A DNA stretch of 58,679 nt, taken from the NCBI GenBank assembly GCA_003599505.1, contig QZKO01000010.1:1-58679 (forward strand), given 5' to 3'. Source of the stretch: Nitrospiraceae bacterium (GTDB lineage Bacteria; Nitrospirota; Thermodesulfovibrionia; UBA6902). The translations under genes and the position numbers were made by a program. The notes beneath the pieces were generated by a model. That model did no database searches, had not been told where the DNA came from, and worked only from the letters and a program-made list of their open reading frames with translations. Within the stretch, counting starts at the first letter, position 1; every line of letters begins with the position of its first letter. Of this stretch, positions 1 through 58,679 are shown piece after piece.

Positions 1-6
1 ATGTTT

Positions 7-423
7 TTATTTTTTAGCGATATCTCCATGTCCCCTTTTATTGCCGGTTTTAGTGATCTTGTTCAGATAGGATATTTTCTTTTTGTAGGACTGTATTTCC
101 TTCTCATACTTTTTCCTCAGTTCAAGTTTCTTCGATATCTCCTGCACTTCCTTATTCGATATGTGTTTGCTGATGACTTTTTTGCCATCCCGATATTTCA
201 GGTAAAAGTAGGAATATACTTTCCCCTTGTATCTCTTCTTCCTCTCGTTCAGAGAACCTTTTGGAAGCCCGGCTACAGACCTCTCAAGGCTGTCAAACAT
301 CTCCTGACAGCGTTTAAGTTCATCACCGAGCATCCCGCCTATGACCTTGTCTTTTTCCACCACTTTCATGCTGTTATTATGCTTTTTGTGGTGGAAAAGA
401 GCAAGGGCTTTGATCTGGGGCAA
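7..423 (-). CDS. Small basic protein resembling DUF6788
   Basis: A 138-residue, lysine-rich soluble protein with no signal peptide or membrane segment. The middle holds a LPKGSL stretch followed by a basic, aromatic segment (RYKGKVYSYFYLKYRDGKK), a pattern I associate with the DUF6788 family; the C-terminal third is probably coiled coil. The function is unknown. The TTG start at 423 is preceded by GGAG at a good distance; the first ATG is 18 codons further in (369). The opposite strand is also open over the same bases, but that reading lacks any family-like pattern. Confidence 0.55.
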   Translation of the reverse strand: MPQIKALALFHHKKHNNSMKVVEKDKVIGGMLGDELKRCQEMFDSLERSVAGLPKGSLNERKKRYKGKVYSYFYLKYRDGKKVISKHISNKEVQEISKKLELRKKYEKEIQSYKKKISYLNKITKTGNKRGHGDIAKK

Positions 424-436
424 TAACAGCTCCGAT

Positions 437-1618
437 CTATTCGGTCGTCCGTAATTTCTTTACCGCGTATCTGACAAGCTCCGAAAAATAGGCCGCGCCC
501 ACCCGCAGGGCCTCTTCGTCAAAGTCGAACCTCGGGCTGTGGGAAGGGGCGTTCTCCCGCCCTTTTATTCCTCCTCCGAACCTGACAAAACATCCCGGCG
601 TTTCCTGCAGGTAATAAGCGAAATCTTCACCCCCGAGCCCCGGGAACGGTATTAAAATCGTATTCTCCTTTCCAAGGAGCTCTTCAGAGACATGCTTTGC
701 AAAGCCGTAGGCCCTTTCTTCATTGATCACCGGGGGATAACCGGGCTTGAGGATAAACTGTATGTCCGCATCATGGAGAGAGGAAATGGAGGTTGTTATT
801 TTTTTAATCCTGTCGATCACCTGCAGCCTTATCAATTCATCCGTGGTCCTTATAGTCCCCTTTAATACGGCCCTCTCAGCAATGACATTATTCACTGTGC
901 CGGCCTTTATATATCCAACCGTTATTACAGCGGGGTGGAGGGGGTCGATGTTTCTTGAGATTATTATCTGAAGGTCCATGACAAGCTGGGCGGCAATCAG
1001 TACGGCATCGATGGTTTCATGAGGTCTTGCGGCATGTCCGCCTTTGCCGGTAACCCTTATTTCAAAGGCGTCGGTATAGGCTGTGTGAACGCCGGGTTTA
1101 AGCCCTATCTCTCCGGCAAGGTGATGCGTCTCAATGTGTCCTCCGAAGATCATGTCGACCCCGTTCAATACGCCCTGCTCAATCATCGGCCCGGCGCCGC
1201 CTTCGGTTTCTTCCGCGGGCTGGAAAATAAACACCACATTTCCCTCAGGGGGATTCTTGCTCAGGATTGCGGCAGCGCCTAATACAATCGCTATGTGACC
1301 GTCATGCCCGCAGGCGTGCATTGCCCCCTGGACCTGAGACGAGAATGGAAGGTTTGTTTCTTCGGCAACAGGCAAGGCGTCCATGTCAGCCCGCAATGCG
1401 ATAGTAGGGACATTTTGCCCCGCAGTTAATTTCCCCACAACCCCTGTGCGAGCGATCCCTGTTTTATGCTTGATGCCGAGCTCGTTGAGGGCATTAGAGA
1501 TAAGCTCTGCTGTCTTTTCTTCTTTATACGCGACCTCAGGATGCCGGTGAATTGCCCGCCTGATTTCTTTCATCCATTCATAGAGCTCTTCGTTTACTAT
1601 TTTTTTGATACTGTTCAT
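437..1618 (-). CDS. M20D-family amidohydrolase (N-acyl-amino acid / hippurate hydrolase type)
   Basis: A metal-dependent amidohydrolase of peptidase family M20D, which cleaves N-acyl groups from amino acids or related amides in the cytoplasm. The metal-binding motif HACGHDGH lies near residues 101-108, followed by QPAEET (catalytic and metal Glu, about 134-139), GGHIETHH, a central dimerisation domain beginning around VTGKGGHAARP, and a C-terminal SHSPRFDFDE segment that supplies the last metal His. About 393 residues, normal for the family. I start at 1618 because a GGAGAGG ribosome site lies 11 bases upstream; an in-frame codon 27 bases earlier is open but unsupported. The substrate cannot be read from the sequence. 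Confidence 0.9.
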   Translation of the reverse strand: MNSIKKIVNEELYEWMKEIRRAIHRHPEVAYKEEKTAELISNALNELGIKHKTGIARTGVVGKLTAGQNVPTIALRADMDALPVAEETNLPFSSQVQGAMHACGHDGHIAIVLGAAAILSKNPPEGNVVFIFQPAEETEGGAGPMIEQGVLNGVDMIFGGHIETHHLAGEIGLKPGVHTAYTDAFEIRVTGKGGHAARPHETIDAVLIAAQLVMDLQIIISRNIDPLHPAVITVGYIKAGTVNNVIAERAVLKGTIRTTDELIRLQVIDRIKKITTSISSLHDADIQFILKPGYPPVINEERAYGFAKHVSEELLGKENTILIPFPGLGGEDFAYYLQETPGCFVRFGGGIKGRENAPSHSPRFDFDEEALRVGAAYFSELVRYAVKKLRTTE

Positions 1619-1700
1619 CTGAAATTTTACCTCTCCAGGCAACAAATAAAATTCTCATCTCAGAGATAATTATTATAATCAATACACTTATATTTTAATC

Positions 1701-1802
1701 CATGCTGTAATCAGCATGTAAATAATTGTTGACAAAATACTTGAATTATGCGTTTAATATAGGGCAAATACCATAATTATGTATCTTATGATCATAATTA
1801 TG
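1701..1802. promoter_or_regulatory. Putative promoter with paired palindromes upstream of the small membrane gene
   Basis: This AT-rich gap holds a 7-bp inverted repeat CATGCTG/CAGCATG (1701-1718), a TTGACA -35-like hexamer (1729-1734) with TTTAAT 18 bases downstream, and two identical 10-bp palindromes CATAATTATG at 1772-1781 and 1793-1802. The palindrome starts are 21 bp apart, two helical turns, as expected for cooperative binding by a dimeric regulator. No regulator can be named. Confidence 0.4.
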
Positions 1803-1856
1803 TTTTTAATATACCTGTAACGGCATAAAATGAAACCCTTTAAAAGGGAGGGCGTC

Positions 1857-2027
1857 ATGTTATGGTTTATCCTGGGAGCAGTAGTCGGGAATCTTTTTGG
1901 CATGTTATTAATGGCAATTTTTACCGCCGGTAAAGGGAGTGAAAGAACGCGTGATGCTGCGCTATATGAAAATAACGAAGATGCTTACGGAAAGCATATT
2001 GCGGAGGGGCTGAAGACCGCAGATTGA
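1857..2027 (+). CDS. Small single-pass membrane protein (DUF3789-like)
   Basis: A 56-residue protein with an N-terminal hydrophobic helix (residues about 2-24, rich in Gly/Leu/Met) and a short charged tail ending in EGLKTAD. The LGAVVGNLFGMLLMAIFTAGK pattern is reminiscent of phage-associated DUF3789 proteins. I start at 1857 because GGGAGGG lies 4 bases upstream; an earlier ATG at 1830 has no ribosome site. Function unknown. It follows a palindrome-rich promoter region and precedes a helix-turn-helix gene in the same direction. Confidence 0.5.
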   Translation: MLWFILGAVVGNLFGMLLMAIFTAGKGSERTRDAALYENNEDAYGKHIAEGLKTAD

Positions 2028-2162
2028 CATAATAAGTTTAAACCGTTTTCTCCTTTTGTGATGTGGGCAATAGAATTTGATATTGCGCAAAAGGGGATTA
2101 TATTCTCCGGCATCAAAAGGACAGAAAAAAACACGGATATTGTAAAGGATGCTGATAACTAT

Positions 2163-2396
2163 ATGGCTAAACAGATAGGGAACATCAAGTTATATTCAGT
2201 CAGGGATTTGTGCAAGTCACTTGGAATCAATGAAAGGACCATCAGGGACTGGTTCAAAAAAGGAAGACTTAAGGGCGTAAAAATCGGGACTGAATGGCAT
2301 ATCACCGAAGATAATTTAAGTAAATTCTTCAATGAAGGTGAGAAGCTTGACTCCACAACAGCAAAAAAGGACCCACGGAAGGCCGTAAGTCCTTGA
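2163..2396 (+). CDS. Helix-turn-helix (excisionase/MerR-type) DNA-binding protein
   Basis: About 77 residues carrying one winged HTH of the excisionase/MerR type: YSVRDLCKSLGINERTIRDW forms the HTH, followed by FKKGRLKGVKIGTEWHI (the wing) and a helix EDNLSKFFNEGE. It probably binds DNA as a small regulator; no catalytic domain is attached. The reading frame is open back to 2058 (GTG, then ATG at 2061), but the conserved part begins right after the ATG at 2163. No integrase is nearby, so a role in excision is not supported. The gene ends just before the initiator tRNA on the other strand. Confidence 0.65.
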   Translation: MAKQIGNIKLYSVRDLCKSLGINERTIRDWFKKGRLKGVKIGTEWHITEDNLSKFFNEGEKLDSTTAKKDPRKAVSP

Positions 2397-2404
2397 TTTT
2401 TAAT

Positions 2405-2481
<77 letters not shown>

Positions 2482-2514
2482 ACATATTTACCTTACTTGA
2501 GACAGGCCTAAAAG

Positions 2515-3744
2515 TCAATTACCAGCGTGATGAGGAATGATTTTCAGGAACCTTCTCTTGCCGGCTTTGACAAGATATTCTCCTGTTGGCAATTTTTTAT
2601 CAGGGTCCTCAACCTTTTCATTATTCAAGCTAACGCCGCCCTGTTTAATCAGCCTTATCGCTTCGCCTGTGCTTTTGGTAATTCCCGCGAGTTTCAGTAT
2701 CTTTGGAAGCCATATATAAACGTCATCAGGCCCGAGCCTGAAAACCGGTATCTCGTCCGGGAGGCCTTTACCTTTAAAAATATGCTCAAACTCTTCTCTT
2801 GCCTTTATTGCCGCTTCCCTGCCGTGGTACCTTTCAACTATCTCCGAAGCGAGGGATTTCTTTGCCTCCATGGGATGCGCGGCGCCGCCCCCGATCCCAT
2901 TTTTCAGCGCGTTGAGTTCATTCAGGGATATATGACTGAGCAGTTCATAGTACCGGAGCATCAACCCGTCGCTGATCGACATGACCTTGCCGAACATCTC
3001 CTTCGGGGTCTCTGTAATGCCGATGTAGTTGCCGAGGCTCTTTGACATTTTTTTCACGCCGTCCGTGCCTTCCAGCAGAGGCATAATTACAAGCGCCTGC
3101 GGCTCCTGTCCATATTCCTGCTGCAGCTCCCGTCCCATTAAAAGATTAAACTTCTGGTCGGTGCCGCCGATCTCCACATCGGCCTTTAATGCCACGGAGT
3201 CGTAGCCCTGCAGCAGAGGATATATAAATTCATGAATGCCGATCGGACTATGGCTCTCAAACCGCTGTCTGAAATCCTCCCGCTCAAGCATCCGCGCGAC
3301 TGTCTGCTTTGCCTGAAGTCTGATGATCTCCATCGGGGTCAGCTTTTCAAGCCATTCGCTGTTGAATCTTACCTGCGTCTTTTCAGGCACAAGAATTTTA
3401 AAGACCTGCTCTTTGTAGGTTTCCGCGTTCTTCAGGACCTCCTCCTTTGTCAGGGGCTTCCTTATCTCCGACCTTCCCGTGGGGTCTCCTATCATGCCGG
3501 TAAGATCTCCGATTATCAGGACCACCTCGTGTCCCAGGTCCTGGAACTGCCGCATCTTCTCAAGGAGCACGGTATGACCCAGGTGAATGTCGGGCGCGGT
3601 AGGATCGAAACCGGCTTTAATCTTAAGGGGGACTTTTGTCTGATAAGAGCGCTCTATTTTCTTCAGGAGTCCGGTCTCAATAAGTATTTCAACAACGCCC
3701 CTTTTGATTATTTCTAATTGTTCCCCGGGTGTCAGCATTGTCAT
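2515..3744 (-). CDS. tyrS: Tyrosyl-tRNA synthetase
   Basis: This enzyme charges tRNA-Tyr with tyrosine in the cytoplasm. The class I signatures are present: HLGH at residues 54-57 (HIGH motif) and KMSKS in the segment [12 protein letters not shown]; the tyrosine-binding region [21 protein letters not shown] precedes it, and the C-terminal end (from about residue 345) is an S4 RNA-binding domain. About 409 residues, as in the TyrZ-like branch that has KMSKS rather than KFGKT. The start is uncertain: ATG at 3744 and ATG at 3738 are both plausible and neither has a clear ribosome site; the frame is open further upstream to 3852, but that stretch lies in a dispersed intergenic repeat. Confidence 0.95.
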
Positions 3745-3849
3745 AACAAAAAAGAATACAGGATTTTCAGCAGAAGATGCAAGATAATATCGCCGGCACG
3801 CGTCAGTACCCGGATAAAGATATGGTTTTTTGCTATAATTACAAAATTG

Positions 3850-3972
3850 CAAATCAAACCCGAATCTCGAAGCACGAAATACGAAACAAATTCAAATGAC
3901 CAAAATTCAAAACAAACCAATTTCAAACCTGTTTCGTATTTCGATATTCGTATTTCGGATTTTATATTTTAG
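3850..3972. repeat. Dispersed intergenic repeat of ATTTCG / CGAAATACGAA words
   Basis: This stretch is built from short interlocking words such as CGAAGCACGAAATACGAAAC and TTTCGTATTTCGATATTCG, which pair with one another across the segment. Similar text occurs between genes in many metagenomic Nitrospirota-like and deltaproteobacterial genomes (from memory). It separates the divergently transcribed tyrS and TPR genes and runs right up to the TPR start codon. Confidence 0.5.
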
Positions 3973-3975
3973 ACT

Positions 3976-5037
3976 ATGAGCCTGCTTGCCGATTTACTCT
4001 CAAAGATAAAGCCGCCCCGGACAGCGACGGACATCCCGCCTAATCTGAGAAATATCGTGCAATCCTCCGCCCGGAAATCAGTTAACCGGAGAAGGACCGT
4101 CCTGTTGTCCGTGTTGTTTGCAACCGCGGTGCTGACCGGCTTTTTTGTGGTTTATTTAACAAAATCACTCCCGGAAAAATCGGCCGGCAACATAAGGATG
4201 TCCCCACGGGAAAGAGCTGTAACCTCTGAACAAGCACAGGTCGCAGCGCACATGACAAATGATAATAAAGACAAACCCTTTGCATCACCCGTAGGGGCGG
4301 GTTTTAAACCCGCCCCTTTTCCTGAACAAAAAGAGAAACCTGCCGAAACCGTCAAGCCCTCAGGACCGGATGAGAAAGCGCTAAAGGCGCCGGACATGCT
4401 GCCGGGTCCTGAACAGGTTATTGTCAGGCAGGAAAGCCCCGCCCTGCAGTTTAAACAGGAGGCCGGACCGTCGCAGGACGCCTGGTTATACAGCGCCCGT
4501 GAGCTTGAGATGAGAAATGACTACCAGGGGGCTATTGGCTATTATAAAAAAATCCTGGAAGCGGACAGCGATAACTTTAAGACCATGAACAATATCGCGT
4601 ATCTGTATCTGAAAATGGGGTTGACGGAAGAGGCCGTTAAATATTCCCGCATGTCTTTGGAGGTAAACAGGGATTATGTGCCTGCGTTAATCAATATGGG
4701 AATCGCTTCCGCAAAGTCCGGCAATCTTGCTGATGCGGAAGAGCGCTTGACTCACGCCCTGGAGCTTGATCCGGACAACCAGGACATCCTGTTCAACCTC
4801 GCCCTGCTCTATGAAAAACAGACTGACTATCCCAGAGCATCCGGATATTTCTCAAGGCTTGCCGGATCAGGAAGCGTATCAGGCTCCCTGGGTCTCGCGC
4901 GCGTTCATGAAAAACAGGGAAATACTGAAGAAGCGCTGAAGCTTTACAGAACTGCTTACGCTGACAGTTCTATTGATGACAAAACACGCGCGGATGTGAA
5001 GCGGAGGATCATATTACTGTCGGGTAAACCCCGTTAG
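3976..5037 (+). CDS. Membrane-anchored TPR protein, MshN/PilF-like
   Basis: A 353-residue protein with a short cytoplasmic start, one membrane helix (about 42-63), a Pro/Glu/Lys-rich linker and a C-terminal TPR array (about 165-350; for example DYQGAIGYYKKILEADSDN and NLADAEERLTHALELDPDN). It is probably a periplasmic scaffold. The N-terminal layout and the nearby ExeA-type ATPase and GspF-type genes recall MshN of the MSHA pilus system. The linker contains VGAGFKPAP, encoded by a palindromic repeat inserted in frame (4291-4319). The neighbouring secretion genes are on the opposite strand beyond a vapBC module. Family membership is good; exact role is inference. Confidence 0.7.
   Translation: MSLLADLLSKIKPPRTATDIPPNLRNIVQSSARKSVNRRRTVLLSVLFATAVLTGFFVVYLTKSLPEKSAGNIRMSPRERAVTSEQAQVAAHMTNDNKDKPFASPVGAGFKPAPFPEQKEKPAETVKPSGPDEKALKAPDMLPGPEQVIVRQESPALQFKQEAGPSQDAWLYSARELEMRNDYQGAIGYYKKILEADSDNFKTMNNIAYLYLKMGLTEEAVKYSRMSLEVNRDYVPALINMGIASAKSGNLADAEERLTHALELDPDNQDILFNLALLYEKQTDYPRASGYFSRLAGSGSVSGSLGLARVHEKQGNTEEALKLYRTAYADSSIDDKTRADVKRRIILLSGKPR
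4291..4319. repeat. GTAGGGGCG palindromic repeat, copy 1 (inside the TPR gene)
   Basis: A near-perfect palindrome with arms AGGGGCGGGTTT and AAACCCGCCCCT. It is read in frame as VGAGFKPAP within the linker of the TPR protein. An almost identical copy is in queA (26093-26121) and diverged copies lie at 57066-57092 and 58284-58310. Confidence 0.85.
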
Positions 5038-5089
5038 AAGACCGTAGTCCTGCGAGCCCGCCCTATAAGCTTTCAATTATTCCCCTTGT

Positions 5090-5119
5090 TTGACATTTCA
5101 CTAATAATATACATACAAT
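5090..5119 (+). promoter_or_regulatory. Sigma-70-type promoter of vapBC
   Basis: TTGACA (5090-5095) and TACAAT (5114-5119) are 18 bases apart, and the vapB ribosome site GGGAGG follows about 13 bases after the -10 element. This is one of the clearest promoter matches in the window and fits an autoregulated toxin-antitoxin operon. Confidence 0.7.
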
Positions 5120-5145
5120 GAATACATATCAGGGAGGTGCATAAC

Positions 5146-5385
5146 ATGCGTGCAACATTAAACATACCCGACGACCTCGTTTCTGAAGTTCAGAAGCTTT
5201 CCGGCGAGAAGTCCAAAACAAATGCCATCGTTACCGCCATGAAGGCATTTATAAGACAGAAAAAAATCAAAGAGCTTATCGCGCTTAGAGGCAAAGTGCA
5301 GATTGATTATGACTGGCAGAAGGAAGAAGAGCGTGAAATGAAGGCGCAAAAGGAGCGGGAGAAGCTGCATGGAAGAAAAAAGTAA
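5146..5385 (+). CDS. vapB: VapB-type antitoxin
   Basis: A 79-residue antitoxin of the type II VapB family. The N-terminus MRATLNIPDDLVSEVQKLSG is the ribbon-helix-helix DNA-binding half, followed by SKTNAIVTAMKAFIRQKK; the charged C-terminal tail (KEEEREMKAQKERE) would wrap the toxin. The ATG at 5146 has GGGAGG 7 bases upstream; a GTG at 5137 lies inside that ribosome site and is not used. It overlaps vapC by 17 bases, so the pair is translationally coupled, and it most likely represses its own promoter at 5090-5119. Confidence 0.85.
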   Translation: MRATLNIPDDLVSEVQKLSGEKSKTNAIVTAMKAFIRQKKIKELIALRGKVQIDYDWQKEEEREMKAQKEREKLHGRKK

Positions 5386-5764
5386 AGGCATATTGGCTGA
5401 CACAAGCATATGGATAGAGTTCTTCAAGCCGGGAACGCCGATGGGCAAAAAGCTTGAGTCGCTTATAATCAGGAACTCCGCATCGACCTGCGGCATTATC
5501 CTTTTTGAACTTCTGCAGGGAGTAAGGTCAGAGGCAGAAAAAATAAAAATATCGGACGCGCTGTCGAACATCCCGTATCTTGAGATGACGAGGCCTTTAT
5601 GGCAGAAATCAGCGGACATGTCCGCATCTTTGAAAAGAAAAGGATTAACCTTGCCTCTGTCGGATATCATCGTCGCAGCCATAGCCATAGAACATAATCT
5701 CTCAGTGTTTACTCTCGATAAACATTTTGAGCAGATACCGGGAGTGAAGATATATAAAATCTGA
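5369..5764 (+). CDS. vapC: VapC-type PIN-domain toxin ribonuclease
   Basis: A 131-residue PIN-domain endoribonuclease, the toxin partner of the preceding VapB. The acidic metal-binding residues are all present: D11 in LADTSIWIEF, E47 in LFELLQG, D99 in LPLSDIIVAAIA and D117 in FTLDKHF. The length is typical, and it appears intact. Members cut tRNA or rRNA; the target here is unknown. The module sits between the TPR gene and the ATPase/GspF pair, so it may have been inserted into a formerly continuous secretion gene group. Confidence 0.88.
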   Translation: MEEKSKGILADTSIWIEFFKPGTPMGKKLESLIIRNSASTCGIILFELLQGVRSEAEKIKISDALSNIPYLEMTRPLWQKSADMSASLKRKGLTLPLSDIIVAAIAIEHNLSVFTLDKHFEQIPGVKIYKI

Positions 5765-5822
5765 GCAGTGAGATAGACGCCGCGAGCCCCGGCCTTTCCC
5801 CGCCCCCTTATATCATATACCT

Positions 5823-7091
5823 CTACTGCCCGCCTGCCTTTGCCACATCCATCACATCCACAACCTCTTCCGATATCCACCGTCTTTCTCCTTCAAAAGG
5901 GACCTCATACCAGCGCATATTGTTTCCGTCGGCGTATTCCTGGAGGACTATCATCTGGACTCCTTTTGACGACCATCCTGTCCGTATCGAATCAAGGGCG
6001 GGTTTTTCCCTGATATTCGCTACATCGACTTTTACAGAGACTATTTTGAAAGAAGGAATTTCCCTGCCCGCCGTGGGATGGTCAAGGACGGCGCTCTTTG
6101 CGGGAACGGCGACCGGCCCGGCGGGTTTGGGAACAGGGTCCACACCCGCTGCCTTTATCGCGTCCGCGGGCGTGCCCGGGTCATTCCGGTGAATGAGCAT
6201 GCCGCCGGCAGCAATAATTAACAGCAGAAGAGCGGCGACGCCCGCTGAAAAAGGTCCAATCCTGTACCACGGGTACAGTCGCATTTCACTGTGGTTCAGA
6301 CTCTTGACGGCATGGAATATATGTCCCGGCAGAAGCACCTTGCTCTCCTCAAGGTACGCGGCCATGAGCGACCTTGACATCAGCATGTTAATAAGCCTCG
6401 GGACGCCTTTTGAAAGTCTGTGGGCAAGGCGGCCGGCTTTATTATGGATCTGCAGGCCCTGTTTGCCTGCCTTGATGAGCCGGTAATTTATGTAGTCAAG
6501 TGTTTCATCAGCGCTAAAGTGCCTGAGATGCACCCGCGTCGTTATCCTCTGGTTGAGCTGCCTCAGTTTTTCCGAGGTCAGCTTCGGTTCAAGCTCAGGC
6601 TGCCCGAGGAGGATAATCTGGAGAAGCTTGTCCTTGTCCGTTTCGAGGTTCGAGAGAAGCCGCAGCTCCTCAAGTGTTTCTTCCGGAAGGTTCTGCGCCT
6701 CATCTACGATAATAATCACCCGCCTGCCTTCCAGGGATTTGCGGGTCATAAAATCCCGCAAGGCCTTTATTACCTCATTCTTGTTCCCTTTCCCTGCGTC
6801 GATAGCGAGGTCTTCCGCGACTGAAAAAAGGAATTCTTCCGGGGCAAGTCTCGGGGTGAGGACAATCGCGATCTCGGCCCTGTCCTTCCATTTCTCCAGA
6901 AATACCTTGAGGAGGGTCGTCTTGCCGGTCCCGGGATCGCCTATAACAAGAATAAACCCCTCTTTCTGGTCTATCGAGTAGTCCATCATGAGAAGCCCTT
7001 CATTGTGGCCTGAAGAGGGGTAAAAATAAGCGGGGTCCGGAGTTAATTTAAAGGGGTCTTCTTTTAATCCGAAGAAGCCGAGGAAGTCCAT
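5823..7091 (-). CDS. ExeA/MshM-type AAA ATPase with C-terminal SH3-like domain
   Basis: A 422-residue inner-membrane ATPase of the general secretion pathway A family. The N-terminal AAA part has Walker A GDPGTGKTT (51-59) and Walker B IIIVDEAQ (about 126-133), then a helical lid; a membrane helix follows near 280-298, and the periplasmic end is an SH3-like domain (NIREKPALDSIRTGW...) of the kind that binds peptidoglycan. Such proteins help secretin or pilus complexes cross the cell wall. Its ATG overlaps the stop of the upstream GspF-type gene by one base, so the two are co-transcribed and coupled. Confidence 0.85.
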   Translation of the reverse strand: MDFLGFFGLKEDPFKLTPDPAYFYPSSGHNEGLLMMDYSIDQKEGFILVIGDPGTGKTTLLKVFLEKWKDRAEIAIVLTPRLAPEEFLFSVAEDLAIDAGKGNKNEVIKALRDFMTRKSLEGRRVIIIVDEAQNLPEETLEELRLLSNLETDKDKLLQIILLGQPELEPKLTSEKLRQLNQRITTRVHLRHFSADETLDYINYRLIKAGKQGLQIHNKAGRLAHRLSKGVPRLINMLMSRSLMAAYLEESKVLLPGHIFHAVKSLNHSEMRLYPWYRIGPFSAGVAALLLLIIAAGGMLIHRNDPGTPADAIKAAGVDPVPKPAGPVAVPAKSAVLDHPTAGREIPSFKIVSVKVDVANIREKPALDSIRTGWSSKGVQMIVLQEYADGNNMRWYEVPFEGERRWISEEVVDVMDVAKAGGQ

Positions 7092-8311
7092 TATTTTTTC
7101 CCTATTTCCGAAATAAGATCGTATATCGGCGACATCAGTCCAAGTATGATTATAAGGAATATGGAGCCTATTATCACGATAATAATCGGCTCTATCATCT
7201 TCCCCATTTTCTGTGAAATGTCGTCAAGTTTTTTCAGATAATATTCCGACAGATAATTGAGCTGCTCATTAAGGTTCCCGGTCGACTCCCCGATGGATAT
7301 CATGCGGACGACCAGGTTCGGGAACAAAGCTTCATGCCTTTTGACCGCGTCGCTGATTTTGCTTCCGAGCAGGATATTTTCCTTTATGTCGATGAGGGCC
7401 ATTCTGAATACGGAATTGTCTACAACGTTTATCATGATATCAAAAGACCTGTCGATTGTGACGCCCGACGTAACGAGTATTCTCAACTGCTCCGCAAAGA
7501 GGGCAAGGAGCTTGTTGGACAGGAGCATCTTCAGGACAGGGACCTTCAGTTTTACGGCATCCACATAATATCTTGTAGACTCTTTTTTTGTTAAAAACAT
7601 TACAAGGGCGTAAAACGCGAGGGGCGCGATCAGGAATACATACCAGTGTTTCTGGCTGAAACCGCTCACTGTAATAAGATATTGCGTGAGCGCCGGAAGC
7701 TTTACGTCCATGGAAGCAAAGAGAGAGCTCATTTTCGGCAGGACATAAATAAGCCAGAACAGCAGCGCGCCCATGGTGCCTACAAGCGCGAAAACGGGAT
7801 ATATCAGGGCCCTTATCATCGCGCTTCTTAAATCTTCCATCCTTTGAAGATGCACCGCGACCTCGGAAAGACTTTCATCCAGCTTTCCCGTCTCTTCGCC
7901 TACGGTAACCAGGTTGATGAAAATTTCAGGGAATATATCGCCGTGAGCGGCAAGCGCGGATGAAAAACTCGAACCCAGCTCAATGGCCCGTTTGACTTCA
8001 AGGAGCCTGGCGCCGAACCGTCTGTTATCGGTTGTCAGGGCGATGTCCGAGATGGAGGTCACAAGGGGAAGCCCCGCGCGGAGCATTACGGCAAGGCTGC
8101 TCGCGAATTCAATTACAGCGCCGGTCTTGACGCCCCATACCCTGAGTTTTTTCAGATAGAAGTCCGCGAGCCTGTGGGACTGGCGTATTTTGAGGATATG
8201 CAGACCTGAAGCCGAGATATTGTCGCAGGCGTGAACAGCGTCAACGTCTTCCACTATACCTTTTAATAACTCGCCGCTGTTATTGATTGCTTTATATGTA
8301 AAAAAAGGCAT
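7091..8311 (-). CDS. Type II secretion / type IV pilus platform protein (GspF/PilC family)
   Basis: A 406-residue polytopic inner-membrane protein with the duplicated T2SSF domain: first copy about 70-190 (FASSLAVMLRAGLPL...ALIYPVFALVGTMGALLFWL), second about 270-395 (FAEQLRILVTSGVTI...MIEPIIIVIIGSIFLIIILGLMSPIYDL). It is the platform on which the assembly ATPase works. The partner here is the ExeA-type ATPase directly downstream; no GspE, GspD or pilin gene lies in the window. The combination of F, ExeA and TPR genes resembles MSHA loci, with the rest presumably elsewhere. Confidence 0.9.
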   Translation of the reverse strand: MPFFTYKAINNSGELLKGIVEDVDAVHACDNISASGLHILKIRQSHRLADFYLKKLRVWGVKTGAVIEFASSLAVMLRAGLPLVTSISDIALTTDNRRFGARLLEVKRAIELGSSFSSALAAHGDIFPEIFINLVTVGEETGKLDESLSEVAVHLQRMEDLRSAMIRALIYPVFALVGTMGALLFWLIYVLPKMSSLFASMDVKLPALTQYLITVSGFSQKHWYVFLIAPLAFYALVMFLTKKESTRYYVDAVKLKVPVLKMLLSNKLLALFAEQLRILVTSGVTIDRSFDIMINVVDNSVFRMALIDIKENILLGSKISDAVKRHEALFPNLVVRMISIGESTGNLNEQLNYLSEYYLKKLDDISQKMGKMIEPIIIVIIGSIFLIIILGLMSPIYDLISEIGKK

Positions 8312-8368
8312 ACGCTACAATTATACTACAGAAATAAATCCGTCTGCATGAGAAAATGTATTTAACCG

Positions 8369-8397
8369 TTGCGGCTTCGAAGGCGCTTATTTATAAT
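8369..8397 (+). promoter_or_regulatory. Promoter of recN predicting a leaderless transcript
   Basis: TTGCGG (8369-8374) and a perfect TATAAT (8392-8397) are separated by 17 bases, and the recN ATG is only 5 bases after the -10 element. Transcription should therefore start on or next to the start codon. No ribosome-binding site is visible upstream of the ATG, which agrees with leaderless translation. Confidence 0.6.
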
Positions 8398-8402
8398 AGA
8401 CC

Positions 8403-10100
8403 ATGCTGCGGGTGCTCCATATAAAGAACTTCTCCATAATTGACGACGCGAACATAGAATTCGGCGAGGGGTTCAATGTCCTCACAGGGGAAACGGGGGC
8501 CGGGAAATCCATAATTATCGACGCGCTCTGTCTGGCCCTCGGGGAAAGGGCGGCGTCCGAAGTTGTCAGAAGCGGCGAGAAAGAAGCGGTTGTCGCGGCT
8601 TTTTTTGATATATCTCCGGACCGGATGGACCCTGCCTCAACCCGTTTTCTTGAAGACTTCGGAATCAGTATCGACAACGGGCTTATCCTGAAAAGGATAG
8701 TCTCTGCGCAGGGGAAAAGCCGCGCCTTTGTAAACGGCTCGATGGTGAATGTTCAGACCCTTTCGGATATCAGTAAAAACATTATCGATGTTCACGGGCA
8801 ATATGAGCATCAGTCCCTGCTCTCCCCCGACAACCAGATTGACATGCTTGACGCTTACGGCGGACTCTTGTATGAAAGGCAGGAGGTGAAGACCGCTTAT
8901 GAGTCTCTATGCGCCCTGAGACGGCAGATAGCGGACCTTTTACAGAAGGAAAAGGAGAGGGCCCAAAGGCTCGACCTTCTGGCATATCAGATAAATGAGA
9001 TTGAAGCTGCAAATCCGGACCCCGGTGAAGAAGAGGGACTTGCTGAAGAGATAAGGATCCTGGGAAACGCGGGGCGGCTCGCTGAACTTGCCAATAACGC
9101 CTACGAGGCCCTTTATTCCTCGGATTCAGCCTGCATCACGGAGCTTTCCCGCATACTTAATTCTCTCCGTGAGATTTCAGGAATCGACCCCCGCGCGGAT
9201 GAAGCGGTCAAGTCCGCACAGGAAGCGCTTCCCCTTCTTGAGGAAACGGGATACTTTCTCAGGGACTACAGGGACAGTTTAAATCATGACCCTCAACGGC
9301 TTGAGCAGGCACTGGAGAGGCTTGAGCTGATAAAGGGGCTGGGTAGAAAATACGGGAGCGGCGTTCAGGAAATCCTTGATTACAGGGACAAGGCCGTCGC
9401 GGAGCATGAGGAGCTTAAACATTCTGAGGAAAAACTGGGGTCATTGAAGAAGGACCTTGAAGCGCTTACGCGGGATTTGACGGAAAAGACGCGGGAGCTT
9501 TCAAAGAAGAGGAAGGCGGCGTCAAAGATTATAGAGGCCGAAGTAGTGTCCCGGCTTTCAGCCCTGTCAATGGCGGGGACAAGATTTTCAATCCTTATAA
9601 AGCAGGAAAAAGGCGATGATACAGTTGACGGTTTCAGGGCGACACAGAAGGGAATCGACAGTGTCGAGTTTCTTATCTCCCCTAATGTAGGCGAAGACCT
9701 GAAGCCTTTGGCCAGGACCGCTTCCGGAGGAGAGCTTTCAAGGGTCATGCTTGCGCTGAAGAGTGTTATGGCAAAAGGAGATAACATCCCCGTCCTCGTC
9801 TTTGACGAGATTGACGCCGGTATCGGGGGCAGGACCGCGGAGACAGTCGGACGGAAACTGAAAAATCTTTCAATAAATCATCAGGTAATATGCGTGACCC
9901 ACCTTCCCCAGATCGCGTCATACGCCGACAGGCACCTCAGGATTGAAAAAAAGGTCAAGAAAGAGAGGACAATTGTCGAAATTAATAGTATTGAAAAAGA
10001 TGAAAGGGCCGCGGAGATCGCGCGCATGCTGGGCGGCGAGCTTTCAGCGGCCTCGTTAACGCACGCAAAAGAGATGCTGGGAAAAAGGAGGAAGTCATGA
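8403..10100 (+). CDS. recN: DNA repair protein RecN
   Basis: A cytoplasmic SMC-like ATPase that gathers broken DNA ends during recombinational repair. Walker A GETGAGKS is near residues 29-36, a long coiled coil occupies the middle (about 150-390), and the ABC signature ASGGELSRVMLALK with Walker B VLVFDEIDAGIGG is near 435-480. At 565 residues the length is normal. The start has no ribosome site, and a promoter abuts it (8369-8397). Its stop codon overlaps the ATG of the small lipoprotein gene (ATGA). No LexA box was recognised. Confidence 0.95.
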   Translation: MLRVLHIKNFSIIDDANIEFGEGFNVLTGETGAGKSIIIDALCLALGERAASEVVRSGEKEAVVAAFFDISPDRMDPASTRFLEDFGISIDNGLILKRIVSAQGKSRAFVNGSMVNVQTLSDISKNIIDVHGQYEHQSLLSPDNQIDMLDAYGGLLYERQEVKTAYESLCALRRQIADLLQKEKERAQRLDLLAYQINEIEAANPDPGEEEGLAEEIRILGNAGRLAELANNAYEALYSSDSACITELSRILNSLREISGIDPRADEAVKSAQEALPLLEETGYFLRDYRDSLNHDPQRLEQALERLELIKGLGRKYGSGVQEILDYRDKAVAEHEELKHSEEKLGSLKKDLEALTRDLTEKTRELSKKRKAASKIIEAEVVSRLSALSMAGTRFSILIKQEKGDDTVDGFRATQKGIDSVEFLISPNVGEDLKPLARTASGGELSRVMLALKSVMAKGDNIPVLVFDEIDAGIGGRTAETVGRKLKNLSINHQVICVTHLPQIASYADRHLRIEKKVKKERTIVEINSIEKDERAAEIARMLGGELSAASLTHAKEMLGKRRKS

Positions 10101-10246
10101 AAAAGGCATTATGGTTGCTATTGCTGTCCGCGCTGTTTTTTATCGCGAACTGCACGGTCCCTCCGGGGCAGATAAAAAAACAGACTGCGCCGGGACAGGT
10201 AAAAAAAGTGACGGGTGAAAACCCGGCTTCAGGCAAGAAGAAATAA
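10097..10246 (+). CDS. Small lipoprotein with PGQ(I/V)KK repeats
   Basis: A 49-residue secreted lipoprotein. Residues 1-18 form a signal peptide and C19 follows FIAN, a slightly unusual lipobox with Asn before the Cys. The mature part is basic and contains two PGQ(I/V)KK units and ends PASGKKK. The ATG overlaps the recN stop (ATGA) and has GGAGG upstream. Similar tiny proteins with PPGQIKK motifs occur widely beside unrelated genes (from memory); function unknown. Its end is only 3 bases from the end of the converging lemA gene. Confidence 0.65.
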   Translation: MKKALWLLLLSALFFIANCTVPPGQIKKQTAPGQVKKVTGENPASGKKK

Positions 10247-10249
10247 CCC

Positions 10250-10825
10250 TTAGAATTTGACCTTCGGAGCTTCCTTCTCTGCCTCGGGGACTTCATAGTA
10301 TTCAGCGCTTGTGACGCCTGCGAGCGCCGCAAAGATTTTGCCGAACACCGTTCTTATGTAAGTGTTGAGCGCGCGCACGGAGTCGTTATATCTCATCCTC
10401 TCAACCGAGATCCTGTTTTCAGTGCCTTCAAGGCTGTCCTGGAGCTTTAGAAAGGATTCGTTTGCCTTAAGCTGGGGATAATTCTCCTGCAGCAGAAGCA
10501 GCCGTGACAGGGACCGTTCAAGGTCGCCCGAAGCCTGTATCTTGTCTTTCACGGAACCGGCCTGAAAATATTTGGTCCTCGCGTCGGCGATAAACTCGAA
10601 GAGCTCTTTCTCATGGGACGCGTATCCTTTGACTGTCTCTACAAGGTTCGGTATCAGGTCATACCTCCTCTTCAACTGGTTCTCCACCTGCGCCCACTGC
10701 GATTTCACCTGCTCATCCATGGAAACGACATTGTTGTATCCGCCGATTATCCATTTCCCGAAAGCAAGACCGAGAACAATCAAAACACCTAAAACAATCA
10801 AAGTGATTTTTAAACCCCTGGACAT
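10250..10825 (-). CDS. lemA: LemA family protein
   Basis: A 191-residue LemA protein: one N-terminal membrane helix (about 6-25) and a long helical bundle outside. Family signatures are YNNVVSMDEQVKSQWAQVENQLKRR and RYDLIPNLVETVKGYASHE, then an NEs region (LKLQDSLEGTENRISVERMRYND) and the VFGKIFAALAG segment. The molecular role is not settled; LemA genes often stand next to HtpX or TPM-domain genes, neither of which is here. A strong ribosome site (GGAGG) precedes the start. The gene is monocistronic and converges on the small lipoprotein gene. Confidence 0.9.
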   Translation of the reverse strand: MSRGLKITLIVLGVLIVLGLAFGKWIIGGYNNVVSMDEQVKSQWAQVENQLKRRYDLIPNLVETVKGYASHEKELFEFIADARTKYFQAGSVKDKIQASGDLERSLSRLLLLQENYPQLKANESFLKLQDSLEGTENRISVERMRYNDSVRALNTYIRTVFGKIFAALAGVTSAEYYEVPEAEKEAPKVKF

Positions 10826-10963
10826 GAAGCACCTCCTTTAAACAATTGCAAATTCCAATAAATTGCTGAAGAACTATTTTACACGAATTTTTTTTAATTG
10901 TCAGAATGGGTGTAAAGATGAAATAGGTTTGTTGCAAAAAGGGATGCTTTTATAGAGTTTGAA

Positions 10964-11473
10964 TTATTTAAGCCTCTTGACCATCTCTAATGTAAAGCTT
11001 TTGAACGCAGGTGAGATGAATAACGAGCTTTGTTCAAACAACTTATTGATGGTCTTCAATAATAATTCTTTACTGCCGATAATATTTTCCCTGTATGCCT
11101 TAATAATGACGCCGATTGTTCCAACAGGCTTCAGGCCGTAAGATTCTATGGCCTTGCGCAGTTGAAGATCGTCAGTAAGAACCAGAGGGATTTTCTTTTC
11201 ATTCGCTACGGCAATTGTAGAGATATCGGCATGATTTACTTTGTAATCCCTTGTTCGTTTGAAAACCTTATTGATTTCATTTGCGTCAGCATTAACCGTC
11301 TGAATATTGAGAACACCGGTCTTTTGTAGTTTTGCAATGGAAATACCATAGCTTTTGAGTTCGAGATGAATGAGGTTTGGCATGTATATGTTTGAGAAGA
11401 CTTTTAAGAGCGAGAGGTTATTAATTTCTGAAAGGTGAAGTAGGGGGCCTGTGTCTGCTACAACACTACGCAC
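10964..11473 (-). CDS. PIN-like DUF3368 toxin
   Basis: A predicted PIN-like nuclease of the DUF3368 kind: VVADTGPLLHLSEI gives the first acidic residue at the N-terminus, LVLTDDLQLRKAIESYGL carries the later Asp pair, and VGTIGVIIKAYR is typical of the family. The partner antitoxin ends inside its start region. I place the start at GTG 11473 because the first PIN strand begins three codons later; a TTG at 11503 is also in frame. It forms the second toxin-antitoxin pair of the window, in an AT-rich block. The RNA target is unknown. Confidence 0.75.
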   Translation of the reverse strand: MRSVVADTGPLLHLSEINNLSLLKVFSNIYMPNLIHLELKSYGISIAKLQKTGVLNIQTVNADANEINKVFKRTRDYKVNHADISTIAVANEKKIPLVLTDDLQLRKAIESYGLKPVGTIGVIIKAYRENIIGSKELLLKTINKLFEQSSLFISPAFKSFTLEMVKRLK

Positions 11474-11726
11474 CTTCCATGCCCCATTTTTTGTCTGCTT
11501 CAATGGCCTTTTTCTGGTAGTCTATTTCTTCAACTGCCTCTGTTCCAATGAGGGCAATTAATTTTTTACGTGTAAATTTCCCTTTGAGATAAAGGGAGAC
11601 CATCTCTTCTTTGTATAACTCTTCTACGCCCTTTTTTATTGCACGGGCAAATATTGCCGACTCGTCCTGTCCGGTGACTTTCTTCAGATAATCTATTTCT
11701 TCTGTCAGGCTTATCTGTTTTGACAT
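11466..11726 (-). CDS. Antitoxin partner of the DUF3368 PIN protein
   Basis: An 86-residue helical, charged protein (MSKQISLTEEIDYLKKVTGQ at the N-terminus, EEIDYQKKAIEADKKWG at the C-terminus) with the LYLKGKFTRKKLIALIG segment that I associate with small antitoxins paired with DUF3368 proteins. It starts with ATG and has GGAGG upstream. A TTGACA-like -35 element is readable on the minus strand at 11784-11789, so the pair has its own promoter. It overlaps the toxin start by 8 bases, implying coupled translation. It may also be the DNA-binding autoregulator. Confidence 0.7.
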   Translation of the reverse strand: MSKQISLTEEIDYLKKVTGQDESAIFARAIKKGVEELYKEEMVSLYLKGKFTRKKLIALIGTEAVEEIDYQKKAIEADKKWGMEGA

Positions 11727-12047
11727 TTTACCTCCGCCTGCTTGATAACTTTGTGTTCTATACTATCTATAAATACAGAAGTCTGTCAAACTATTTATCG
11801 GCTGACGGTAAGCCTTCAGTTATGAGGTGTATCTGTGCGCCGGAAGAAAACCACCTCTTGCCCCTCTCGGGAGTGGATATTGTCTTTATTCCCCTCTTGA
11901 GAGGGGCTCAGTGGTGTGTTAAAACTCGTAACTGACTATCCCCGATATCGTAAAGATTTTTGTTTACAATCCCCATAAATATACCCTATATTATTATCAT
12001 CGACTAAGCGGCTCAGTTCAACACGTTTGCATAAATAGGAGGCGATT
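11727..12047. other. Intergenic region with a CCCCTC/GAGGGG hairpin repeat
   Basis: No credible gene is seen. The right half of the antitoxin promoter lies at its left end. Positions 11849-11923 form a repeat-like unit bounded by AACCACC and GTGGTGTGTT, with an internal hairpin CCCCTCTTGAGAGGGG (11891-11906). Similar units are scattered in related metagenomic genomes. The rest is AT-rich and leads to an AGGAGG ribosome site for the next gene. Confidence 0.5.
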
Positions 12048-12434
12048 ATGGAGATCCTTGGTTATGTTGGATATACAATTCTGTGCTTTCTTGCAATCAC
12101 GTGGACTATTGGCGTTCGTATGAAATTAGATGCCGGAGTTCCCACAATCTTCGGTGCCCTGTTTTTTCTGACCAGCGCTGTCGTTCTCGCTATTCTCGGA
12201 TTAAACAAGCTGCATTCTCTTTGGATAATTGTTGCCGGTTTTGCTTTTTCCGCCCTGAGTGCTCCTATTGCACTTAGTATTCCAATAATTTCCGCACCGT
12301 TTCGTATATTGGTGGGCCTTTTTGCCGGCATTGTACGCGTAGGTATCCCATCGCACAAAATAAAAGCGGCTCAAGATGCAGGAATGCGAACAACAATGGG
12401 GGAACTTGCCAAGCGACAGTCGAAAAACGAGTGA
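12048..12434 (+). CDS. Hypothetical integral membrane protein
   Basis: A 128-residue hydrophobic protein with about four membrane helices (roughly 4-24, 31-52, 57-80 and 83-103) and a basic cytoplasmic tail (SHKIKAAQDAGMRTTMGELAKRQ). The ATG has AGGAGG 6 bases upstream, so it is very likely expressed. No family was recognised. It begins a small group of orphan genes, read in the same direction, inside an AT-rich segment. Confidence 0.6.
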   Translation: MEILGYVGYTILCFLAITWTIGVRMKLDAGVPTIFGALFFLTSAVVLAILGLNKLHSLWIIVAGFAFSALSAPIALSIPIISAPFRILVGLFAGIVRVGIPSHKIKAAQDAGMRTTMGELAKRQSKNE

Positions 12435-12486
12435 TGTCTAACAACCGCGTTTAAGACTGTCTCGCAAATGATAGGCATAGAGTTAT

Positions 12487-13452
12487 ATGGATGACCATTA
12501 CGTAGCGCAGACATATCTCGAAAGTTTTGTGGGCTCAGACGGTTTTATAGTCCCATACTACAAGGGGATGCGTACTGTCGTTGGAAACCGTAAATCTCCA
12601 AAGGCTGTCTGCTTTGAGGTAAATGGAGACACAAATAAATATTTTAATAATCCTCGCATATTGGAGGAGTATCTGCCATTGTTTGAAAATCCATGGAAAC
12701 AAAATGTAGAAGCTTTGCGTGATCTGTACATTGATGGAGTGGTCAAATACGAAATATCAGGCTATATATCATTTCTCCGTACTTGCACTCCAACAGCGAA
12801 GCGACTCGGTCAGGAGAGGATACGAGCAGCAACCCAGCCAATAGCCCAAAACGTTTTGGAACAGCAATTCAAGCTGCATCCCCCAAGAGATGAAGAGATA
12901 AGACAAATTATTGGGATGCTTGTTGAACAGAAGCAAATCACTACTGAGATAGACAGGGCATTTCCTCATGCTATTGGTATTAGCTTACTTGTAAGTTTAA
13001 CCTCAAGCTTTCTTAATGGCAGGTGGCTTATCATGATTAATAAATCTGAGCGTCCATTCATTACAAGTGACAATCCTGCGGTGATTTACTACCACAAGGA
13101 CAACGCTGTAATTGGCCAGGTTTATGTCCCTCTTGCACCAGATATAGCGATCCTTGTTTCCCCGGATGATAAAATCATAGATAAGAATTCTATAAATAAC
13201 AGCGTATGTCAGAATGATTGCTTTGCAACTCCTAAGTTGGAGTATGTTGAAAAGTTCAATGAGTTAATAATAAAAGCGGCAGAAAAACGGGTACTTCATC
13301 GCGCTATTGATGTCTGGTTAGAACAAACGGTTCATCACTGTAGTGACTGGCACGTTGAGATTAAGGTAGAAGAGATACAAACAGAATTAGGCGTGGTTAT
13401 TGCAACTCGGGAATTACCATTGAACGATATCGGGAGAGGCAGGGTAAAGTGA
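12487..13452 (+). CDS. DUF4238 domain-containing protein
   Basis: A 321-residue soluble protein matching the DUF4238 pattern: HYVAQTYLESFVGSDGFI at the N-terminus (family: HYVPQ.YL..F), then NKYFNN... and ERPFITSDNPAV near residue 195, and a late PLAPDIAILVSPDD segment. The family is common in accessory genomes and has no settled function; proximity to toxin-antitoxin genes and orphan membrane genes suggests a defence or mobile-island gene, but that is inference. Codon use is AT-richer than the flanking housekeeping genes. Confidence 0.75.
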   Translation: MDDHYVAQTYLESFVGSDGFIVPYYKGMRTVVGNRKSPKAVCFEVNGDTNKYFNNPRILEEYLPLFENPWKQNVEALRDLYIDGVVKYEISGYISFLRTCTPTAKRLGQERIRAATQPIAQNVLEQQFKLHPPRDEEIRQIIGMLVEQKQITTEIDRAFPHAIGISLLVSLTSSFLNGRWLIMINKSERPFITSDNPAVIYYHKDNAVIGQVYVPLAPDIAILVSPDDKIIDKNSINNSVCQNDCFATPKLEYVEKFNELIIKAAEKRVLHRAIDVWLEQTVHHCSDWHVEIKVEEIQTELGVVIATRELPLNDIGRGRVK

Positions 13453-13542
13453 CCATCGAAAATTGTGGGTTTTGACCCAGCGAGACTTTTCCAAGGGACT
13501 CATTATCTGTCTCAAGACTTTTAATTATATGTTGGTGATGAC

Positions 13543-13998
13543 TTGAAGTGTAAAGAATTGCTTGTCAAAAAAAGAATATTAATATGCATTGGGGTATTTG
13601 TAACGGTAACATCCACTACAGCATATTATTTATACCAAATTTCAGTAGGAAATGAATGGCAAATGTGGCTGAGCATTTTGATTGGATTTTTAATGTCGGA
13701 TACAATCAATAGCAAAATTAAGTATAACAAAGTTAATTGGGTTAGACCTGTAAGAATTGCAATTTTCGTTTTAGGAGGGATATTTTTTTTAACATTGATA
13801 GATTTGCTGTTTAGATTGATACTTGCTCCATCTATATTTCTCAAAACTATTAAAGACAACCATAATTGGGTTGATTTGCTTATTACGGTGGGGGTCACTA
13901 TTCTTATGGTAGTATGCTCCTCTTTGTTGTCAAAAAATAATTTGCGGATCGAGATTCAAAAAATATTATCTTGCGACTGGTCAGATTCTCAGAGATAG
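13543..13998 (+). CDS. Hypothetical membrane protein
   Basis: A 151-residue, strongly AT-rich gene with a TTG start (MKCKELLVKKRILICIGVF). Four hydrophobic segments are apparent (about 10-28, 36-50, 66-88 and 104-124). No family was recognised. It ends the AT-rich accessory block that starts with the PIN toxin; the following gene returns to the typical base composition of the window. Confidence 0.5.
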   Translation: MKCKELLVKKRILICIGVFVTVTSTTAYYLYQISVGNEWQMWLSILIGFLMSDTINSKIKYNKVNWVRPVRIAIFVLGGIFFLTLIDLLFRLILAPSIFLKTIKDNHNWVDLLITVGVTILMVVCSSLLSKNNLRIEIQKILSCDWSDSQR

Positions 13999-14068
13999 TA
14001 TATGAACGAGCAATTCAAGGGACACATCCCATTCGGAATAGTCCCTCTTCTGCTCCATAAAAAACGGA

Positions 14069-14647
14069 ATGGATAATAAAAACAGGAAAGAAAGGCCCAA
14101 CCTAATCCCTCCACACGGCGGATACCGCAAATTGAGATCCTATCAGACTGCGGAGATTGTCTATGATGCCACAGTCGTATTCTGTAACCGATTTATCGAC
14201 AGACGGTCGCGCACGCATGACCAGATGGTGCAGGCGGCGCGGAGCGGTGTACAGAACATCGCCGAAGGGAGCATGGCATCCGCAACCTCAAAGAAGACCG
14301 AACTCAAGCTGACCGGGGTGGCCAGAGCGAGCCTGGAAGAGTTGTTGCTCGACTTCCAGGCTTTTCTTCGTCAGCGGGGCTTACGTATCTGGGCTAAGGA
14401 TTCGCCGGAGGCTCTCACGGTTAGGCGAAAGTATTCGTCGGACAGGTCGGACATGTCTGACTCGTCTGACACTTATGGCATTGCAACAGCATCGTCTGAA
14501 ATTGCAGCAAACACGCTGATCTGCCTGATAAACCAGGCCAGCTATCTCCTCGGGCGGCAGATGCAGAGGCTCGAACAACAATTTCTCGAAGAAGGCGGGT
14601 TCACTGAAAGACTTTATCAGGCACGGCAGCAAGCAAGGAGAAAATAG
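14069..14647 (+). CDS. Four-helix bundle protein (23S rRNA intervening-sequence type) with an RSDMSD insert
   Basis: A 192-residue protein of the four-helix bundle / S23 family: YQTAEIVYDATVVFCNRF, DQMVQAARSGVQNIAEG and KLTGVARASLEELLLDFQAFL are the conserved helices, followed by a C-terminal helix IAANTLICLINQASYLLGRQM. Between helices 3 and 4, residues 123-137 are a low-complexity insert (SSDRSDMSDSSDTYG) encoded by short repeated words GTCGGACAGGTCGGACATGTC-like in character. Members often occur inside rRNA or as stand-alone genes; function unsettled. It ends 7 bases before hypF. Confidence 0.8.
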   Translation: MDNKNRKERPNLIPPHGGYRKLRSYQTAEIVYDATVVFCNRFIDRRSRTHDQMVQAARSGVQNIAEGSMASATSKKTELKLTGVARASLEELLLDFQAFLRQRGLRIWAKDSPEALTVRRKYSSDRSDMSDSSDTYGIATASSEIAANTLICLINQASYLLGRQMQRLEQQFLEEGGFTERLYQARQQARRK

Positions 14648-14654
14648 TGACTGC

Positions 14655-16913
14655 ATGCGACTGAAAATTGAAATTACAGGACTTGTCCAGGGGGTCGGGT
14701 TCAGGCCTTTTGTCCACAGACTTGCCGGAGAACTGGGACTGAAAGGGTATGTCATCAACGATGCGTCAGGCGTATTGATAGAGGTCGAGGGGGAGAAAGA
14801 ACGACTTGACGACTTTCTTGTCCGCCTGGAACAGGAGAAACCGGATATCTCCAGGATATTCAGCCTCAGGCACGCCTTCCTTGAAGGGACAGGCTTTAAG
14901 GGATTTGAAATACGGGAAAGCAGCGATGAAGGGGAGAAGAGGGCCCTCATACTGCCTGACATAGCGGTCTGCGGGGAATGTTTAAAGGACATAACAAACC
15001 CTAAAGACAGGAGATTCCTTTACCCGTTTACAAACTGTACAAACTGCGGGCCCCGGTTTACCATTATCAATAGTTTGCCGTATGACAGGGAAAACACGTC
15101 CATGAAAAAATTCAGGATGTGTCCGGACTGCAGGAAAGAATATAACCTTCCATCGGACAGGAGATTTCATGCCCAGCCTGACGCGTGTGACGTTTGCGGT
15201 CCGTGGATAAGCCTCTACGACTGCCAGGCGAAACCGGTATGCTCGAAACACGAGGCGCTCGAAAAGGCAGTGCATCTGATACGCAAAGGCTATATTATTG
15301 CCGTAAAGGGCGTCGGGGGATATCATCTCATCTGCGACGCGACAGATGAAAAGGCCGTAAGCAGGTTAAGAAAAAGGAAACACCGTGAAGAAAAACCCAT
15401 GGCCGTGATGTTCCCTGATATTGATTCGATAAAAAGAGAGGTATATCTCGGCGCCCTTGAAGAGCGCGCGGTAAACTCTGTTGAAAGGCCGGTTGTCATC
15501 GTCGGAAAGAAAGAAACCACTATGCTTGCCGGCGCGGTTTCCCCCGGGAATTCAACAGTCGGGGTTTTCCTTCCTTACACGCCCCTGCATTATATGGTCC
15601 TGAAAAAGCTCAGAAAGCCTGTTATAGCCACAAGCGCCAATATCACAGACGGGCCTATAGTTAAGGATGAAGCCGACGCCTTCTCGCGTCTTTCAGGAAT
15701 AGCCGATTATTTCCTTTCGCACAACAGGGACATAGTCAGGAGATGCGATGATTCGGTCGTGAGAATCATGGCTGAAAGACAGTCCCCGATAAGGCGTTCA
15801 AGGGGGTTCGCCCCTCTCCCGGTCACAGTCCCTTTCAGATTCAATAAACCGGTGCTCGCTCTTGGACCCTATATGAATAACACCATAGCTGTCGGCGTCG
15901 GTGACAGGGTCTTTTTGTCGCAGCATATAGGAGATCTGGACACCCCCTTGGCCGTGGAATTTTATGAAGAAACGATACATGATTTTCTCAGGATATTTGA
16001 CCTGAAACCCGGGATTGCCGTCTCGGATATGCACCCGGGATACTACAGCACAAAATACGGAGAGAGTCATTTCAGGGAAAACCTGCTGAAAGTCCAGCAT
16101 CACTATGCCCATATATTATCCTGCATGACTGAAAATGAGGTGCATGCAGAAGAAGAGGTAATTGGTTTCGCGTTTGACGGGACCGGATACGGCCCTGACA
16201 AAACCGTATGGGGCGGAGAAGTATTCATCGCCTCGTACAGGGAGTTTAAAAGAATATACCATATGGAGCCGTATAAGCTCCCGGGCGGTGAAAAGGCCGT
16301 GACCGGGCCTTGCCGTACGGCATTTTCACTTTTGTACGGGACCTTTGGTGAAAAGGCGAAAGATATGGATGTCCTTCCGCTGACCCGGGAAGAAAAAACT
16401 TTCTTCGCCGATATGCTGAGAAATGGTGTAAACTCGCCGGTCACAACGAGCATGGGCAGGCTGTTTGACGGGGTCGCGTCCATTATAGGGCTGGCACATA
16501 CCACGTCATATCACGCCCAGGCCGCGATAGCGCTGGAACAGTCGGCTCTCAAGTCGGACACAGCAGATTCATATCCGTGCATTGTGAAAAACAACAAGAT
16601 TTACCAGTTCCCGATTATTGACAGTCTTGTGGAAGACCTGAACGCGGGCGTCCCGAAAGAAGTCATCGCGAGGAAATTTCACAATACTGTTGTAGGGATA
16701 ATCCTGAGTATAGCTGAGACGGCAAGGGATGAGACAGGGATAAAAACCGTGGCATTGTCAGGGGGAGTTTTTCAAAACGTCATCCTGCTTGAAAACAGCG
16801 TTGCGAATTTGAGAGAGCGGGGCTTTACGCCGCTTGTCCACCAGACAGTCCCTGCAAATGACGGCGGGATATCCCTCGGGCAGGCAGTCGCGGGGCATTA
16901 TCATCAGTTATAG
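14655..16913 (+). CDS. hypF: Carbamoyltransferase HypF
   Basis: HypF makes and transfers a carbamoyl group from carbamoyl phosphate to HypE, the first step toward the cyanide ligands of the [NiFe] hydrogenase active site. Domains in order: acylphosphatase (1-88; GLVQGVGFRPFVHRLA), two zinc fingers (CGECLKD...CTNCGP and CPDCRKE...CDVCGP, about 105-185), YrdC-like (about 200-370) and Kae1-like (about 385-750, with VQHHYAHILSCM and AFDGTGYGPDKTVWGGE). At 752 residues it is full length. No other hyp or hydrogenase gene lies nearby, so the hydrogenase it serves must be elsewhere. Confidence 0.95.
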   Translation: MRLKIEITGLVQGVGFRPFVHRLAGELGLKGYVINDASGVLIEVEGEKERLDDFLVRLEQEKPDISRIFSLRHAFLEGTGFKGFEIRESSDEGEKRALILPDIAVCGECLKDITNPKDRRFLYPFTNCTNCGPRFTIINSLPYDRENTSMKKFRMCPDCRKEYNLPSDRRFHAQPDACDVCGPWISLYDCQAKPVCSKHEALEKAVHLIRKGYIIAVKGVGGYHLICDATDEKAVSRLRKRKHREEKPMAVMFPDIDSIKREVYLGALEERAVNSVERPVVIVGKKETTMLAGAVSPGNSTVGVFLPYTPLHYMVLKKLRKPVIATSANITDGPIVKDEADAFSRLSGIADYFLSHNRDIVRRCDDSVVRIMAERQSPIRRSRGFAPLPVTVPFRFNKPVLALGPYMNNTIAVGVGDRVFLSQHIGDLDTPLAVEFYEETIHDFLRIFDLKPGIAVSDMHPGYYSTKYGESHFRENLLKVQHHYAHILSCMTENEVHAEEEVIGFAFDGTGYGPDKTVWGGEVFIASYREFKRIYHMEPYKLPGGEKAVTGPCRTAFSLLYGTFGEKAKDMDVLPLTREEKTFFADMLRNGVNSPVTTSMGRLFDGVASIIGLAHTTSYHAQAAIALEQSALKSDTADSYPCIVKNNKIYQFPIIDSLVEDLNAGVPKEVIARKFHNTVVGIILSIAETARDETGIKTVALSGGVFQNVILLENSVANLRERGFTPLVHQTVPANDGGISLGQAVAGHYHQL

Positions 16914-16914
16914 G

Positions 16915-16957
16915 GTTCAAGGGGTCAAGGGTTCGAGGGGTCGAGGGGTCAAGCAGG
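16915..16957. repeat. Short GGGGTCAAG / GGGTTCGAG tandem words
   Basis: Between the convergent hypF and MFS genes lies a run of 7-8 base near-repeats of the form GG(T/G)TC(A/G)AGGGG. Similar fragments are seen near 26785 and 42665. It looks like a dispersed simple repeat rather than a terminator. Confidence 0.45.
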
Positions 16958-16958
16958 G

Positions 16959-18179
16959 TTACGCCCCCTTTATCCCCAGGATCTCCGGTTTTTTCAGGAT
17001 AAGGAGTAATGAAACGGACAGGCAGAGTCCCGCGCTGGTCATAAGCGCGTATTGAGTGCCGATATATAGGGCAAGGATCCCGAGTGAAAAGTTTCCTATG
17101 GTGGTCATGCCGAGGAATACGGTGGTGAAAGAGCTCATCACCCTTCCCCTCAGTTGGTCCGGGACCGCTATCTGGAGAAGACTGTTCACGGTCGCTATCT
17201 GGTTTATAGCGCCGAACCCGGCGATGAAGAGCATGAAATATGAAAGCCACACAGTGGTTGACAGGGAAAATACAAGGAGCGCAGCGGAAAAGGCAATTCC
17301 GGACCACACGAGAAGGGCCCCTTTATTAGAAAAGTCGCCTCGTACCGCGAGGCTTACGGCCCCGATAAAAGCGCCGGCCCCCGCAAAGCCCATTAAAATG
17401 CCGAGCCCTGTGGCCCCGGTTTTCAGTATATCACGCGCGTATACAGGTAAAAACGTGACATAAGGAAAGCCGAAGAAGCTTATTATCCCTGATGACAGTA
17501 TAAGGGTGTATATCCTCGAATTTCCGAAGATGTATTTAAGTCCCTCCCTGAACTCTTTTTGCATTCCTGTTCCCGGGGAAGTTATAATCTCTTCAGGTTT
17601 AAAGCGCATCCTGATAAGGCCGATAATCGTAGCGAGGAAACTCGCGGAATTGAGGTAAAAACAGGCTGCCAACCCGAGAGAACCTATAATAATCCCGGAG
17701 ATGGCCGGGCCTAACATCCTTGCGCCGTGAAACGCGGCGGAGTTGAGCGCTATCGCGTTCATGAGGTTTTCTTTCCCGACGAGCTCTATAAAAAAAGACT
17801 GCCTCGCGGGGATTTCAAAGGAATTTGTCAGGCCGATAAGAAAAGAGATCGCAATTACATGCCAGACCGTAACAATTCCGGTTGATACCATTATCGCAAG
17901 CGCAAGCGTGAGTAACATGAGAGATATCTGGGCGGCCAGAATAATATTCCTTTTAAAAAACCGGTCCGCGACAACCCCGCCGGCCAGGGTGAAAAGGAGA
18001 AGCGGCAATGATATGGCCGAGCCGACCAGTCCGAGATAAAACGGCGAATTCGTGAGTTTGAAAACCAGCCAGCCCTGGGCCGCGGAATGCATCCAGGTCC
18101 CGGTAAGAGAGATAATCTGTCCCAGCCAGAAGAGCCTGAAATTCCTGTATGACAGGGCTGCAAGCGGTTTGAATCTCAT
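16959..18179 (-). CDS. MFS transporter (EntS-like, MFS_3)
   Basis: A 406-residue major facilitator with about 12 membrane helices. The N-terminus FRLFWLGQIISLTGTWMHSAAQGWLVFKLT and the loop GGVVADRFFKRNIILAAQ are typical of the MFS_3 branch, which includes the enterobactin exporter EntS and many drug exporters; the segment NSFEIPARQSFFIELVGKENLMNAIALNS is conserved in that branch. The substrate cannot be inferred. It is divergent from the znuA operon, with about 90 bases between, so the two could share a control region. Confidence 0.88.
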   Translation of the reverse strand: MRFKPLAALSYRNFRLFWLGQIISLTGTWMHSAAQGWLVFKLTNSPFYLGLVGSAISLPLLLFTLAGGVVADRFFKRNIILAAQISLMLLTLALAIMVSTGIVTVWHVIAISFLIGLTNSFEIPARQSFFIELVGKENLMNAIALNSAAFHGARMLGPAISGIIIGSLGLAACFYLNSASFLATIIGLIRMRFKPEEIITSPGTGMQKEFREGLKYIFGNSRIYTLILSSGIISFFGFPYVTFLPVYARDILKTGATGLGILMGFAGAGAFIGAVSLAVRGDFSNKGALLVWSGIAFSAALLVFSLSTTVWLSYFMLFIAGFGAINQIATVNSLLQIAVPDQLRGRVMSSFTTVFLGMTTIGNFSLGILALYIGTQYALMTSAGLCLSVSLLLILKKPEILGIKGA

Positions 18180-18269
18180 GCAGATAATAATAACATACGT
18201 TTTCCTGCCTTTATTGTTGTGATATAATCTTACCCGTAACGGCTAATGTTACCCATAAAAGAGGACAAC

Positions 18270-19199
18270 GTGTCAATTAGACAGATTGCAGGACCAATCC
18301 GGAAATCGCCGCCGGGAAGCATATCGCTGAGCGTTCTTCTATGCTTCATCTTTCTTTTATCCTGCCAGGACAGGCAGAAGTCTGAAGAATTAAAGCCTGC
18401 TGATGAAAAAATCAGCGTCATCACGACCATCGCCCCTCTTTACAGTTTCACAAAGAGCGTGGCCGGAGACTACGCGGAGGTGGAAAACCTCCTGCCTTCA
18501 GGAGCTGAACCGCATGAATATTCTTTAAGTCCTGAGGACGCGATCAGGATATCAAAGGCCCGGGTCGTTGTAACCAATGGAGTCGGCCTCGAAACCTGGC
18601 TGGATAAGATGCTTATGGAGGATAAAGAATCCGACTCGCCGGAAAAGCAGATTGTCGTTGATTCGAGCTCGGGGGTGGATATTATTTCCAATGATCCCCA
18701 TATTTGGCTGTCTCCGAAAAATGCCGTCATTCAGGTCAAGAACATCAGGGACGCCCTGATCAGGGCCGACCCCGCCAATGCCGAACGATATGCTGAAACT
18801 GCCGGGGACTATGTAAAACGCCTTGAGCTCCTTGACAGGGAAATCAGGGAAGTCACCGGTCCGCTGAAGAGAAAGGAATTCGTCTCCCTCCATTCCGCAT
18901 TTTTATATTTTGCAAAAGACTACGGGCTGAAAGAGGCCGCTGTGATCCAGGAGACCCCTGAAAGTGAACCGACTCCCCGGCACATGGCAGAAATAATGGA
19001 CGTTATAAAGACAAGAAAGATCAGGGTGATATTCTCCGAACCCGGGGTCCCTCACAAAATTGTCGAGACCCTTGCAAAAGATTTAAACCTTCAGGTATAT
19101 AGCCTTGACACACTCGAGACAGGGGACGTTTCCGCCGGGTGGTACGAAGCAAAGATGAGGGCCAATCTTGAGGTATTGAAGGAGGCGATGAACAGGTAG
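18270..19199 (+). CDS. znuA: Zinc (or manganese) ABC transporter substrate-binding lipoprotein, ZnuA-like
   Basis: A cluster A-I metal-binding lipoprotein that would deliver Zn(II) or Mn(II) to the permease. A signal peptide leads to the lipobox LLSC; the metal ligands are visible as H in EPHEYSLSP, H in DPHIWLSP, H in SLHSAFLYFAKDYGL and E in IFSEPGVP near the end. It lacks the His-rich loop of many ZnuA proteins, so manganese is possible. The GTG at 18270 has AGAGGA upstream; an ATG at 18246 has no ribosome site. TATAAT at 18223-18228 may be its -10 element. First gene of znuA-znuC-znuB. Confidence 0.87.
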   Translation: MSIRQIAGPIRKSPPGSISLSVLLCFIFLLSCQDRQKSEELKPADEKISVITTIAPLYSFTKSVAGDYAEVENLLPSGAEPHEYSLSPEDAIRISKARVVVTNGVGLETWLDKMLMEDKESDSPEKQIVVDSSSGVDIISNDPHIWLSPKNAVIQVKNIRDALIRADPANAERYAETAGDYVKRLELLDREIREVTGPLKRKEFVSLHSAFLYFAKDYGLKEAAVIQETPESEPTPRHMAEIMDVIKTRKIRVIFSEPGVPHKIVETLAKDLNLQVYSLDTLETGDVSAGWYEAKMRANLEVLKEAMNR

Positions 19200-19209
19200 C
19201 CGGTCCACC

Positions 19210-19962
19210 ATGAAAGCACTCATCGTTGAAAATCTCTGTGTAAAGGCCGACAGCCGCCACCTGATTGAAAACATCACGTTTACAGTTGAGGAAGGCAGCA
19301 CGATTGCGATTATCGGGCCTAACGGCGCAGGGAAGACCACCTTAATAAAGGCGGTCCTCGGCCTTATTCCGTATTCACCCGGGTCCGTGCTCTTCTTCGG
19401 GCATCCCGTTAAACACGCAAATTCGCACGTAAGGGTAGGCTACGTCCCGCAAAAGCTTGAGTTTGACAGGACCTTCCCGCTTACTGTCTCGGAGCTCCTC
19501 GGGTTCACGGTCCCGCCGCTCTTCTCCTTTCCTTTTTTCAAAAGAAAAGGGGAGAAAAGGCATATCATCGACCTGCTTGAAATCGTAGGCGCGCATGAAC
19601 TGGCGGACAGGGCCGTCGGAAGCCTGTCCGGGGGGGAGCTGCAGAGGGTCATGATAGCAAAAGCGATTGTCAATGACCCGAAAATTCTTTTTCTCGATGA
19701 ACCCGCGTCAGGCGTTGATATAGAAGGCCAGGAGAGATTTTACGATCTGGTAAAGAGGCTGAATAAGGAGAAGGGGTTGACTGTCGTACTCATTTCGCAT
19801 GACTTAAATGTTGTTTACCGCTTTGCGGACAACGTCCTCTGTCTGAACCGCAGACTCGTTTGCACCGGCAGGCCGGCAGAAACCCTTACGGACGAAGTGA
19901 TCAAGACCGTCTATGGTGAAATGATGGGAGCGTATATACATAGCTGTCATGAACATGACTGA
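19210..19962 (+). CDS. znuC: Zinc/manganese ABC transporter ATP-binding protein
   Basis: The 250-residue ATPase that powers metal import. Walker A GPNGAGKTT is near residues 37-45, the Q-loop is VGYVPQKLEFDRTFPLTV, the signature LSGGELQRV is near 138-146 and Walker B ILFLDEPASGVD follows, with the switch His in ISHDLN. The FDRTFPLTV pattern after the Q-loop is typical of metal-family transporters. It lies 10 bases after znuA and 50 bases before znuB. Confidence 0.92.
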   Translation: MKALIVENLCVKADSRHLIENITFTVEEGSTIAIIGPNGAGKTTLIKAVLGLIPYSPGSVLFFGHPVKHANSHVRVGYVPQKLEFDRTFPLTVSELLGFTVPPLFSFPFFKRKGEKRHIIDLLEIVGAHELADRAVGSLSGGELQRVMIAKAIVNDPKILFLDEPASGVDIEGQERFYDLVKRLNKEKGLTVVLISHDLNVVYRFADNVLCLNRRLVCTGRPAETLTDEVIKTVYGEMMGAYIHSCHEHD

Positions 19963-19970
19963 CATATAAA

Positions 19971-20005
19971 AAGCTATAAGCTGATAGCTGTCAGCTTACA
20001 GCTTA
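19971..20005. repeat. AGCT-rich inverted repeat (copy 1)
   Basis: The gap between znuC and znuB is filled with AAGCTATAAGCTGATAGCT and its near-complement AGCTTACAGCTT, which can fold on themselves. A longer relative lies at 50652-50727 next to tRNA-Ser. It is a dispersed repeat; its hairpin could attenuate read-through into znuB. Confidence 0.55.
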
Positions 20006-20012
20006 ACTGATT

Positions 20013-20816
20013 ATGATAACTGAATATTTGACATACCCTTTCATCCAGAGGGCGTTTATCGCTTCGCTTATAGTAGGCATACTCTGCCCTTTCGTGGGTA
20101 ACTTCGTGGTGCTGCGCAGGATGTCTTTTTTCTCGGACGCGATTTCGCATTCGGCCTTTGCAGGCATCGCAGTCGGCGCGCTTCTGGGAATGGACCTTTC
20201 ACTTTCATCTCTTGTCGTTTCATTGCTGGTGTCGCTGCTGATCGCGTTCCTCTCTGAAAAAACAACGCTGTCGCACGACACGGTCATAGGCATAGCGTTT
20301 TCAGGCGCCATAGCGTCGGGAATGCTTGTGCTGGGCATGCTCAAAGGTTACAGGGCCGACGTCTTTACATTCCTGTTCGGGGACATCCTTGCCATCACCG
20401 ATACCGACCTTTTGCTGCTGCTAATCATCAGCGTCCTCTCCGTCGCATTCCTTCTGTTTTTTTCCAAACCCTTTCTACAGATAAGCTTCAACAGCGATCT
20501 CGCGCGGGTGGAAGGCATCAATGTCCGTCTCTTTGAATACCTGCTCTTTTTCATCATAGCGGTTGTCGTGACGGTGAGCCTGAAAATTATCGGCATTATC
20601 CTTGTGACGTCTCTTCTCATCGTGCCTGCCGCCGCTGCCAGGAACCTCGCGTCGAGCATGAAACGCCTGTTCAGCTTGTCCTGCGTCTTCGGTCTCGTGT
20701 CGGGGATTCTGGGGATGACAGCGTCCGTTTACCTCAATACCGCCTCGGGCCCCACCATCGTGCTTGTGAGCATCGGGATATTCTTCCTGACCATGCTGAA
20801 GCCGTCAGCCGGATAG
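20013..20816 (+). CDS. znuB: Zinc/manganese ABC transporter permease
   Basis: A 267-residue integral membrane permease of the ABC-3 family (ZnuB/MntB). The starting segment FIQRAFIASLIVGILCPFVGNFVVLRRMSFFSDAISHSAFAG is diagnostic, and VSLKIIGIILVTSLLIVPAAAARNLA is the conserved late segment; about eight membrane helices. It completes the znuACB importer. No Zur gene lies in the window and no Zur box was confidently identified. Confidence 0.92.
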   Translation: MITEYLTYPFIQRAFIASLIVGILCPFVGNFVVLRRMSFFSDAISHSAFAGIAVGALLGMDLSLSSLVVSLLVSLLIAFLSEKTTLSHDTVIGIAFSGAIASGMLVLGMLKGYRADVFTFLFGDILAITDTDLLLLLIISVLSVAFLLFFSKPFLQISFNSDLARVEGINVRLFEYLLFFIIAVVVTVSLKIIGIILVTSLLIVPAAAARNLASSMKRLFSLSCVFGLVSGILGMTASVYLNTASGPTIVLVSIGIFFLTMLKPSAG

Positions 20817-20900
20817 AAGGACGCGGCGCCTATTGCCTTTCCTTAAATCCATTACTTATAATTTTTTGATACAATAAACCTCAAGGAGAAAACATAACAT

Positions 20901-21653
20901 ATGTCCGGACACTCAAAATGGTCGCAGATCAAACACAAAAAAGCCGCTACCGATGCCAGGAAAGGGAAAATGTTTTCAAGGCTTTCCAAAGAAATAAGCG
21001 TCGCCGCCAGGATCGGCGGCGGGAACGCGGACATGAATTCCCGTCTCAGGCTCGTGATAGAAAAAGCCAAAGAGGTGAATATGCCTTCGGACAATATCAA
21101 ACGGGCGATACAGAAAGGCACCGGTGAACTGCCGGGATCGCATTATGAAGAGATAATGTATGAAGGCTATGGTCACGGAGGCGTGGCAATAATGATCGAT
21201 GTGATGACGGACAATAAAACAAGGACCGTGGCCGAGATCAGGCATATTCTGTCCAAACACGGCGGCAATATGGGTGAGACCGGGTGCGTTTCATGGATGT
21301 TCGACAAAAAAGGATACATCCTCGTGAATAAAAACGCGATTGATGAAGATACGTTGATGTCGAAGGCCCTTGACGCAGGAGCGGAGGACTTCAAAAACGA
21401 TCCGGAAGAAGAAAATTACGAAATCGTCACAGCGCCTGAAGACATGAACAGGGTAAAAGAATTTCTTGCGTCAAAAAATATCCCCCTCAGTCTGTCGGAA
21501 GTTACCTATATCCCCAGGAGCTACATTGCCCTTAATTCCCACGACGCTGAAAAGATACTGAAACTGATAGAAGCGCTCGAAGACCATGACGACGTGCAGA
21601 ATGTCTACGCGAATTTTGATGTCCCGGATGAGATAATAGCCAAGGCCGAATGA
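20901..21653 (+). CDS. yebC: YebC/PmpR-family protein (TACO1 homologue)
   Basis: A 250-residue cytoplasmic protein of the YebC family, linked to translation of proline stretches and, in some species, transcription regulation. [22 protein letters not shown] is the diagnostic start, followed by [17 protein letters not shown] and [14 protein letters not shown]. The length is normal and AAGGAG lies upstream of the ATG. Its stop overlaps the ruvC start; yebC-ruvC-ruvA-ruvB is a classical conserved operon. Confidence 0.95.
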
Positions 21654-22162
21654 TGCGCATAATCGGTATTGATCCCGGGACCATCTGCTGCGGCTACGGG
21701 GTAGTCGAGAGCAGGGGCGCGGCGCGCCGTGACCCTGCATATGTCGCTTGCGGGGAAATACGCATGAACCGGAAAGACCCGCTGCCTGAACGGTTGAAAA
21801 TACTTAATGATTCCCTCAGCGCGGTTATTAATGAATTCAGGCCGTCCCATCTGTGCATCGAAAAGATCTTTTACCATAAAAGCATCCGCTCCGCTCTCGC
21901 GCTCGGTTCCACAAGAGGCGTGGCGCTTCTTCTCGCCGCACAAAGCGGTATTCCGGTATTTGAATACAATGCGACCGAATTGAAAATGGCGCTTACGGGC
22001 TATGGGAGGGCGGAGAAAAGACAGGTGCAGCATATGGTAAAAATAATCCTCGGTCTCAATTCGTCAAAACTCAGCGAAGACAGCACAGACGCTCTCGCGC
22101 TTTGCATATGCCATATTAATTCTTTCAGGGCCCAGGAGCTCAGGGGTCAGCAATCAATTTAG
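21650..22162 (+). CDS. ruvC: Holliday junction resolvase RuvC
   Basis: The endonuclease that cuts Holliday junctions symmetrically during recombination. [16 protein letters not shown] carries the first catalytic Asp (residue 8), [22 protein letters not shown] the catalytic Glu, and [14 protein letters not shown] the last acidic pair. At 170 residues it is complete. The ATG overlaps the yebC stop (ATGA). Confidence 0.95.
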
Positions 22163-22206
22163 TATCTGTTTCTGGTATCATATCTTAAATAGCAGGAGAT
22201 TCAGGT

Positions 22207-22803
22207 TTGATCGCGTCACTTAAAGGCATCGTCCTCAGCAAAAACCCTGAAGGAGTCATCGTGGATGTCAACGGAATCGGCTATCACGTCTGTATACCGT
22301 TATGCAGCCTCGCGGACATTCCGGAACAGGGGGGACAGGTTTTTTTTCATACATATACGCACGTCAGGGAAGACGCTTTGCAGCTTTTCGGATTTCTTTC
22401 GGAGGCGGAGAAAAAGGTCTTCACCACTCTTCTCGGTATCAACGGCATAGGGCCGAAACTCGGACTTGCCGTTCTTTCCGGGATGCAGGTGAAAAAATTT
22501 GTCGAGGCAGTCAACAATGAAGACGTTTCCCTCCTGTCGTCAATTCCGGGGCTCGGCAGAAAAACATCCGCAAGACTCGTGCTTGAGCTTAAAGGGAAGC
22601 TGCCCGTGATGGAAGCCGGGGAGGGGACTTCTTCCGGCTCCATAAGCGTTTCCGAAGACGCGGTATCGGCCCTTCTCAACCTGGGGTACAAGAGACCGCT
22701 GTCTGAAAAGGCCGTTGAAAAAGCGGTCAGGAGCGGCTCCGGCACGATTGAAGAAATAATCAGGGAAGCATTAAAATATCTCACGGAGAAGCAGGGGCTG
22801 TGA
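22207..22803 (+). CDS. ruvA: Holliday junction branch migration protein RuvA
   Basis: RuvA binds the four-way junction as a tetramer and loads RuvB. Domain I is at 1-63 ([25 protein letters not shown]), the helix-hairpin-helix region includes [17 protein letters not shown] and [23 protein letters not shown], and domain III ([11 protein letters not shown]...) contacts RuvB. The start is TTG at 22207 with AGGAG upstream. 198 residues. Confidence 0.95.
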
Positions 22804-22804
22804 A

Positions 22805-23821
22805 ATGAAAGATATGCCTGCCAGAAACATTTCCCCCGATATCATCCCGGACGACATCAACTTCGAGCTGAGCGTCAGGCCGCGCGTCTTTGAAGAGTTT
22901 GTCGGACAGGACAAGATCAAAGAGAACCTGAAGATATTCATACAGGCCGCGAGACAGAGGAATGAGGCGCTGGACCATGTCCTTTTCTGCGGACCTCCGG
23001 GACTTGGAAAAACAACTCTCGCCCATATAATAGCCTCTGAAATCGGGGCGGATATAAAGGTGACCTCGGGTCCCGTGCTCGAAAGGCCCGGGGACCTTGC
23101 GGCCATCCTGACAAACCTCGGCGAAAAGGCCATCCTTTTTATTGATGAAATACACAGGCTCCCGAGAATGGCGGAAGAGATCCTCTATCCCGCGATGGAA
23201 GATTATCAGCTTGACATCATTATAGGACAGGGCCCGGGCGCCAGGTCGCTCAAATTGAATTTGCCCCGCTTCACCCTGATCGGCGCGACAACGAGGACCG
23301 GTTTGCTGACCTCGCCGTTAAGGGACCGGTTTGGAATAATAAACAGGCTCGATTTTTATAAACCCGGAGACCTCCGGAAGATACTGCTCCGCTCCGCAAG
23401 GATATTGAACTCGGAGATAAAGGATGACGCCTCGGCGGAAATCGCCTCGAGGTCGAGGGGCACGCCGAGGATCGCGAACCGGCTGCTCAGGCGCACGAGG
23501 GACTTCGCGCAGGTCAAAGGCAGCGGGGTAATTGACCAGGGGATAACGAAGGAAGCGCTTCAGGCTATGGAAGTTGATAATATGGGGTTTGATGATATGG
23601 ACAGGAAGCTGCTCTTTGCGATAATTGAAAAATACGGCGGCGGACCTGTGGGACTTGAGACCCTGGCAGCGTCGATCAGGGAGGAGAAGGACACCATCGA
23701 GGACGTGTATGAGCCTTACCTCCTGCAGGAGGGCTTCCTGGAAAGGACGCCGCGGGGCAGGATAGCGACGAAACGCGCGTATGAGCATTTCGGGCTGAAG
23801 AAAACGGAGGGATTGTTTTAA
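22805..23821 (+). CDS. ruvB: Holliday junction helicase RuvB
   Basis: The AAA+ motor that drives branch migration with Ruv[23 protein letters not shown] starts the ATPase domain, Walker A is [12 protein letters not shown], Walker B is [10 protein letters not shown], and the arginine region and the C-terminal winged helix ([20 protein letters not shown]) are intact. 338 residues. Its ATG is one base after the ruvA stop, and its own stop overlaps queH by one base (TAATG). Confidence 0.96.
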
Positions 23822-24393
23822 TGAAAATCCTTTTCCACATATGCTGCGGCAACTGCGCTCTTTACCCGGTAAAACTGTTACGCGCTGAGGGGCATGAGTT
23901 TAAAGGCTTCTGGTATAACCCCAACATCCACCCGCTTGAAGAATACACGTCCAGGCTCGACTCATTGAAAAAATTGTCGGACGACTGGCGCATTGACATG
24001 TTTTACGTCGATGAATATAACCCGGAAGAATTCTTCAGTATGTTCAGCGCTGAAACCCTGCCTCAGCCTCCCGAACGCTGCAAGTCATGCTACCTGCTGA
24101 GGCTTGAAAGGACAGCCGTGAAGGCGCGTGAAGCGGGTTTCGAGGCATTTTCGACTACACTGCTCATCAGTCCTTATCAGGATTTTGAACAAATTACGGA
24201 TACCGGCAGGAAACTTGCCGGCAAATATAATGTCCGGTTTTATGATAAAGATTTCAGGCCCTTCTTCAAAGAGGCGCTGACTCTTTCAAAAGAACTGGGG
24301 CTCTACAGGCAAAAGTACTGCGGCTGTGTTTTCAGCAGGCAGGAACGGGAGCAGGCCATCAAGGCAAAGGAATTTTCAAGAGGGAAGGGTTAA
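23821..24393 (+). CDS. queH: Epoxyqueuosine reductase QueH
   Basis: QueH (formerly DUF208) reduces epoxyqueuosine to queuosine in tRNA, replacing the cobalamin-dependent QueG. The cysteine pairs for its iron-sulfur and metal sites are all visible: HICCGNCALYP at the N-terminus, PERCKSCYLLRLERTA near residue 93, and KYCGCVFS near the end. FYNP-type text (FKGFWYNPNIHPLEEY) is also characteristic. 190 residues. Its neighbour queA, two genes downstream, makes the substrate of this step. Confidence 0.93.
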   Translation: MKILFHICCGNCALYPVKLLRAEGHEFKGFWYNPNIHPLEEYTSRLDSLKKLSDDWRIDMFYVDEYNPEEFFSMFSAETLPQPPERCKSCYLLRLERTAVKAREAGFEAFSTTLLISPYQDFEQITDTGRKLAGKYNVRFYDKDFRPFFKEALTLSKELGLYRQKYCGCVFSRQEREQAIKAKEFSRGKG

Positions 24394-24402
24394 AGGGTTT
24401 TC

Positions 24403-24621
24403 ATGGCCGGGCTGGGAAAATTTTTATTAATAACCGGCATAATAATCGCAGGGACCGGGGCCGTGCTGCTTCTGTTCAGGAACGGCATCCCTTTTTTGGG
24501 AAAGCTGCCGGGAGATTTTGTAATAAGGAGGAAAAACTTTACTTTCTATTTTCCTCTTGCTACAAGCATTATCCTGAGCATTGTCCTTAGTCTGATTTTT
24601 TATTTTTCAGGGAGGAAATGA
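24403..24621 (+). CDS. DUF2905 small membrane protein
   Basis: A 72-residue protein with two membrane helices (about 5-24 and 49-68) joined by the loop RNGIPFLGKLPGDFVIRRKN, which is the DUF2905 signature. Function unknown. It lies inside the ruv-que operon, 9 bases after queH and 3 bases before the SpoIID gene, a placement I have seen in related genomes. Confidence 0.85.
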   Translation: MAGLGKFLLITGIIIAGTGAVLLLFRNGIPFLGKLPGDFVIRRKNFTFYFPLATSIILSIVLSLIFYFSGRK

Positions 24622-24624
24622 GTA

Positions 24625-25701
24625 ATGGAGTTTATAGGTAAGAGCTTAAGGTTAAGAATCAGGGGAAGATATAAAAAAGCGCCAGGTTTATCAGCTTTTT
24701 TATTAATATCTTTTATGCTGCTCCATCCAGCGCAAGCCGACGAATCCATCAAGGTCCTGATGCTTGATTCTCCGAGCAATCCCCTGCCGTCCCGACAGGC
24801 TGAGAAGATTGAAGACCTGAAGGGCAAAGTCTTTTTCAACGGTCAATCGTATTCAGGCTCCATAGAGGTCATGAGGGATGAAAACGGACTTTATGTTGTC
24901 AACAGCCTCCCTTTCGAAAAATATATTGAAGGGGTCGTGGCTTCGGAAGTGGGCAGGAACTGGAATATGGAAGCATTGAAGGCCCAGGCAGTTATCTCAA
25001 GAACATACGCCGTATTTAATAAAAACCTCAACGGAGAGAAAAATTATCATCTTACATCGAGCGTCCTTCATCAGGTTTATAAAGGTGAAAACCCGGACCC
25101 TTTAGTAACTGAGGCTGTGACAGCTACGGAAGGTGAAATATTGACATATCAGGGAAAGCCCGTCAACGCGCTTTATCATTCAACCTGTGAGGGTAAAACA
25201 GAGCTCCCCGAAGAAGTATGGGCGGAAAGCTTCCCGTATCTGAAGTCGGTTGAGTGCAATGGAAAGAACACTCCGTATGAAAGCTGGCGGAAACGGTTTG
25301 CCTTTGAAGAAATCAATAAGGCGCTGGGGATGACCGGATTTAAAGATATCGCTGTAATATCAATTACCGCTACAGGACGCGCAAAGACGCTCAGGATAGT
25401 TTACAGCAGCATGAATGAGACCAACCCCTCCGGGATGGAAATCAGGGCCACCGAGCTCCGCAGGCTGCTTGGATATAAAGAAATGCCCAGCACTGATTTT
25501 ACAGTTACCAGGACCGATACAGAGGTTATCTTTGACGGTAAAGGGTATGGTCACGGTGTGGGGTTGAGCCAATGGGGCGCCCTCGAAATGGCAAGGGAAG
25601 GCAAAAACTACATGGAGATCCTCTCTCATTATTATCCGGGGACAGTGATAACAAAAGATAAGGGGCAGATGCATTCCCGGAATCAAGGTCTTGAAAAATG
25701 A
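24625..25701 (+). CDS. SpoIID/LytB-domain protein
   Basis: A 358-residue exported protein of the SpoIID/LytB family, some of which are lytic transglycosylases that trim denuded glycan strands. A membrane or signal segment (about 20-40) is followed by the SpoIID domain: PFEKYIEGVVASEVGRNWNMEALKAQAVISRTYAV with the catalytic Glu in ASE, and the C-terminal GKGYGHGVGLSQWGALEMA motif. This organism shows no other sporulation genes here, so the role is probably wall remodelling. Its end overlaps the region just before queA. Confidence 0.88.
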   Translation: MEFIGKSLRLRIRGRYKKAPGLSAFLLISFMLLHPAQADESIKVLMLDSPSNPLPSRQAEKIEDLKGKVFFNGQSYSGSIEVMRDENGLYVVNSLPFEKYIEGVVASEVGRNWNMEALKAQAVISRTYAVFNKNLNGEKNYHLTSSVLHQVYKGENPDPLVTEAVTATEGEILTYQGKPVNALYHSTCEGKTELPEEVWAESFPYLKSVECNGKNTPYESWRKRFAFEEINKALGMTGFKDIAVISITATGRAKTLRIVYSSMNETNPSGMEIRATELRRLLGYKEMPSTDFTVTRTDTEVIFDGKGYGHGVGLSQWGALEMAREGKNYMEILSHYYPGTVITKDKGQMHSRNQGLEK

Positions 25702-25705
25702 GGGC

Positions 25706-26740
25706 ATGAAGCTTTCCGATTTCGATTACCATATACCGCGGGAACAGATAGCCCAGCACCCCTTGCCCGAACGCGACGTTTCAAAGCTGTTTGTGGTCCG
25801 CAGGGATTTAAACAAATTTGAGCACGCAACTTTCATTGATCTCACCGGTTATCTCAGGGCCGGAGATGTGCTTGTTCTTAATGACACAAGGGTAATCCCG
25901 GCGCGTCTTTTCGGAACAAAATCTTCCGGAGGCAGGGTTGAGATTTTACTGCTGAAAGAATTATGCGCTAATACGTGGGAAGCGCTCGTGAAAGGGTTGC
26001 GCGAGGGGAACGTCATAGTAAATAAGGATATTATCGCTCATGTATCACGGTCAAACGGGGCCCCGGCAACGGTACGATTTGAATTTAACAATGTAGGGGC
26101 GGGTTTTAAACCCGCCCCTACGCCTGATATCAAAAAAATTTTGCACAATATCGGCGTAATGCCTCTGCCGCCTTACATTAAAAGAGATCCCGTTGAATCT
26201 GATATGAAGCAATATCAAACCGTATACGCAGACAAAGAGGGCGCTGTTGCCGCGCCGACTGCCGGATTGCATTTTACAGAACGGCTTCTGGACGCTTTAA
26301 GAGTAAAAGGCGTGGAAATACAATATGTTACTCTGCACGTGGGGCATGGCACTTTCAAGCCTGTTAAAGCAGATGATGTCAGGCAACACACGATGGATAA
26401 AGAATCTTACGAAATACCCGGGCCTACCGCCTGTGCGATCAACCGGGCCAAATCCGAGGGCAGACGGATTATCGCTGTAGGCACTACGGTTACAAGGACC
26501 CTTGAGTCCGCGGCGCTTCCAACACCCTCCGGCCCCGGTACGGCATCGATATTCATTTATCCCGGGTACAGGTTCAGGGTCATAGACGCCCTCATTACGA
26601 ACTTTCATCAACCGAAATCGACTCCCGTAATGCTCACATCCGCTTTTGCGGGACTTAACCTGTTGAAAAAAGCCTACTCTACTGCCCGTCAAAGGGGTTA
26701 CAGATTTTTTTCATACGGAGACGCCATGCTGATAATATAA
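25706..26740 (+). CDS. queA: S-adenosylmethionine:tRNA ribosyltransferase-isomerase QueA
   Basis: QueA transfers and rearranges the ribose of SAM onto preQ1 in tRNA, giving epoxyqueuosine. MKLSDFDYHIPREQIAQHPLPERDVSKL is the standard start, so I use ATG 25706 and not the TTG at 25691. Further signatures are VLVLNDTRVIPARLFG, GAVAAPTAGLHFTERLL, YVTLHVGHGTFKPV and NFHQPKSTPVMLTSAF. A palindromic repeat (26093-26121) is inserted in frame, giving VGAGFKPAPTP in a loop before MPLPPYIKRD; the rest is intact, so the enzyme probably tolerates it. Confidence 0.95.
   Translation: MKLSDFDYHIPREQIAQHPLPERDVSKLFVVRRDLNKFEHATFIDLTGYLRAGDVLVLNDTRVIPARLFGTKSSGGRVEILLLKELCANTWEALVKGLREGNVIVNKDIIAHVSRSNGAPATVRFEFNNVGAGFKPAPTPDIKKILHNIGVMPLPPYIKRDPVESDMKQYQTVYADKEGAVAAPTAGLHFTERLLDALRVKGVEIQYVTLHVGHGTFKPVKADDVRQHTMDKESYEIPGPTACAINRAKSEGRRIIAVGTTVTRTLESAALPTPSGPGTASIFIYPGYRFRVIDALITNFHQPKSTPVMLTSAFAGLNLLKKAYSTARQRGYRFFSYGDAMLII
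26093..26121. repeat. GTAGGGGCG palindromic repeat, copy 2 (inside queA)
   Basis: 29 bases starting GTAGGGGCGGGTTTTAAACC and ending CCGCCCCTAC, nearly identical to the copy at 4291-4319 and read in the same frame (VGAGFKPAP). Its presence in an enzyme gene with no loss of frame indicates an in-frame insertion. Confidence 0.88.
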
Positions 26741-26847
26741 AGAGGTCCCTGGTTTCAGAAAATCACTGACCCCTTGAACTCTTTACTTATTGGTAATCTC
26801 GCTTATAATATAAATGCGTATGATATGATTGTAACAGGAGAAAGCTT

Positions 26848-27882
26848 ACGGTAAAGCACGAACTGGATTTAGGAGAGGAAAAAGACCTTTCATCCATATA
26901 CGGAAAGCTTGACAGGACCCTTAAATTAATGGAGGAGGCCCTCGGCGTCAAGGCTTCCATAAGAGGTAACAAGGTTTTCCTTCACGGCAGTGAACGGTCC
27001 GTAAATAAGGCGGAAAGATTCATCAGGGAGTTTTATTCGATGAATTCCACTGGTTACACCATAAGCACTGAAGACGTTAAGTTCGCGTTGAAGGCCATTG
27101 GAGAAGCCGATGTTGAAGAGCCGTCTGATGAAAAACTGATAGAAGAAAAAGAAACAGCCGGCCCGGGAAAACCGGTTGCGCCTTCTTTGAAGGAATTTTT
27201 TCAGAGTAATATCCCCGTATCATCGAAAAAGAAATTCATTATCCCCAGGTCCGGGGCGCAGAGAAATTATATTGAGGCAATAAAGCAGTATGACATGGTC
27301 ATCGGCATAGGTCCGGCCGGGACAGGGAAGACATATCTTGCCATGGCGATGGCGATAAACGCCCTTCTGAACAAGCAGGTCAGCAGGATCATACTTGCGC
27401 GTCCCGCTGTTGAAGCAGGAGAAAAACTCGGTTTCCTCCCCGGCGACCTGTATGAAAAGGTGAACCCGTATCTGAGGCCTCTTTATGACGCCCTCTTTGA
27501 CATGATGGAAGCGGAAAAGGCGTCCAGCCTCATTGAAAAAGGTATTATTGAAATAGCGCCTCTCGCCTTTATGAGGGGCAGGACCCTGAACGATTCCTTC
27601 ATTATTCTCGACGAAGCCCAGAACACGACTTCGGAGCAGATGAAAATGTATCTTACGCGACTCGGGTTTAATTCAAAGACGGTTATTACAGGGGACATCA
27701 CCCAGATCGACCTCCCGCCTGGAAAAGTATCCGGTCTTGTGGAGACTAAACAGATATTAAAAGATATCAAAGGAGTATATTTTGTTTACTTTTCCGAAAA
27801 AGACGTGGTCAGGCACAAACTTGTGCAGGAAATCATAAGGGCTTATGAAAAATTCGAGAAAGGCCGTAATATTAAGCCATGA
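26848..27882 (+). CDS. phoH: PhoH-like ATPase, apparently starting at a non-canonical ACG
   Basis: A PhoH-family P-loop ATPase/RNA-binding protein: an N-terminal KH-like segment (LKLMEEALGVKASIRGNKVFLHGSE), then the ATPase with Walker A GIGPAGTGKTYLAMA and Walker B DSFIILDEAQNTTSEQMKMYLTR. The first ATG in frame is 26929, but it lies inside the conserved N-terminal domain; the homologous reading continues upstream (LDLGEEKDLSSIYGKLDRT). No ATG, GTG or TTG exists there, yet AGGAG at 26836-26840 is 7 bases from an ACG at 26848. It is followed by the HD phosphohydrolase and ybeY, a conserved order. The start is inference; the family is certain. Confidence 0.85.
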   Translation, partial: TVKHELDLGEEKDLSSIYGKLDRTLKLMEEALGVKASIRGNKVFLHGSERSVNKAERFIREFYSMNSTGYTISTEDVKFALKAIGEADVEEPSDEKLIEEKETAGPGKPVAPSLKEFFQSNIPVSSKKKFIIPRSGAQRNYIEAIKQYDMVIGIGPAGTGKTYLAMAMAINALLNKQVSRIILARPAVEAGEKLGFLPGDLYEKVNPYLRPLYDALFDMMEAEKASSLIEKGIIEIAPLAFMRGRTLNDSFIILDEAQNTTSEQMKMYLTRLGFNSKTVITGDITQIDLPPGKVSGLVETKQILKDIKGVYFVYFSEKDVVRHKLVQEIIRAYEKFEKGRNIKP

Positions 27883-29375
27883 AAAACATAAAGCTTCCTG
27901 ATCAGAAAAAGCATTTTTTGCATATCAATAAAAATATCCTGCTGAAGGTGGCCCTGCTTGTAGTATTCGCCGCTGTTCTGAATATCTCGCTTATATGGGG
28001 GAAGGCCATCCCCGTCGAGTCCATCGCGGGCGCGTTTTTCATTACGGCTTTGCTGTTGCTCATCCTTTACAAGGACTTCATAAGATACAAGCCCCAGATA
28101 AAACAGGATTACAAGCTCCTTATTCTTATAGGGGTCCTCTTGTCCGGCAACCTTATCATAGGCCGTGTATTCTTTTATGCCCTGCAGGGGATCATAGAGC
28201 TTGCAGGCACTTTTGATTCTTTTTTTGCCGTTTATGCAATTCCGCTTGCCATGGGGTCGATGCTTGCGGCCCTCCTGATCGATATCCATACCGCTATTGT
28301 CTTTACCGTCATTACAAGCCTCCTTGCAGGCTTGTGGCTCGGAGACCCGCTGTATTCAATATTTATATTCGCCTCCGGACTCACCGGGGCCTTTGGAGTC
28401 ATAAGATGCAAAAAACGCTCCGCGATCTGGAGGGCGGGTTTTTATGTCGGTCTTGTCAGTGTATCCACAGCGCTTGTCATCGCGCTTTTCAGGGAGCAGT
28501 TTTTTACCGTCAACAGTCTCTTTATAACGGGCCTTGCCTTTTCCAACGGCATTATTGTCGCCACTCTCGTTTCGGCGCTCCTGCCGCTCTTTGAATATTT
28601 ATTCAAATCAACAACAGACATAAGCCTCCTTGAGCTCCTTGATCTCAACCAGCCTCTTATGCGGGAACTTCTGATGGAGGCCCCCGGCACATATCATCAC
28701 AGCATTATCGTAGGCAGTCTTGCGGAGGCTGCCGCGGAAGCGGTGGGGGTAAACCCCCTGCTGGCGAGGGTGAGCTCGTATTATCACGACATCGGCAAGA
28801 TCAAGATGCCGGACTATTTCGTGGAAAACCAGATAGCGGTCGTGAGCAAACACGATAAGATCACTCCGCGCATGAGCAGCCTGATTTTGCTGTCTCATGT
28901 GAAAGAAGGGGTCGAGCTGGCAAAAAAACATAAGATTCCCCAGGTAATAATAGATATTATTCAGCAGCACCACGGCACTTCAGTACAGACCTTCTTTTAT
29001 CAGAAAGCCAGGGAGCAGCATGACAGCCTTACTCCGGTGGCTGAAGAAGACTTCAGGTATCCGGGGCCCAAGCCGCAGACCCGGGTCGCCGCGCTGGTCC
29101 TTATGGCGGACGCGGTTGAAGCAGCGTCAAGGGTCCTTTCGGATTCTTCTCCTGCTCGGGTGGCCCTCCTCGTTGATAAAATAATCAACCACTGCTTTAT
29201 CGACGGGCAGCTTGACAACTGCGAACTGACCCTCAAGGACATACGGGAAATCAAGACCAACTTTGTTTTTCTCCTGAGCAGCATGTATCACAAACGCATC
29301 AATTACCCCGGATTCGAAATAGGGAAGGATGAAGATACTCATAAAAGACCGGCAAAGGCGCAGGCCCTTAAATAA
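27879..29375 (+). CDS. 7TM-HD phosphohydrolase (PgpH/YqfF-like, possible c-di-AMP phosphodiesterase)
   Basis: A 498-residue membrane protein: about seven helices between residues 20 and 245, then a cytoplasmic HD domain with TYHHSIIVGSLAEAAAEAVG, SSYYHDIGKIKMP and IIQQHHGTS as metal ligands. This is the family of PgpH, which degrades cyclic di-AMP in Firmicutes. Unlike full-length PgpH (about 700 residues) it lacks the long extracellular 7TMR-HDED domain. The ATG overlaps the phoH stop and the 3' end overlaps ybeY by 47 bases. Whether this organism uses c-di-AMP is not shown here. Confidence 0.87.
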   Translation: MKNIKLPDQKKHFLHINKNILLKVALLVVFAAVLNISLIWGKAIPVESIAGAFFITALLLLILYKDFIRYKPQIKQDYKLLILIGVLLSGNLIIGRVFFYALQGIIELAGTFDSFFAVYAIPLAMGSMLAALLIDIHTAIVFTVITSLLAGLWLGDPLYSIFIFASGLTGAFGVIRCKKRSAIWRAGFYVGLVSVSTALVIALFREQFFTVNSLFITGLAFSNGIIVATLVSALLPLFEYLFKSTTDISLLELLDLNQPLMRELLMEAPGTYHHSIIVGSLAEAAAEAVGVNPLLARVSSYYHDIGKIKMPDYFVENQIAVVSKHDKITPRMSSLILLSHVKEGVELAKKHKIPQVIIDIIQQHHGTSVQTFFYQKAREQHDSLTPVAEEDFRYPGPKPQTRVAALVLMADAVEAASRVLSDSSPARVALLVDKIINHCFIDGQLDNCELTLKDIREIKTNFVFLLSSMYHKRINYPGFEIGKDEDTHKRPAKAQALK

Positions 29376-29784
29376 AAACAGGGTAATCAGGGTGTCCCGC
29401 GGGACCCTCTCTTTTTTAAACCAGCACAAGGCTGAATTAAGCATACTCTTTGTGGGAGACAGAGAGATGACCCGGCTCAACTCTGAATACAGGGGCGTTC
29501 ACAAAAGCACGGACGTCCTTTCTTTTCCACAAATAAGCGGGTTTACTCCCGGCTCCTCACTTCTCACTCCTCACTTTGTGCTTGGAGACATAGTCATCAG
29601 CGTGCCCAAGGCCGAATCACAGGCAAAAGCGTCCGGCCGCGGTTTTTATGACGAGGTCCGCCGTCTGCTGATTCACGGCATACTGCACCTTCTGGGATAC
29701 GATCATGAGAAATCGGCTTACAGTGCAACCGTAATGAAGAAAAAGGAACAGGAGATATTTCATGCCACTCAGGAAATGGATTGA
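29329..29784 (+). CDS. ybeY: Endoribonuclease YbeY
   Basis: A zinc-dependent endoribonuclease acting in 16S rRNA 3'-end maturation and ribosome quality control. The diagnostic HGILHLLGYDH supplies the three zinc histidines; STDVLSFPQ and LGDIVISVPKA are the other conserved segments. Between these two lies a longer loop (SGFTPGSSLLTPHF) encoded by near-tandem CTCCTCACTT words, a possible small insertion. 151 residues. It overlaps the HD gene before it and the dgkA-like gene after it (23 bases). Confidence 0.93.
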   Translation: MKILIKDRQRRRPLNKNRVIRVSRGTLSFLNQHKAELSILFVGDREMTRLNSEYRGVHKSTDVLSFPQISGFTPGSSLLTPHFVLGDIVISVPKAESQAKASGRGFYDEVRRLLIHGILHLLGYDHEKSAYSATVMKKKEQEIFHATQEMD

Positions 29785-30460
29785 AAGCAGCAATCACGCC
29801 ATCGAAGGCATCCTTCACGCGGCAAAGACGCAGCGGCACATGCGGTATCATTTATACGCTGCCATACTGATACTCATAATCAGTTTTTCCCTCGGCATCA
29901 ACTGGTCGGAGTTTGTGATATTAATAACTCTGTCCATCGTCGTGCTTTCGGTCGAAATGCTCAACTCGGCCGTTGAAGCGATCACGGATGTGCTGTTTAA
30001 AGAATACCATGAGCAGGCAAAACGGATAAAAGACATGGCTGCAGGCGCCGTCCTGATAACGGCGCTCGGCGCGGCGGTAATCGGATATATTATCCTTTAT
30101 GAGCCGGTTAAAAATTTTTATTACGACGGGCTGAACGTCGCGAAACACGTGGAATCCGACGTGGCCTTTGTCGCCCTCATCGTCGTGCTTATTCTGGTGG
30201 TGCTGACAAAGGCGTTTTTCGGAAAGGGGCAGCCGCTGAGGGGGGGGATGCCCAGCGGGCACGCCGCGGTCGCTTTCTCAATCTGGACTGCCGTCACGTT
30301 CATCACTGAGAGCTTTGTGCCTTCCCTGCTCGTATTTATAATGGCGGGACTGATCGCGCAGGGCAGGGTCAGCACCGGAGTGCATAAGCCGATCGAGGTA
30401 ATCATGGGCGCTCTTTTAGGCATAGCCGTCACCTTTCTGCTCTTCAGGGTATTCTCATAA
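29762..30460 (+). CDS. Diacylglycerol kinase - PAP2 phosphatase fusion
   Basis: A 232-residue membrane protein. Residues 1-115 match prokaryotic DgkA (NHAIEGILHAAKTQRHMRYH, then SVEMLNSAVEAITDVL with the catalytic Glu and E-x-x-x-A-K-R-I-K-D motif). Residues 135-232 match a PAP2 / lipid phosphatase (GKGQPLRGGMPSGHAAVAFSIW and RVSTGVHKPIEVIMG, conserved SGH and the late His). One half would phosphorylate undecaprenol or diacylglycerol and the other would remove phosphate; both act on lipid carriers. Its ATG follows GGAG and lies within the end of ybeY. Confidence 0.87.
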   Translation: MPLRKWIESSNHAIEGILHAAKTQRHMRYHLYAAILILIISFSLGINWSEFVILITLSIVVLSVEMLNSAVEAITDVLFKEYHEQAKRIKDMAAGAVLITALGAAVIGYIILYEPVKNFYYDGLNVAKHVESDVAFVALIVVLILVVLTKAFFGKGQPLRGGMPSGHAAVAFSIWTAVTFITESFVPSLLVFIMAGLIAQGRVSTGVHKPIEVIMGALLGIAVTFLLFRVFS

Positions 30461-30463
30461 CGC

Positions 30464-30901
30464 ATGTTTTCCAGGATAAAAAAGTTCAATCCTTCGGTCG
30501 ATAAGAGATTTCTTGTTGCCCTTTCCGGTATTTTATGGAGCGTTGTCGGGACAATGCTCTGCAGGCTCGCCGTTCGCTGGTTGTCACTGGAAGGCGGGCT
30601 GCATGCCGTCCGGCTGGGTCTTGCCGGTGCCATCCTCGCTCTCCTGATTTATTACTTCGGCTTTCTGAAACTGGTGCGCAGGAATACCGAGCGTATCCTT
30701 TCAAAAAAAGAGAAGATTTGCATCTTTGCGTTCCAGCCGTGGAAGAGTTATATAATTATCGCCGTCATGATCGGTCTGGGGGTCATACTCAGGAGCTCGT
30801 CTCTGCCGAAGCAATACCTTTCCGTAATCTACATGGGCTTTGGAGGGGCGATGGTCCTTTCAAGTCTTGTGTATTATCGTAACTTCTTCAGAAAAACATA
30901 A
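30464..30901 (+). CDS. Hypothetical membrane protein
   Basis: A 145-residue protein with about four hydrophobic helices (roughly 18-34, 47-68, 92-110 and 118-137) and a basic loop between helices 2 and 3 (KLVRRNTERILSKKEK). The FQPWKSYIIIAVMIGLGVILR segment looks conserved, and I recall such a protein after lipid genes, but no family name is certain. It follows the DgkA-PAP2 gene by 3 bases and is likely in the same operon. Confidence 0.6.
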   Translation: MFSRIKKFNPSVDKRFLVALSGILWSVVGTMLCRLAVRWLSLEGGLHAVRLGLAGAILALLIYYFGFLKLVRRNTERILSKKEKICIFAFQPWKSYIIIAVMIGLGVILRSSSLPKQYLSVIYMGFGGAMVLSSLVYYRNFFRKT

Positions 30902-31019
30902 CAGATACGCGGACCTTATTAATTTGGCTTGATATAATGTTCAAAAATGTCTTGCTTTTTTTTACATGAACTGCCAAAATATCAGGCTCTTATAAAACAA
31001 AATACAGGGATTCGGAAAA

Positions 31020-32324
31020 ATGAAGATATTTTATTACAAAGGACAAAACAGGAACGGTTTCAGCCGTATCATATCGGCAGTATTACTTTTTGCGGCGCTT
31101 CTCATAACAGGGTTTGTCGCGTATCAGCTATTTCTCGTACCGAAGCCTTTACTGAAGGGGACCGAATCATTTGATTTTTTGTCCGCCGATAAGACCGTCA
31201 CTCTGCAGGGGGAGAATATACGGTCTCTTGAGATTTCAATTTATCAGAACGGCAGGAAGATTGATCTGCTTAAAGATACACCGGCCGGGGATAAAAATAC
31301 ATTCACGCTGCGCATAAGACCTAAAGAGCTTGCCCTGTCGGACGGGACCGCGAACATGCTTGTCAGCGCAGAAGCCGGCATGTTCAGGAAACTGAAACAG
31401 GACATTAAAGTGGTCATTGATACAACGCCTCCTTCTCTTGAGGCGCTAAGGGTCCCGGAGATAATTACTCAGGGCGGGACAGGCTTTGCCGTGCTCAGGG
31501 CCAGGGACGCGGATGCGGTATTTATCGCGCTTGAAGATAAGATGTTTCCGGCTTTCCCGGCAGACAGAGGCGCTGATTATTATGTGTTTTTCCCTGTCCC
31601 GTTCAATGTGAAGGAGACCGCCGTATTGCGCGCGGTGGCAAAGGACAAGGCAGGGAACCGGAATGTTCTTTCGTTTCACACGGCGATTAAAACAGCGCGG
31701 TACAGATCGTCTTCCATAACCGTTAGTGACATGTTTATCAGCGCCGTTGCGTCATCCCTGCTGAACGAGACGACTGTTTCCGACTACGAAAGCGCCTTCA
31801 AGAAAGTAAATGAAGAATTGAGGGCGCAGGCCCTTGAGAAGCTGCTTGACATCTCGAAACAGACAGAACCAAAGATGCTGTGGGACGGGGCGTTCCTGCA
31901 GATGAAAAACAGCAAGGTTATGGCCGGCTATGGGGACAAAAGGACCTATATGTACAAAGACAGAATAATCAGCGGCAGCGTTCATCTCGGTTATGACCTC
32001 GCGTCAAACGCGCAGGCCCCTGCCGAAGCTGCCAACTCCGGGCTTGTCAGGTTTGCCGGAGACCTCGGCATATACGGCAATACGGTAATTATAGACCACG
32101 GCATGGGGCTTATGAGCCTTTACGGCCACCTGTCCGTGATAAATGTGTCTGAAGGACAGGCTGTCGGTAAGGGGGACATAATCGGCAGGACAGGGGCCAC
32201 GGGACTTGCCGGAGGCGACCATCTTCATTTCGGGATACTCGTTCATGGTTATGAAGTGTCCCCCCTGTTCTGGTGGGACCTGCACTGGATTCAGGTCAAT
32301 GTGCTTGAGGCAATAACAGGATGA
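31020..32324 (+). CDS. M23 family metallopeptidase (LytM-like)
   Basis: A 434-residue cell-wall peptidase with one N-terminal membrane helix (about 18-38), a central periplasmic part of about 250 residues with beta-sandwich-like repeats, and a C-terminal M23 domain. Zinc ligands are visible in HLGYDLAS (His and Asp) and DHLHFGI (His of HxH); DHGMGLMSLYGHLS and VGKGDIIGRTGATG are typical. It would cut peptide crosslinks of peptidoglycan or activate amidases. The domain is complete. TATAAT about 85 bases upstream is a possible -10 element. Confidence 0.9.
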   Translation: MKIFYYKGQNRNGFSRIISAVLLFAALLITGFVAYQLFLVPKPLLKGTESFDFLSADKTVTLQGENIRSLEISIYQNGRKIDLLKDTPAGDKNTFTLRIRPKELALSDGTANMLVSAEAGMFRKLKQDIKVVIDTTPPSLEALRVPEIITQGGTGFAVLRARDADAVFIALEDKMFPAFPADRGADYYVFFPVPFNVKETAVLRAVAKDKAGNRNVLSFHTAIKTARYRSSSITVSDMFISAVASSLLNETTVSDYESAFKKVNEELRAQALEKLLDISKQTEPKMLWDGAFLQMKNSKVMAGYGDKRTYMYKDRIISGSVHLGYDLASNAQAPAEAANSGLVRFAGDLGIYGNTVIIDHGMGLMSLYGHLSVINVSEGQAVGKGDIIGRTGATGLAGGDHLHFGILVHGYEVSPLFWWDLHWIQVNVLEAITG

Positions 32325-32416
32325 TTCACAAAAAATTCAAAATTATGATTTAACGTATAGACAAAATAAGAATTCACGATATAATTAAAAATATAAAATG
32401 AAAGGTGTGAAACACT

Positions 32417-32695
32417 ATGGATCGCCAGGTCACAAAAGAAGAAGTCCCGTCATATGAAATCGTTGAAGAGAAGATCAGAGAGATCGACGGCTCTATCATA
32501 ATCCTCAGGATTTTCTATATTTTTATGCACATCGCATATAAATTCCAGGTGATAAAAAATGATAAGCTGTGCACTGTTGAGATTCCCAGGAAGCTGCTTG
32601 AGGGTTTAAGAAGCAGGAATTTAATGCTGGAAGAGGAGCTGAACAGAATTATAAATACTTCTCTTGAACATTCCGACTGCTGGAACAAAGTATAG
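32417..32695 (+). CDS. Hypothetical small protein
   Basis: A 92-residue protein with a good ribosome site (AAAGGTG). The N-terminal half is charged (VTKEEVPSYEIVEEKIREIDG), the middle hydrophobic but too short and broken for a clear membrane helix (IIILRIFYIFMHIAYKF), and the end is helical. A DRQVTKEEVP start is reminiscent of small proteins near signalling genes, but I cannot name a family. It converges on the diguanylate cyclase gene, 4 bases apart. Confidence 0.55.
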   Translation: MDRQVTKEEVPSYEIVEEKIREIDGSIIILRIFYIFMHIAYKFQVIKNDKLCTVEIPRKLLEGLRSRNLMLEEELNRIINTSLEHSDCWNKV

Positions 32696-32699
32696 GAAA

Positions 32700-33686
32700 C
32701 TATTCATATTTGACGCTTATATTTCCGCCTTTGCTTTTTGCCAGGTATAAGGCCTTATCACTCTGATTGAGCAGATCTTCCATGCTGATATTATTGGTTT
32801 TATAGGGAAATGTCGCCGTAATCCCGATACTCAGGGTGCGGGAAATATTCCCAAGGTATCCTTTCCCTTTTATGCTTGCGGCAAAGTTCCTGGCCTCAAA
32901 CCCTTTCCTTATCCGCTCCGCTACGATATAAGCGAGGGTCATGTCCGTTTCGGGGAGAACGACGATAAATTCTTCCCCCCCGTATCTGAAAGAACGGTCA
33001 AATTTTCTGGTGTTCTCTTTTATCAGGACGCCGACATACCCGAGCATAATATCGCCGGCGGATTGGCCGTAAGCGTCATTGATGCTCTTGAAGCCGTCTA
33101 TGTCTATCATCATCAGGGCAAGAGGGTGGCCGTACCTGTTGCAGCGCGCGATCTCATTTTCAAGGACAGTTATGAGATGGTGCCGGTTGAACAGGCCGGT
33201 AAGCTTGTCGGTTATCATCATCTTCTGGATTTCCCTGTTCTTGACATCTATCTGCTCCAGCGCCGCGACCAGCTCCCGACTCAAATGCTCAATATGGGAC
33301 CTGTCTTCCAGCGTCTTAACTTTCTGTTTATTAAATAAAAACATTATATTGTTGAAAAGCTCACCTGTCTCTTCCACAATGGATGGACATGAATCTTTAA
33401 AAACTCTGCAAGCGGAGCACATTGCGTATTTCTCCTCGAAGGGGCCCTGATGCTCTCCTCCGCAATAGGTGTCTTCACTTTGCCAGCATCTCACGGTGCC
33501 GGAATCGAGTCCGTATAAGGGACATTCAACGGATTTGCAGGCAAGGGTCTTCCAGCAGCTTGCGATGCATGAATTTTCAAAGACCGCGCCTTCGCCGCCC
33601 GACAATGCCTTTATAAGGACCGGGATAATCTCTTCCCTGAGCCTTTTCATGAAAATATTATCTGCTTCTTTTTTTGAGGTGTTCAA
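32700..33686 (-). CDS. Diguanylate cyclase with cysteine-rich N-terminal domain
   Basis: A 328-residue cytoplasmic protein. Residues 130-328 are a GGDEF domain with the active motif GGEEF (236-240) and an inhibitory-site RxxD (R227-D230) five residues before it, so it should make c-di-GMP and be feedback-inhibited. Residues 35-100 hold nine cysteines (40, 44, 50, 55, 67, 75, 90, 93, 100) in patterns such as CIASC, CKSVEC and CSAC, with no membrane segment. The Cys-rich part probably binds a metal or iron-sulfur cluster and acts as sensor; that is inference. Confidence 0.9.
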   Translation of the reverse strand: MNTSKKEADNIFMKRLREEIIPVLIKALSGGEGAVFENSCIASCWKTLACKSVECPLYGLDSGTVRCWQSEDTYCGGEHQGPFEEKYAMCSACRVFKDSCPSIVEETGELFNNIMFLFNKQKVKTLEDRSHIEHLSRELVAALEQIDVKNREIQKMMITDKLTGLFNRHHLITVLENEIARCNRYGHPLALMMIDIDGFKSINDAYGQSAGDIMLGYVGVLIKENTRKFDRSFRYGGEEFIVVLPETDMTLAYIVAERIRKGFEARNFAASIKGKGYLGNISRTLSIGITATFPYKTNNISMEDLLNQSDKALYLAKSKGGNISVKYE

Positions 33687-33950
33687 TTAATTGTCCTATA
33701 GAACTCTCAAGTGGTTTCTTCACAGGAGCGTTTTAAATCACCCGCAGATGCAGAGCTAACCGCTCAACCGGGATTTAATTTATAAATCGGTATATTTTTC
33801 CGGAAAGTTTAGATAAATATCCTTTCAACAGCATAACACCCTCTCACGCATTCCAGGAAATACGCATCATGACCGCGGCTTCAGGGGCCGTATGACAGAT
33901 ATCATATTTATTTTTGCAAAGTTATGCAATTCTACAACCAAGAGGTGCGT

Positions 33951-34193
33951 ATGTTAAAAAACGGTTGTCCCGGAAGTAATGAAATAAAAGAACCTAAACC
34001 CGAAGACATGCCGTGCCGTCACTGCGGGAAAGAAATAGAGATATGGAGCGATGAAACTGAAATCAGGTGCAAGTTCTGCGGTAAAGTTAATATGCGGGCG
34101 ATTGGTCCCACATGCCTCGACTGGTGCGCCTTTGCTAAAGAATGCGTCGGTGAGGAAAAATTCAGAAGGGTAAAAGGGGGAGGCAGGAATTGA
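33951..34193 (+). CDS. Small zinc-ribbon protein
   Basis: An 80-residue soluble protein. CRHCGKEIEIW...CKFCGK form a four-cysteine zinc ribbon and PTCLDWCAFAKECVG carries three more cysteines. Small proteins with the same beginning (CPG...IKEPKPE) and ending occur in many anaerobes, often near HD-domain hydrolases (from memory); function unknown. I start at ATG 33951, which has GAGGTG upstream, not at ATG 33924. It converges on tatC with 20 bases between. Confidence 0.75.
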   Translation: MLKNGCPGSNEIKEPKPEDMPCRHCGKEIEIWSDETEIRCKFCGKVNMRAIGPTCLDWCAFAKECVGEEKFRRVKGGGRN

Positions 34194-34213
34194 GTATTTA
34201 ATGTGTCTTTGTA

Positions 34214-34984
34214 TTATATCTCTTCCTTCTTCTTCCTGTTTATAATCCGTGAGGCCCAGATCCCCGCTTCATATAATATAACAATAGGCACCGCCATCAG
34301 GGACTGGTTGAAGGCGTCCGGGGTCGGAGTCAGCAGCGCGGCAGCGACAAAAGCTAAAAGGACCGCGTACTTCCTGTTTTTTGCCAGAAAATCGGTTGTC
34401 AGAATGCCCATCCTTGTAAGGAAAACCTGAAGGACCGGCAGCTCGAAGACGGCACCGAAGGCCAGAATGAATTTCAGGCAGAAGTCGATATATTTTTCCG
34501 CTGAAAGCATCGGCTTGATGTTTTCAGTCTTATATGTCATGAGAAAATTTACAGCGAAAGGGAGCACGATGAGAAAGCAGAAAAGGGCGCCGATTAAAAA
34601 AAGGTTCGTAGTGACGAAAATAAACGGGATTGCGAATTTTTTCTCTTTAGGCTTGAGCCCGGGGGCTATAAATTTCCAGACCTGATGAAAAATAATAGGG
34701 GAGCTGATAATACATGCGCTGATAAGCGCTATTTTCAGGTGCATCCACAATGCCTCCGCAGGAGCGAGAAAGACCAGCGACAGCTCCTTCTCTGTCGGGA
34801 CAAAAGAAATAAATGGATTGTGCAAAGAAAAGTTGATGGTATTGTGAAGCGGCAGGGTCAGGATACTGAATATATTTTCAGAGTAAGAGAAGCAGAAGCC
34901 GAACGTAATACTGACGGCTACAAGCGATACAACGATTCTGTTCCTTAACTCGTAAAGGTGTTCTGTAAGAGGCGCTTTATCCAT
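34214..34984 (-). CDS. tatC: Twin-arginine translocase subunit TatC
   Basis: The 256-residue signal-binding core of the Tat export system, with six membrane helices. PLTEHLYELRNRIVVSLVAV is the conserved N-terminus with the signal-contacting Glu, followed by PTEKELSLVFLAPAEALWMHLK, FAGAVFELPVLQVFLTRMGI-like helix (here LAFGAVFELPVLQVFL) and LLTPTPDAFNQSLMAVPIVILYEAGI. It overlaps the upstream tatA by 8 bases. The system would export folded cofactor proteins. Confidence 0.95.
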   Translation of the reverse strand: MDKAPLTEHLYELRNRIVVSLVAVSITFGFCFSYSENIFSILTLPLHNTINFSLHNPFISFVPTEKELSLVFLAPAEALWMHLKIALISACIISSPIIFHQVWKFIAPGLKPKEKKFAIPFIFVTTNLFLIGALFCFLIVLPFAVNFLMTYKTENIKPMLSAEKYIDFCLKFILAFGAVFELPVLQVFLTRMGILTTDFLAKNRKYAVLLAFVAAALLTPTPDAFNQSLMAVPIVILYEAGIWASRIINRKKKEEI

Positions 34985-35414
34985 CGTTTTCCGCTTCTGT
35001 CTTTATTTTTTTCTCCTCAACAATGTTTGCCTGCGGACCCCCCGCCTGACTTTCCGCCTTTCCTGATGGTTCTTTATTGCCGGCATCGGTCTTTGTATCA
35101 ATATCCGGCTCTATGGCATTTTTGAATGACTTCTCAAGATCGGCCTTTGCTTCCTTTATATCGTTTGATATGTTCAGGTCAGGCCCTACGGCATCTTTGA
35201 ATGACTTCCCAAGATCGGCCTTCGCTTCATTTATTTCTTTTGATATGTTCAGGTCGGACTCGTCGAGAGAGTTTTTAACATTGCGCATAGCGGCCTTAAG
35301 CTCCCTCATGCCTTTGCCGAGCGTTCTGCCGAGTTCGGGCAGTCTTTTAGGTCCGAAAACAAGAAAGGCGACGATGAAGATTACAATAAGCTCCTGCATG
35401 CCGAGATCAAACAT
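34977..35414 (-). CDS. tatA: Sec-independent translocase TatA/TatB-type protein with tandem repeat
   Basis: A 145-residue Tat pore/adaptor component. The membrane helix is MQELIVIFIVAFLVFGPKRLPELG, followed by the amphipathic helix GKGMRELKAAMRNVKNSL. Residues 54-78 and 79-103 are two copies of a 25-residue unit (DLNIS..I.EAKADL.KSFK.A), so the soluble tail is longer than in most TatA. The FGPKRLPELGR hinge fits TatA or TatB; with no second copy nearby it may do both jobs. Co-transcribed with tatC. Confidence 0.9.
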   Translation of the reverse strand: MFDLGMQELIVIFIVAFLVFGPKRLPELGRTLGKGMRELKAAMRNVKNSLDESDLNISKEINEAKADLGKSFKDAVGPDLNISNDIKEAKADLEKSFKNAIEPDIDTKTDAGNKEPSGKAESQAGGPQANIVEEKKIKTEAENDG

Positions 35415-35559
35415 GGTTTCTCCGGAAATTACCTTTATTAATATCCAATGAAATGTGTCACTTGCTTCTTAAACATATCAGAAATCCTCAATAGGTGTCA
35501 ATTTTCAGCCGCTGGCCTCCGTCCTTGACGAAAGCCCGTTTATGTCTTAAATTAAATGT

Positions 35560-35640
35560 GCGACCTATTGGCTGAGTTTTAACGGGCTTGGGTATAGGTT
35601 GCGGGGTACTCGGTGTTACAGCACTGGGTACCCATTTTTA
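35560..35640 (+). ncRNA. Predicted small RNA 1 (promoter and terminator, no coding)
   Basis: A TTGACG (35525-35530) and TAAATT (35548-35553) pair 17 bases apart predicts a start near 35560. The transcript would end at an intrinsic terminator: a hairpin with stem GGGTAC/GTACCC, inner stem CGGTG/CACTG and loop TTACAG (35604-35633), followed by ATTTTTATTG. No start codon with a ribosome site lies between. It is antisense to sequence downstream of the opposite-strand 42-codon gene. Prediction from sequence signals only. Confidence 0.45.
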
Positions 35641-35690
35641 TTGTTATTAAATCCATTGGTGGCGATCTTCCCAAAATAAAATAATTCATG

Positions 35691-35819
35691 CTATCCGAAT
35701 ATGGGCCATGCTTTATAGCCGTATTCGGAGGCAACCATTAATTTACCAGTCCGCCAATGGCGGTACTTTTTGATAAACCTTCTGATTGCCTTTCGTGTAG
35801 ACTTCTTTTTGACTATCAT
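35691..35819 (-). CDS. 42-residue basic small protein
   Basis: A short gene with a strong ribosome site (AAAGGAG, 8 bases before the ATG). The product is highly basic and aromatic: MIVKKKSTRKAIRRFIKKYR at the start, then HWRTGKLMVASEYGYKAWPI, with no signal peptide or membrane helix. The Trp/Tyr/Gly-rich end looks like a conserved protein rather than chance. I do not recognise the family. TTGGGT and TATAAC on the minus strand (about 35867-35895) may be its promoter, interleaved with that of small RNA 2. The 10 bases AAGGCCACTC, complementary to its ribosome site-to-start spacer, recur in that small RNA. Confidence 0.55.
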   Translation of the reverse strand: MIVKKKSTRKAIRRFIKKYRHWRTGKLMVASEYGYKAWPIFG

Positions 35820-35846
35820 AAGGCCACTCCTTTCTGAGCGACCCTA

Positions 35847-35874
35847 TTGATATTAGGTGTGATTTTGTTATAAT
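35847..35874 (+). promoter_or_regulatory. Sigma-70-type promoter for small RNA 2
   Basis: TTGATA (35847-35852) and a perfect TATAAT (35869-35874) with 16 bases between. Transcription should begin near 35881. A 6-bp inverted repeat TTGGGT/ACCCAA lies at 35879-35894, over the predicted start, and could be an operator or a 5' hairpin. Confidence 0.6.
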
Positions 35875-35880
35875 GAAGTT

Positions 35881-35970
35881 GGGTACACACCCAATACGCC
35901 CCAAGGCCACTCAATTTATTAGGGGCTACTGGCAGATAAGCTCTGGAACAGCTTATCTGCCGTTTTATTT
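35881..35970 (+). ncRNA. Predicted small RNA 2 with perfect terminator hairpin
   Basis: About 90 nt from the predicted start to a textbook terminator: stem GGCAGATAAGCT / AGCTTATCTGCC (12 perfect pairs, loop CTGGAAC, 35931-35961) followed by GTTTTATTTTTATTT. An inner pairing GCCCC/GGGGC (35898-35925) and a 5' hairpin are also possible. It contains AAGGCCACTC (35903-35912), fully complementary to the spacer between ribosome site and ATG of the divergent small gene at 35819. There is no ATG within it. No known RNA family was recognised. Confidence 0.55.
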
Positions 35971-35974
35971 TTAT

Positions 35975-36460
35975 TTATTTCGCTTCTTCTATCGTTTTTA
36001 TAACACGCTTCGTTAATGGCATTAAATATTTTTTCCTGTTCTCCGTCTTTTTTGATGTTATTATTTCTCTTTTATCGAGTCTATAAAGCGCAATAAATAC
36101 ATCTCTTTTTATATCGCTTGAAGAAGACGTATAGCCACTCTTAATTAACTCTTCATAAACCTGCCCTGCATCTAAGTATGAGTCTGAGTTAGAAAGCACA
36201 TCAAGGACGGCCTGACTTAAAGACATGTTTTTATATTTTTCATTTAAGCTTTCAGGTGTAATGCGATTGAACGTCGATTCATCTAAAGGTAAATCTGATT
36301 GCACCATTTTTTCTTGTTCCAACAGTTTCACAGCCTCATAAGCGATGTGCATTTTTTCTTTTAGTGCATTGACCTTGTTTGCGTATTCTCTTTCGTATTC
36401 CTCAATTTCAGATTTATACTTTTTTATTAAACTGTTCAACATCGAGGCTTCTTTGTCCAT
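35975..36460 (-). CDS. Coiled-coil protein with C-terminal winged helix (HARE-HTH-like)
   Basis: A 161-residue protein: residues 8-50 are coiled coil (LIKKYKSEIEEYEREYANKV...), and residues 78-160 form a winged helix of the HARE-HTH type (SLSQAVLDVLSNSDSYLDAGQVYEELIKSGY, then DVFIALYRLDKREII). Such domains link DNA modification or restriction to effector proteins, or act as regulators. A TTGCAG/TAATAT promoter (-35 at 36518-36523, 17-base spacer) is on the minus strand. The gene is divergent from the Panacea pair and shares its control region. Confidence 0.65.
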   Translation of the reverse strand: MDKEASMLNSLIKKYKSEIEEYEREYANKVNALKEKMHIAYEAVKLLEQEKMVQSDLPLDESTFNRITPESLNEKYKNMSLSQAVLDVLSNSDSYLDAGQVYEELIKSGYTSSSSDIKRDVFIALYRLDKREIITSKKTENRKKYLMPLTKRVIKTIEEAK

Positions 36461-36540
36461 TTTAATACCTCCTTTTATCTAAGGATAATAACCCATATTA
36501 GCATATGTAAAATGATACTGCAAGTATTTAATTATGTCAC

Positions 36541-36624
36541 TTGACAATTGTCAAATGAGAATCTAATTGACAAGGTATGTGGTTTGATATATATACTGAT
36601 TGAAGGGTTTCCCGTATGGGAAAC
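36541..36624. promoter_or_regulatory. Promoter and palindromic operator of the Panacea pair
   Basis: A perfect 14-bp palindrome TTGACAATTGTCAA (36541-36554) is followed by TTGACA (36567-36572) and TATATA (36590-36595), 17 bases apart. Just downstream, at the expected transcription start, lies the inverted repeat GTTTCCC-GTAT-GGGAAAC (36607-36624). A repressor bound there would block the promoter, as in autoregulated toxin-antitoxin operons. The ribosome site CTGGAGG follows. Confidence 0.65.
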
Positions 36625-36656
36625 GCTTTAAGAAGTATATATAACTGGAGGCACAA

Positions 36657-37223
36657 ATGATCAAATTTAAATTCAATGAGAAAAAAGCAACTCAGGCTAC
36701 AGCCCTTTTGTTAAAAAATAATGACGGCAAAATGAATTACATGAAGTTAATCAAGTTGTTATATTTAATTGATAGAGAAGCACTTTCTTTATGGGAAAGA
36801 CCTATAACAGGCGATACGTATGTTTCAATGAAACGTGGCCCCGTATTAAGTAATGTTTTAGATTTAATCAATTATGGTGAAAATGTAAGTTCTTATTGGT
36901 ATAAATATATCAGCGAACCCTTAAACTATGAACTTCGATTAAGGGAATGCGATCCAGGTCAAGATTTATTAAACGAAAAAGAAATAGAAATAATTAATCA
37001 AATAGGGGATCAATTTAAAGATTTCAATCAATGGGAAATGGTTGAGCTTTGTCATGAGATGTTACCTGAATGGCGAGACCCCGGCACTAACACATGTAGC
37101 GAAATTCACATAAACGATATCTTTAATGCTATTCGCCCCAAATCAGACGAAGAACTGAAAGAAATTGAAGAAGAAGTAAATAATTTGGCCTACTTAAAAG
37201 AAGTTCTTGCAATTGAGGATTAA
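36657..37223 (+). CDS. Panacea-domain (DUF4065) antitoxin-like protein
   Basis: A 188-residue protein of the Panacea (PanA, SocA-like) fold: MNYMKLIKLLYLIDREALSLWERPITGDTYVSMKRGPVLSNVLDLI is the diagnostic core, followed by LNEKEIEIINQIGDQFKDFNQWEMVELCHEMLPEW. Published work describes this domain as an antitoxin that neutralises many unrelated toxins encoded next to it. Here the partner begins at the very next base after the stop codon. A palindromic operator lies upstream. AT-rich codon use suggests horizontal transfer. Confidence 0.85.
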   Translation: MIKFKFNEKKATQATALLLKNNDGKMNYMKLIKLLYLIDREALSLWERPITGDTYVSMKRGPVLSNVLDLINYGENVSSYWYKYISEPLNYELRLRECDPGQDLLNEKEIEIINQIGDQFKDFNQWEMVELCHEMLPEWRDPGTNTCSEIHINDIFNAIRPKSDEELKEIEEEVNNLAYLKEVLAIED

Positions 37224-37589
37224 TTGATAGTTCCGGGTTTTACTTTTCTTTCTCGCACACCTCGCTATGAAACACAACATCTCTATATCATTATTGTATT
37301 GCTGAATAATAATGAAGATGCAATTATGGTAAATGTCACTACCAAAAAAGAGAGTAGTGATACCTCATGTACCCTTTGTGTAGGAGATCATAGTTTTATA
37401 TCACGAGACTCTGTGATTAATTATAGGGATGCAAAAAAGCCTAAGGTAGCCTCGTTAATAACAGCGATTGAGAAAAGTATTATTACCCCAAATAGTCCCG
37501 TATCGGATAGTTTATTACAAAAGATTCTCTTAGGAGCTTTAAGTTCACCTTTTTTCCCTGAGGGCTTTAAACAGTATATTTCACAATAA
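37224..37589 (+). CDS. Putative toxin partner of the Panacea protein
   Basis: A 121-residue protein starting with TTG directly after the Panacea stop; GAGG five bases upstream supports that start and implies coupling. It is a beta-rich protein: HLYIIIVLLNNNEDAIMVNVTTKK, then TSCTLCVGDHSFISRDSVINYRDAK, with CxxC and GDHxFI motifs; the end is helical. Similar GDHPFI proteins occur beside putative antitoxins (from memory). The N-terminal strand pattern recalls PemK/MazF-like barrels, but catalytic residues cannot be assigned. Toxicity is inferred from gene position only. Confidence 0.6.
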   Translation: MIVPGFTFLSRTPRYETQHLYIIIVLLNNNEDAIMVNVTTKKESSDTSCTLCVGDHSFISRDSVINYRDAKKPKVASLITAIEKSIITPNSPVSDSLLQKILLGALSSPFFPEGFKQYISQ

Positions 37590-37730
37590 ACTATTTACCT
37601 TATTGTTTCTTCACCCACGCTGTCATTAACGGTTTTTGAATATCGACTTTCAAAAGTCAATCCCTGACATTTCAAGTTAGGACACTACCCCACGTTGGTA
37701 AAATTCCTTCCCCATTTTGGTAATCTACTA

Positions 37731-37928
37731 CTATAAAGGTCTTTTCAATACAACTACTGTTGAACTATCTTCAAGATATGATATTGGGAATACTGATATA
37801 ACTTCCCATCCTTCTTGTCCCAATTTATTCATATATTCTTCAAGCTCAAGTGTCTCCGTATCTTCTTTAAAAAAAGTTTGATTTGGGAAAGACATTGTAC
37901 GATATTCCCATCGTTGTATTTTCGACAT
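37731..37928 (-). CDS. DUF4177-family small protein
   Basis: A 65-residue protein with the DUF4177 pattern: RWEYRTMSF at the start, LEEYMNKLGQEGWEVISVFP in the middle and VVVLKRPL at the end. Function unknown; the fold is a small alpha-beta unit. It belongs to the AT-rich accessory block that also carries the Panacea pair. The 140 bases between it and the Panacea partner hold no recognisable feature. Confidence 0.7.
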   Translation of the reverse strand: MSKIQRWEYRTMSFPNQTFFKEDTETLELEEYMNKLGQEGWEVISVFPISYLEDSSTVVVLKRPL

Positions 37929-38011
37929 GACGTTATTTTACTATTATTGAAGATTATTTCAAAATGTACCAACGCCCCGCTGCCGGAAGGCGCAAAGAAA
38001 AAGTTGTACTT

Positions 38012-38039
38012 TTGCAACCTCCATGATTTATGGTATATT
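38012..38039 (+). promoter_or_regulatory. Promoter of argD predicting a near-leaderless transcript
   Basis: TTGCAA (38012-38017) and TATATT (38034-38039) are 16 bases apart. The argD ATG is 8 bases after the -10 element, so the message would have at most a couple of bases before the start codon. No ribosome-binding site is visible. Confidence 0.5.
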
Positions 38040-38047
38040 CTTAGGCA

Positions 38048-39241
38048 ATGGATAAAAAGCTCATTGATGAATCAAAGAAATATTTGATGAACACATACAA
38101 CCGGGCCCCTATCGTCCTGCGGAAAGGCAGGGGGATGAAGGTATGGGATTCCACAGGGAAAGAATACCTCGATTTTGTGGGCGGAATTGCGGTGAATTGT
38201 CTCGGCCACTGTCATCCCAAGGTTGTCATCGCCCTGCAGAAACAGGCGCAGCGACTTATTCATGTCTCAAACCTGTACCACATTGAGCCTCAGATAAGGC
38301 TCGCGAAATTATTAGTTGAAAATTCATTCGCCGACAAAGCCTTTTTCTGCAATTCAGGCGCCGAGGCCATAGAAGGGGCGATCAAACTCGCGCGAAAATA
38401 CGCGAAAGACCATGTCTCCCCTAAAAGATATGAAATCATAACCGCTGTCGGCTCGTTCCATGGGAGGACTCTTGCGGCGTTGAGCGCCACCGGACAGGAA
38501 AAATTTCAGAAGGGATTTGAACCGCTGGTCCCCGGATTCAGGTATGTGCCTTTTAACAATGCCGACGCCGTCAGGAAGGCGATTAATGCCGACACCTGCG
38601 CCGTAATGCTCGAACCGATACAGGGCGAAGGCGGCATAAGAGTGCCTTCCGGTAACTACCTGCAGCAGGTCCGCCAGATTTGTGATGAGAACAAACTGCT
38701 GCTTGTTTTTGACGAGATTCAGACCGGAATGGGAAGGACCGGAAAACTCTTCGCTTATGAACATTTCAGCGTGCAGCCTGATATCATGGCGCTCGCAAAG
38801 GGATTAGGCGGCGGGGCTCCGATAGGAGCGCTCCTCGCTAAAGAGCACGTAGCCGCGGCGTTTCAGCCCGGCGCCCACGCGTCCACCTTCGGCGGCAACC
38901 CCCTCGTGTGCGCGGCGGCCGCTGCAACTATAGAGACGCTGCTTGAGGACGGTTTCCTGCTCGACCACTGCCGCCGTATCGGCAAGTACTTTACAGACTG
39001 TCTTGAGAAGCTGAAAAAAGAATACTCATCCTACATCATCGAGGTCAGGGGGTTGGGACTGATGCTGGGAATGGAGATCACACAGGCAGGAGACCCGATA
39101 GTCGAATCATGCGCGAAGATGGGGATTCTAATAAATTGTACAAGCGGCAACGTGCTCCGCTTTACCCCCCCGCTCATTGTGACAGAAAAGGAAATTGATC
39201 ATCTGATTGACACACTTGAAGAAATTTTCGGAAGTCAGTAG
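38048..39241 (+). CDS. argD: Acetylornithine aminotransferase
   Basis: A PLP-dependent class III aminotransferase that converts N-acetylglutamate semialdehyde to N-acetylornithine in arginine synthesis (some also serve lysine synthesis). Signatures: FVGGIAVNCLGHCHP, FFCNSGAEAIEGAIKLAR, EPIQGEGGIRVPSG, LVFDEIQTGMGRTGKLFAYEH and the PLP lysine in DIMALAKGLGGGAPIGA. 397 residues. It leads argF and apgM in one transcription unit and has an unusual, probably leaderless start. The family alone does not separate it from ornithine or GABA aminotransferases; the adjacent argF supports argD. Confidence 0.92.
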   Translation: MDKKLIDESKKYLMNTYNRAPIVLRKGRGMKVWDSTGKEYLDFVGGIAVNCLGHCHPKVVIALQKQAQRLIHVSNLYHIEPQIRLAKLLVENSFADKAFFCNSGAEAIEGAIKLARKYAKDHVSPKRYEIITAVGSFHGRTLAALSATGQEKFQKGFEPLVPGFRYVPFNNADAVRKAINADTCAVMLEPIQGEGGIRVPSGNYLQQVRQICDENKLLLVFDEIQTGMGRTGKLFAYEHFSVQPDIMALAKGLGGGAPIGALLAKEHVAAAFQPGAHASTFGGNPLVCAAAAATIETLLEDGFLLDHCRRIGKYFTDCLEKLKKEYSSYIIEVRGLGLMLGMEITQAGDPIVESCAKMGILINCTSGNVLRFTPPLIVTEKEIDHLIDTLEEIFGSQ

Positions 39242-39254
39242 AAGGGGAACAGAA

Positions 39255-40157
39255 ATGAAAAAGGATTTTTTAACGCTTCTGGATTTGACCTCTGAAGAGC
39301 TGCAAGCTCTTCTCAGGCGCGCGGCCGAATTCAAGTCGGGAAAAGATGTCTCCGCGTGCCCTCTGATGGGGAAGAGCATAGGGCTTATGTTCAACAAGAC
39401 TTCGACGCGAACGCGGATATCTTTTCAGACAGGCATATACCAGCTCGGCGCACAGGCGATTTACATAAATACAAATGAACTCCAGCTTGGAAGAGGTGAA
39501 TCCCTTGAGGATACCGCGCGGGTCCTTTCAAGGTTTTTACACGGGATCGTAATAAGGACCTACGAGCACAGCACTATTGAAAAACTTGCCGCAAATTCCA
39601 CTATCCCGATAATCAACGGCCTTACGGACCTGCATCACCCCTGTCAGGCCCTTGCGGATGTATTGACGGTCCGGGAAAATAAGGGCCGGCTCAGGGACGT
39701 CCGCATGGCATATATCGGCGACGGCAACAACGTGGCCAATTCATTGATAGAGGCCGCCCTGCTAACGGGAATAGACCTCGTCCTTGCGTGTCCCAAGGGG
39801 CTTGAGCCCGACAGCATGGTTTTGGAGAATGCCCGTTCCGGGGGAGCGAAAGTAAGAGTCCTGACAGACCCTGCCGAAGCTGCAAAGGACGCCGATGTCC
39901 TCTATACGGATGTCTGGATAAGCATGGGACAGGAGAAAGAGGTCGAGAGGAAGAAAAAGAAGTTCGAGGGATACCAGATCAACAGGAGACTCGTATCTCT
40001 TGCAAAGCCTGACGCGATTGTTATGCATTGCCTGCCCGCGCACAGGGGTGAAGAAATAACGGATGAGGTGCTCGATTCTCCCCGGAGCGTCGTTATCGAC
40101 CAGGCGGAAAACAGGCTTCATACGCAGAAGGCGTTGCTTGAAATGCTGGTCAAGTGA
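39255..40157 (+). CDS. argF: Ornithine carbamoyltransferase
   Basis: This enzyme makes citrulline from ornithine and carbamoyl phosphate. Signatures are MFNKTSTRTRISFQTGIYQLG (carbamoyl-phosphate site STRTR), LTDLHHPCQALAD (HPxQ), YIGDGNNVANSLIEAA, and MHCLPAHRGEEITDEVLD (HCLP ornithine loop). 300 residues from the ATG at 39255, which has AAGGGGAA upstream; the frame is open to 39207 but that part overlaps argD. Together with argD it covers two steps of arginine synthesis. Confidence 0.95.
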   Translation: MKKDFLTLLDLTSEELQALLRRAAEFKSGKDVSACPLMGKSIGLMFNKTSTRTRISFQTGIYQLGAQAIYINTNELQLGRGESLEDTARVLSRFLHGIVIRTYEHSTIEKLAANSTIPIINGLTDLHHPCQALADVLTVRENKGRLRDVRMAYIGDGNNVANSLIEAALLTGIDLVLACPKGLEPDSMVLENARSGGAKVRVLTDPAEAAKDADVLYTDVWISMGQEKEVERKKKKFEGYQINRRLVSLAKPDAIVMHCLPAHRGEEITDEVLDSPRSVVIDQAENRLHTQKALLEMLVK

Positions 40158-40188
40158 ACCCTGGAACCCGTTGGCAACGGAGAGCGCC

Positions 40189-41406
40189 ATGAACATGCAG
40201 GAATTGATTAAGCCATTAATACAGAAGAATACCTCAAAGATCATAATGGTCGTCCTTGACGGGGTCGGCGGCCTTCCCGACGCTTCAGGGAGGACCGAGC
40301 TTGAAGCGGCTGATACGCCTAATCTCGACGCGCTTGCAAGGGGTTCCGCCTGCGGACTGCATATACCCGTGGCCCATGGGATCACGCCGGGAAGCGGGCC
40401 CGGTCATCTCGGCATATTCGGATATGACCCCCTTGAGTGCCAAATCGGCAGGGGGATACTCGAAGCGCTCGGTCTCGGTCTTGAAGTGAAAAAGACGGAT
40501 GTGGCGGTCAGGTGCAATTACGCGACTTTCAAAGACGGCGTTATCGCGGACAGACGCGCCGGGAGGGTCCCCACTGATCAGAGCAGGAAACTCACGGAGA
40601 GGCTGCAGCAGGAGATAGAAAAGATAGATGACGTCGAGCTCACTTTTGCGCCGGGCATGGAGCACAGGTTTGCAGTGCTCATGAGATTTCCAAACAACCT
40701 GGAGCCGGATGCGGCAATGCTGTCCGACACGGACCCGCAAAAGGAAGGCAAGGCGCCTCTGCCGCCTGCGGCGTTTTCAAAAAACGCGGAAAGGGTTTCA
40801 GCGATCGCGGAGAAGCTTATAAAGAAGGCGCATGAAATCCTGAGGAATGAGGAGAAGGCCAATTTCATCCTGACCCGGGGCTTTTCAAACATGCCTCATA
40901 TCCCGGTGTTCAAAGAGGCCTTCGGGTTGAAGGCATTAGCCATCGCGACATATCCGATGTACCGGGGGCTTGCGAAGCTCGTGGGCATGGAAACTCCGGC
41001 GCTTGAAGGGACCGTTGAGGATGAAATCAGCTTCCTGAAACAGAAATACAATGATTATGATTTTTTCTTTATGCACGTAAAGAAGGTCGATTCGTACGGC
41101 GAGGACGGTAATTTCGAGGGCAAGGCCGCGAGGATTTCGGAATTCGATAAACTGCTTCCTCAGGTGCTTGAATTAAAACCCGACGTCCTGGTCATAACCG
41201 GCGACCATTCAACCCCCGCAATGATGAAGGGACATAGCTGGCACCCGGTGCCTGTCCTCCTTAAATCACCTTATGTGCTCGGCAATATCTGCAATGCCTT
41301 TTCAGAGCGTGAATGCGTCAAAGGCGAACTCGGCATCCTTCCAGCATTGAATATCATGCCCTTGGCGCTGGCCCACGCATTAAGACTCAAGAAGTTCGGG
41401 GCGTAA
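40189..41406 (+). CDS. apgM: 2,3-bisphosphoglycerate-independent phosphoglycerate mutase, archaeal type
   Basis: Interconverts 3- and 2-phosphoglycerate in glycolysis. It belongs to the alkaline phosphatase superfamily (ApgM): MVVLDGVGGLPDASGRTELEAADTPNLDALA with the metal Asp, HGITPGSGPGHLGIFGYDP with the phosphorylated Ser, and ITGDHSTPAMMKGHSWHPVPVLL as the C-terminal metal site. 405 residues. The ATG at 40189 has GGAGAG upstream and the reading back to 40063 overlaps argF. The ApgM type is common in archaea and deep-branching bacteria. Confidence 0.92.
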   Translation: MNMQELIKPLIQKNTSKIIMVVLDGVGGLPDASGRTELEAADTPNLDALARGSACGLHIPVAHGITPGSGPGHLGIFGYDPLECQIGRGILEALGLGLEVKKTDVAVRCNYATFKDGVIADRRAGRVPTDQSRKLTERLQQEIEKIDDVELTFAPGMEHRFAVLMRFPNNLEPDAAMLSDTDPQKEGKAPLPPAAFSKNAERVSAIAEKLIKKAHEILRNEEKANFILTRGFSNMPHIPVFKEAFGLKALAIATYPMYRGLAKLVGMETPALEGTVEDEISFLKQKYNDYDFFFMHVKKVDSYGEDGNFEGKAARISEFDKLLPQVLELKPDVLVITGDHSTPAMMKGHSWHPVPVLLKSPYVLGNICNAFSERECVKGELGILPALNIMPLALAHALRLKKFGA

Positions 41407-41409
41407 GCA

Positions 41410-41494
41410 TGGTGCGAGAGAGGGGAGTTGAACCCCTACGGTGTTACCCACTGGATCCTAAGTCCAGCGCGTCTGCCAGTTCCGCCACTCTCGC
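41410..41494 (-). tRNA. tRNA-Leu (UAG)
   Basis: An 85-nt class II tRNA with a long variable arm and encoded CCA. The acceptor stem is GCGAGAG/CTCTCGC, the anticodon loop CTTAGGA gives anticodon UAG, reading CUN leucine codons. The T-arm loop contains the usual GTTCAAC-type sequence. Confidence 0.95.
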
Positions 41495-41599
41495 TGATTG
41501 ATTTTATAGGATTATTTCAAAATTGGTCAAACACTATGATCAAATTACGGCTGAAATTGCAGTTTTGGAGAGGACGCTCGGAGCGGGAGGGATGGACGA

Positions 41600-42640
41600 T
41601 TGCCGCTCAGGAGCAAAACAGCGGTGATCAGGCAGGATACTCCTGCTGCTGACATTCAGAAAATGAGTACAAGAAAAATTCTCTCAGCAGACATCGGGGG
41701 CACAAACAGCAGGTTCGGCTGTTTTGAGACGGATGCAGCGGGGAGGCTCGCCCTCGTGGGATCAAAATGGTTCAGGACAGGGGACGCGGACTCATTCACC
41801 CGCCTGATAACCATGGTGAATCAAAGTGATTTCCCCCTCAGGTCTTCCGACTCTGATATGGCTGTCTTTGCGGTTGCAGGGCCGGTTGAAAAAAACGGGG
41901 TCTACAGCGCTCCGCCTCTAATTCCGTGGGACATTGATATTACAAATGCGAGGGATGATTATGGCCTCAGGAGATGCGCCCTGATAAACGATTTTATTGC
42001 TCAGGCGTTCGCAACGAGGACCCCTGCCGGGAAGTCCGCGCAGGAAATATTGCCCGGTAATATTCCTCCTGACGGAACTGTTGCGGTGATAGGCGCCGGC
42101 ACAGGACTCGGAAAAGCAGCGCTTGTCCCCGGCAACGCAGGAAGTTATGTTGCCGTTCCCTCTGAAGGAGGACACGCGAGTTTCCCTTTTGTTTCTGATC
42201 CTGAGTTTAAATTTCAGAAGTTCGTTATGCGGGAACTCGGCGAAGAATACCTAACAGGAAATCATATCGTGTCGGGAAAGGGTTTAAGCCTTATACATAA
42301 GTTTCTTACCGGAGAAAAACTGGAGCCGAAGGAGGTTGTAACAAGATGCACGCCGGCAAGTGAAACGCTTGCCTGGGCAGCACGGTTTTACGGGAGGACC
42401 TGCCGTAATTATGCTCTGGAGGTGCTTTCGCTTGGCGGCATGTACATAGCAGGCGGTGTTGCCGCAAAACTACCCGGGATGCTTACTCATAAGGCTTTCG
42501 GTGAAGAGTTTCGCAGTTCAAAAACCATGTCGAGGATACTCGAACAGATATCCGTCTTTCTGATAACAAACGAAGAAAGCGGTCTCTGGGGAGCGGCTTT
42601 GCTGGGGCAACAGATGTTGAAAAAAGAGGGCGCTTTTTAA
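41600..42640 (+). CDS. glk: Glucokinase
   Basis: ATP-dependent glucokinase of the bacterial Glk family (not ROK-repressor type), phosphorylating glucose in the cytoplasm. ILSADIGGTNSRFGCFE is the ATP-phosphate site, VAGPVEKNGVYSAPPLIPWDID and LINDFIAQAFA (with the catalytic Asp) follow, and VIGAGTGLGKA plus PSEGGHASFPF are conserved. The TTG at 41600 has GGGAGG upstream and gives 346 residues; an ATG at 41663 matches the usual family start but has no ribosome site. ApgM and this gene put sugar metabolism on both sides of tRNA-Leu. Confidence 0.9.
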   Translation: MPLRSKTAVIRQDTPAADIQKMSTRKILSADIGGTNSRFGCFETDAAGRLALVGSKWFRTGDADSFTRLITMVNQSDFPLRSSDSDMAVFAVAGPVEKNGVYSAPPLIPWDIDITNARDDYGLRRCALINDFIAQAFATRTPAGKSAQEILPGNIPPDGTVAVIGAGTGLGKAALVPGNAGSYVAVPSEGGHASFPFVSDPEFKFQKFVMRELGEEYLTGNHIVSGKGLSLIHKFLTGEKLEPKEVVTRCTPASETLAWAARFYGRTCRNYALEVLSLGGMYIAGGVAAKLPGMLTHKAFGEEFRSSKTMSRILEQISVFLITNEESGLWGAALLGQQMLKKEGAF

Positions 42641-42707
42641 ATGCATTTTATAAATCAAAGAGAGAGGTCAAGGGGGTAGGGGTCCTTAAGTTATAAGGAG
42701 GCGAATC

Positions 42708-44171
42708 ATGCCAACATACGATTTTGATATTGGGATTCTTGGAGGTGGGGCGGCAGGGCTAACGGTTGCGTCCGGCGCGAGCCGGTTTGGCGCAAAGACC
42801 CTGCTCATTGAAAAGGAAAAGGCTCTCGGCGGCGACTGCCTGCACTACGGCTGTGTGCCGAGTAAGACCCTGATCAGGTCCGCTCATGTGTACCATATGC
42901 TGAAAAATGCCTGGCGATATGGTCTTCCAGGTGTGGATATAAGGCCCGTCGATTTTGCGGATATCGCCAAACGCATCCAGTACGTCATCGGCGCTATTCA
43001 GAAGCATGATTCGGTAGAGCGATTCTGCGGTCTCGGGGTAAAGGTTGAATTCGGGAATGCGGCTTTTGTCGACGAACATGCCGTCAGGGTGAACGGCAAT
43101 ATGTACTCGGCAAAGAAATGGGTGATCTCTTCCGGCTCCTCACCTGATATCCCGCCCATTGAAGGTATTGATGCGACACCTTATATAACAAACAAGGAAA
43201 TATTTTCACTCGACAACCTGCCGAAATCCATGATAGTCGTCGGGGCCGGGCCGATTGCGATCGAGATGGCCCAGGCCTTCTCCCGTCTTGGAACAAATGT
43301 GACGGTAATACAGCGCAGCGGTCAGATCCTGAGCAAAGAAGACAAGGATATGGCAGATACGGTCATGAAGGTCCTTGAGACAGAAGGGGTAACATTTCAC
43401 CTGAATGCTGCTGTCGTCAGGACAAAAGATATGGGAAACGAGAGGGAAGTGGTTATCAAAGGTAAAGACGGTCAGGAGGTGAGCCTGAAGGCTGAAAGGC
43501 TGCTCATTGCGCTTGGAAGAAAAGTAAATACCGAAGGACTCGGACTGGAGGGGATTCCTCTGAATTTTGACAAGAAAGGCGTTAAGGTCGATAACAGGAT
43601 GAGGACCAATCATGCGCATATATATGCCGCGGGAGATGTCACCGGGGAATATCAGTTTACACACGCTGCGGGATATGAAGGGGGCATTGTCCTCAGCAAC
43701 GCGATTCTCCATTTGCCGAGAAAAGCGGATTACACATTCCTCCCGTGGTGCACCTATACCGACCCTGAACTTGCAAGCGTCGGGATGAATGAAAAACGCG
43801 CGAAGGAAGCCGGTATCGAATATTCGGTCTGGACAGAGGAGTTCAGGGCCAATGACAGGAGCCTTGCGGAAGGCGAAGAGACCGGAAAGATCAAGATGCT
43901 CCTTGATACAAAAGGGAAGCCCATCGGCGTGCAGATACTCGGACCCCAGGCCGGAGAACTGGTGAGCGAGTGGGTAGCTGTCCTGAACGGCGGCGTAAAG
44001 CTGTCAACGCTTGCCGGCGCAGTGCACCCTTATCCCACACTTGCCGAAATAAACAAGAGGGTTACCGGGAATTACTTTTCCGGCAAGGTCTTTTCAGAAA
44101 AGGTGAAGAAGACACTTAAGTTCTTCTTTCATTTTAAAGGAAGGGCATGCGGGGAAACGAAGTCGAAATAG
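42708..44171 (+). CDS. Class I pyridine nucleotide-disulfide oxidoreductase (mercuric reductase-like)
   Basis: A 487-residue FAD enzyme of the lipoamide dehydrogenase / mercuric reductase family. FAD site IGILGGGAAGLTVASGASRFG, redox pair in GGDCLHYGCVPSKTLI (CxxxxC), NAD(P) site MIVVGAGPIAIEMAQAFSRLG, second FAD motif NHAHIYAAGDVTG, and the C-terminal HPYPTLAEI with the active-site His. There is no N-terminal metal-binding domain and no C-terminal vicinal Cys pair, so mercury reduction is not indicated; the MerA-like branch with unknown substrate is the safest call. Confidence 0.88.
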   Translation: MPTYDFDIGILGGGAAGLTVASGASRFGAKTLLIEKEKALGGDCLHYGCVPSKTLIRSAHVYHMLKNAWRYGLPGVDIRPVDFADIAKRIQYVIGAIQKHDSVERFCGLGVKVEFGNAAFVDEHAVRVNGNMYSAKKWVISSGSSPDIPPIEGIDATPYITNKEIFSLDNLPKSMIVVGAGPIAIEMAQAFSRLGTNVTVIQRSGQILSKEDKDMADTVMKVLETEGVTFHLNAAVVRTKDMGNEREVVIKGKDGQEVSLKAERLLIALGRKVNTEGLGLEGIPLNFDKKGVKVDNRMRTNHAHIYAAGDVTGEYQFTHAAGYEGGIVLSNAILHLPRKADYTFLPWCTYTDPELASVGMNEKRAKEAGIEYSVWTEEFRANDRSLAEGEETGKIKMLLDTKGKPIGVQILGPQAGELVSEWVAVLNGGVKLSTLAGAVHPYPTLAEINKRVTGNYFSGKVFSEKVKKTLKFFFHFKGRACGETKSK

Positions 44172-44188
44172 AAGAAACGCATTATTGT

Positions 44189-44878
44189 TCATCGTACGTC
44201 CTTATAATATCTGATAAGTTTTCCCGGGGCAATTTTCAGGAATGTATATGAGAAGGCGTTGGCCCAGTCTCTGAATGTAGTGTATATGACCCCCTCTTTC
44301 AGCCAGCGTCTTGGAGATGCCTTTATGGGCGGTCTTACAAAAACTATCTTCCCCAGTTTTTTCAGTCTCAATGATATTTCTATATCTTCCATCAAAGGTA
44401 TGTCCGCAAAACCTTCTATACTGTCGAATATCTCCTTTCTTAAAAACATCCCCTGGTCTCCATAAAGAAGGGACGTCACGTGCGCCCTGAGATTAGCCCC
44501 GGATTCAATAATCCTGAAACGTAATCCGGGGTCGGATATCCCAAGGTCAAATCCTCCTGCCACGACTTTTTTATCACCAAGAGCTTCCCTTATCAGTGGA
44601 AAGGCATTGTCAGGTAAGACGCAATCAGCATGAAGGAAAAGGAGTATATCCCCCTCTGCCTTCTGCGCGCCGAAGTTCATGACGCTTGCCCTGCCTGTCT
44701 TCGTCTGAAAAACTTTCCCGGTAAATTCATGGGCAATTGATAAGGTTTCATCAGCGCTCCCGCCGTCAACCACTATCAGCTCCTCGTTATTTGATAAACG
44801 GAGTAGTTCCAGCGTGCTGCGAAGGACTTTTGCCTCGTTGAGCACAGGCATTACTATGGATATTTTATTTAATCTCAC
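44189..44878 (-). CDS. Family 2 glycosyltransferase (TIGR04283 type)
   Basis: A 229-residue cytoplasmic GT-A glycosyltransferase. ISIVMPVLNEAKVLRSTLELL is the nucleotide-sugar entry, LIVVDGGSADETLSIA and GDILLFLHADCVLP carry the acidic metal-binding residues, and FADIPLMEDIEISLRLKKLG has the catalytic acidic motif. The compact size and RFRIIESGANLRA segment match the TIGR04283 group, named for co-occurrence with a radical SAM/selenoprotein-related domain. No such partner is next to it. Substrate unknown. Confidence 0.82.
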   Translation of the reverse strand: MRLNKISIVMPVLNEAKVLRSTLELLRLSNNEELIVVDGGSADETLSIAHEFTGKVFQTKTGRASVMNFGAQKAEGDILLFLHADCVLPDNAFPLIREALGDKKVVAGGFDLGISDPGLRFRIIESGANLRAHVTSLLYGDQGMFLRKEIFDSIEGFADIPLMEDIEISLRLKKLGKIVFVRPPIKASPRRWLKEGVIYTTFRDWANAFSYTFLKIAPGKLIRYYKDVR

Positions 44879-45090
44879 TTTGTTAAACCACTCAAAATAT
44901 GACCAGGCAGTAGATCATCATAAGCCGATGCTATTATAAACTGAAAATGATAACTTTTTAATTCCGGGCAACTGTTGTGCTTTATTTAAGATTGAAACGA
45001 ATCAGAGACAAATGATGTAAGGATGCTTACAAACTTATTAATAATCCGGTCCGGAAAGTCTCCGTTCCGGAATCTGCTATAATTGAACAT
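44879..45090. other. Intergenic region, nothing recognised
   Basis: AT-rich, no gene-like reading frame, ribosome site or clear repeat. It lies between the glycosyltransferase start and the terminator of the cytochrome operon and presumably holds the glycosyltransferase promoter. Confidence 0.4.
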
Positions 45091-45118
45091 AAAAAAGGCA
45101 GGGTCTTTCAACCCTGCC
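45091..45118 (-). terminator. Intrinsic terminator of the cytochrome operon
   Basis: Read on the minus strand, GGCAGGGT and ACCCTGCC (8 perfect pairs, 6-base loop) are followed directly by six T residues. It lies 22 bases beyond the stop codon of the 12-heme cytochrome and ends the sigma/anti-sigma/redoxin/cytochrome run. Confidence 0.9.
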
Positions 45119-45140
45119 CCTGCAGTACTCATAAGAATTA

Positions 45141-47075
45141 TTACTTGCCTGTTCCTTTCTTAAAGATCGTTTTCAGAAGCTCCATATGCTTCGCGTCCGT
45201 CTTTGCAAAGCCTGTAACATCGGTGACCTTCTTCCATATTTCAGCGTCCTTTTGCGCATCGTGGCATGAAACGCATACATTGACCCTCATGATCCGGTCC
45301 TGTTCCTCTTTGTTAAAAGGTCTTGCGCCGTAATGATTCGTTGCCTGAAGCTGTTTCCCGTTTTCATCGACAATGCGTTCAAGTTCAAAGGGAATGTCTA
45401 CGCCGTTGGCTTTTGGATTGTAAATGCCGCCGCCGAGACCGATTGTTTTGCGGTTTGCGTGGCAGTCTTCGCAGGCCCTCGCCTCTTTTGCTATGGTATG
45501 CGGCTGTATGGGATTGTGCGCGATGCCGGAAAAACCGTCATATGTTGTAAAGACCTTGTTAAGCATCGTTGCCTTACCGTCCTGACCTATTTGTGTAAAT
45601 ACAACCTGACATCCGGGGATATATGGAGAGACCTTCCCCTCTGAGTTCCAGCCTAAAACAGGCGACTCCCATCTCAGATATGAGCGCGTTTCACTCCATT
45701 TGTATGTGGTCTTCTGCTTTGCCTCCATGTTTCCGGCTTTGGAAAGATCATCTCCCGGTTTTGTATTAATCCAGTCTCCGCTCTGTGTCTTTGTGTCCTG
45801 CTGCGCGTGGCAGCCATAGCATTGGGGGGCCCATTTTGCATGACAGGCGTAGCATTCCATCTTGTTCATGTGCGCTGATATGCCCATAGCTGTTTTCGCG
45901 AGGGGTGAGCCTTTTGAGACTATGTCCTTTGTCTGGGGAACGACCCTCTTTTTTCCATCCATTTTGGAGGTAAGGATTATCTTGTCGCCATCTTTCCTGA
46001 GATTATTGAGGGTATTGCCCCATGAAGACTTGAGGCCGCTGTATGTCTTTGCGCTTCCATGACAATCCTCGCATTCAATCTCAACAGCCTGCCATTTTTT
46101 ATTGTAGATGTTTCCGTCTCCATGCAGGTCCTGTATTGTATGACAATCCGTGCAGGTCATTCCTTTCTGATAATGTATGTCTGCCGTAAGATGGTTATAG
46201 AATTTTCCATGGAGTTTTTTACCGCCTTTTTTCCCGGCCTCGTCAGACCAGGGCGAACCGTATTCGTCGGACTCCATTGTACCGATATAGCTTACGCCTG
46301 TCCTCCCGCCTCTGTTATGGCAGTGGAGACACTGGTTTGAAGGAATTTTTGTGGTGATTTTATGGAGCTTCGGCCTGCCTTTCTGATTCTTGTCTATGGC
46401 CCGGTCGCTTCCTTCATATAGCCCGTTATCCGAATAGACAACATGACAAGCGGCGCAGCCGGAGGCCCGGTAGTCGCCGTCCTGTTGCGCGCCTTTTGAC
46501 CATAAATGACACCTGAGGCACTGATCTCTCAGATAGTCATCGGACGGGTGATTATCCTTCCCCATCGGTTTTGATGCGTCATACAGAGGAAGCTGTCTCA
46601 GTGATTTCACTGCCCCTTTTTTCTCCGGGACATTTCCATCTTTGTCTTCCACGTCATAGGTTGCATACAAGGAGTTTTTTGTATCCTGGGCCGCCCAGTC
46701 ATATCTTGTTCCACCTATCATCCCTGCCATTGTGGCGTGCATGGACTTCTTCGAGTTTGAAACGTCCTCCGCATGACAGACGCCGCATGTTTTATCGACG
46801 ACCCTTAAATCAGCAGGGTTTGCATACATGCCCTTATGAGCGTCATCCTTTGTCGCCCCGTCAGGATTTCCCATATGACACTGAGTGCACGCAAGCTGTG
46901 ACATGACAGGCGTGTCGGCAATGGGTTCAATACCTTCATGACACTTCAGGCAGCCGGCTTCCCCGGAAGTCGCTGCACCGGTCTGTTGACTGTAAATTCG
47001 GTCTGTTTTAAAAAACATCAGGCCAATCAACGCAACAGTTACAAGAAAAAATGCGGTAAATAATTTCCTTTTCAT
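45141..47075 (-). CDS. Dodecaheme c-type cytochrome
   Basis: A 644-residue exported cytochrome with 12 CXXCH heme-binding motifs: CLKCH, CTQCH, CGVCH, CLRCH, CAACH, CLHCH, CTDCH, CEDCH, CYACH, CYGCH, CEDCH and CVSCH. A signal peptide or membrane anchor is at residues 1-30. A 140-residue stretch between hemes 10 and 11 (KTTYKWSETRSYLRW...) has no heme and may form a catalytic or docking domain. The ATG at 47075 follows GGAGG. It is the last gene of a run with an ECF sigma/anti-sigma pair and a redoxin remnant. Electron partner and substrate unknown; octaheme-reductase-like families are possible. Confidence 0.9.
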   Translation of the reverse strand: MKRKLFTAFFLVTVALIGLMFFKTDRIYSQQTGAATSGEAGCLKCHEGIEPIADTPVMSQLACTQCHMGNPDGATKDDAHKGMYANPADLRVVDKTCGVCHAEDVSNSKKSMHATMAGMIGGTRYDWAAQDTKNSLYATYDVEDKDGNVPEKKGAVKSLRQLPLYDASKPMGKDNHPSDDYLRDQCLRCHLWSKGAQQDGDYRASGCAACHVVYSDNGLYEGSDRAIDKNQKGRPKLHKITTKIPSNQCLHCHNRGGRTGVSYIGTMESDEYGSPWSDEAGKKGGKKLHGKFYNHLTADIHYQKGMTCTDCHTIQDLHGDGNIYNKKWQAVEIECEDCHGSAKTYSGLKSSWGNTLNNLRKDGDKIILTSKMDGKKRVVPQTKDIVSKGSPLAKTAMGISAHMNKMECYACHAKWAPQCYGCHAQQDTKTQSGDWINTKPGDDLSKAGNMEAKQKTTYKWSETRSYLRWESPVLGWNSEGKVSPYIPGCQVVFTQIGQDGKATMLNKVFTTYDGFSGIAHNPIQPHTIAKEARACEDCHANRKTIGLGGGIYNPKANGVDIPFELERIVDENGKQLQATNHYGARPFNKEEQDRIMRVNVCVSCHDAQKDAEIWKKVTDVTGFAKTDAKHMELLKTIFKKGTGK

Positions 47076-47086
47076 GTTTCCTCCTT

Positions 47087-47400
47087 TCAATTAAGCAGCT
47101 CTTTCATATGTTTCTCCAGATCATCAGGCGCTTCTGTGCCTCTGTATTTTATAATTCCTTTTCTGTCAATAACGATATGAGTCGGCGTGCCCATGACCCC
47201 GAATGAATTGATGACCTTTCTGTCTTTATCAAAGATATTCGTGAAGCTCATCCCTCCGGTCTTAATATACTTCCTGACGCCTTCAACCCTTTCGTTTATG
47301 CCGACATTCACTCCTATAAACTCTATCCTGTCCGACAATTTTTTATGCAGCCCGCCAATGCGAAAATAAATACCACAGTTAATGCAACAAGTCTTTTCAT
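47087..47400 (-). pseudogene. TlpA/ResA-like thiol-disulfide lipoprotein, internal deletion
   Basis: Two pieces in different frames. From 47400 an ATG with AGGAG upstream encodes a lipoprotein signal (MKRLVALTVVFIFALAGC) and stops after 25 codons at 47323. Overlapping this, in another frame, 47338-47087 encodes the C-terminal half of a TlpA-like redoxin (FIGVNVGINERVEGVRKYI, VINSFGVMGTPTHIVIDRKG with the cis-Pro). The part that should carry the catalytic WCxxC and the first strands is missing, so this is a deletion with frame change. A functional copy would have kept heme-site cysteines reduced for the cytochrome downstream. An assembly error is the other explanation. Confidence 0.8.
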
Positions 47401-47410
47401 TGAATTTCTC

Positions 47411-48142
47411 CTAAAGTGTTTTTTTCAGTTCTTCGATACTTAAATCAGATACAAGGGCATACGTAACGCCCCGTTCCTGCCACAAGAGCAGGTTATAGCC
47501 TTTCCGCTCAACAACATGCACTTTTTTGTCCTTTAATATCACCTCCTCACCAGTTAATAATCTTTCAGGGTTCAGTTCGGTCGTCATAAACAGGGAAAGC
47601 TGTGAACCGCCGTGTTCATAAAAGATAAGGGCCAGTCGTTTCTCATCCAGCAGGCAGAGCCGCGCCCCCTTAAGTGTCGCAGACAGCCCGGGCACAACCG
47701 CCCCGAAATCCACCCTCCCGTTAAACCAGGTCTTTATCTCGCCGGGGTCCGATGAAATTATCTGTATACCCGAATATGACTGAAAATCGATATGGTCGTT
47801 GACGATCTTTTCAACGAGGGACGCTGTATCACTATGGAGTTTGACGATATACCCCCCGGCAAACAACATCAGTATCGCGGCAATGGATATGACTTTATAC
47901 AGCAATTTTGAATGTGTCTTCCTTGCGGGAACAGGTTTTAATAACAGCCGTCTCAGCTCCGAAGGCGCTTCATCTTTTGCGACTTTCTCCCTGAGCAAGG
48001 CTGAAAATGCCCTTTCCTGTTCAAAGAACGTCCTGCATTCAGGGCATTCATTTACATGCCTTTTTGCCTCAACCATTTCCTGAGTGACTACCTCAGGAAA
48101 TTCGGACAGATAGGTTGTTTTTCTCGCATTGCTGCACTTCAT
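47411..48142 (-). CDS. Anti-sigma factor with zinc-binding ZAS motif
   Basis: A 243-residue single-pass membrane protein. The cytoplasmic N-terminus holds HVNECPECRTFF, the HxxxCxxC zinc motif of ZAS anti-sigma domains (His29, Cys33, Cys36); a membrane helix is at about 82-102; the rest is periplasmic and holds the late FMTTELNPERLLTGEEV... region. It would hold the upstream ECF sigma factor inactive until a signal, probably redox or envelope stress, is perceived. Its ATG overlaps the sigma factor stop (ATGA). Confidence 0.88.
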   Translation of the reverse strand: MKCSNARKTTYLSEFPEVVTQEMVEAKRHVNECPECRTFFEQERAFSALLREKVAKDEAPSELRRLLLKPVPARKTHSKLLYKVISIAAILMLFAGGYIVKLHSDTASLVEKIVNDHIDFQSYSGIQIISSDPGEIKTWFNGRVDFGAVVPGLSATLKGARLCLLDEKRLALIFYEHGGSQLSLFMTTELNPERLLTGEEVILKDKKVHVVERKGYNLLLWQERGVTYALVSDLSIEELKKTL

Positions 48143-48681
48143 GCTTTTTTCTCCTTTAAAAGCCCTTTCTTTTTCGCGTATTCACAGAGGGCGTCTCTCA
48201 ACAGTCTCCGGCCCCTGTAAAGCCTTGAGGCCAGAGTTCCGGAAGAAATTTTAAGAATGTCTTCAACCTCCCGATATGAGAGCTCTTCCAGATCTACAAG
48301 GACAACCGCCATCCTGAACTCAACAGGCAGATTGTCAACGGCGTTCTTTATCTCTTCATCCATGACCCTTGAGAATATTTCATTCTCCAGATCGAAATAT
48401 TGCCCGCTTTTATAAAAAACAGGTTCAAGGAATTCAGTTTCAACCTCTACCTCCAACGGACGTGAATGTTCTTTCCTGTATTTATTGATGAATGTGTTTG
48501 TAAGTATCCTGAAAAGCCAGGCCTTTGCCTTGCCTTCAGAGCGCAGGGAGCCGAGATTCTCAAAGGCCTTCATACACGTCTCCTGCACCAGGTCTTCGGC
48601 GTCTTCCCTGTTTTTTGTAAACCTCATGGCCGTAGACCAGAGGGAATCAAGGTGTTTTTCTATCAATTCTCTGTATTCCAT
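48139..48681 (-). CDS. ECF RNA polymerase sigma factor
   Basis: A 180-residue extracytoplasmic-function sigma factor. Region 2 (LWSTAMRFTKNREDAEDLVQETCMKAFENLG) binds core and the -10 element, and region 4 (ELSYREVEDILKISSGTLASRLYRGRRLL) the -35 element. The following anti-sigma gene overlaps by 4 bases. The operon continues through the damaged redoxin to the dodecaheme cytochrome, so that cytochrome is likely its regulon member. The gap upstream contains repeated AAAGGCC words but no clear ECF promoter. Confidence 0.93.
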   Translation of the reverse strand: MEYRELIEKHLDSLWSTAMRFTKNREDAEDLVQETCMKAFENLGSLRSEGKAKAWLFRILTNTFINKYRKEHSRPLEVEVETEFLEPVFYKSGQYFDLENEIFSRVMDEEIKNAVDNLPVEFRMAVVLVDLEELSYREVEDILKISSGTLASRLYRGRRLLRDALCEYAKKKGLLKEKKA

Positions 48682-48845
48682 AAGTAACCGGCAAAAGGCC
48701 GATGGCTAAAGGCCAAAGGAAACAATAGGGCCTTTCTTATATTGTAAGACAAATTTTATACGCAAAATCTTCCCGACCGGTTAATATCGAATTGATGCTT
48801 CGGCAGAAACGGATTGAGTGAATAGAGAAGGCAAAGGGCTAAAAT

Positions 48846-49490
48846 TTATTTAAGTATTTTTGATTCCGGATATTTCTTCTGCCATTTCCCCCATTGAACA
48901 TCGTCAGAAGAAATTTTTGGAAGCACTTGTCCGAAGTGCTTTCCCTGGATCCCTTTAAGCCCTTTTCTGGCCGGATACCAGAGCGTGCCGCTTTCTTTGT
49001 CGTACAGCACAAAGGTGTTATTGTAGGTCCATCCTGAAGGCGCGATCGTCAATGTCTGCCCATCGAGCTCACGGCTGTACACAGCCGCCAGGTCTGAGAG
49101 GGGTCAATAGCCGACAGCAATCGGTTTAGAGCCGATAGCGCTGTTTGCGACCTCATGACTGCGGAGTTTTTGCACGGAATACGCCTGTGCGCTTGCTCCC
49201 TCTTCAACACCTATGACGCGAAGGTCGTCAGGGACGTCTTTTTTGTCATCACTCAGGCCGGAAGCATCGAGAGGGAGAATTGCGTCTTTCCCAATACCAT
49301 ACTGAAACTTGTCAGGTTTGAATCCAATTGATCCCGCTTGCGTGACATCCCATTTATACCCTGTCTTATCCACAATATAGGTCTTGCCCCCTTCTCTGAC
49401 TACAGGAGCGGACGGTGCGTCCTGTTTTGTGCAGCCTGTAAAACTCATGATTAAAACAGCAGCAAGTATCATACTTTTTACCATCGCCAT
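48846..49490 (-). CDS. DUF3179 lipoprotein with in-frame UGA (selenoprotein candidate or nonsense mutation)
   Basis: A 214-residue DUF3179 protein read through one TGA at 49104-49106 (residue 129). Residues 1-20 form a lipoprotein signal (SFTGC); then FQYGIGKDAILPLD, DLRVIGVEEGASAQAYSVQKLRSHEVANSAIG. At the UGA, relatives have the Cys of the CPL motif; here it reads GY-UGA-PLSDLAAVYSREL and continues in the same frame with DGQTLTIAPSGWTYNNTFVLYDKESGTLWYP. A hairpin CGGCUG-UGUA-CAGCCG starts 17 bases after the UGA. No other interruption exists. Either selenocysteine is inserted or a TGC/TGT codon mutated; decayed genes upstream favour caution. AGGAGGT precedes the ATG. Confidence 0.75.
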
Positions 49491-49503
49491 TTTTATTGAC
49501 CTC

Positions 49504-49788
49504 CTATTTTATTAATGAATTCCAGTCAGAAGAGAATTTTTCCATGCCCTTGACAGTCAGATCGTGATTAATATCATAATCCTGCCAGTCCCGGGACAGG
49601 TCTATGTCCTTATATGAAATATCGTTCAGCTTCCTGGAATCATAGACATAATCATCTGCCGGCATCGGGAGCCCTTTCTCTCCCCATTCCTTCAAAATGC
49701 TATGCGGCGCTGTGATTATATCCGAGCCGAGATAAAGAGCATACATCATGTGGTCAAATGTCCGGACGCTCGCGGTCAGGACCAGCAC
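49504..49788 (-). pseudogene. Transaldolase, C-terminal fragment
   Basis: About 94 codons matching the C-terminal third of a TalC-like transaldolase: LVLTASVRTFDHMMYALYLGSDIITAPHSILKEWGEKGLPMP, ending DYDINHDLTVKGMEKFSSDWNSLI. The N-terminal barrel, including the Schiff-base lysine strand, is absent; the sequence upstream changes character at about 49800 and hits a TGA in frame. This is a remnant left by deletion. The next fragment on the other strand belongs to an unrelated enzyme, so at least two genes have decayed here. Confidence 0.75.
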
Positions 49789-49970
49789 GTGACCGTCATG
49801 CCGTTTTCTCCCCTGTCATCAAGGCGTTATCTGCCATCTTATGCTCCTTTTCCGTTTCTGTCAAATTCATTTTCCCTGAACGTTCAAAGAATTCTCCATA
49901 CTTTTTAGGCACGGCATCGATAGTGGCTTTATAAAAAATTATATCAGGAACAGACAGGATGTCCAGTCTA

Positions 49971-49996
49971 ACATAGGACGTATACATAGGACGTAT
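49971..49996. repeat. 13-bp perfect tandem duplication
   Basis: Two exact copies of ACATAGGACGTAT lie head to tail (49971-49983 and 49984-49996), at the left edge of the glucosidase fragment. It probably marks a repair or slippage event in this decaying region. Confidence 0.8.
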
Positions 49997-50126
49997 GAAC
50001 GGAAAAAGGACAAGACGTGACTCTGAATTTGAATTGCCCGACACCGGCATTTTTAATGGGAATAAATATTTTGACGTATTTGTGGAATACGCCAAGGCCG
50101 GCCCCGAAGCATTGTTGCGCAAGTAG
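49995..50126 (+). pseudogene. Fragment of a GH63/MGH1-like glucosidase
   Basis: A 43-codon piece reading RRDSEFELPDTGIFNGNKYFDVFVEYAKAGPEALLR. The DTG(I/V)FN.N.YFDVFVEYAKA.PE stretch is characteristic of large GH63-like glycoside hydrolases of about 900 residues. Nothing else of the gene remains on either side. It lies back to back with the transaldolase fragment; both are carbohydrate genes, so a former sugar cluster may have been deleted here. The opposite strand is open over 49796-50164 but shows no family pattern. Confidence 0.65.
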
Positions 50127-50550
50127 GTATTATTGAAGACTAAAGAAGGACCTTTATGCCTCATTCCATTTGTGACGGACTATCCTAAAAACATTTCTTA
50201 TCAATTTATTCATGTTCCTGGAAAATGCTAAATGAATTTGTAAATCAAATTGACAATTACGGGTGAGAGTGAGCGCACATAATTCGCGTCTTGCATGCCG
50301 AAAAAACCAATATTATCCATTCTCCGAACCTCTTTCTTTCAGGAAATAGTCCGCAACTCTCTCTCTCAGGGGAGAGGATGAAAGTGGCAATACACAACAG
50401 GGTGGAAAAATGTTAAACTAACCTCAAAATTATTTGCGTCTGCATGCGGTTTTCAATTTTAGCAGCACAAATTTTATGTTAACAGTTGTTAGCAGGCTGG
50501 TATGTTTTTCACTAATCTCTACCCCTAATCCCTAACAACTGTAGTTATTT
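50127..50550. other. Gene-poor region with a long-spaced inverted repeat
   Basis: No gene is supported. An 11-bp perfect inverted repeat ACAGTTGTTAG / CTAACAACTGT lies at 50482-50492 and 50532-50542, enclosing text of the CCCTAATCCCTAAC type; a CTCTCTCAGGGGAGAGG hairpin is near 50360-50378. Both look like dispersed repeat elements. The right end abuts tRNA-Ser. Confidence 0.5.
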
Positions 50551-50641
50551 GGAGAGGTGTCCGAGAGGCCGAAGGAGCACGACTGGAAATCGTGTAGACG
50601 CTAATACCGTCTCGAGGGTTCGACTCCCTCCCTCTCCGCCA
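50551..50641 (+). tRNA. tRNA-Ser (GGA)
   Basis: A 91-nt class II tRNA with a long variable arm and encoded CCA. Acceptor GGAGAGG pairs with CCTCTCC, the anticodon arm ACGAC-TGGAAAT-CGTGT-type loop shows anticodon GGA, and the T-loop is GGTTCGACTCC. It reads UCY codons. Confidence 0.95.
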
Positions 50642-50651
50642 TGAATGGAAG

Positions 50652-50727
50652 CGATTAGCAATAAGCTGTAAGCTATAATTTTTTCAAATATTAAGCTAAT
50701 AGCTTAGAGCTGATCGCTTAAAGCTAA
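50652..50727. repeat. AGCT-rich inverted repeat (copy 2)
   Basis: Between tRNA-Ser and the SRP RNA, words such as AGCAATAAGCTGTAAGCTATA and TAGCTTAGAGCTGATCGCTT form a long imperfect inverted repeat. It is related to the element at 19971-20005 in the znu operon. Confidence 0.6.
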
Positions 50728-50732
50728 ATTAC

Positions 50733-50846
50733 GGTCGGGTCTTCGGGCCCTGTGCAACGGTATGCTGTGAACCCCGCCAGGTCCGGAAGGAAGCAACGGT
50801 AAGCGGTTATCCCGGGTGCCGCAGGATCACCTGAAGGCCCGGCCTT
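50733..50846 (+). ncRNA. ffs: Signal recognition particle RNA (4.5S, small bacterial type)
   Basis: The universally conserved SRP domain IV is clear: CCAGGTCCGGAAGGAAGCAAC on one side (with the GGAA tetraloop) and GTGCCGCAGGATCACCTG on the other. The ends GGTCGGG and CCCGGCC pair, giving about 114 nt, the short form without an Alu domain. It binds Ffh to target membrane proteins. The order ffs-dnaX-ybaB-recR is widespread. Confidence 0.95.
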
Positions 50847-50860
50847 AAAAACAGTTAAGA

Positions 50861-50950
50861 GTTTGAGAGTTATAAGTTATGAGTTAAAGGGAGTGAAGAT
50901 TTTGAAAATTATAACTTTCAACTTTTCACTTTTAACTTTAAGCTTAAAAT
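50861..50950. repeat. AACTTTTAACTTT-type dispersed repeat
   Basis: The gap before dnaX contains AGTTATAAGTTATGAGTTAAA on one arm and AACTTTCAACTTTTCACTT on the other, which are mutually complementary. Such text is scattered between genes in related genomes. It reaches almost to the dnaX start and leaves no clear ribosome site. Confidence 0.5.
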
Positions 50951-50954
50951 TATC

Positions 50955-52631
50955 ATGAGCTATATCGTACTTGCAAGAAAATGGCGGCCGCAGGGCTTTG
51001 ACGACCTCATCGGTCAGGAGACCGTGGTTACGACCTTAAAGAACGCGCTGTCTAACGGGAAGATAGCGCACGCCTACCTTTTCTCCGGACCAAGGGGCGT
51101 AGGAAAAACGTCTTCCGCGCGCATCCTCGCAAAGGCGCTGAACTGCGAGCAGAGGACCGGCAGTGGACCATGCGGCTCATGCCGGAGCTGTCAGGCAATA
51201 ACCGCAGGATCATCCGTAGACGTGCTGGAAATCGACGGGGCCTCCAACAACAGCGTGGAAGCGGTCAGGGAATTGAGGGAAACTGTAAAATACGCCCCGT
51301 CAGGCGGCAAATACAAAATATATATAATTGATGAAGTCCACATGTTGAGCGCATCCGCCTTTAACGCGCTCCTGAAAACCCTCGAAGAGCCGCCGCCCCA
51401 CGTGGTTTTTATATTCGCGACAACAGAAGCGAAAAAAGTGCCTACTACAATCCTGTCCAGATGCCAGCATCATTCGTTCCGCAGGGTGACTAAAAGCAGA
51501 ATAAAAGAACAGCTCAAAAAGATTACAGACGCGGAAAAGATAACTATCAGGGAAAAGGCACTGGAAATGCTGGCGAAAGCAGCCGACGGCAGCATGAGGG
51601 ACGCACTTACACTCCTGGACCAGGCCTGCTCTTTCAGCGAAGATATATCCGAGGCAGGGCTCCAGACCCTTCTGGGCCTGCCGGAGAGTGAAATCATTTT
51701 CAGCCTTTCCGAAACTATTCTCAGGGGGGATATAGCGCAAACTCTGTCCATAATAAAGGAATTGACGGACAGGGGCAATGACCTTCGACAGATGGCCAAA
51801 GAGCTTGTTGAACATTTCAGAAACATTGCCGTCATAAAAATTACGCAGGGCGCCGGTGACCTTCTGGAATTCACCGAAGAGGAGGTGGCGCGCCTCCGCG
51901 GTCTTGCGTCTGACGTCAGCATCGAGGAGCTCACCCTGCTCCTGGCAGAGCTGCTCAGGATCGAGGGCGAAGTAAGAAATGCCATAAATCCGAGATACGT
52001 GCTCGAGCTCGGCCTGCTCAGAACATCTTTTGTAAAAGGTATGACATCTATCGAACAGGTCATAAAAATGTTAGGGGAAGGACAGGAGGGGACCACACAA
52101 CCTCCCCCTTTGGAAAAGGTCGGTACGACTCGATTCCGAGGGGATACAGGGGGATTTTCAGAAAAGGTTCCTGCATCTCCCTCTGAAAAAAAAACCGGGA
52201 CGGTTGAACAGCCTGACGCGGATTTTAAACCGTTTGTCCTCAATAAAGAAGAACTCTGGCAGAAACTGCTTGAACACCTTGATGCCGAAGACCATCTGCT
52301 CGCCTGCAAACTTTCAGAGGCAAGACTGATCGACCTTACAGCGGCAGAGATGACCATCGGCTTCAACGGCGGGATGGCCGTGCTTGCCGATTCAATAAAG
52401 AAAAACGCTCCTGTCATTGAACCCGCGCTGAAAAAACTGAGCGGAAACAAGCTCAGATTGAAAATCGTTCCTCTTCCTAAAAAAGAAACAAAGAATGATA
52501 TCGGCAAAATAAAGCAGCAGGTCTTTGCCGAACCCCTCGTGCAGGATGCCATGAGGATTTTCAACAGTTCGGTGATTAATGTGAAACCGCTCGGGGATGA
52601 AGAGGACAGGAAGGAACAAGAAGATCAATAA
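50955..52631 (+). CDS. dnaX: DNA polymerase III subunit gamma/tau
   Basis: The clamp-loader ATPase of the replisome. YIVLARKWRPQGFDDLIGQE is the standard start, Walker A GPRGVGKTS is near residues 45-53, four zinc cysteines occur in CEQ...CGSCRSC, and Walker B IIDEVHMLS and sensor FATTEAKKVPTTILSRCQ follow; domain III ends near 370. A linker near 380-415 (PPPLEKVGTTRFRGDTGGFSE) looks derived from a CCCCCTTT...GGGGGATT repeat. The tail of about 140 residues is the tau-like end. 558 residues; no slippery A run was noticed for a gamma form. Confidence 0.95.
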   Translation: MSYIVLARKWRPQGFDDLIGQETVVTTLKNALSNGKIAHAYLFSGPRGVGKTSSARILAKALNCEQRTGSGPCGSCRSCQAITAGSSVDVLEIDGASNNSVEAVRELRETVKYAPSGGKYKIYIIDEVHMLSASAFNALLKTLEEPPPHVVFIFATTEAKKVPTTILSRCQHHSFRRVTKSRIKEQLKKITDAEKITIREKALEMLAKAADGSMRDALTLLDQACSFSEDISEAGLQTLLGLPESEIIFSLSETILRGDIAQTLSIIKELTDRGNDLRQMAKELVEHFRNIAVIKITQGAGDLLEFTEEEVARLRGLASDVSIEELTLLLAELLRIEGEVRNAINPRYVLELGLLRTSFVKGMTSIEQVIKMLGEGQEGTTQPPPLEKVGTTRFRGDTGGFSEKVPASPSEKKTGTVEQPDADFKPFVLNKEELWQKLLEHLDAEDHLLACKLSEARLIDLTAAEMTIGFNGGMAVLADSIKKNAPVIEPALKKLSGNKLRLKIVPLPKKETKNDIGKIKQQVFAEPLVQDAMRIFNSSVINVKPLGDEEDRKEQEDQ

Positions 52632-52648
52632 CGTAGAATGGAGGATAT

Positions 52649-52978
52649 ATGTCAAAAAAAATGCTTGGCGATCTGATGAAGCAGGCCCAGAAAATGCAGC
52701 AGGAAATGGGAAGGATACAGGAAGAATCAAAGAAGAAAATTGTTGAGGCGTCATCCGGAGGAGGCATGGTGGTTGTAACGGCAAACGGCGCAATGGAGAT
52801 AGTCTCCATAAAGATCGAGCGGGACGTCGTCAATCCGGACGATATTGAAATGCTCCAGGACCTGATCGTCGCCGCAGTGAATGAAGCCCTGCGCAGGGCG
52901 CAGCAAATGGTATCGGAGGACATGGGTAAACTTACCGGCGGAATGAGCCTCCCGGGGTTGGGGAATATTTTCGGTTAA
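52649..52978 (+). CDS. ybaB: YbaB/EbfC nucleoid-associated protein
   Basis: A 109-residue DNA-binding protein: LGDLMKQAQKMQQEMGRIQEE is the first long helix, followed by VVVTANGAMEIVSIKI and DIEMLQDLIVAAVNEALRRAQ. It binds DNA as a dimer and is usually encoded between dnaX and recR, as here. GGAGGATAT precedes the ATG; the stop overlaps recR by one base (TAATG). Confidence 0.95.
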   Translation: MSKKMLGDLMKQAQKMQQEMGRIQEESKKKIVEASSGGGMVVVTANGAMEIVSIKIERDVVNPDDIEMLQDLIVAAVNEALRRAQQMVSEDMGKLTGGMSLPGLGNIFG

Positions 52979-53571
52979 TGAATAACGGCGTAGTTGAAAA
53001 CCTTATAAACGAACTTACGAAACTTCCCGGCATCGGCAGAAAAACCGCCCAGCGCCTTTCCTTCTTTATTATGGGGATGCCCGAAGATGAGGCGCTGTCC
53101 ATAGCAACCGCCATCACCGAGATAAAGAAGAAGGCGCGCTTCTGCGGAAAATGTTTTAATATAACCGAAGACGAGTTGTGCCCCATCTGCAGGGACCCCC
53201 GCAGGAGAAGGGACACAATCTGTGTTGTTGAAGAGCCGAGCAACCTCATTGTTATTGAGAATACAAAGGCATATAACGGGCTCTATCATGTCCTCCTCGG
53301 GGCGCTTTCCCCTATTGACGGGATTACCCCTGACAGGCTCAGGATAAGCGAGCTCATCACCAGGGTGAAAGAAGGCGGAATATCCGAGGTCATCATCGCC
53401 ACAAATCCGAATACAAAAGGGGAAACTACCGCGCAGTATCTGTCACAAGTGCTGAAGCCTTTGGGTATAAAAGTCTCCCGCATCGCCTACGGACTTCCCA
53501 TCGGGGGAGACATCGAATTCGCCGATGAAGTGACGCTTGCCAAATCCCTCGAAGGCCGAAGGGAATTATAG
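52978..53571 (+). CDS. recR: Recombination protein RecR
   Basis: Acts with RecO (and RecF) to load RecA at gaps. The HhH part is LTKLPGIGRKTAQRLSFF, the zinc finger is CGKCFNITEDELCPICRDPRR, and the Toprim domain (CVVEEPSNLIVIENTKAYNGLYHVL...GGDIEFADEVTLAKSLEGR) is complete. 197 residues. It ends 2 bases before the convergent chemoreceptor gene. Confidence 0.96.
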   Translation: MNNGVVENLINELTKLPGIGRKTAQRLSFFIMGMPEDEALSIATAITEIKKKARFCGKCFNITEDELCPICRDPRRRRDTICVVEEPSNLIVIENTKAYNGLYHVLLGALSPIDGITPDRLRISELITRVKEGGISEVIIATNPNTKGETTAQYLSQVLKPLGIKVSRIAYGLPIGGDIEFADEVTLAKSLEGRREL

Positions 53572-53573
53572 AC

Positions 53574-55116
53574 TTATATTTTGAACCCGCTCGTCGAGCT
53601 TTTCAGCTCCACTGTTATCCCTGTCAGTGAATTTACCTCGGTCATCACCTCATCAGACATCTTTTCCATCTCTATTGCGATACCGTAAGTGTTTTCAATA
53701 TTTCTTGCCACGTCTTCCGACACCGCTGATTGTTTTTCCACGGCCAACGCGATCTGGGTTATCTGGTCTCTGACTCTGTGAACAGCTTCTACGATGTGGT
53801 TCAATGAATTTTCCACCTCTCTGAAATAACCGGTCGCTTTTGTAACTTCAGCGGACGCCTCTTCTATGGACCTCATCGTCTGCCCGGACTCGGACTGCAC
53901 CGCGCCTATTTTCTCCGAGATCTCAGCGGTCGCTTTCATGGTCTTTTCCGCAAGCTTTCTTACCTCATCGGCCACTACGGCAAAACCCCTTCCCTGCTCG
54001 CCGGCCCTTGCCGCCTCTATTGCCGCATTTAACGCGAGGAGGTTTGTCTGTGCGGCAATGTCATCGATTACCGTTACTATATCGCCGATCTCGCCGGCTC
54101 TGCTGTTGAGTTTTTTGATCATTTCCTCAAGCTCGCGCGTGGAGGAACAAACTTTACCCACCGTGTCAACAGCGCCGTGAGCGACCTTTTTGCCGGCCTC
54201 CGCGGTTTGCATCGTTTCAGTGGAAGTCTCAGACGCGGCAGACGCGTTCTTCGCAATGCCTGTTATAGTCTGACTCATCTCTTCTGCCGCCGTGGCTATC
54301 TGCTCGGCCTGGACCGACTGGCTCTTCGCGCCCTGCGAGGCCTTTTCGGCGCTTCCCTTTAAGGCGTTTATGGTAGCAAGGACATTATCGGCGGAGGCGA
54401 GTATGCCCCCTATCATGTTTCCGAACGACCCTACCATCTTGTTCATATCGCTCGCAAGAAAACCGATCTCGTCATTGCCGGAATCAATTTATTTTTATGC
54501 GCAAATCGCCGGTTGCGATCATATCGACCTTTTCAGTGAGATTAGATAAAGGCGCGGCAATCTGTTTTTTGCTTCTGAATAATATAACCATCAGCAACCC
54601 CATATTCAGCAGTACAATAACGACCTGTATCGTTTTCAGGGTGCTTACGTTCTTTTCCATGATTTCCGTGGCAATGACAACCGACGCCTCTGCAGCTTCG
54701 AGAAAATGCCGGCTGTCGGAATACAGGTCGTTCAGTACATTCTCTCCATCAAGGGCTTTGCCGATAGTGTCTTTATAACCGCTCCACAGGCGTTCTATTT
54801 CCGTCATCTTTTCAAGGAATTTTTTGTTTGAGGCCATAGGCAGATGGAGTGCGTGATCTCCTCTTATAAGTCCGTTTATAATTTTGTCGAGCTTTGCCAT
54901 GCTTTCGTTCATTTCGGCCTCGGAATTAATGCCCTGATATTTTAAAGACGCAAGCGCGGCTATTCTTTGAGACAAAGCGCGCTGCCTGCCGGCATAATCG
55001 ACGATCATCCCGTCGTGCTTCATCCGGCTCAACTGAAGAAACACGGACCCCGCGCTCGATAAAGCAAAAAATAAAAGGATTGCTATGCTGATTTTTAACT
55101 GGGTAGTTATTTTCAT
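53574..55116 (-). pseudogene. Methyl-accepting chemotaxis protein, split by a frameshift
   Basis: The first part (55116-54484) has a membrane helix (8-28), a PilJ/NarX-like sensor helix with AGRQRALSQR (residues 42-51, the P-box type of nitrate sensors), a second helix (about 168-185) and the first half of a HAMP domain (PLSNLTEKVDMIATGDLRI), then stops. The second part continues in another frame with [21 protein letters not shown] and the full MCP signalling domain ([44 protein letters not shown]). The junction is an A-rich run near 54484-54500, where one extra base explains the break. It may be a sequencing error. Confidence 0.85.
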
Positions 55117-55368
55117 CTGAGATCCTTTCAGGCTGAAAAGACAAATTTTGCGTATAGTTACATATCGGCTTTGTAAGGATATTACTTTAGTTTCAATTAG
55201 TCTGCTTATTGCCGGTTTCTCAGGTGAGCATTAAAGTTCTCAAATGACTCCGCCGAAAAATATCGCATACAGGCTTCATATTTTTTTCACGATTGAAATT
55301 TATAATTTTATTTATTGATTGATTGCAAAATGAACGGTATAATGGATACCGATAGAGAGGAGGTTGCA

Positions 55369-55767
55369 ATGAAACACGCAAAAATAATTTTAATGGTCCT
55401 TGTAACAGGGCTTTTTCTTTCAGGGACCGCCTATGCAAAGGATTACGAGGTCAAGAAAAAGGCAGGCGACTACGATGTTGTAGTGAAGATAGACAAAAAC
55501 CCGCCTGTTGTGGGCAACAACAATGTTGAGGTTGAGATAAAAGACGCTAAAGGTAATTATATTACTGATGCCCAGGTTGTCGTGGAATACACCATGCCTG
55601 CAATGCCGGGAATGCCCGCAATGCGCTACAAAGCAAAAACTGCCCTGGACGGCAATGAATATAAGGGCAAGATAAACCTGTCAATGTCCGGTTCATGGAA
55701 TGTTGAGATAAAAATTGCCCGTGATGGAAAGACATCAAAGGTTAAATTCAGTGTAGATGCACAGTAA
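55369..55767 (+). CDS. Exported YtkA-like protein
   Basis: A 132-residue secreted protein: signal peptide (ILMVLVTGLFLSGTAYA) and a mature YtkA/FixH-like immunoglobulin fold (VVVKIDKNPPVVGNNNVEVEI, YTMPAMPGMPAMRYKAK, GKINLSMSGSWNVEIKI). The Met-rich PAMPGMPAM loop could bind copper. The ATG at 55369 has AGGAGG upstream. It heads the Cus-type efflux operon (TolC-, CusB-, CusA-like genes follow), so a periplasmic metal-handling role is likely but inferred. Confidence 0.82.
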   Translation: MKHAKIILMVLVTGLFLSGTAYAKDYEVKKKAGDYDVVVKIDKNPPVVGNNNVEVEIKDAKGNYITDAQVVVEYTMPAMPGMPAMRYKAKTALDGNEYKGKINLSMSGSWNVEIKIARDGKTSKVKFSVDAQ

Positions 55768-55784
55768 GAAAAAACAGAACCCAG

Positions 55785-57110
55785 ATGACAGAACATAGAA
55801 CCCTGACTAAGATGCCTGGATTACAGCTCAGGAAGTCTGTGCTCTGTGCTCTGTGCTCTGTGTTCTTTTTTGTGGTTCCCGCTTTTGCCGAAGAACTAAA
55901 ACTCCAGCCGCTGATCGACGAGGCGCTTGAAAACAATCATGAACTTCTTATGCTGGAATCAAGACAGTCCGCCTCAAGGTTCAGGGTCCCGCAGGCGGAG
56001 AGCCTTCCTGACCCCATGTTCATGTTCGGTTACATGAATGAAGGCACGAGAGACCTCTATACCTTCGGCGATGAGATGGCTGCCGATTCCCAGTGGATGT
56101 TTTCTTTATCCCAGATGTTTCCATACCCCGGGAAGCGTTCATTAAAAAGCGAGATGGCCCTACGGGATTCTGAAAGCCTTCAGGCCTCGCTGGATTTCGC
56201 GCGCCTGAGGGTCGCGGCAAGGGTGAAGGAGCTTTACTACGATCTGTTGTTCACATATAAGGAAATCGATCTGGTCAAGGACACATCTTTTCTTTTTTCG
56301 AGGATTGAAGAAGCCGCCCTCGCACGGTATTCCACAGGGATGGCGCCGCAGCAGGAGGTATTGATGGCCCAGACCGAAAAATACATGCTCCTTGAAAAAG
56401 AAGAGATGCTTAAACAGAAAATCCAGTCCTTTGAGGCAATGCTCAACAGCGTATTGGGAAGAGACGCCGGTTCCCCGCTCGCAAGACCCGCTGAAACCCC
56501 GCCTGCTTTATTTACTTATGAAATAAATGAACTGACCGGGAAGGCCTTTGAGAACTCTCCTGACATAAAGGCCAAAAAGAAGATGATCGAGGGGGCCGAG
56601 ACAAAGGTCCTGATGTCTGAAAAGGAATATTATCCCGACTTCACAATCAATGCGGGCTATTTTGCAAAGGGGCCCGATTTCCCGGATATGTGGAACCTTA
56701 CCGCCGCGGTCAACATCCCTCTTTTTTACAGGACGAAACAGAGGCAGGCGGTTTATGAGGCAACGGCGTTGCTGGAAGAGGCGAAACACGAGCTTGACGA
56801 CGTTAAATTTATGCTTTCTTCAGGAATAAGGGACAACTATTCGATGTTGAGGTCTTCGGAGAGGTTAATGGACTTGTACAAGAGCGGCCTCGTCCCGAAA
56901 ATCCGCCAGGATTTTGAATCGGCGCTTTCCGGTTACTCAACTGGAAAGGTCGAAGCCCTCACGGTGATAACAAGACTCAAGGCATTGTTTGATTATGAAA
57001 TTTTATACTGGAAACAATTTACGGAAAGGGAGAAGGCTATAGCGAGACTGGAGGCGTTGACGACCGTAGGGGCGAACGGCCTTTCGCCCGTACAAGGCCA
57101 AGGAGAATAA
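55785..57110 (+). CDS. TolC/CusC-type outer membrane efflux protein
   Basis: A 441-residue outer membrane channel of the TolC family. The signal peptide ends near residue 35 (FFFVVPAFA), and two repeats of long helices follow (about 55-240 and 245-430), with LPDPMFMFGYMNEG and PDFTINAGYFAKGPDFPDMWN being typical of metal-efflux members. The signal peptide is encoded across a heptanucleotide repeat (55836-55863), and the last residues (VGANGLSPVQGQGE) derive from a palindromic repeat. It lies 5 bases before the adaptor gene. Confidence 0.9.
   Translation: MTEHRTLTKMPGLQLRKSVLCALCSVFFFVVPAFAEELKLQPLIDEALENNHELLMLESRQSASRFRVPQAESLPDPMFMFGYMNEGTRDLYTFGDEMAADSQWMFSLSQMFPYPGKRSLKSEMALRDSESLQASLDFARLRVAARVKELYYDLLFTYKEIDLVKDTSFLFSRIEEAALARYSTGMAPQQEVLMAQTEKYMLLEKEEMLKQKIQSFEAMLNSVLGRDAGSPLARPAETPPALFTYEINELTGKAFENSPDIKAKKKMIEGAETKVLMSEKEYYPDFTINAGYFAKGPDFPDMWNLTAAVNIPLFYRTKQRQAVYEATALLEEAKHELDDVKFMLSSGIRDNYSMLRSSERLMDLYKSGLVPKIRQDFESALSGYSTGKVEALTVITRLKALFDYEILYWKQFTEREKAIARLEALTTVGANGLSPVQGQGE
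55836..55863 (+). repeat. TCTGTGC heptanucleotide tandem repeat in the signal peptide
   Basis: Three exact copies of TCTGTGC (55836-55856) and one degenerate copy (TCTGTGT). The unit length is not a multiple of three, so gain or loss of one unit would shift the frame of the efflux channel gene. Confidence 0.85.
57066..57092. repeat. GTAGGGGCG palindromic repeat, copy 3 (end of the efflux channel gene)
   Basis: GTAGGGGCGAACGGCC and TTTCGCCCGTAC form a diverged copy of the family. It is read as VGANGLSPV and supplies the C-terminus of the outer membrane protein, which stops 14 bases later. Confidence 0.75.
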
Positions 57111-57114
57111 AAAA

Positions 57115-58275
57115 ATGGAAATAATAAGGGTTACGGTTTTAATGATGATTTTATCTTTTTTAAACTCTTCGATATTGTTTTCCCAGGTCCATCAGCATGG
57201 AGCGCCTGCCGGAGAAGTCGCTCAGCCGCAGGAACAGGCGGCAGAAGAGGAGACACCGACAGTTGAGATCGAACAGGACAAACAGCAGTTGATAGGCGTC
57301 AAAACAGTTGAGGCTGCGGTAAGGCCCATGCAGAAGATAATCAGGACCGTGGGACGCATTGAGTATGATGAAAGACGCCTTGCCACTGTAAATACAAAAT
57401 TTGAAGGCTGGATTGAAAAGCTCTATGTTGATTATACCGGAAGGTATGTCAAAAAAGGAGAGCCTCTCGCAGAGATTTACAGCCCTGAGCTTGTAGCAAC
57501 CCAGCAGGAATTTTTAAATGTATTAAAGTGGACCAAACAGAGCACAGACAATAAATCCGAAATAGAGACCATGCTTGCAACCGACGCTGAGCGGATCGTT
57601 GACGCAGCAAGGCAAAGATTGAAATTGTGGGACATCACGGATGAGCAGATAAAGGCGATTGAGGAATCAGGAAAGCCGATCAGGACATTGACGATCTACA
57701 GTCCCGTAAACGGAAACGTTGTTCAGAAAATGGCGCTTCAGGGAATGCGCGTGATGCCCGGCGAGAAACTTTTTGATATGGCCGACCTGTCAACCGTATG
57801 GGTCATCTCCGACATTTATGAGTACGAGCTGTCTGTTATAAAGGTCGGACAAACGGCAAACATCAGCCTCAGCTACTTCCCCGGAAAAGTCTTCCCGTCG
57901 TCTATTGATTATATCTATCCTTCTCTTGCGGGTGAGACAAGGACCGCAAAGGTCAGATTCACTCTCCATAATCCATCCGCTCAGTTAAAACCGCAGATGT
58001 TCACAAACGTGGAAATAAAAATCGACATGGGCAAGAAACTGGTAATCCCTGATGAGGCGGTGATCGATACAGGCACAAGACAGATAATTTATGTGGACAA
58101 AGGCGAAGGCTATTTTGAGCCGAGAGAAGTTATGCCCGGGCTGAGGGCTGATGGAATGACGGAAATCATTCAAGGGTTGAAGGCCGGCGAAAAAGTCGCC
58201 TCCTCCGGCACATTCCTCATTGACTCGGAGGCGCAGTTGAAGGGAGTAAAACCGCTTGGAGGGCATAAACATTAA
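57115..58275 (+). CDS. Heavy-metal efflux RND periplasmic adaptor, CusB-like
   Basis: A 386-residue periplasmic adaptor that links the RND pump to the outer membrane channel. Signal peptide at 1-25; then TVGRIEYDERRLATVNTKFEGWIEKLYVDYTGRYVKKGEPL (barrel-sandwich domain typical of CusB), IYSPELVATQQEFLNVLK (hairpin), PVNGNVVQKMALQGMRVMPGEKLFDMADLSTVWV and a C-terminal membrane-proximal domain. The His-rich N-terminus (VHQHG) and C-terminus (GGHKH) may help bind Cu(I) or Ag(I). The RND pump follows. Confidence 0.92.
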   Translation: MEIIRVTVLMMILSFLNSSILFSQVHQHGAPAGEVAQPQEQAAEEETPTVEIEQDKQQLIGVKTVEAAVRPMQKIIRTVGRIEYDERRLATVNTKFEGWIEKLYVDYTGRYVKKGEPLAEIYSPELVATQQEFLNVLKWTKQSTDNKSEIETMLATDAERIVDAARQRLKLWDITDEQIKAIEESGKPIRTLTIYSPVNGNVVQKMALQGMRVMPGEKLFDMADLSTVWVISDIYEYELSVIKVGQTANISLSYFPGKVFPSSIDYIYPSLAGETRTAKVRFTLHNPSAQLKPQMFTNVEIKIDMGKKLVIPDEAVIDTGTRQIIYVDKGEGYFEPREVMPGLRADGMTEIIQGLKAGEKVASSGTFLIDSEAQLKGVKPLGGHKH

Positions 58276-58283
58276 ATTAAAAT

Positions 58284-58340
58284 GTAGGGGCGAGGCGCTG
58301 CCTCGCCCTTCCGGATTCCCGTATTCACGGGAATGACAAA
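58284..58340. repeat. GTAGGGGCG repeat copy 4 plus an ATTCCCG/CGGGAAT hairpin
   Basis: Between adaptor and pump genes: GTAGGGGCGAGGCGCTGCCTCGCCC (58284-58308) followed by ATTCCCGT-ATTC-ACGGGAAT (58315-58334), an 8-bp perfect hairpin of the widely dispersed REP type. Here the palindromes are between genes rather than inside one. Confidence 0.8.
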
Positions 58341-58352
58341 AAGACCTAAAAC

Positions 58353-58679
58353 ATGATAGCCAAAATAATCGAATACAGCGCAAGGAACAAGTTCATAATA
58401 TTCCTGCTTGTCGGGTTCCTTTGTATCTGGGGATACTGGGCCTTAAAGCAAACCCCGCTTGACGCCATCCCCGACCTGAGCGACACTCAGGTAATTATCT
58501 TTACGGAATGGCCCGGCAGGAGCCCCGACCTCGTTGAAGACCAGATAACCTATCCCATTACGTCAACGCTGCTTGCCGCGCCGAAGGTCCAGGTCGTGCG
58601 TGGATTTTCCTTTTTAGGCACTTCTTTTATCTATGCGATCTTTGAGGAAGGCACTGATATATACTGGGCCAGGAGCAGG
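58353..58679 (+). CDS. CusA-type heavy-metal RND efflux pump, N-terminal part (runs off the window)
   Basis: The first 109 codons of a large RND pump. The start IIEYSARNKFIIFLLVGFLCIWGYWALKQTPLDAIPDLSDTQV is diagnostic of the heavy-metal (CusA/CzcA) family, and TEWPGRSPDLVEDQITYPITSTLLAAPKVQVVRGFSFLGTSFIYAIFEEGTDIYWARSR continues it. The full protein should be about 1,040 residues. With the adaptor and channel it would expel copper, silver or zinc from the periplasm; the metal cannot be decided from this part. Confidence 0.93.
   Translation, partial: MIAKIIEYSARNKFIIFLLVGFLCIWGYWALKQTPLDAIPDLSDTQVIIFTEWPGRSPDLVEDQITYPITSTLLAAPKVQVVRGFSFLGTSFIYAIFEEGTDIYWARSR

Follow-up and report, generated by a model that had tools for sequence, protein, structure and literature searches.

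A split DUF3179 gene and its neighbourhood

On the minus strand of the window, by which we mean the whole 58,679-nt stretch of DNA analysed here, two open stretches (49490..49107 and 49103..48849) lie in one frame and are split solely by a TGA at 49106..49104, and the second terminates at a TAA (48848..48846). Read through the TGA, the gene (48846..49490, minus strand) comprises 214 codons plus the stop, with a single in-frame UGA as codon 129, and has orthologues described below. The 214-aa read-through protein matched the Pfam DUF3179 model PF11376 with 109.3 bits against a curated cut-off of 27, and the match extended over residues 82-214, thus crossing the UGA. This codon (49104..49106, minus strand), which is very probably decoded as selenocysteine (U129 in GY-U-PLS; KPIAVGY-U-PLSDLAAVYSR in the read-through protein), falls where the family has its invariant Cys, the first residue of CPLC/CPLT in the long forms. 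A signal peptide with a lipobox is predicted from the sequence at 49431..49490 (minus strand), the lipobox reading SFTG-C20 in the window protein and SLIG-C in the 86% identical protein of a sister Nitrospirae MAG (L015). Cys20 is the sole Cys codon, leaving the mature protein with its lipidated Cys and no other. What standard ORF calling splits in two would thus be one selenoprotein gene; the window also holds 25 other TGA read-through frames in a mechanical listing. The initial annotation had proposed two same-frame halves of one DUF3179 protein separated only by TGA, a UGA in place of the conserved Cys of a CPL motif, and a signal peptide with lipobox, all of which were borne out.

Directly upstream of the gene lies a transaldolase remnant on the same strand (49504..49788 or, more broadly, 49504..49826, minus), reduced to its C-terminal third, so that the decay initially remarked on next door is real. 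The transaldolase is intact in L015 (2014-2985), where the counterpart of the DUF3179 gene follows it along with cytochrome c, glutaredoxin-like and DsrE-like genes (the last three assigned by reading of the sequences), and upstream of the window remnant only short stretches matching the sister region are left. The DUF3179 gene thus appears to have survived intact beside decay, and its expression is not assured with a decayed upstream gene.

Several other features were observed around the locus and in the same genome. Just downstream of the gene, 47411-48681 (minus) encodes a sigma factor of the ECF type together with an anti-sigma factor that shows weak similarity to RsrA, a redox sensor; L015 has different genes at this place. 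A multihaem cytochrome at 45141-47090 (minus) resembles ExtM of selenite/tellurite reduction operons, at 305 bits and below the cut-off of 800, and a fragment of a ResA-like thiol-disulphide oxidoreductase lies upstream of it (47087-47338). Elsewhere in the genome, a DUF3800-V RNA motif match was found at 396-491 (minus) of L035, with 43.5 bits, above its cut-off.

Selenocysteine decoding genes in the genome and its relatives

The genome to which the window belongs is a draft of 87 contigs and 95% completeness. It carries selB, which scored 365 bits against a cut-off of 242 and follows proS, between that gene and a rho-like gene (G000:C18:32084-33943). In-frame UGA codons were also found in selD (context AGG-U) and in each of two fdhA copies, one of which reads CARV-U-H, the classical site; selD and this fdhA copy are each followed by a hairpin of their own after the UGA. 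In all four genes, selB and the three with UGA, the frame is complete or, where cut by a contig edge, partial but still open; contig C49 starts within an fdhA copy (profile position 114). selA was not found in this draft. No tRNA-Sec (selC) reached the cut-off in the draft, with 150 of 252 first-look candidates scored, and ARAGORN detected none in about 140 kb of targeted stretches plus the window. The initial annotation had pointed to selA, selB, selC and selD as the genes that should accompany the locus; selB and selD (itself with a UGA) are present in the genome, and neither selA nor tRNA-Sec was detected in the draft.

Among the relatives, selA was identified in 12/12 genomes and tRNA-Sec in 11/12, with the anticodon UCA confirmed by ARAGORN, and both were present in all six other genomes checked that harbor a UGA-containing DUF3179 gene. 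Four relatives were inspected for gene order, and in each of them selB adjoins selA, unlike the selB of the window's genome. A synteny search for the selA/selC gap found the genes that flank the relatives' selA-selB at other places in the draft and located no such gap.

These absences, together with the unlike context of selB, could be explained by a recent loss of Sec decoding, in which selA and selC would have disappeared and DUF3179, fdhA and selD would persist as undecayed relics. We consider this very improbable, given that selB and the three other UGA genes retain their reading frames, that the draft is incomplete and fragmented, with one contig breaking inside an fdhA copy, and that nearly all relatives keep both genes. 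It is more likely that selA and tRNA-Sec are missing from the draft than that they have truly been lost.

Conservation of the UGA, selection and the downstream hairpin

A TGC or TGT codon changed to TGA by nonsense mutation in a dying gene would differ from a selenocysteine codon by nothing visible at this locus, as a single base change would look identical, and the truncated transaldolase adjoining the gene would fit such a pseudogene. This reading was evaluated against the conservation of the codon, the selection acting on the two halves and the sequence that follows the UGA.

A scan of species genomes yielded four relatives, the sister MAG L015 and three Calditrichota MAGs (38-39% identity), and TGA occupies the identical codon in all four, including the close sister, in which a TGC or TGT codon alongside other inactivating mutations would have spoken for a pseudogene. 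The equivalent codon is likewise UGA in L030 and L031/L130, two more Nitrospirota lineages, and in numerous genes from Calditrichota (34-44% identity). Of 198 Nitrospirota genomes searched with PF11376, 14 contain DUF3179; short forms occur three times (in the window's genome, L030 and L031/L130), all with the internal TGA, whereas the long forms inspected residue by residue have Cys in CPLC. DUF3179 was present in 21/40 genomes collected under the phylum to which the Calditrichota MAG is assigned, and the Calditrichota copies include many short UGA forms, long UGA forms (UPLC, UPLA) and long Cys forms (CPLC, CPLT). Cys and UGA therefore alternate precisely at the invariant Cys column, the alternation that the homologue alignment suggested initially had been meant to reveal, and H112, E113, N116, U/C129, P130, L131, G153, D164 and W171, among others, are invariant in short and long forms. 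The short-form motif reads UPLS in the window, with S/I/V/E/Q/R as the fourth residue across short forms. Every aligned short form has UGA and none has Cys, apart from one aberrant paralogue with Ser; a Cys-bearing short form was sought in plasmid records, where the DUF3179 genes examined with annotated ends were all long. Taken together, the alignments indicate that the UGA is ancient and conserved, and not a recent nonsense mutation.

The Ser-bearing paralogue is one of three short DUF3179 genes clustered in L121 (4,001 bases around the L017 locus, Calditrichota); in this copy, which is without UGA, Ser replaces Sec and the PL motif is altered (AAVYSGFFEK).

Substitution rates between the window gene and L015 (NG86) were comparable on the two sides of the codon, with dN 0.084 and dS 0.935 before the UGA, and dN 0.064, dS 1.08 and dN/dS of about 0.06 after it. 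These values indicate purifying selection on the part beyond the UGA, which is constrained at least as much as the upstream part and is thus not explained by a stop.

A SECIS-like hairpin, CGGCUG-UGUA-CAGCCG, is located at 49072..49087 (minus strand), separated from the UGA by 16 nt, as the initial annotation had noticed; the outer CUCA/UGAG helix suggested alongside it was rejected, being absent from the predicted fold and not conserved in L015 or L030. The loop begins 22 nt past the UGA and reads UGUA, with G in position 2, followed by U. In the published bSECIS consensus model, the loop lies 16-37 nt from the UGA and has a G in one of its first two positions (PMC13188914), and the window hairpin agrees with it in both loop distance and loop G. 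The 49-nt fold of the region is moderately unusual (z = −2.2), and mean folding energy did not separate Sec from Cys genes; the argument for the hairpin therefore rests on comparison across genes. In a gapless alignment of 29 distinct UGA genes, covering 45 nt from the UGA, 91.4% of cells in the stem columns 17-22 / 30-35 were paired, compared with 22-50% when the columns were slid by 1-3 positions, and both-sided changes were observed at 4/6 pairs. For the Nitrospirota genes, pairing improves when the register is moved by three bases (CGGCUG/CAGCCG, 6/6), the GUGUAC core staying the same. When the better of the two registers was taken, 5-6 of 6 pairs formed in 30/30 UGA genes, whereas the 21 Cys genes averaged 3.9, and the summed pairing of 170 exceeded the maximum of 143 in synonymous-codon shuffles, lying about 8 SD above the shuffles, these pair counts and the shuffle comparison treating related sequences as independent. 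By this comparative evidence, the hairpin is conserved and covarying in the UGA genes, and the Cys genes have no comparable hairpin.

A UGA at the equal codon in orthologues of two phyla, including Calditrichota proteins of only 34-44% identity, two equally constrained halves and a covarying hairpin leave the pseudogene reading even less probable than a recent loss of decoding. The least credible alternative is that a 128-aa protein ending at the UGA is the functional product, with the remainder translated separately (a GTG at 49082 lies inside the hairpin region) or not at all, given that the conserved core (UPL, YSR, GW, D, W) is at or past the UGA, that the Pfam match crosses it, and that a confident structure model (pLDDT 91) has beta-strands on either side of it (122-129 and 134-139). 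Selenocysteine insertion at UGA-129, as the initial annotation supposed, is strongly supported on sequence grounds by four independent lines: orthologues of two phyla keep the UGA, purifying selection acts on what follows it, the hairpin is conserved and covarying, and the genome contains selB along with UGA-bearing fdhA and selD.

Proposed function, predicted fold and known DUF3179 proteins

We therefore read the locus, with a probability of roughly 94%, as one functional DUF3179 lipoprotein gene in which UGA-129 is decoded as selenocysteine via SelB and the hairpin, the selenol replacing the invariant Cys and most likely acting alone. The product would be a periplasmic or outer-membrane lipoprotein. 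During its synthesis, SelB bound to the hairpin just past UGA-129 would bring Sec-tRNA, so that the UGA is read as selenocysteine and a selenol comes to occupy the place of the invariant Cys. As lipidated Cys20 is the only Cys of the mature protein, the selenol most likely has no partner there: it could carry out a 1-Sec redox or peroxidase-like reaction that an external thiol resolves, or serve as ligand to a metal or an electrophile. We infer lone-selenol chemistry outside the cytoplasmic membrane as the working mechanism.

No solved-structure relatives were significant in sequence searches. The structure model was derived from UGA forms of both lengths, and its residues 97-203 align to Rieske-type beta-sandwiches: ranks 1-29 were all Rieske proteins, with Z from 7.2 to 3.3, and the first unrelated row had Z 3.2. 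The top alignment (VIA-align; Z 7.2, 94 residues, 2.8 A) came with the tool's warning that Z < 8 may reflect a common arrangement. The Foldseek comparison with the Rieske-like fold was not significant (E > 0.1), profile comparison with Rieske (hhalign) gave a probability of < 1%, and the Rieske ligand set C-x-H...C-x2-H is absent from the sequence of the window protein. Rieske homology had also been considered from the spacing H112-x16-U129 and was dropped, as the aligned ranges place U129 away from the cluster loops and the profiles were negative. The predicted fold thus resembles a Rieske-type beta-sandwich, and the protein is not filed as a Rieske protein because Foldseek and profiles give no support, Z is below 8, and U129, by the aligned ranges, seems to lie off the iron-sulphur ligand positions.

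The initial annotation had raised the possibility of a new selenoprotein family, which does not hold, since DUF3179 is already listed as one, with the motif UxxC/T, in two reviews that cite one original study (PMC9312934, PMC13188914). PMC9312934 names this study as Zhang and Gladyshev 2007. Some DUF3179 members also bear the NCBI name '(seleno)protein'. The work of Zhang and Gladyshev in 2007 reportedly concerned a DUF3179 selenoprotein of an Olavius symbiont. The window gene is a new member of the known DUF3179 selenoproteins, and the family itself is not new; the survey extends these selenoproteins, on strong comparative evidence, to Nitrospirota and, widely, to Calditrichota. A short form with a lone Sec narrows the function of DUF3179, as the reaction in the window protein would have to use a single selenol and no partner Cys. 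Tentatively, the short DUF3179 lipoproteins of Nitrospirota and Calditrichota may form a nearly obligate-Sec subfamily, the window selenol being solitary on a Rieske-like beta-sandwich without iron-sulphur ligands and possibly a new kind of selenol active site, an idea we hold to be possible but doubtful.

Among known systems, the Rieske ferredoxin domains (TodB, carbazole dioxygenase ferredoxin and NirD) share the structural alignment over model residues 97-203, whereas their sequence profiles are unrelated, the window protein is without the ligand set, and U129 is seemingly off the cluster ligands. Long-form Cys DUF3179 proteins of Nitrospirota and Calditrichota share the invariant residues from H112 to W171 named above, with C129 in place of U129, but have CPLC or CPLT, lengths of about 300 aa or more and no comparable hairpin. 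The closest counterparts are the listed DUF3179 selenoproteins, which share PF11376 and Sec at the same conserved Cys position. Compared with these, the window protein belongs to a short form of about 214-230 aa that matches no more than the initial part of the Pfam model, and it falls outside the listed UxxC/T motif, with its Cys or Thr three residues after Sec, in that the fourth motif residue is Ser here and Ile, Val, Glu, Gln or Arg in its relatives.
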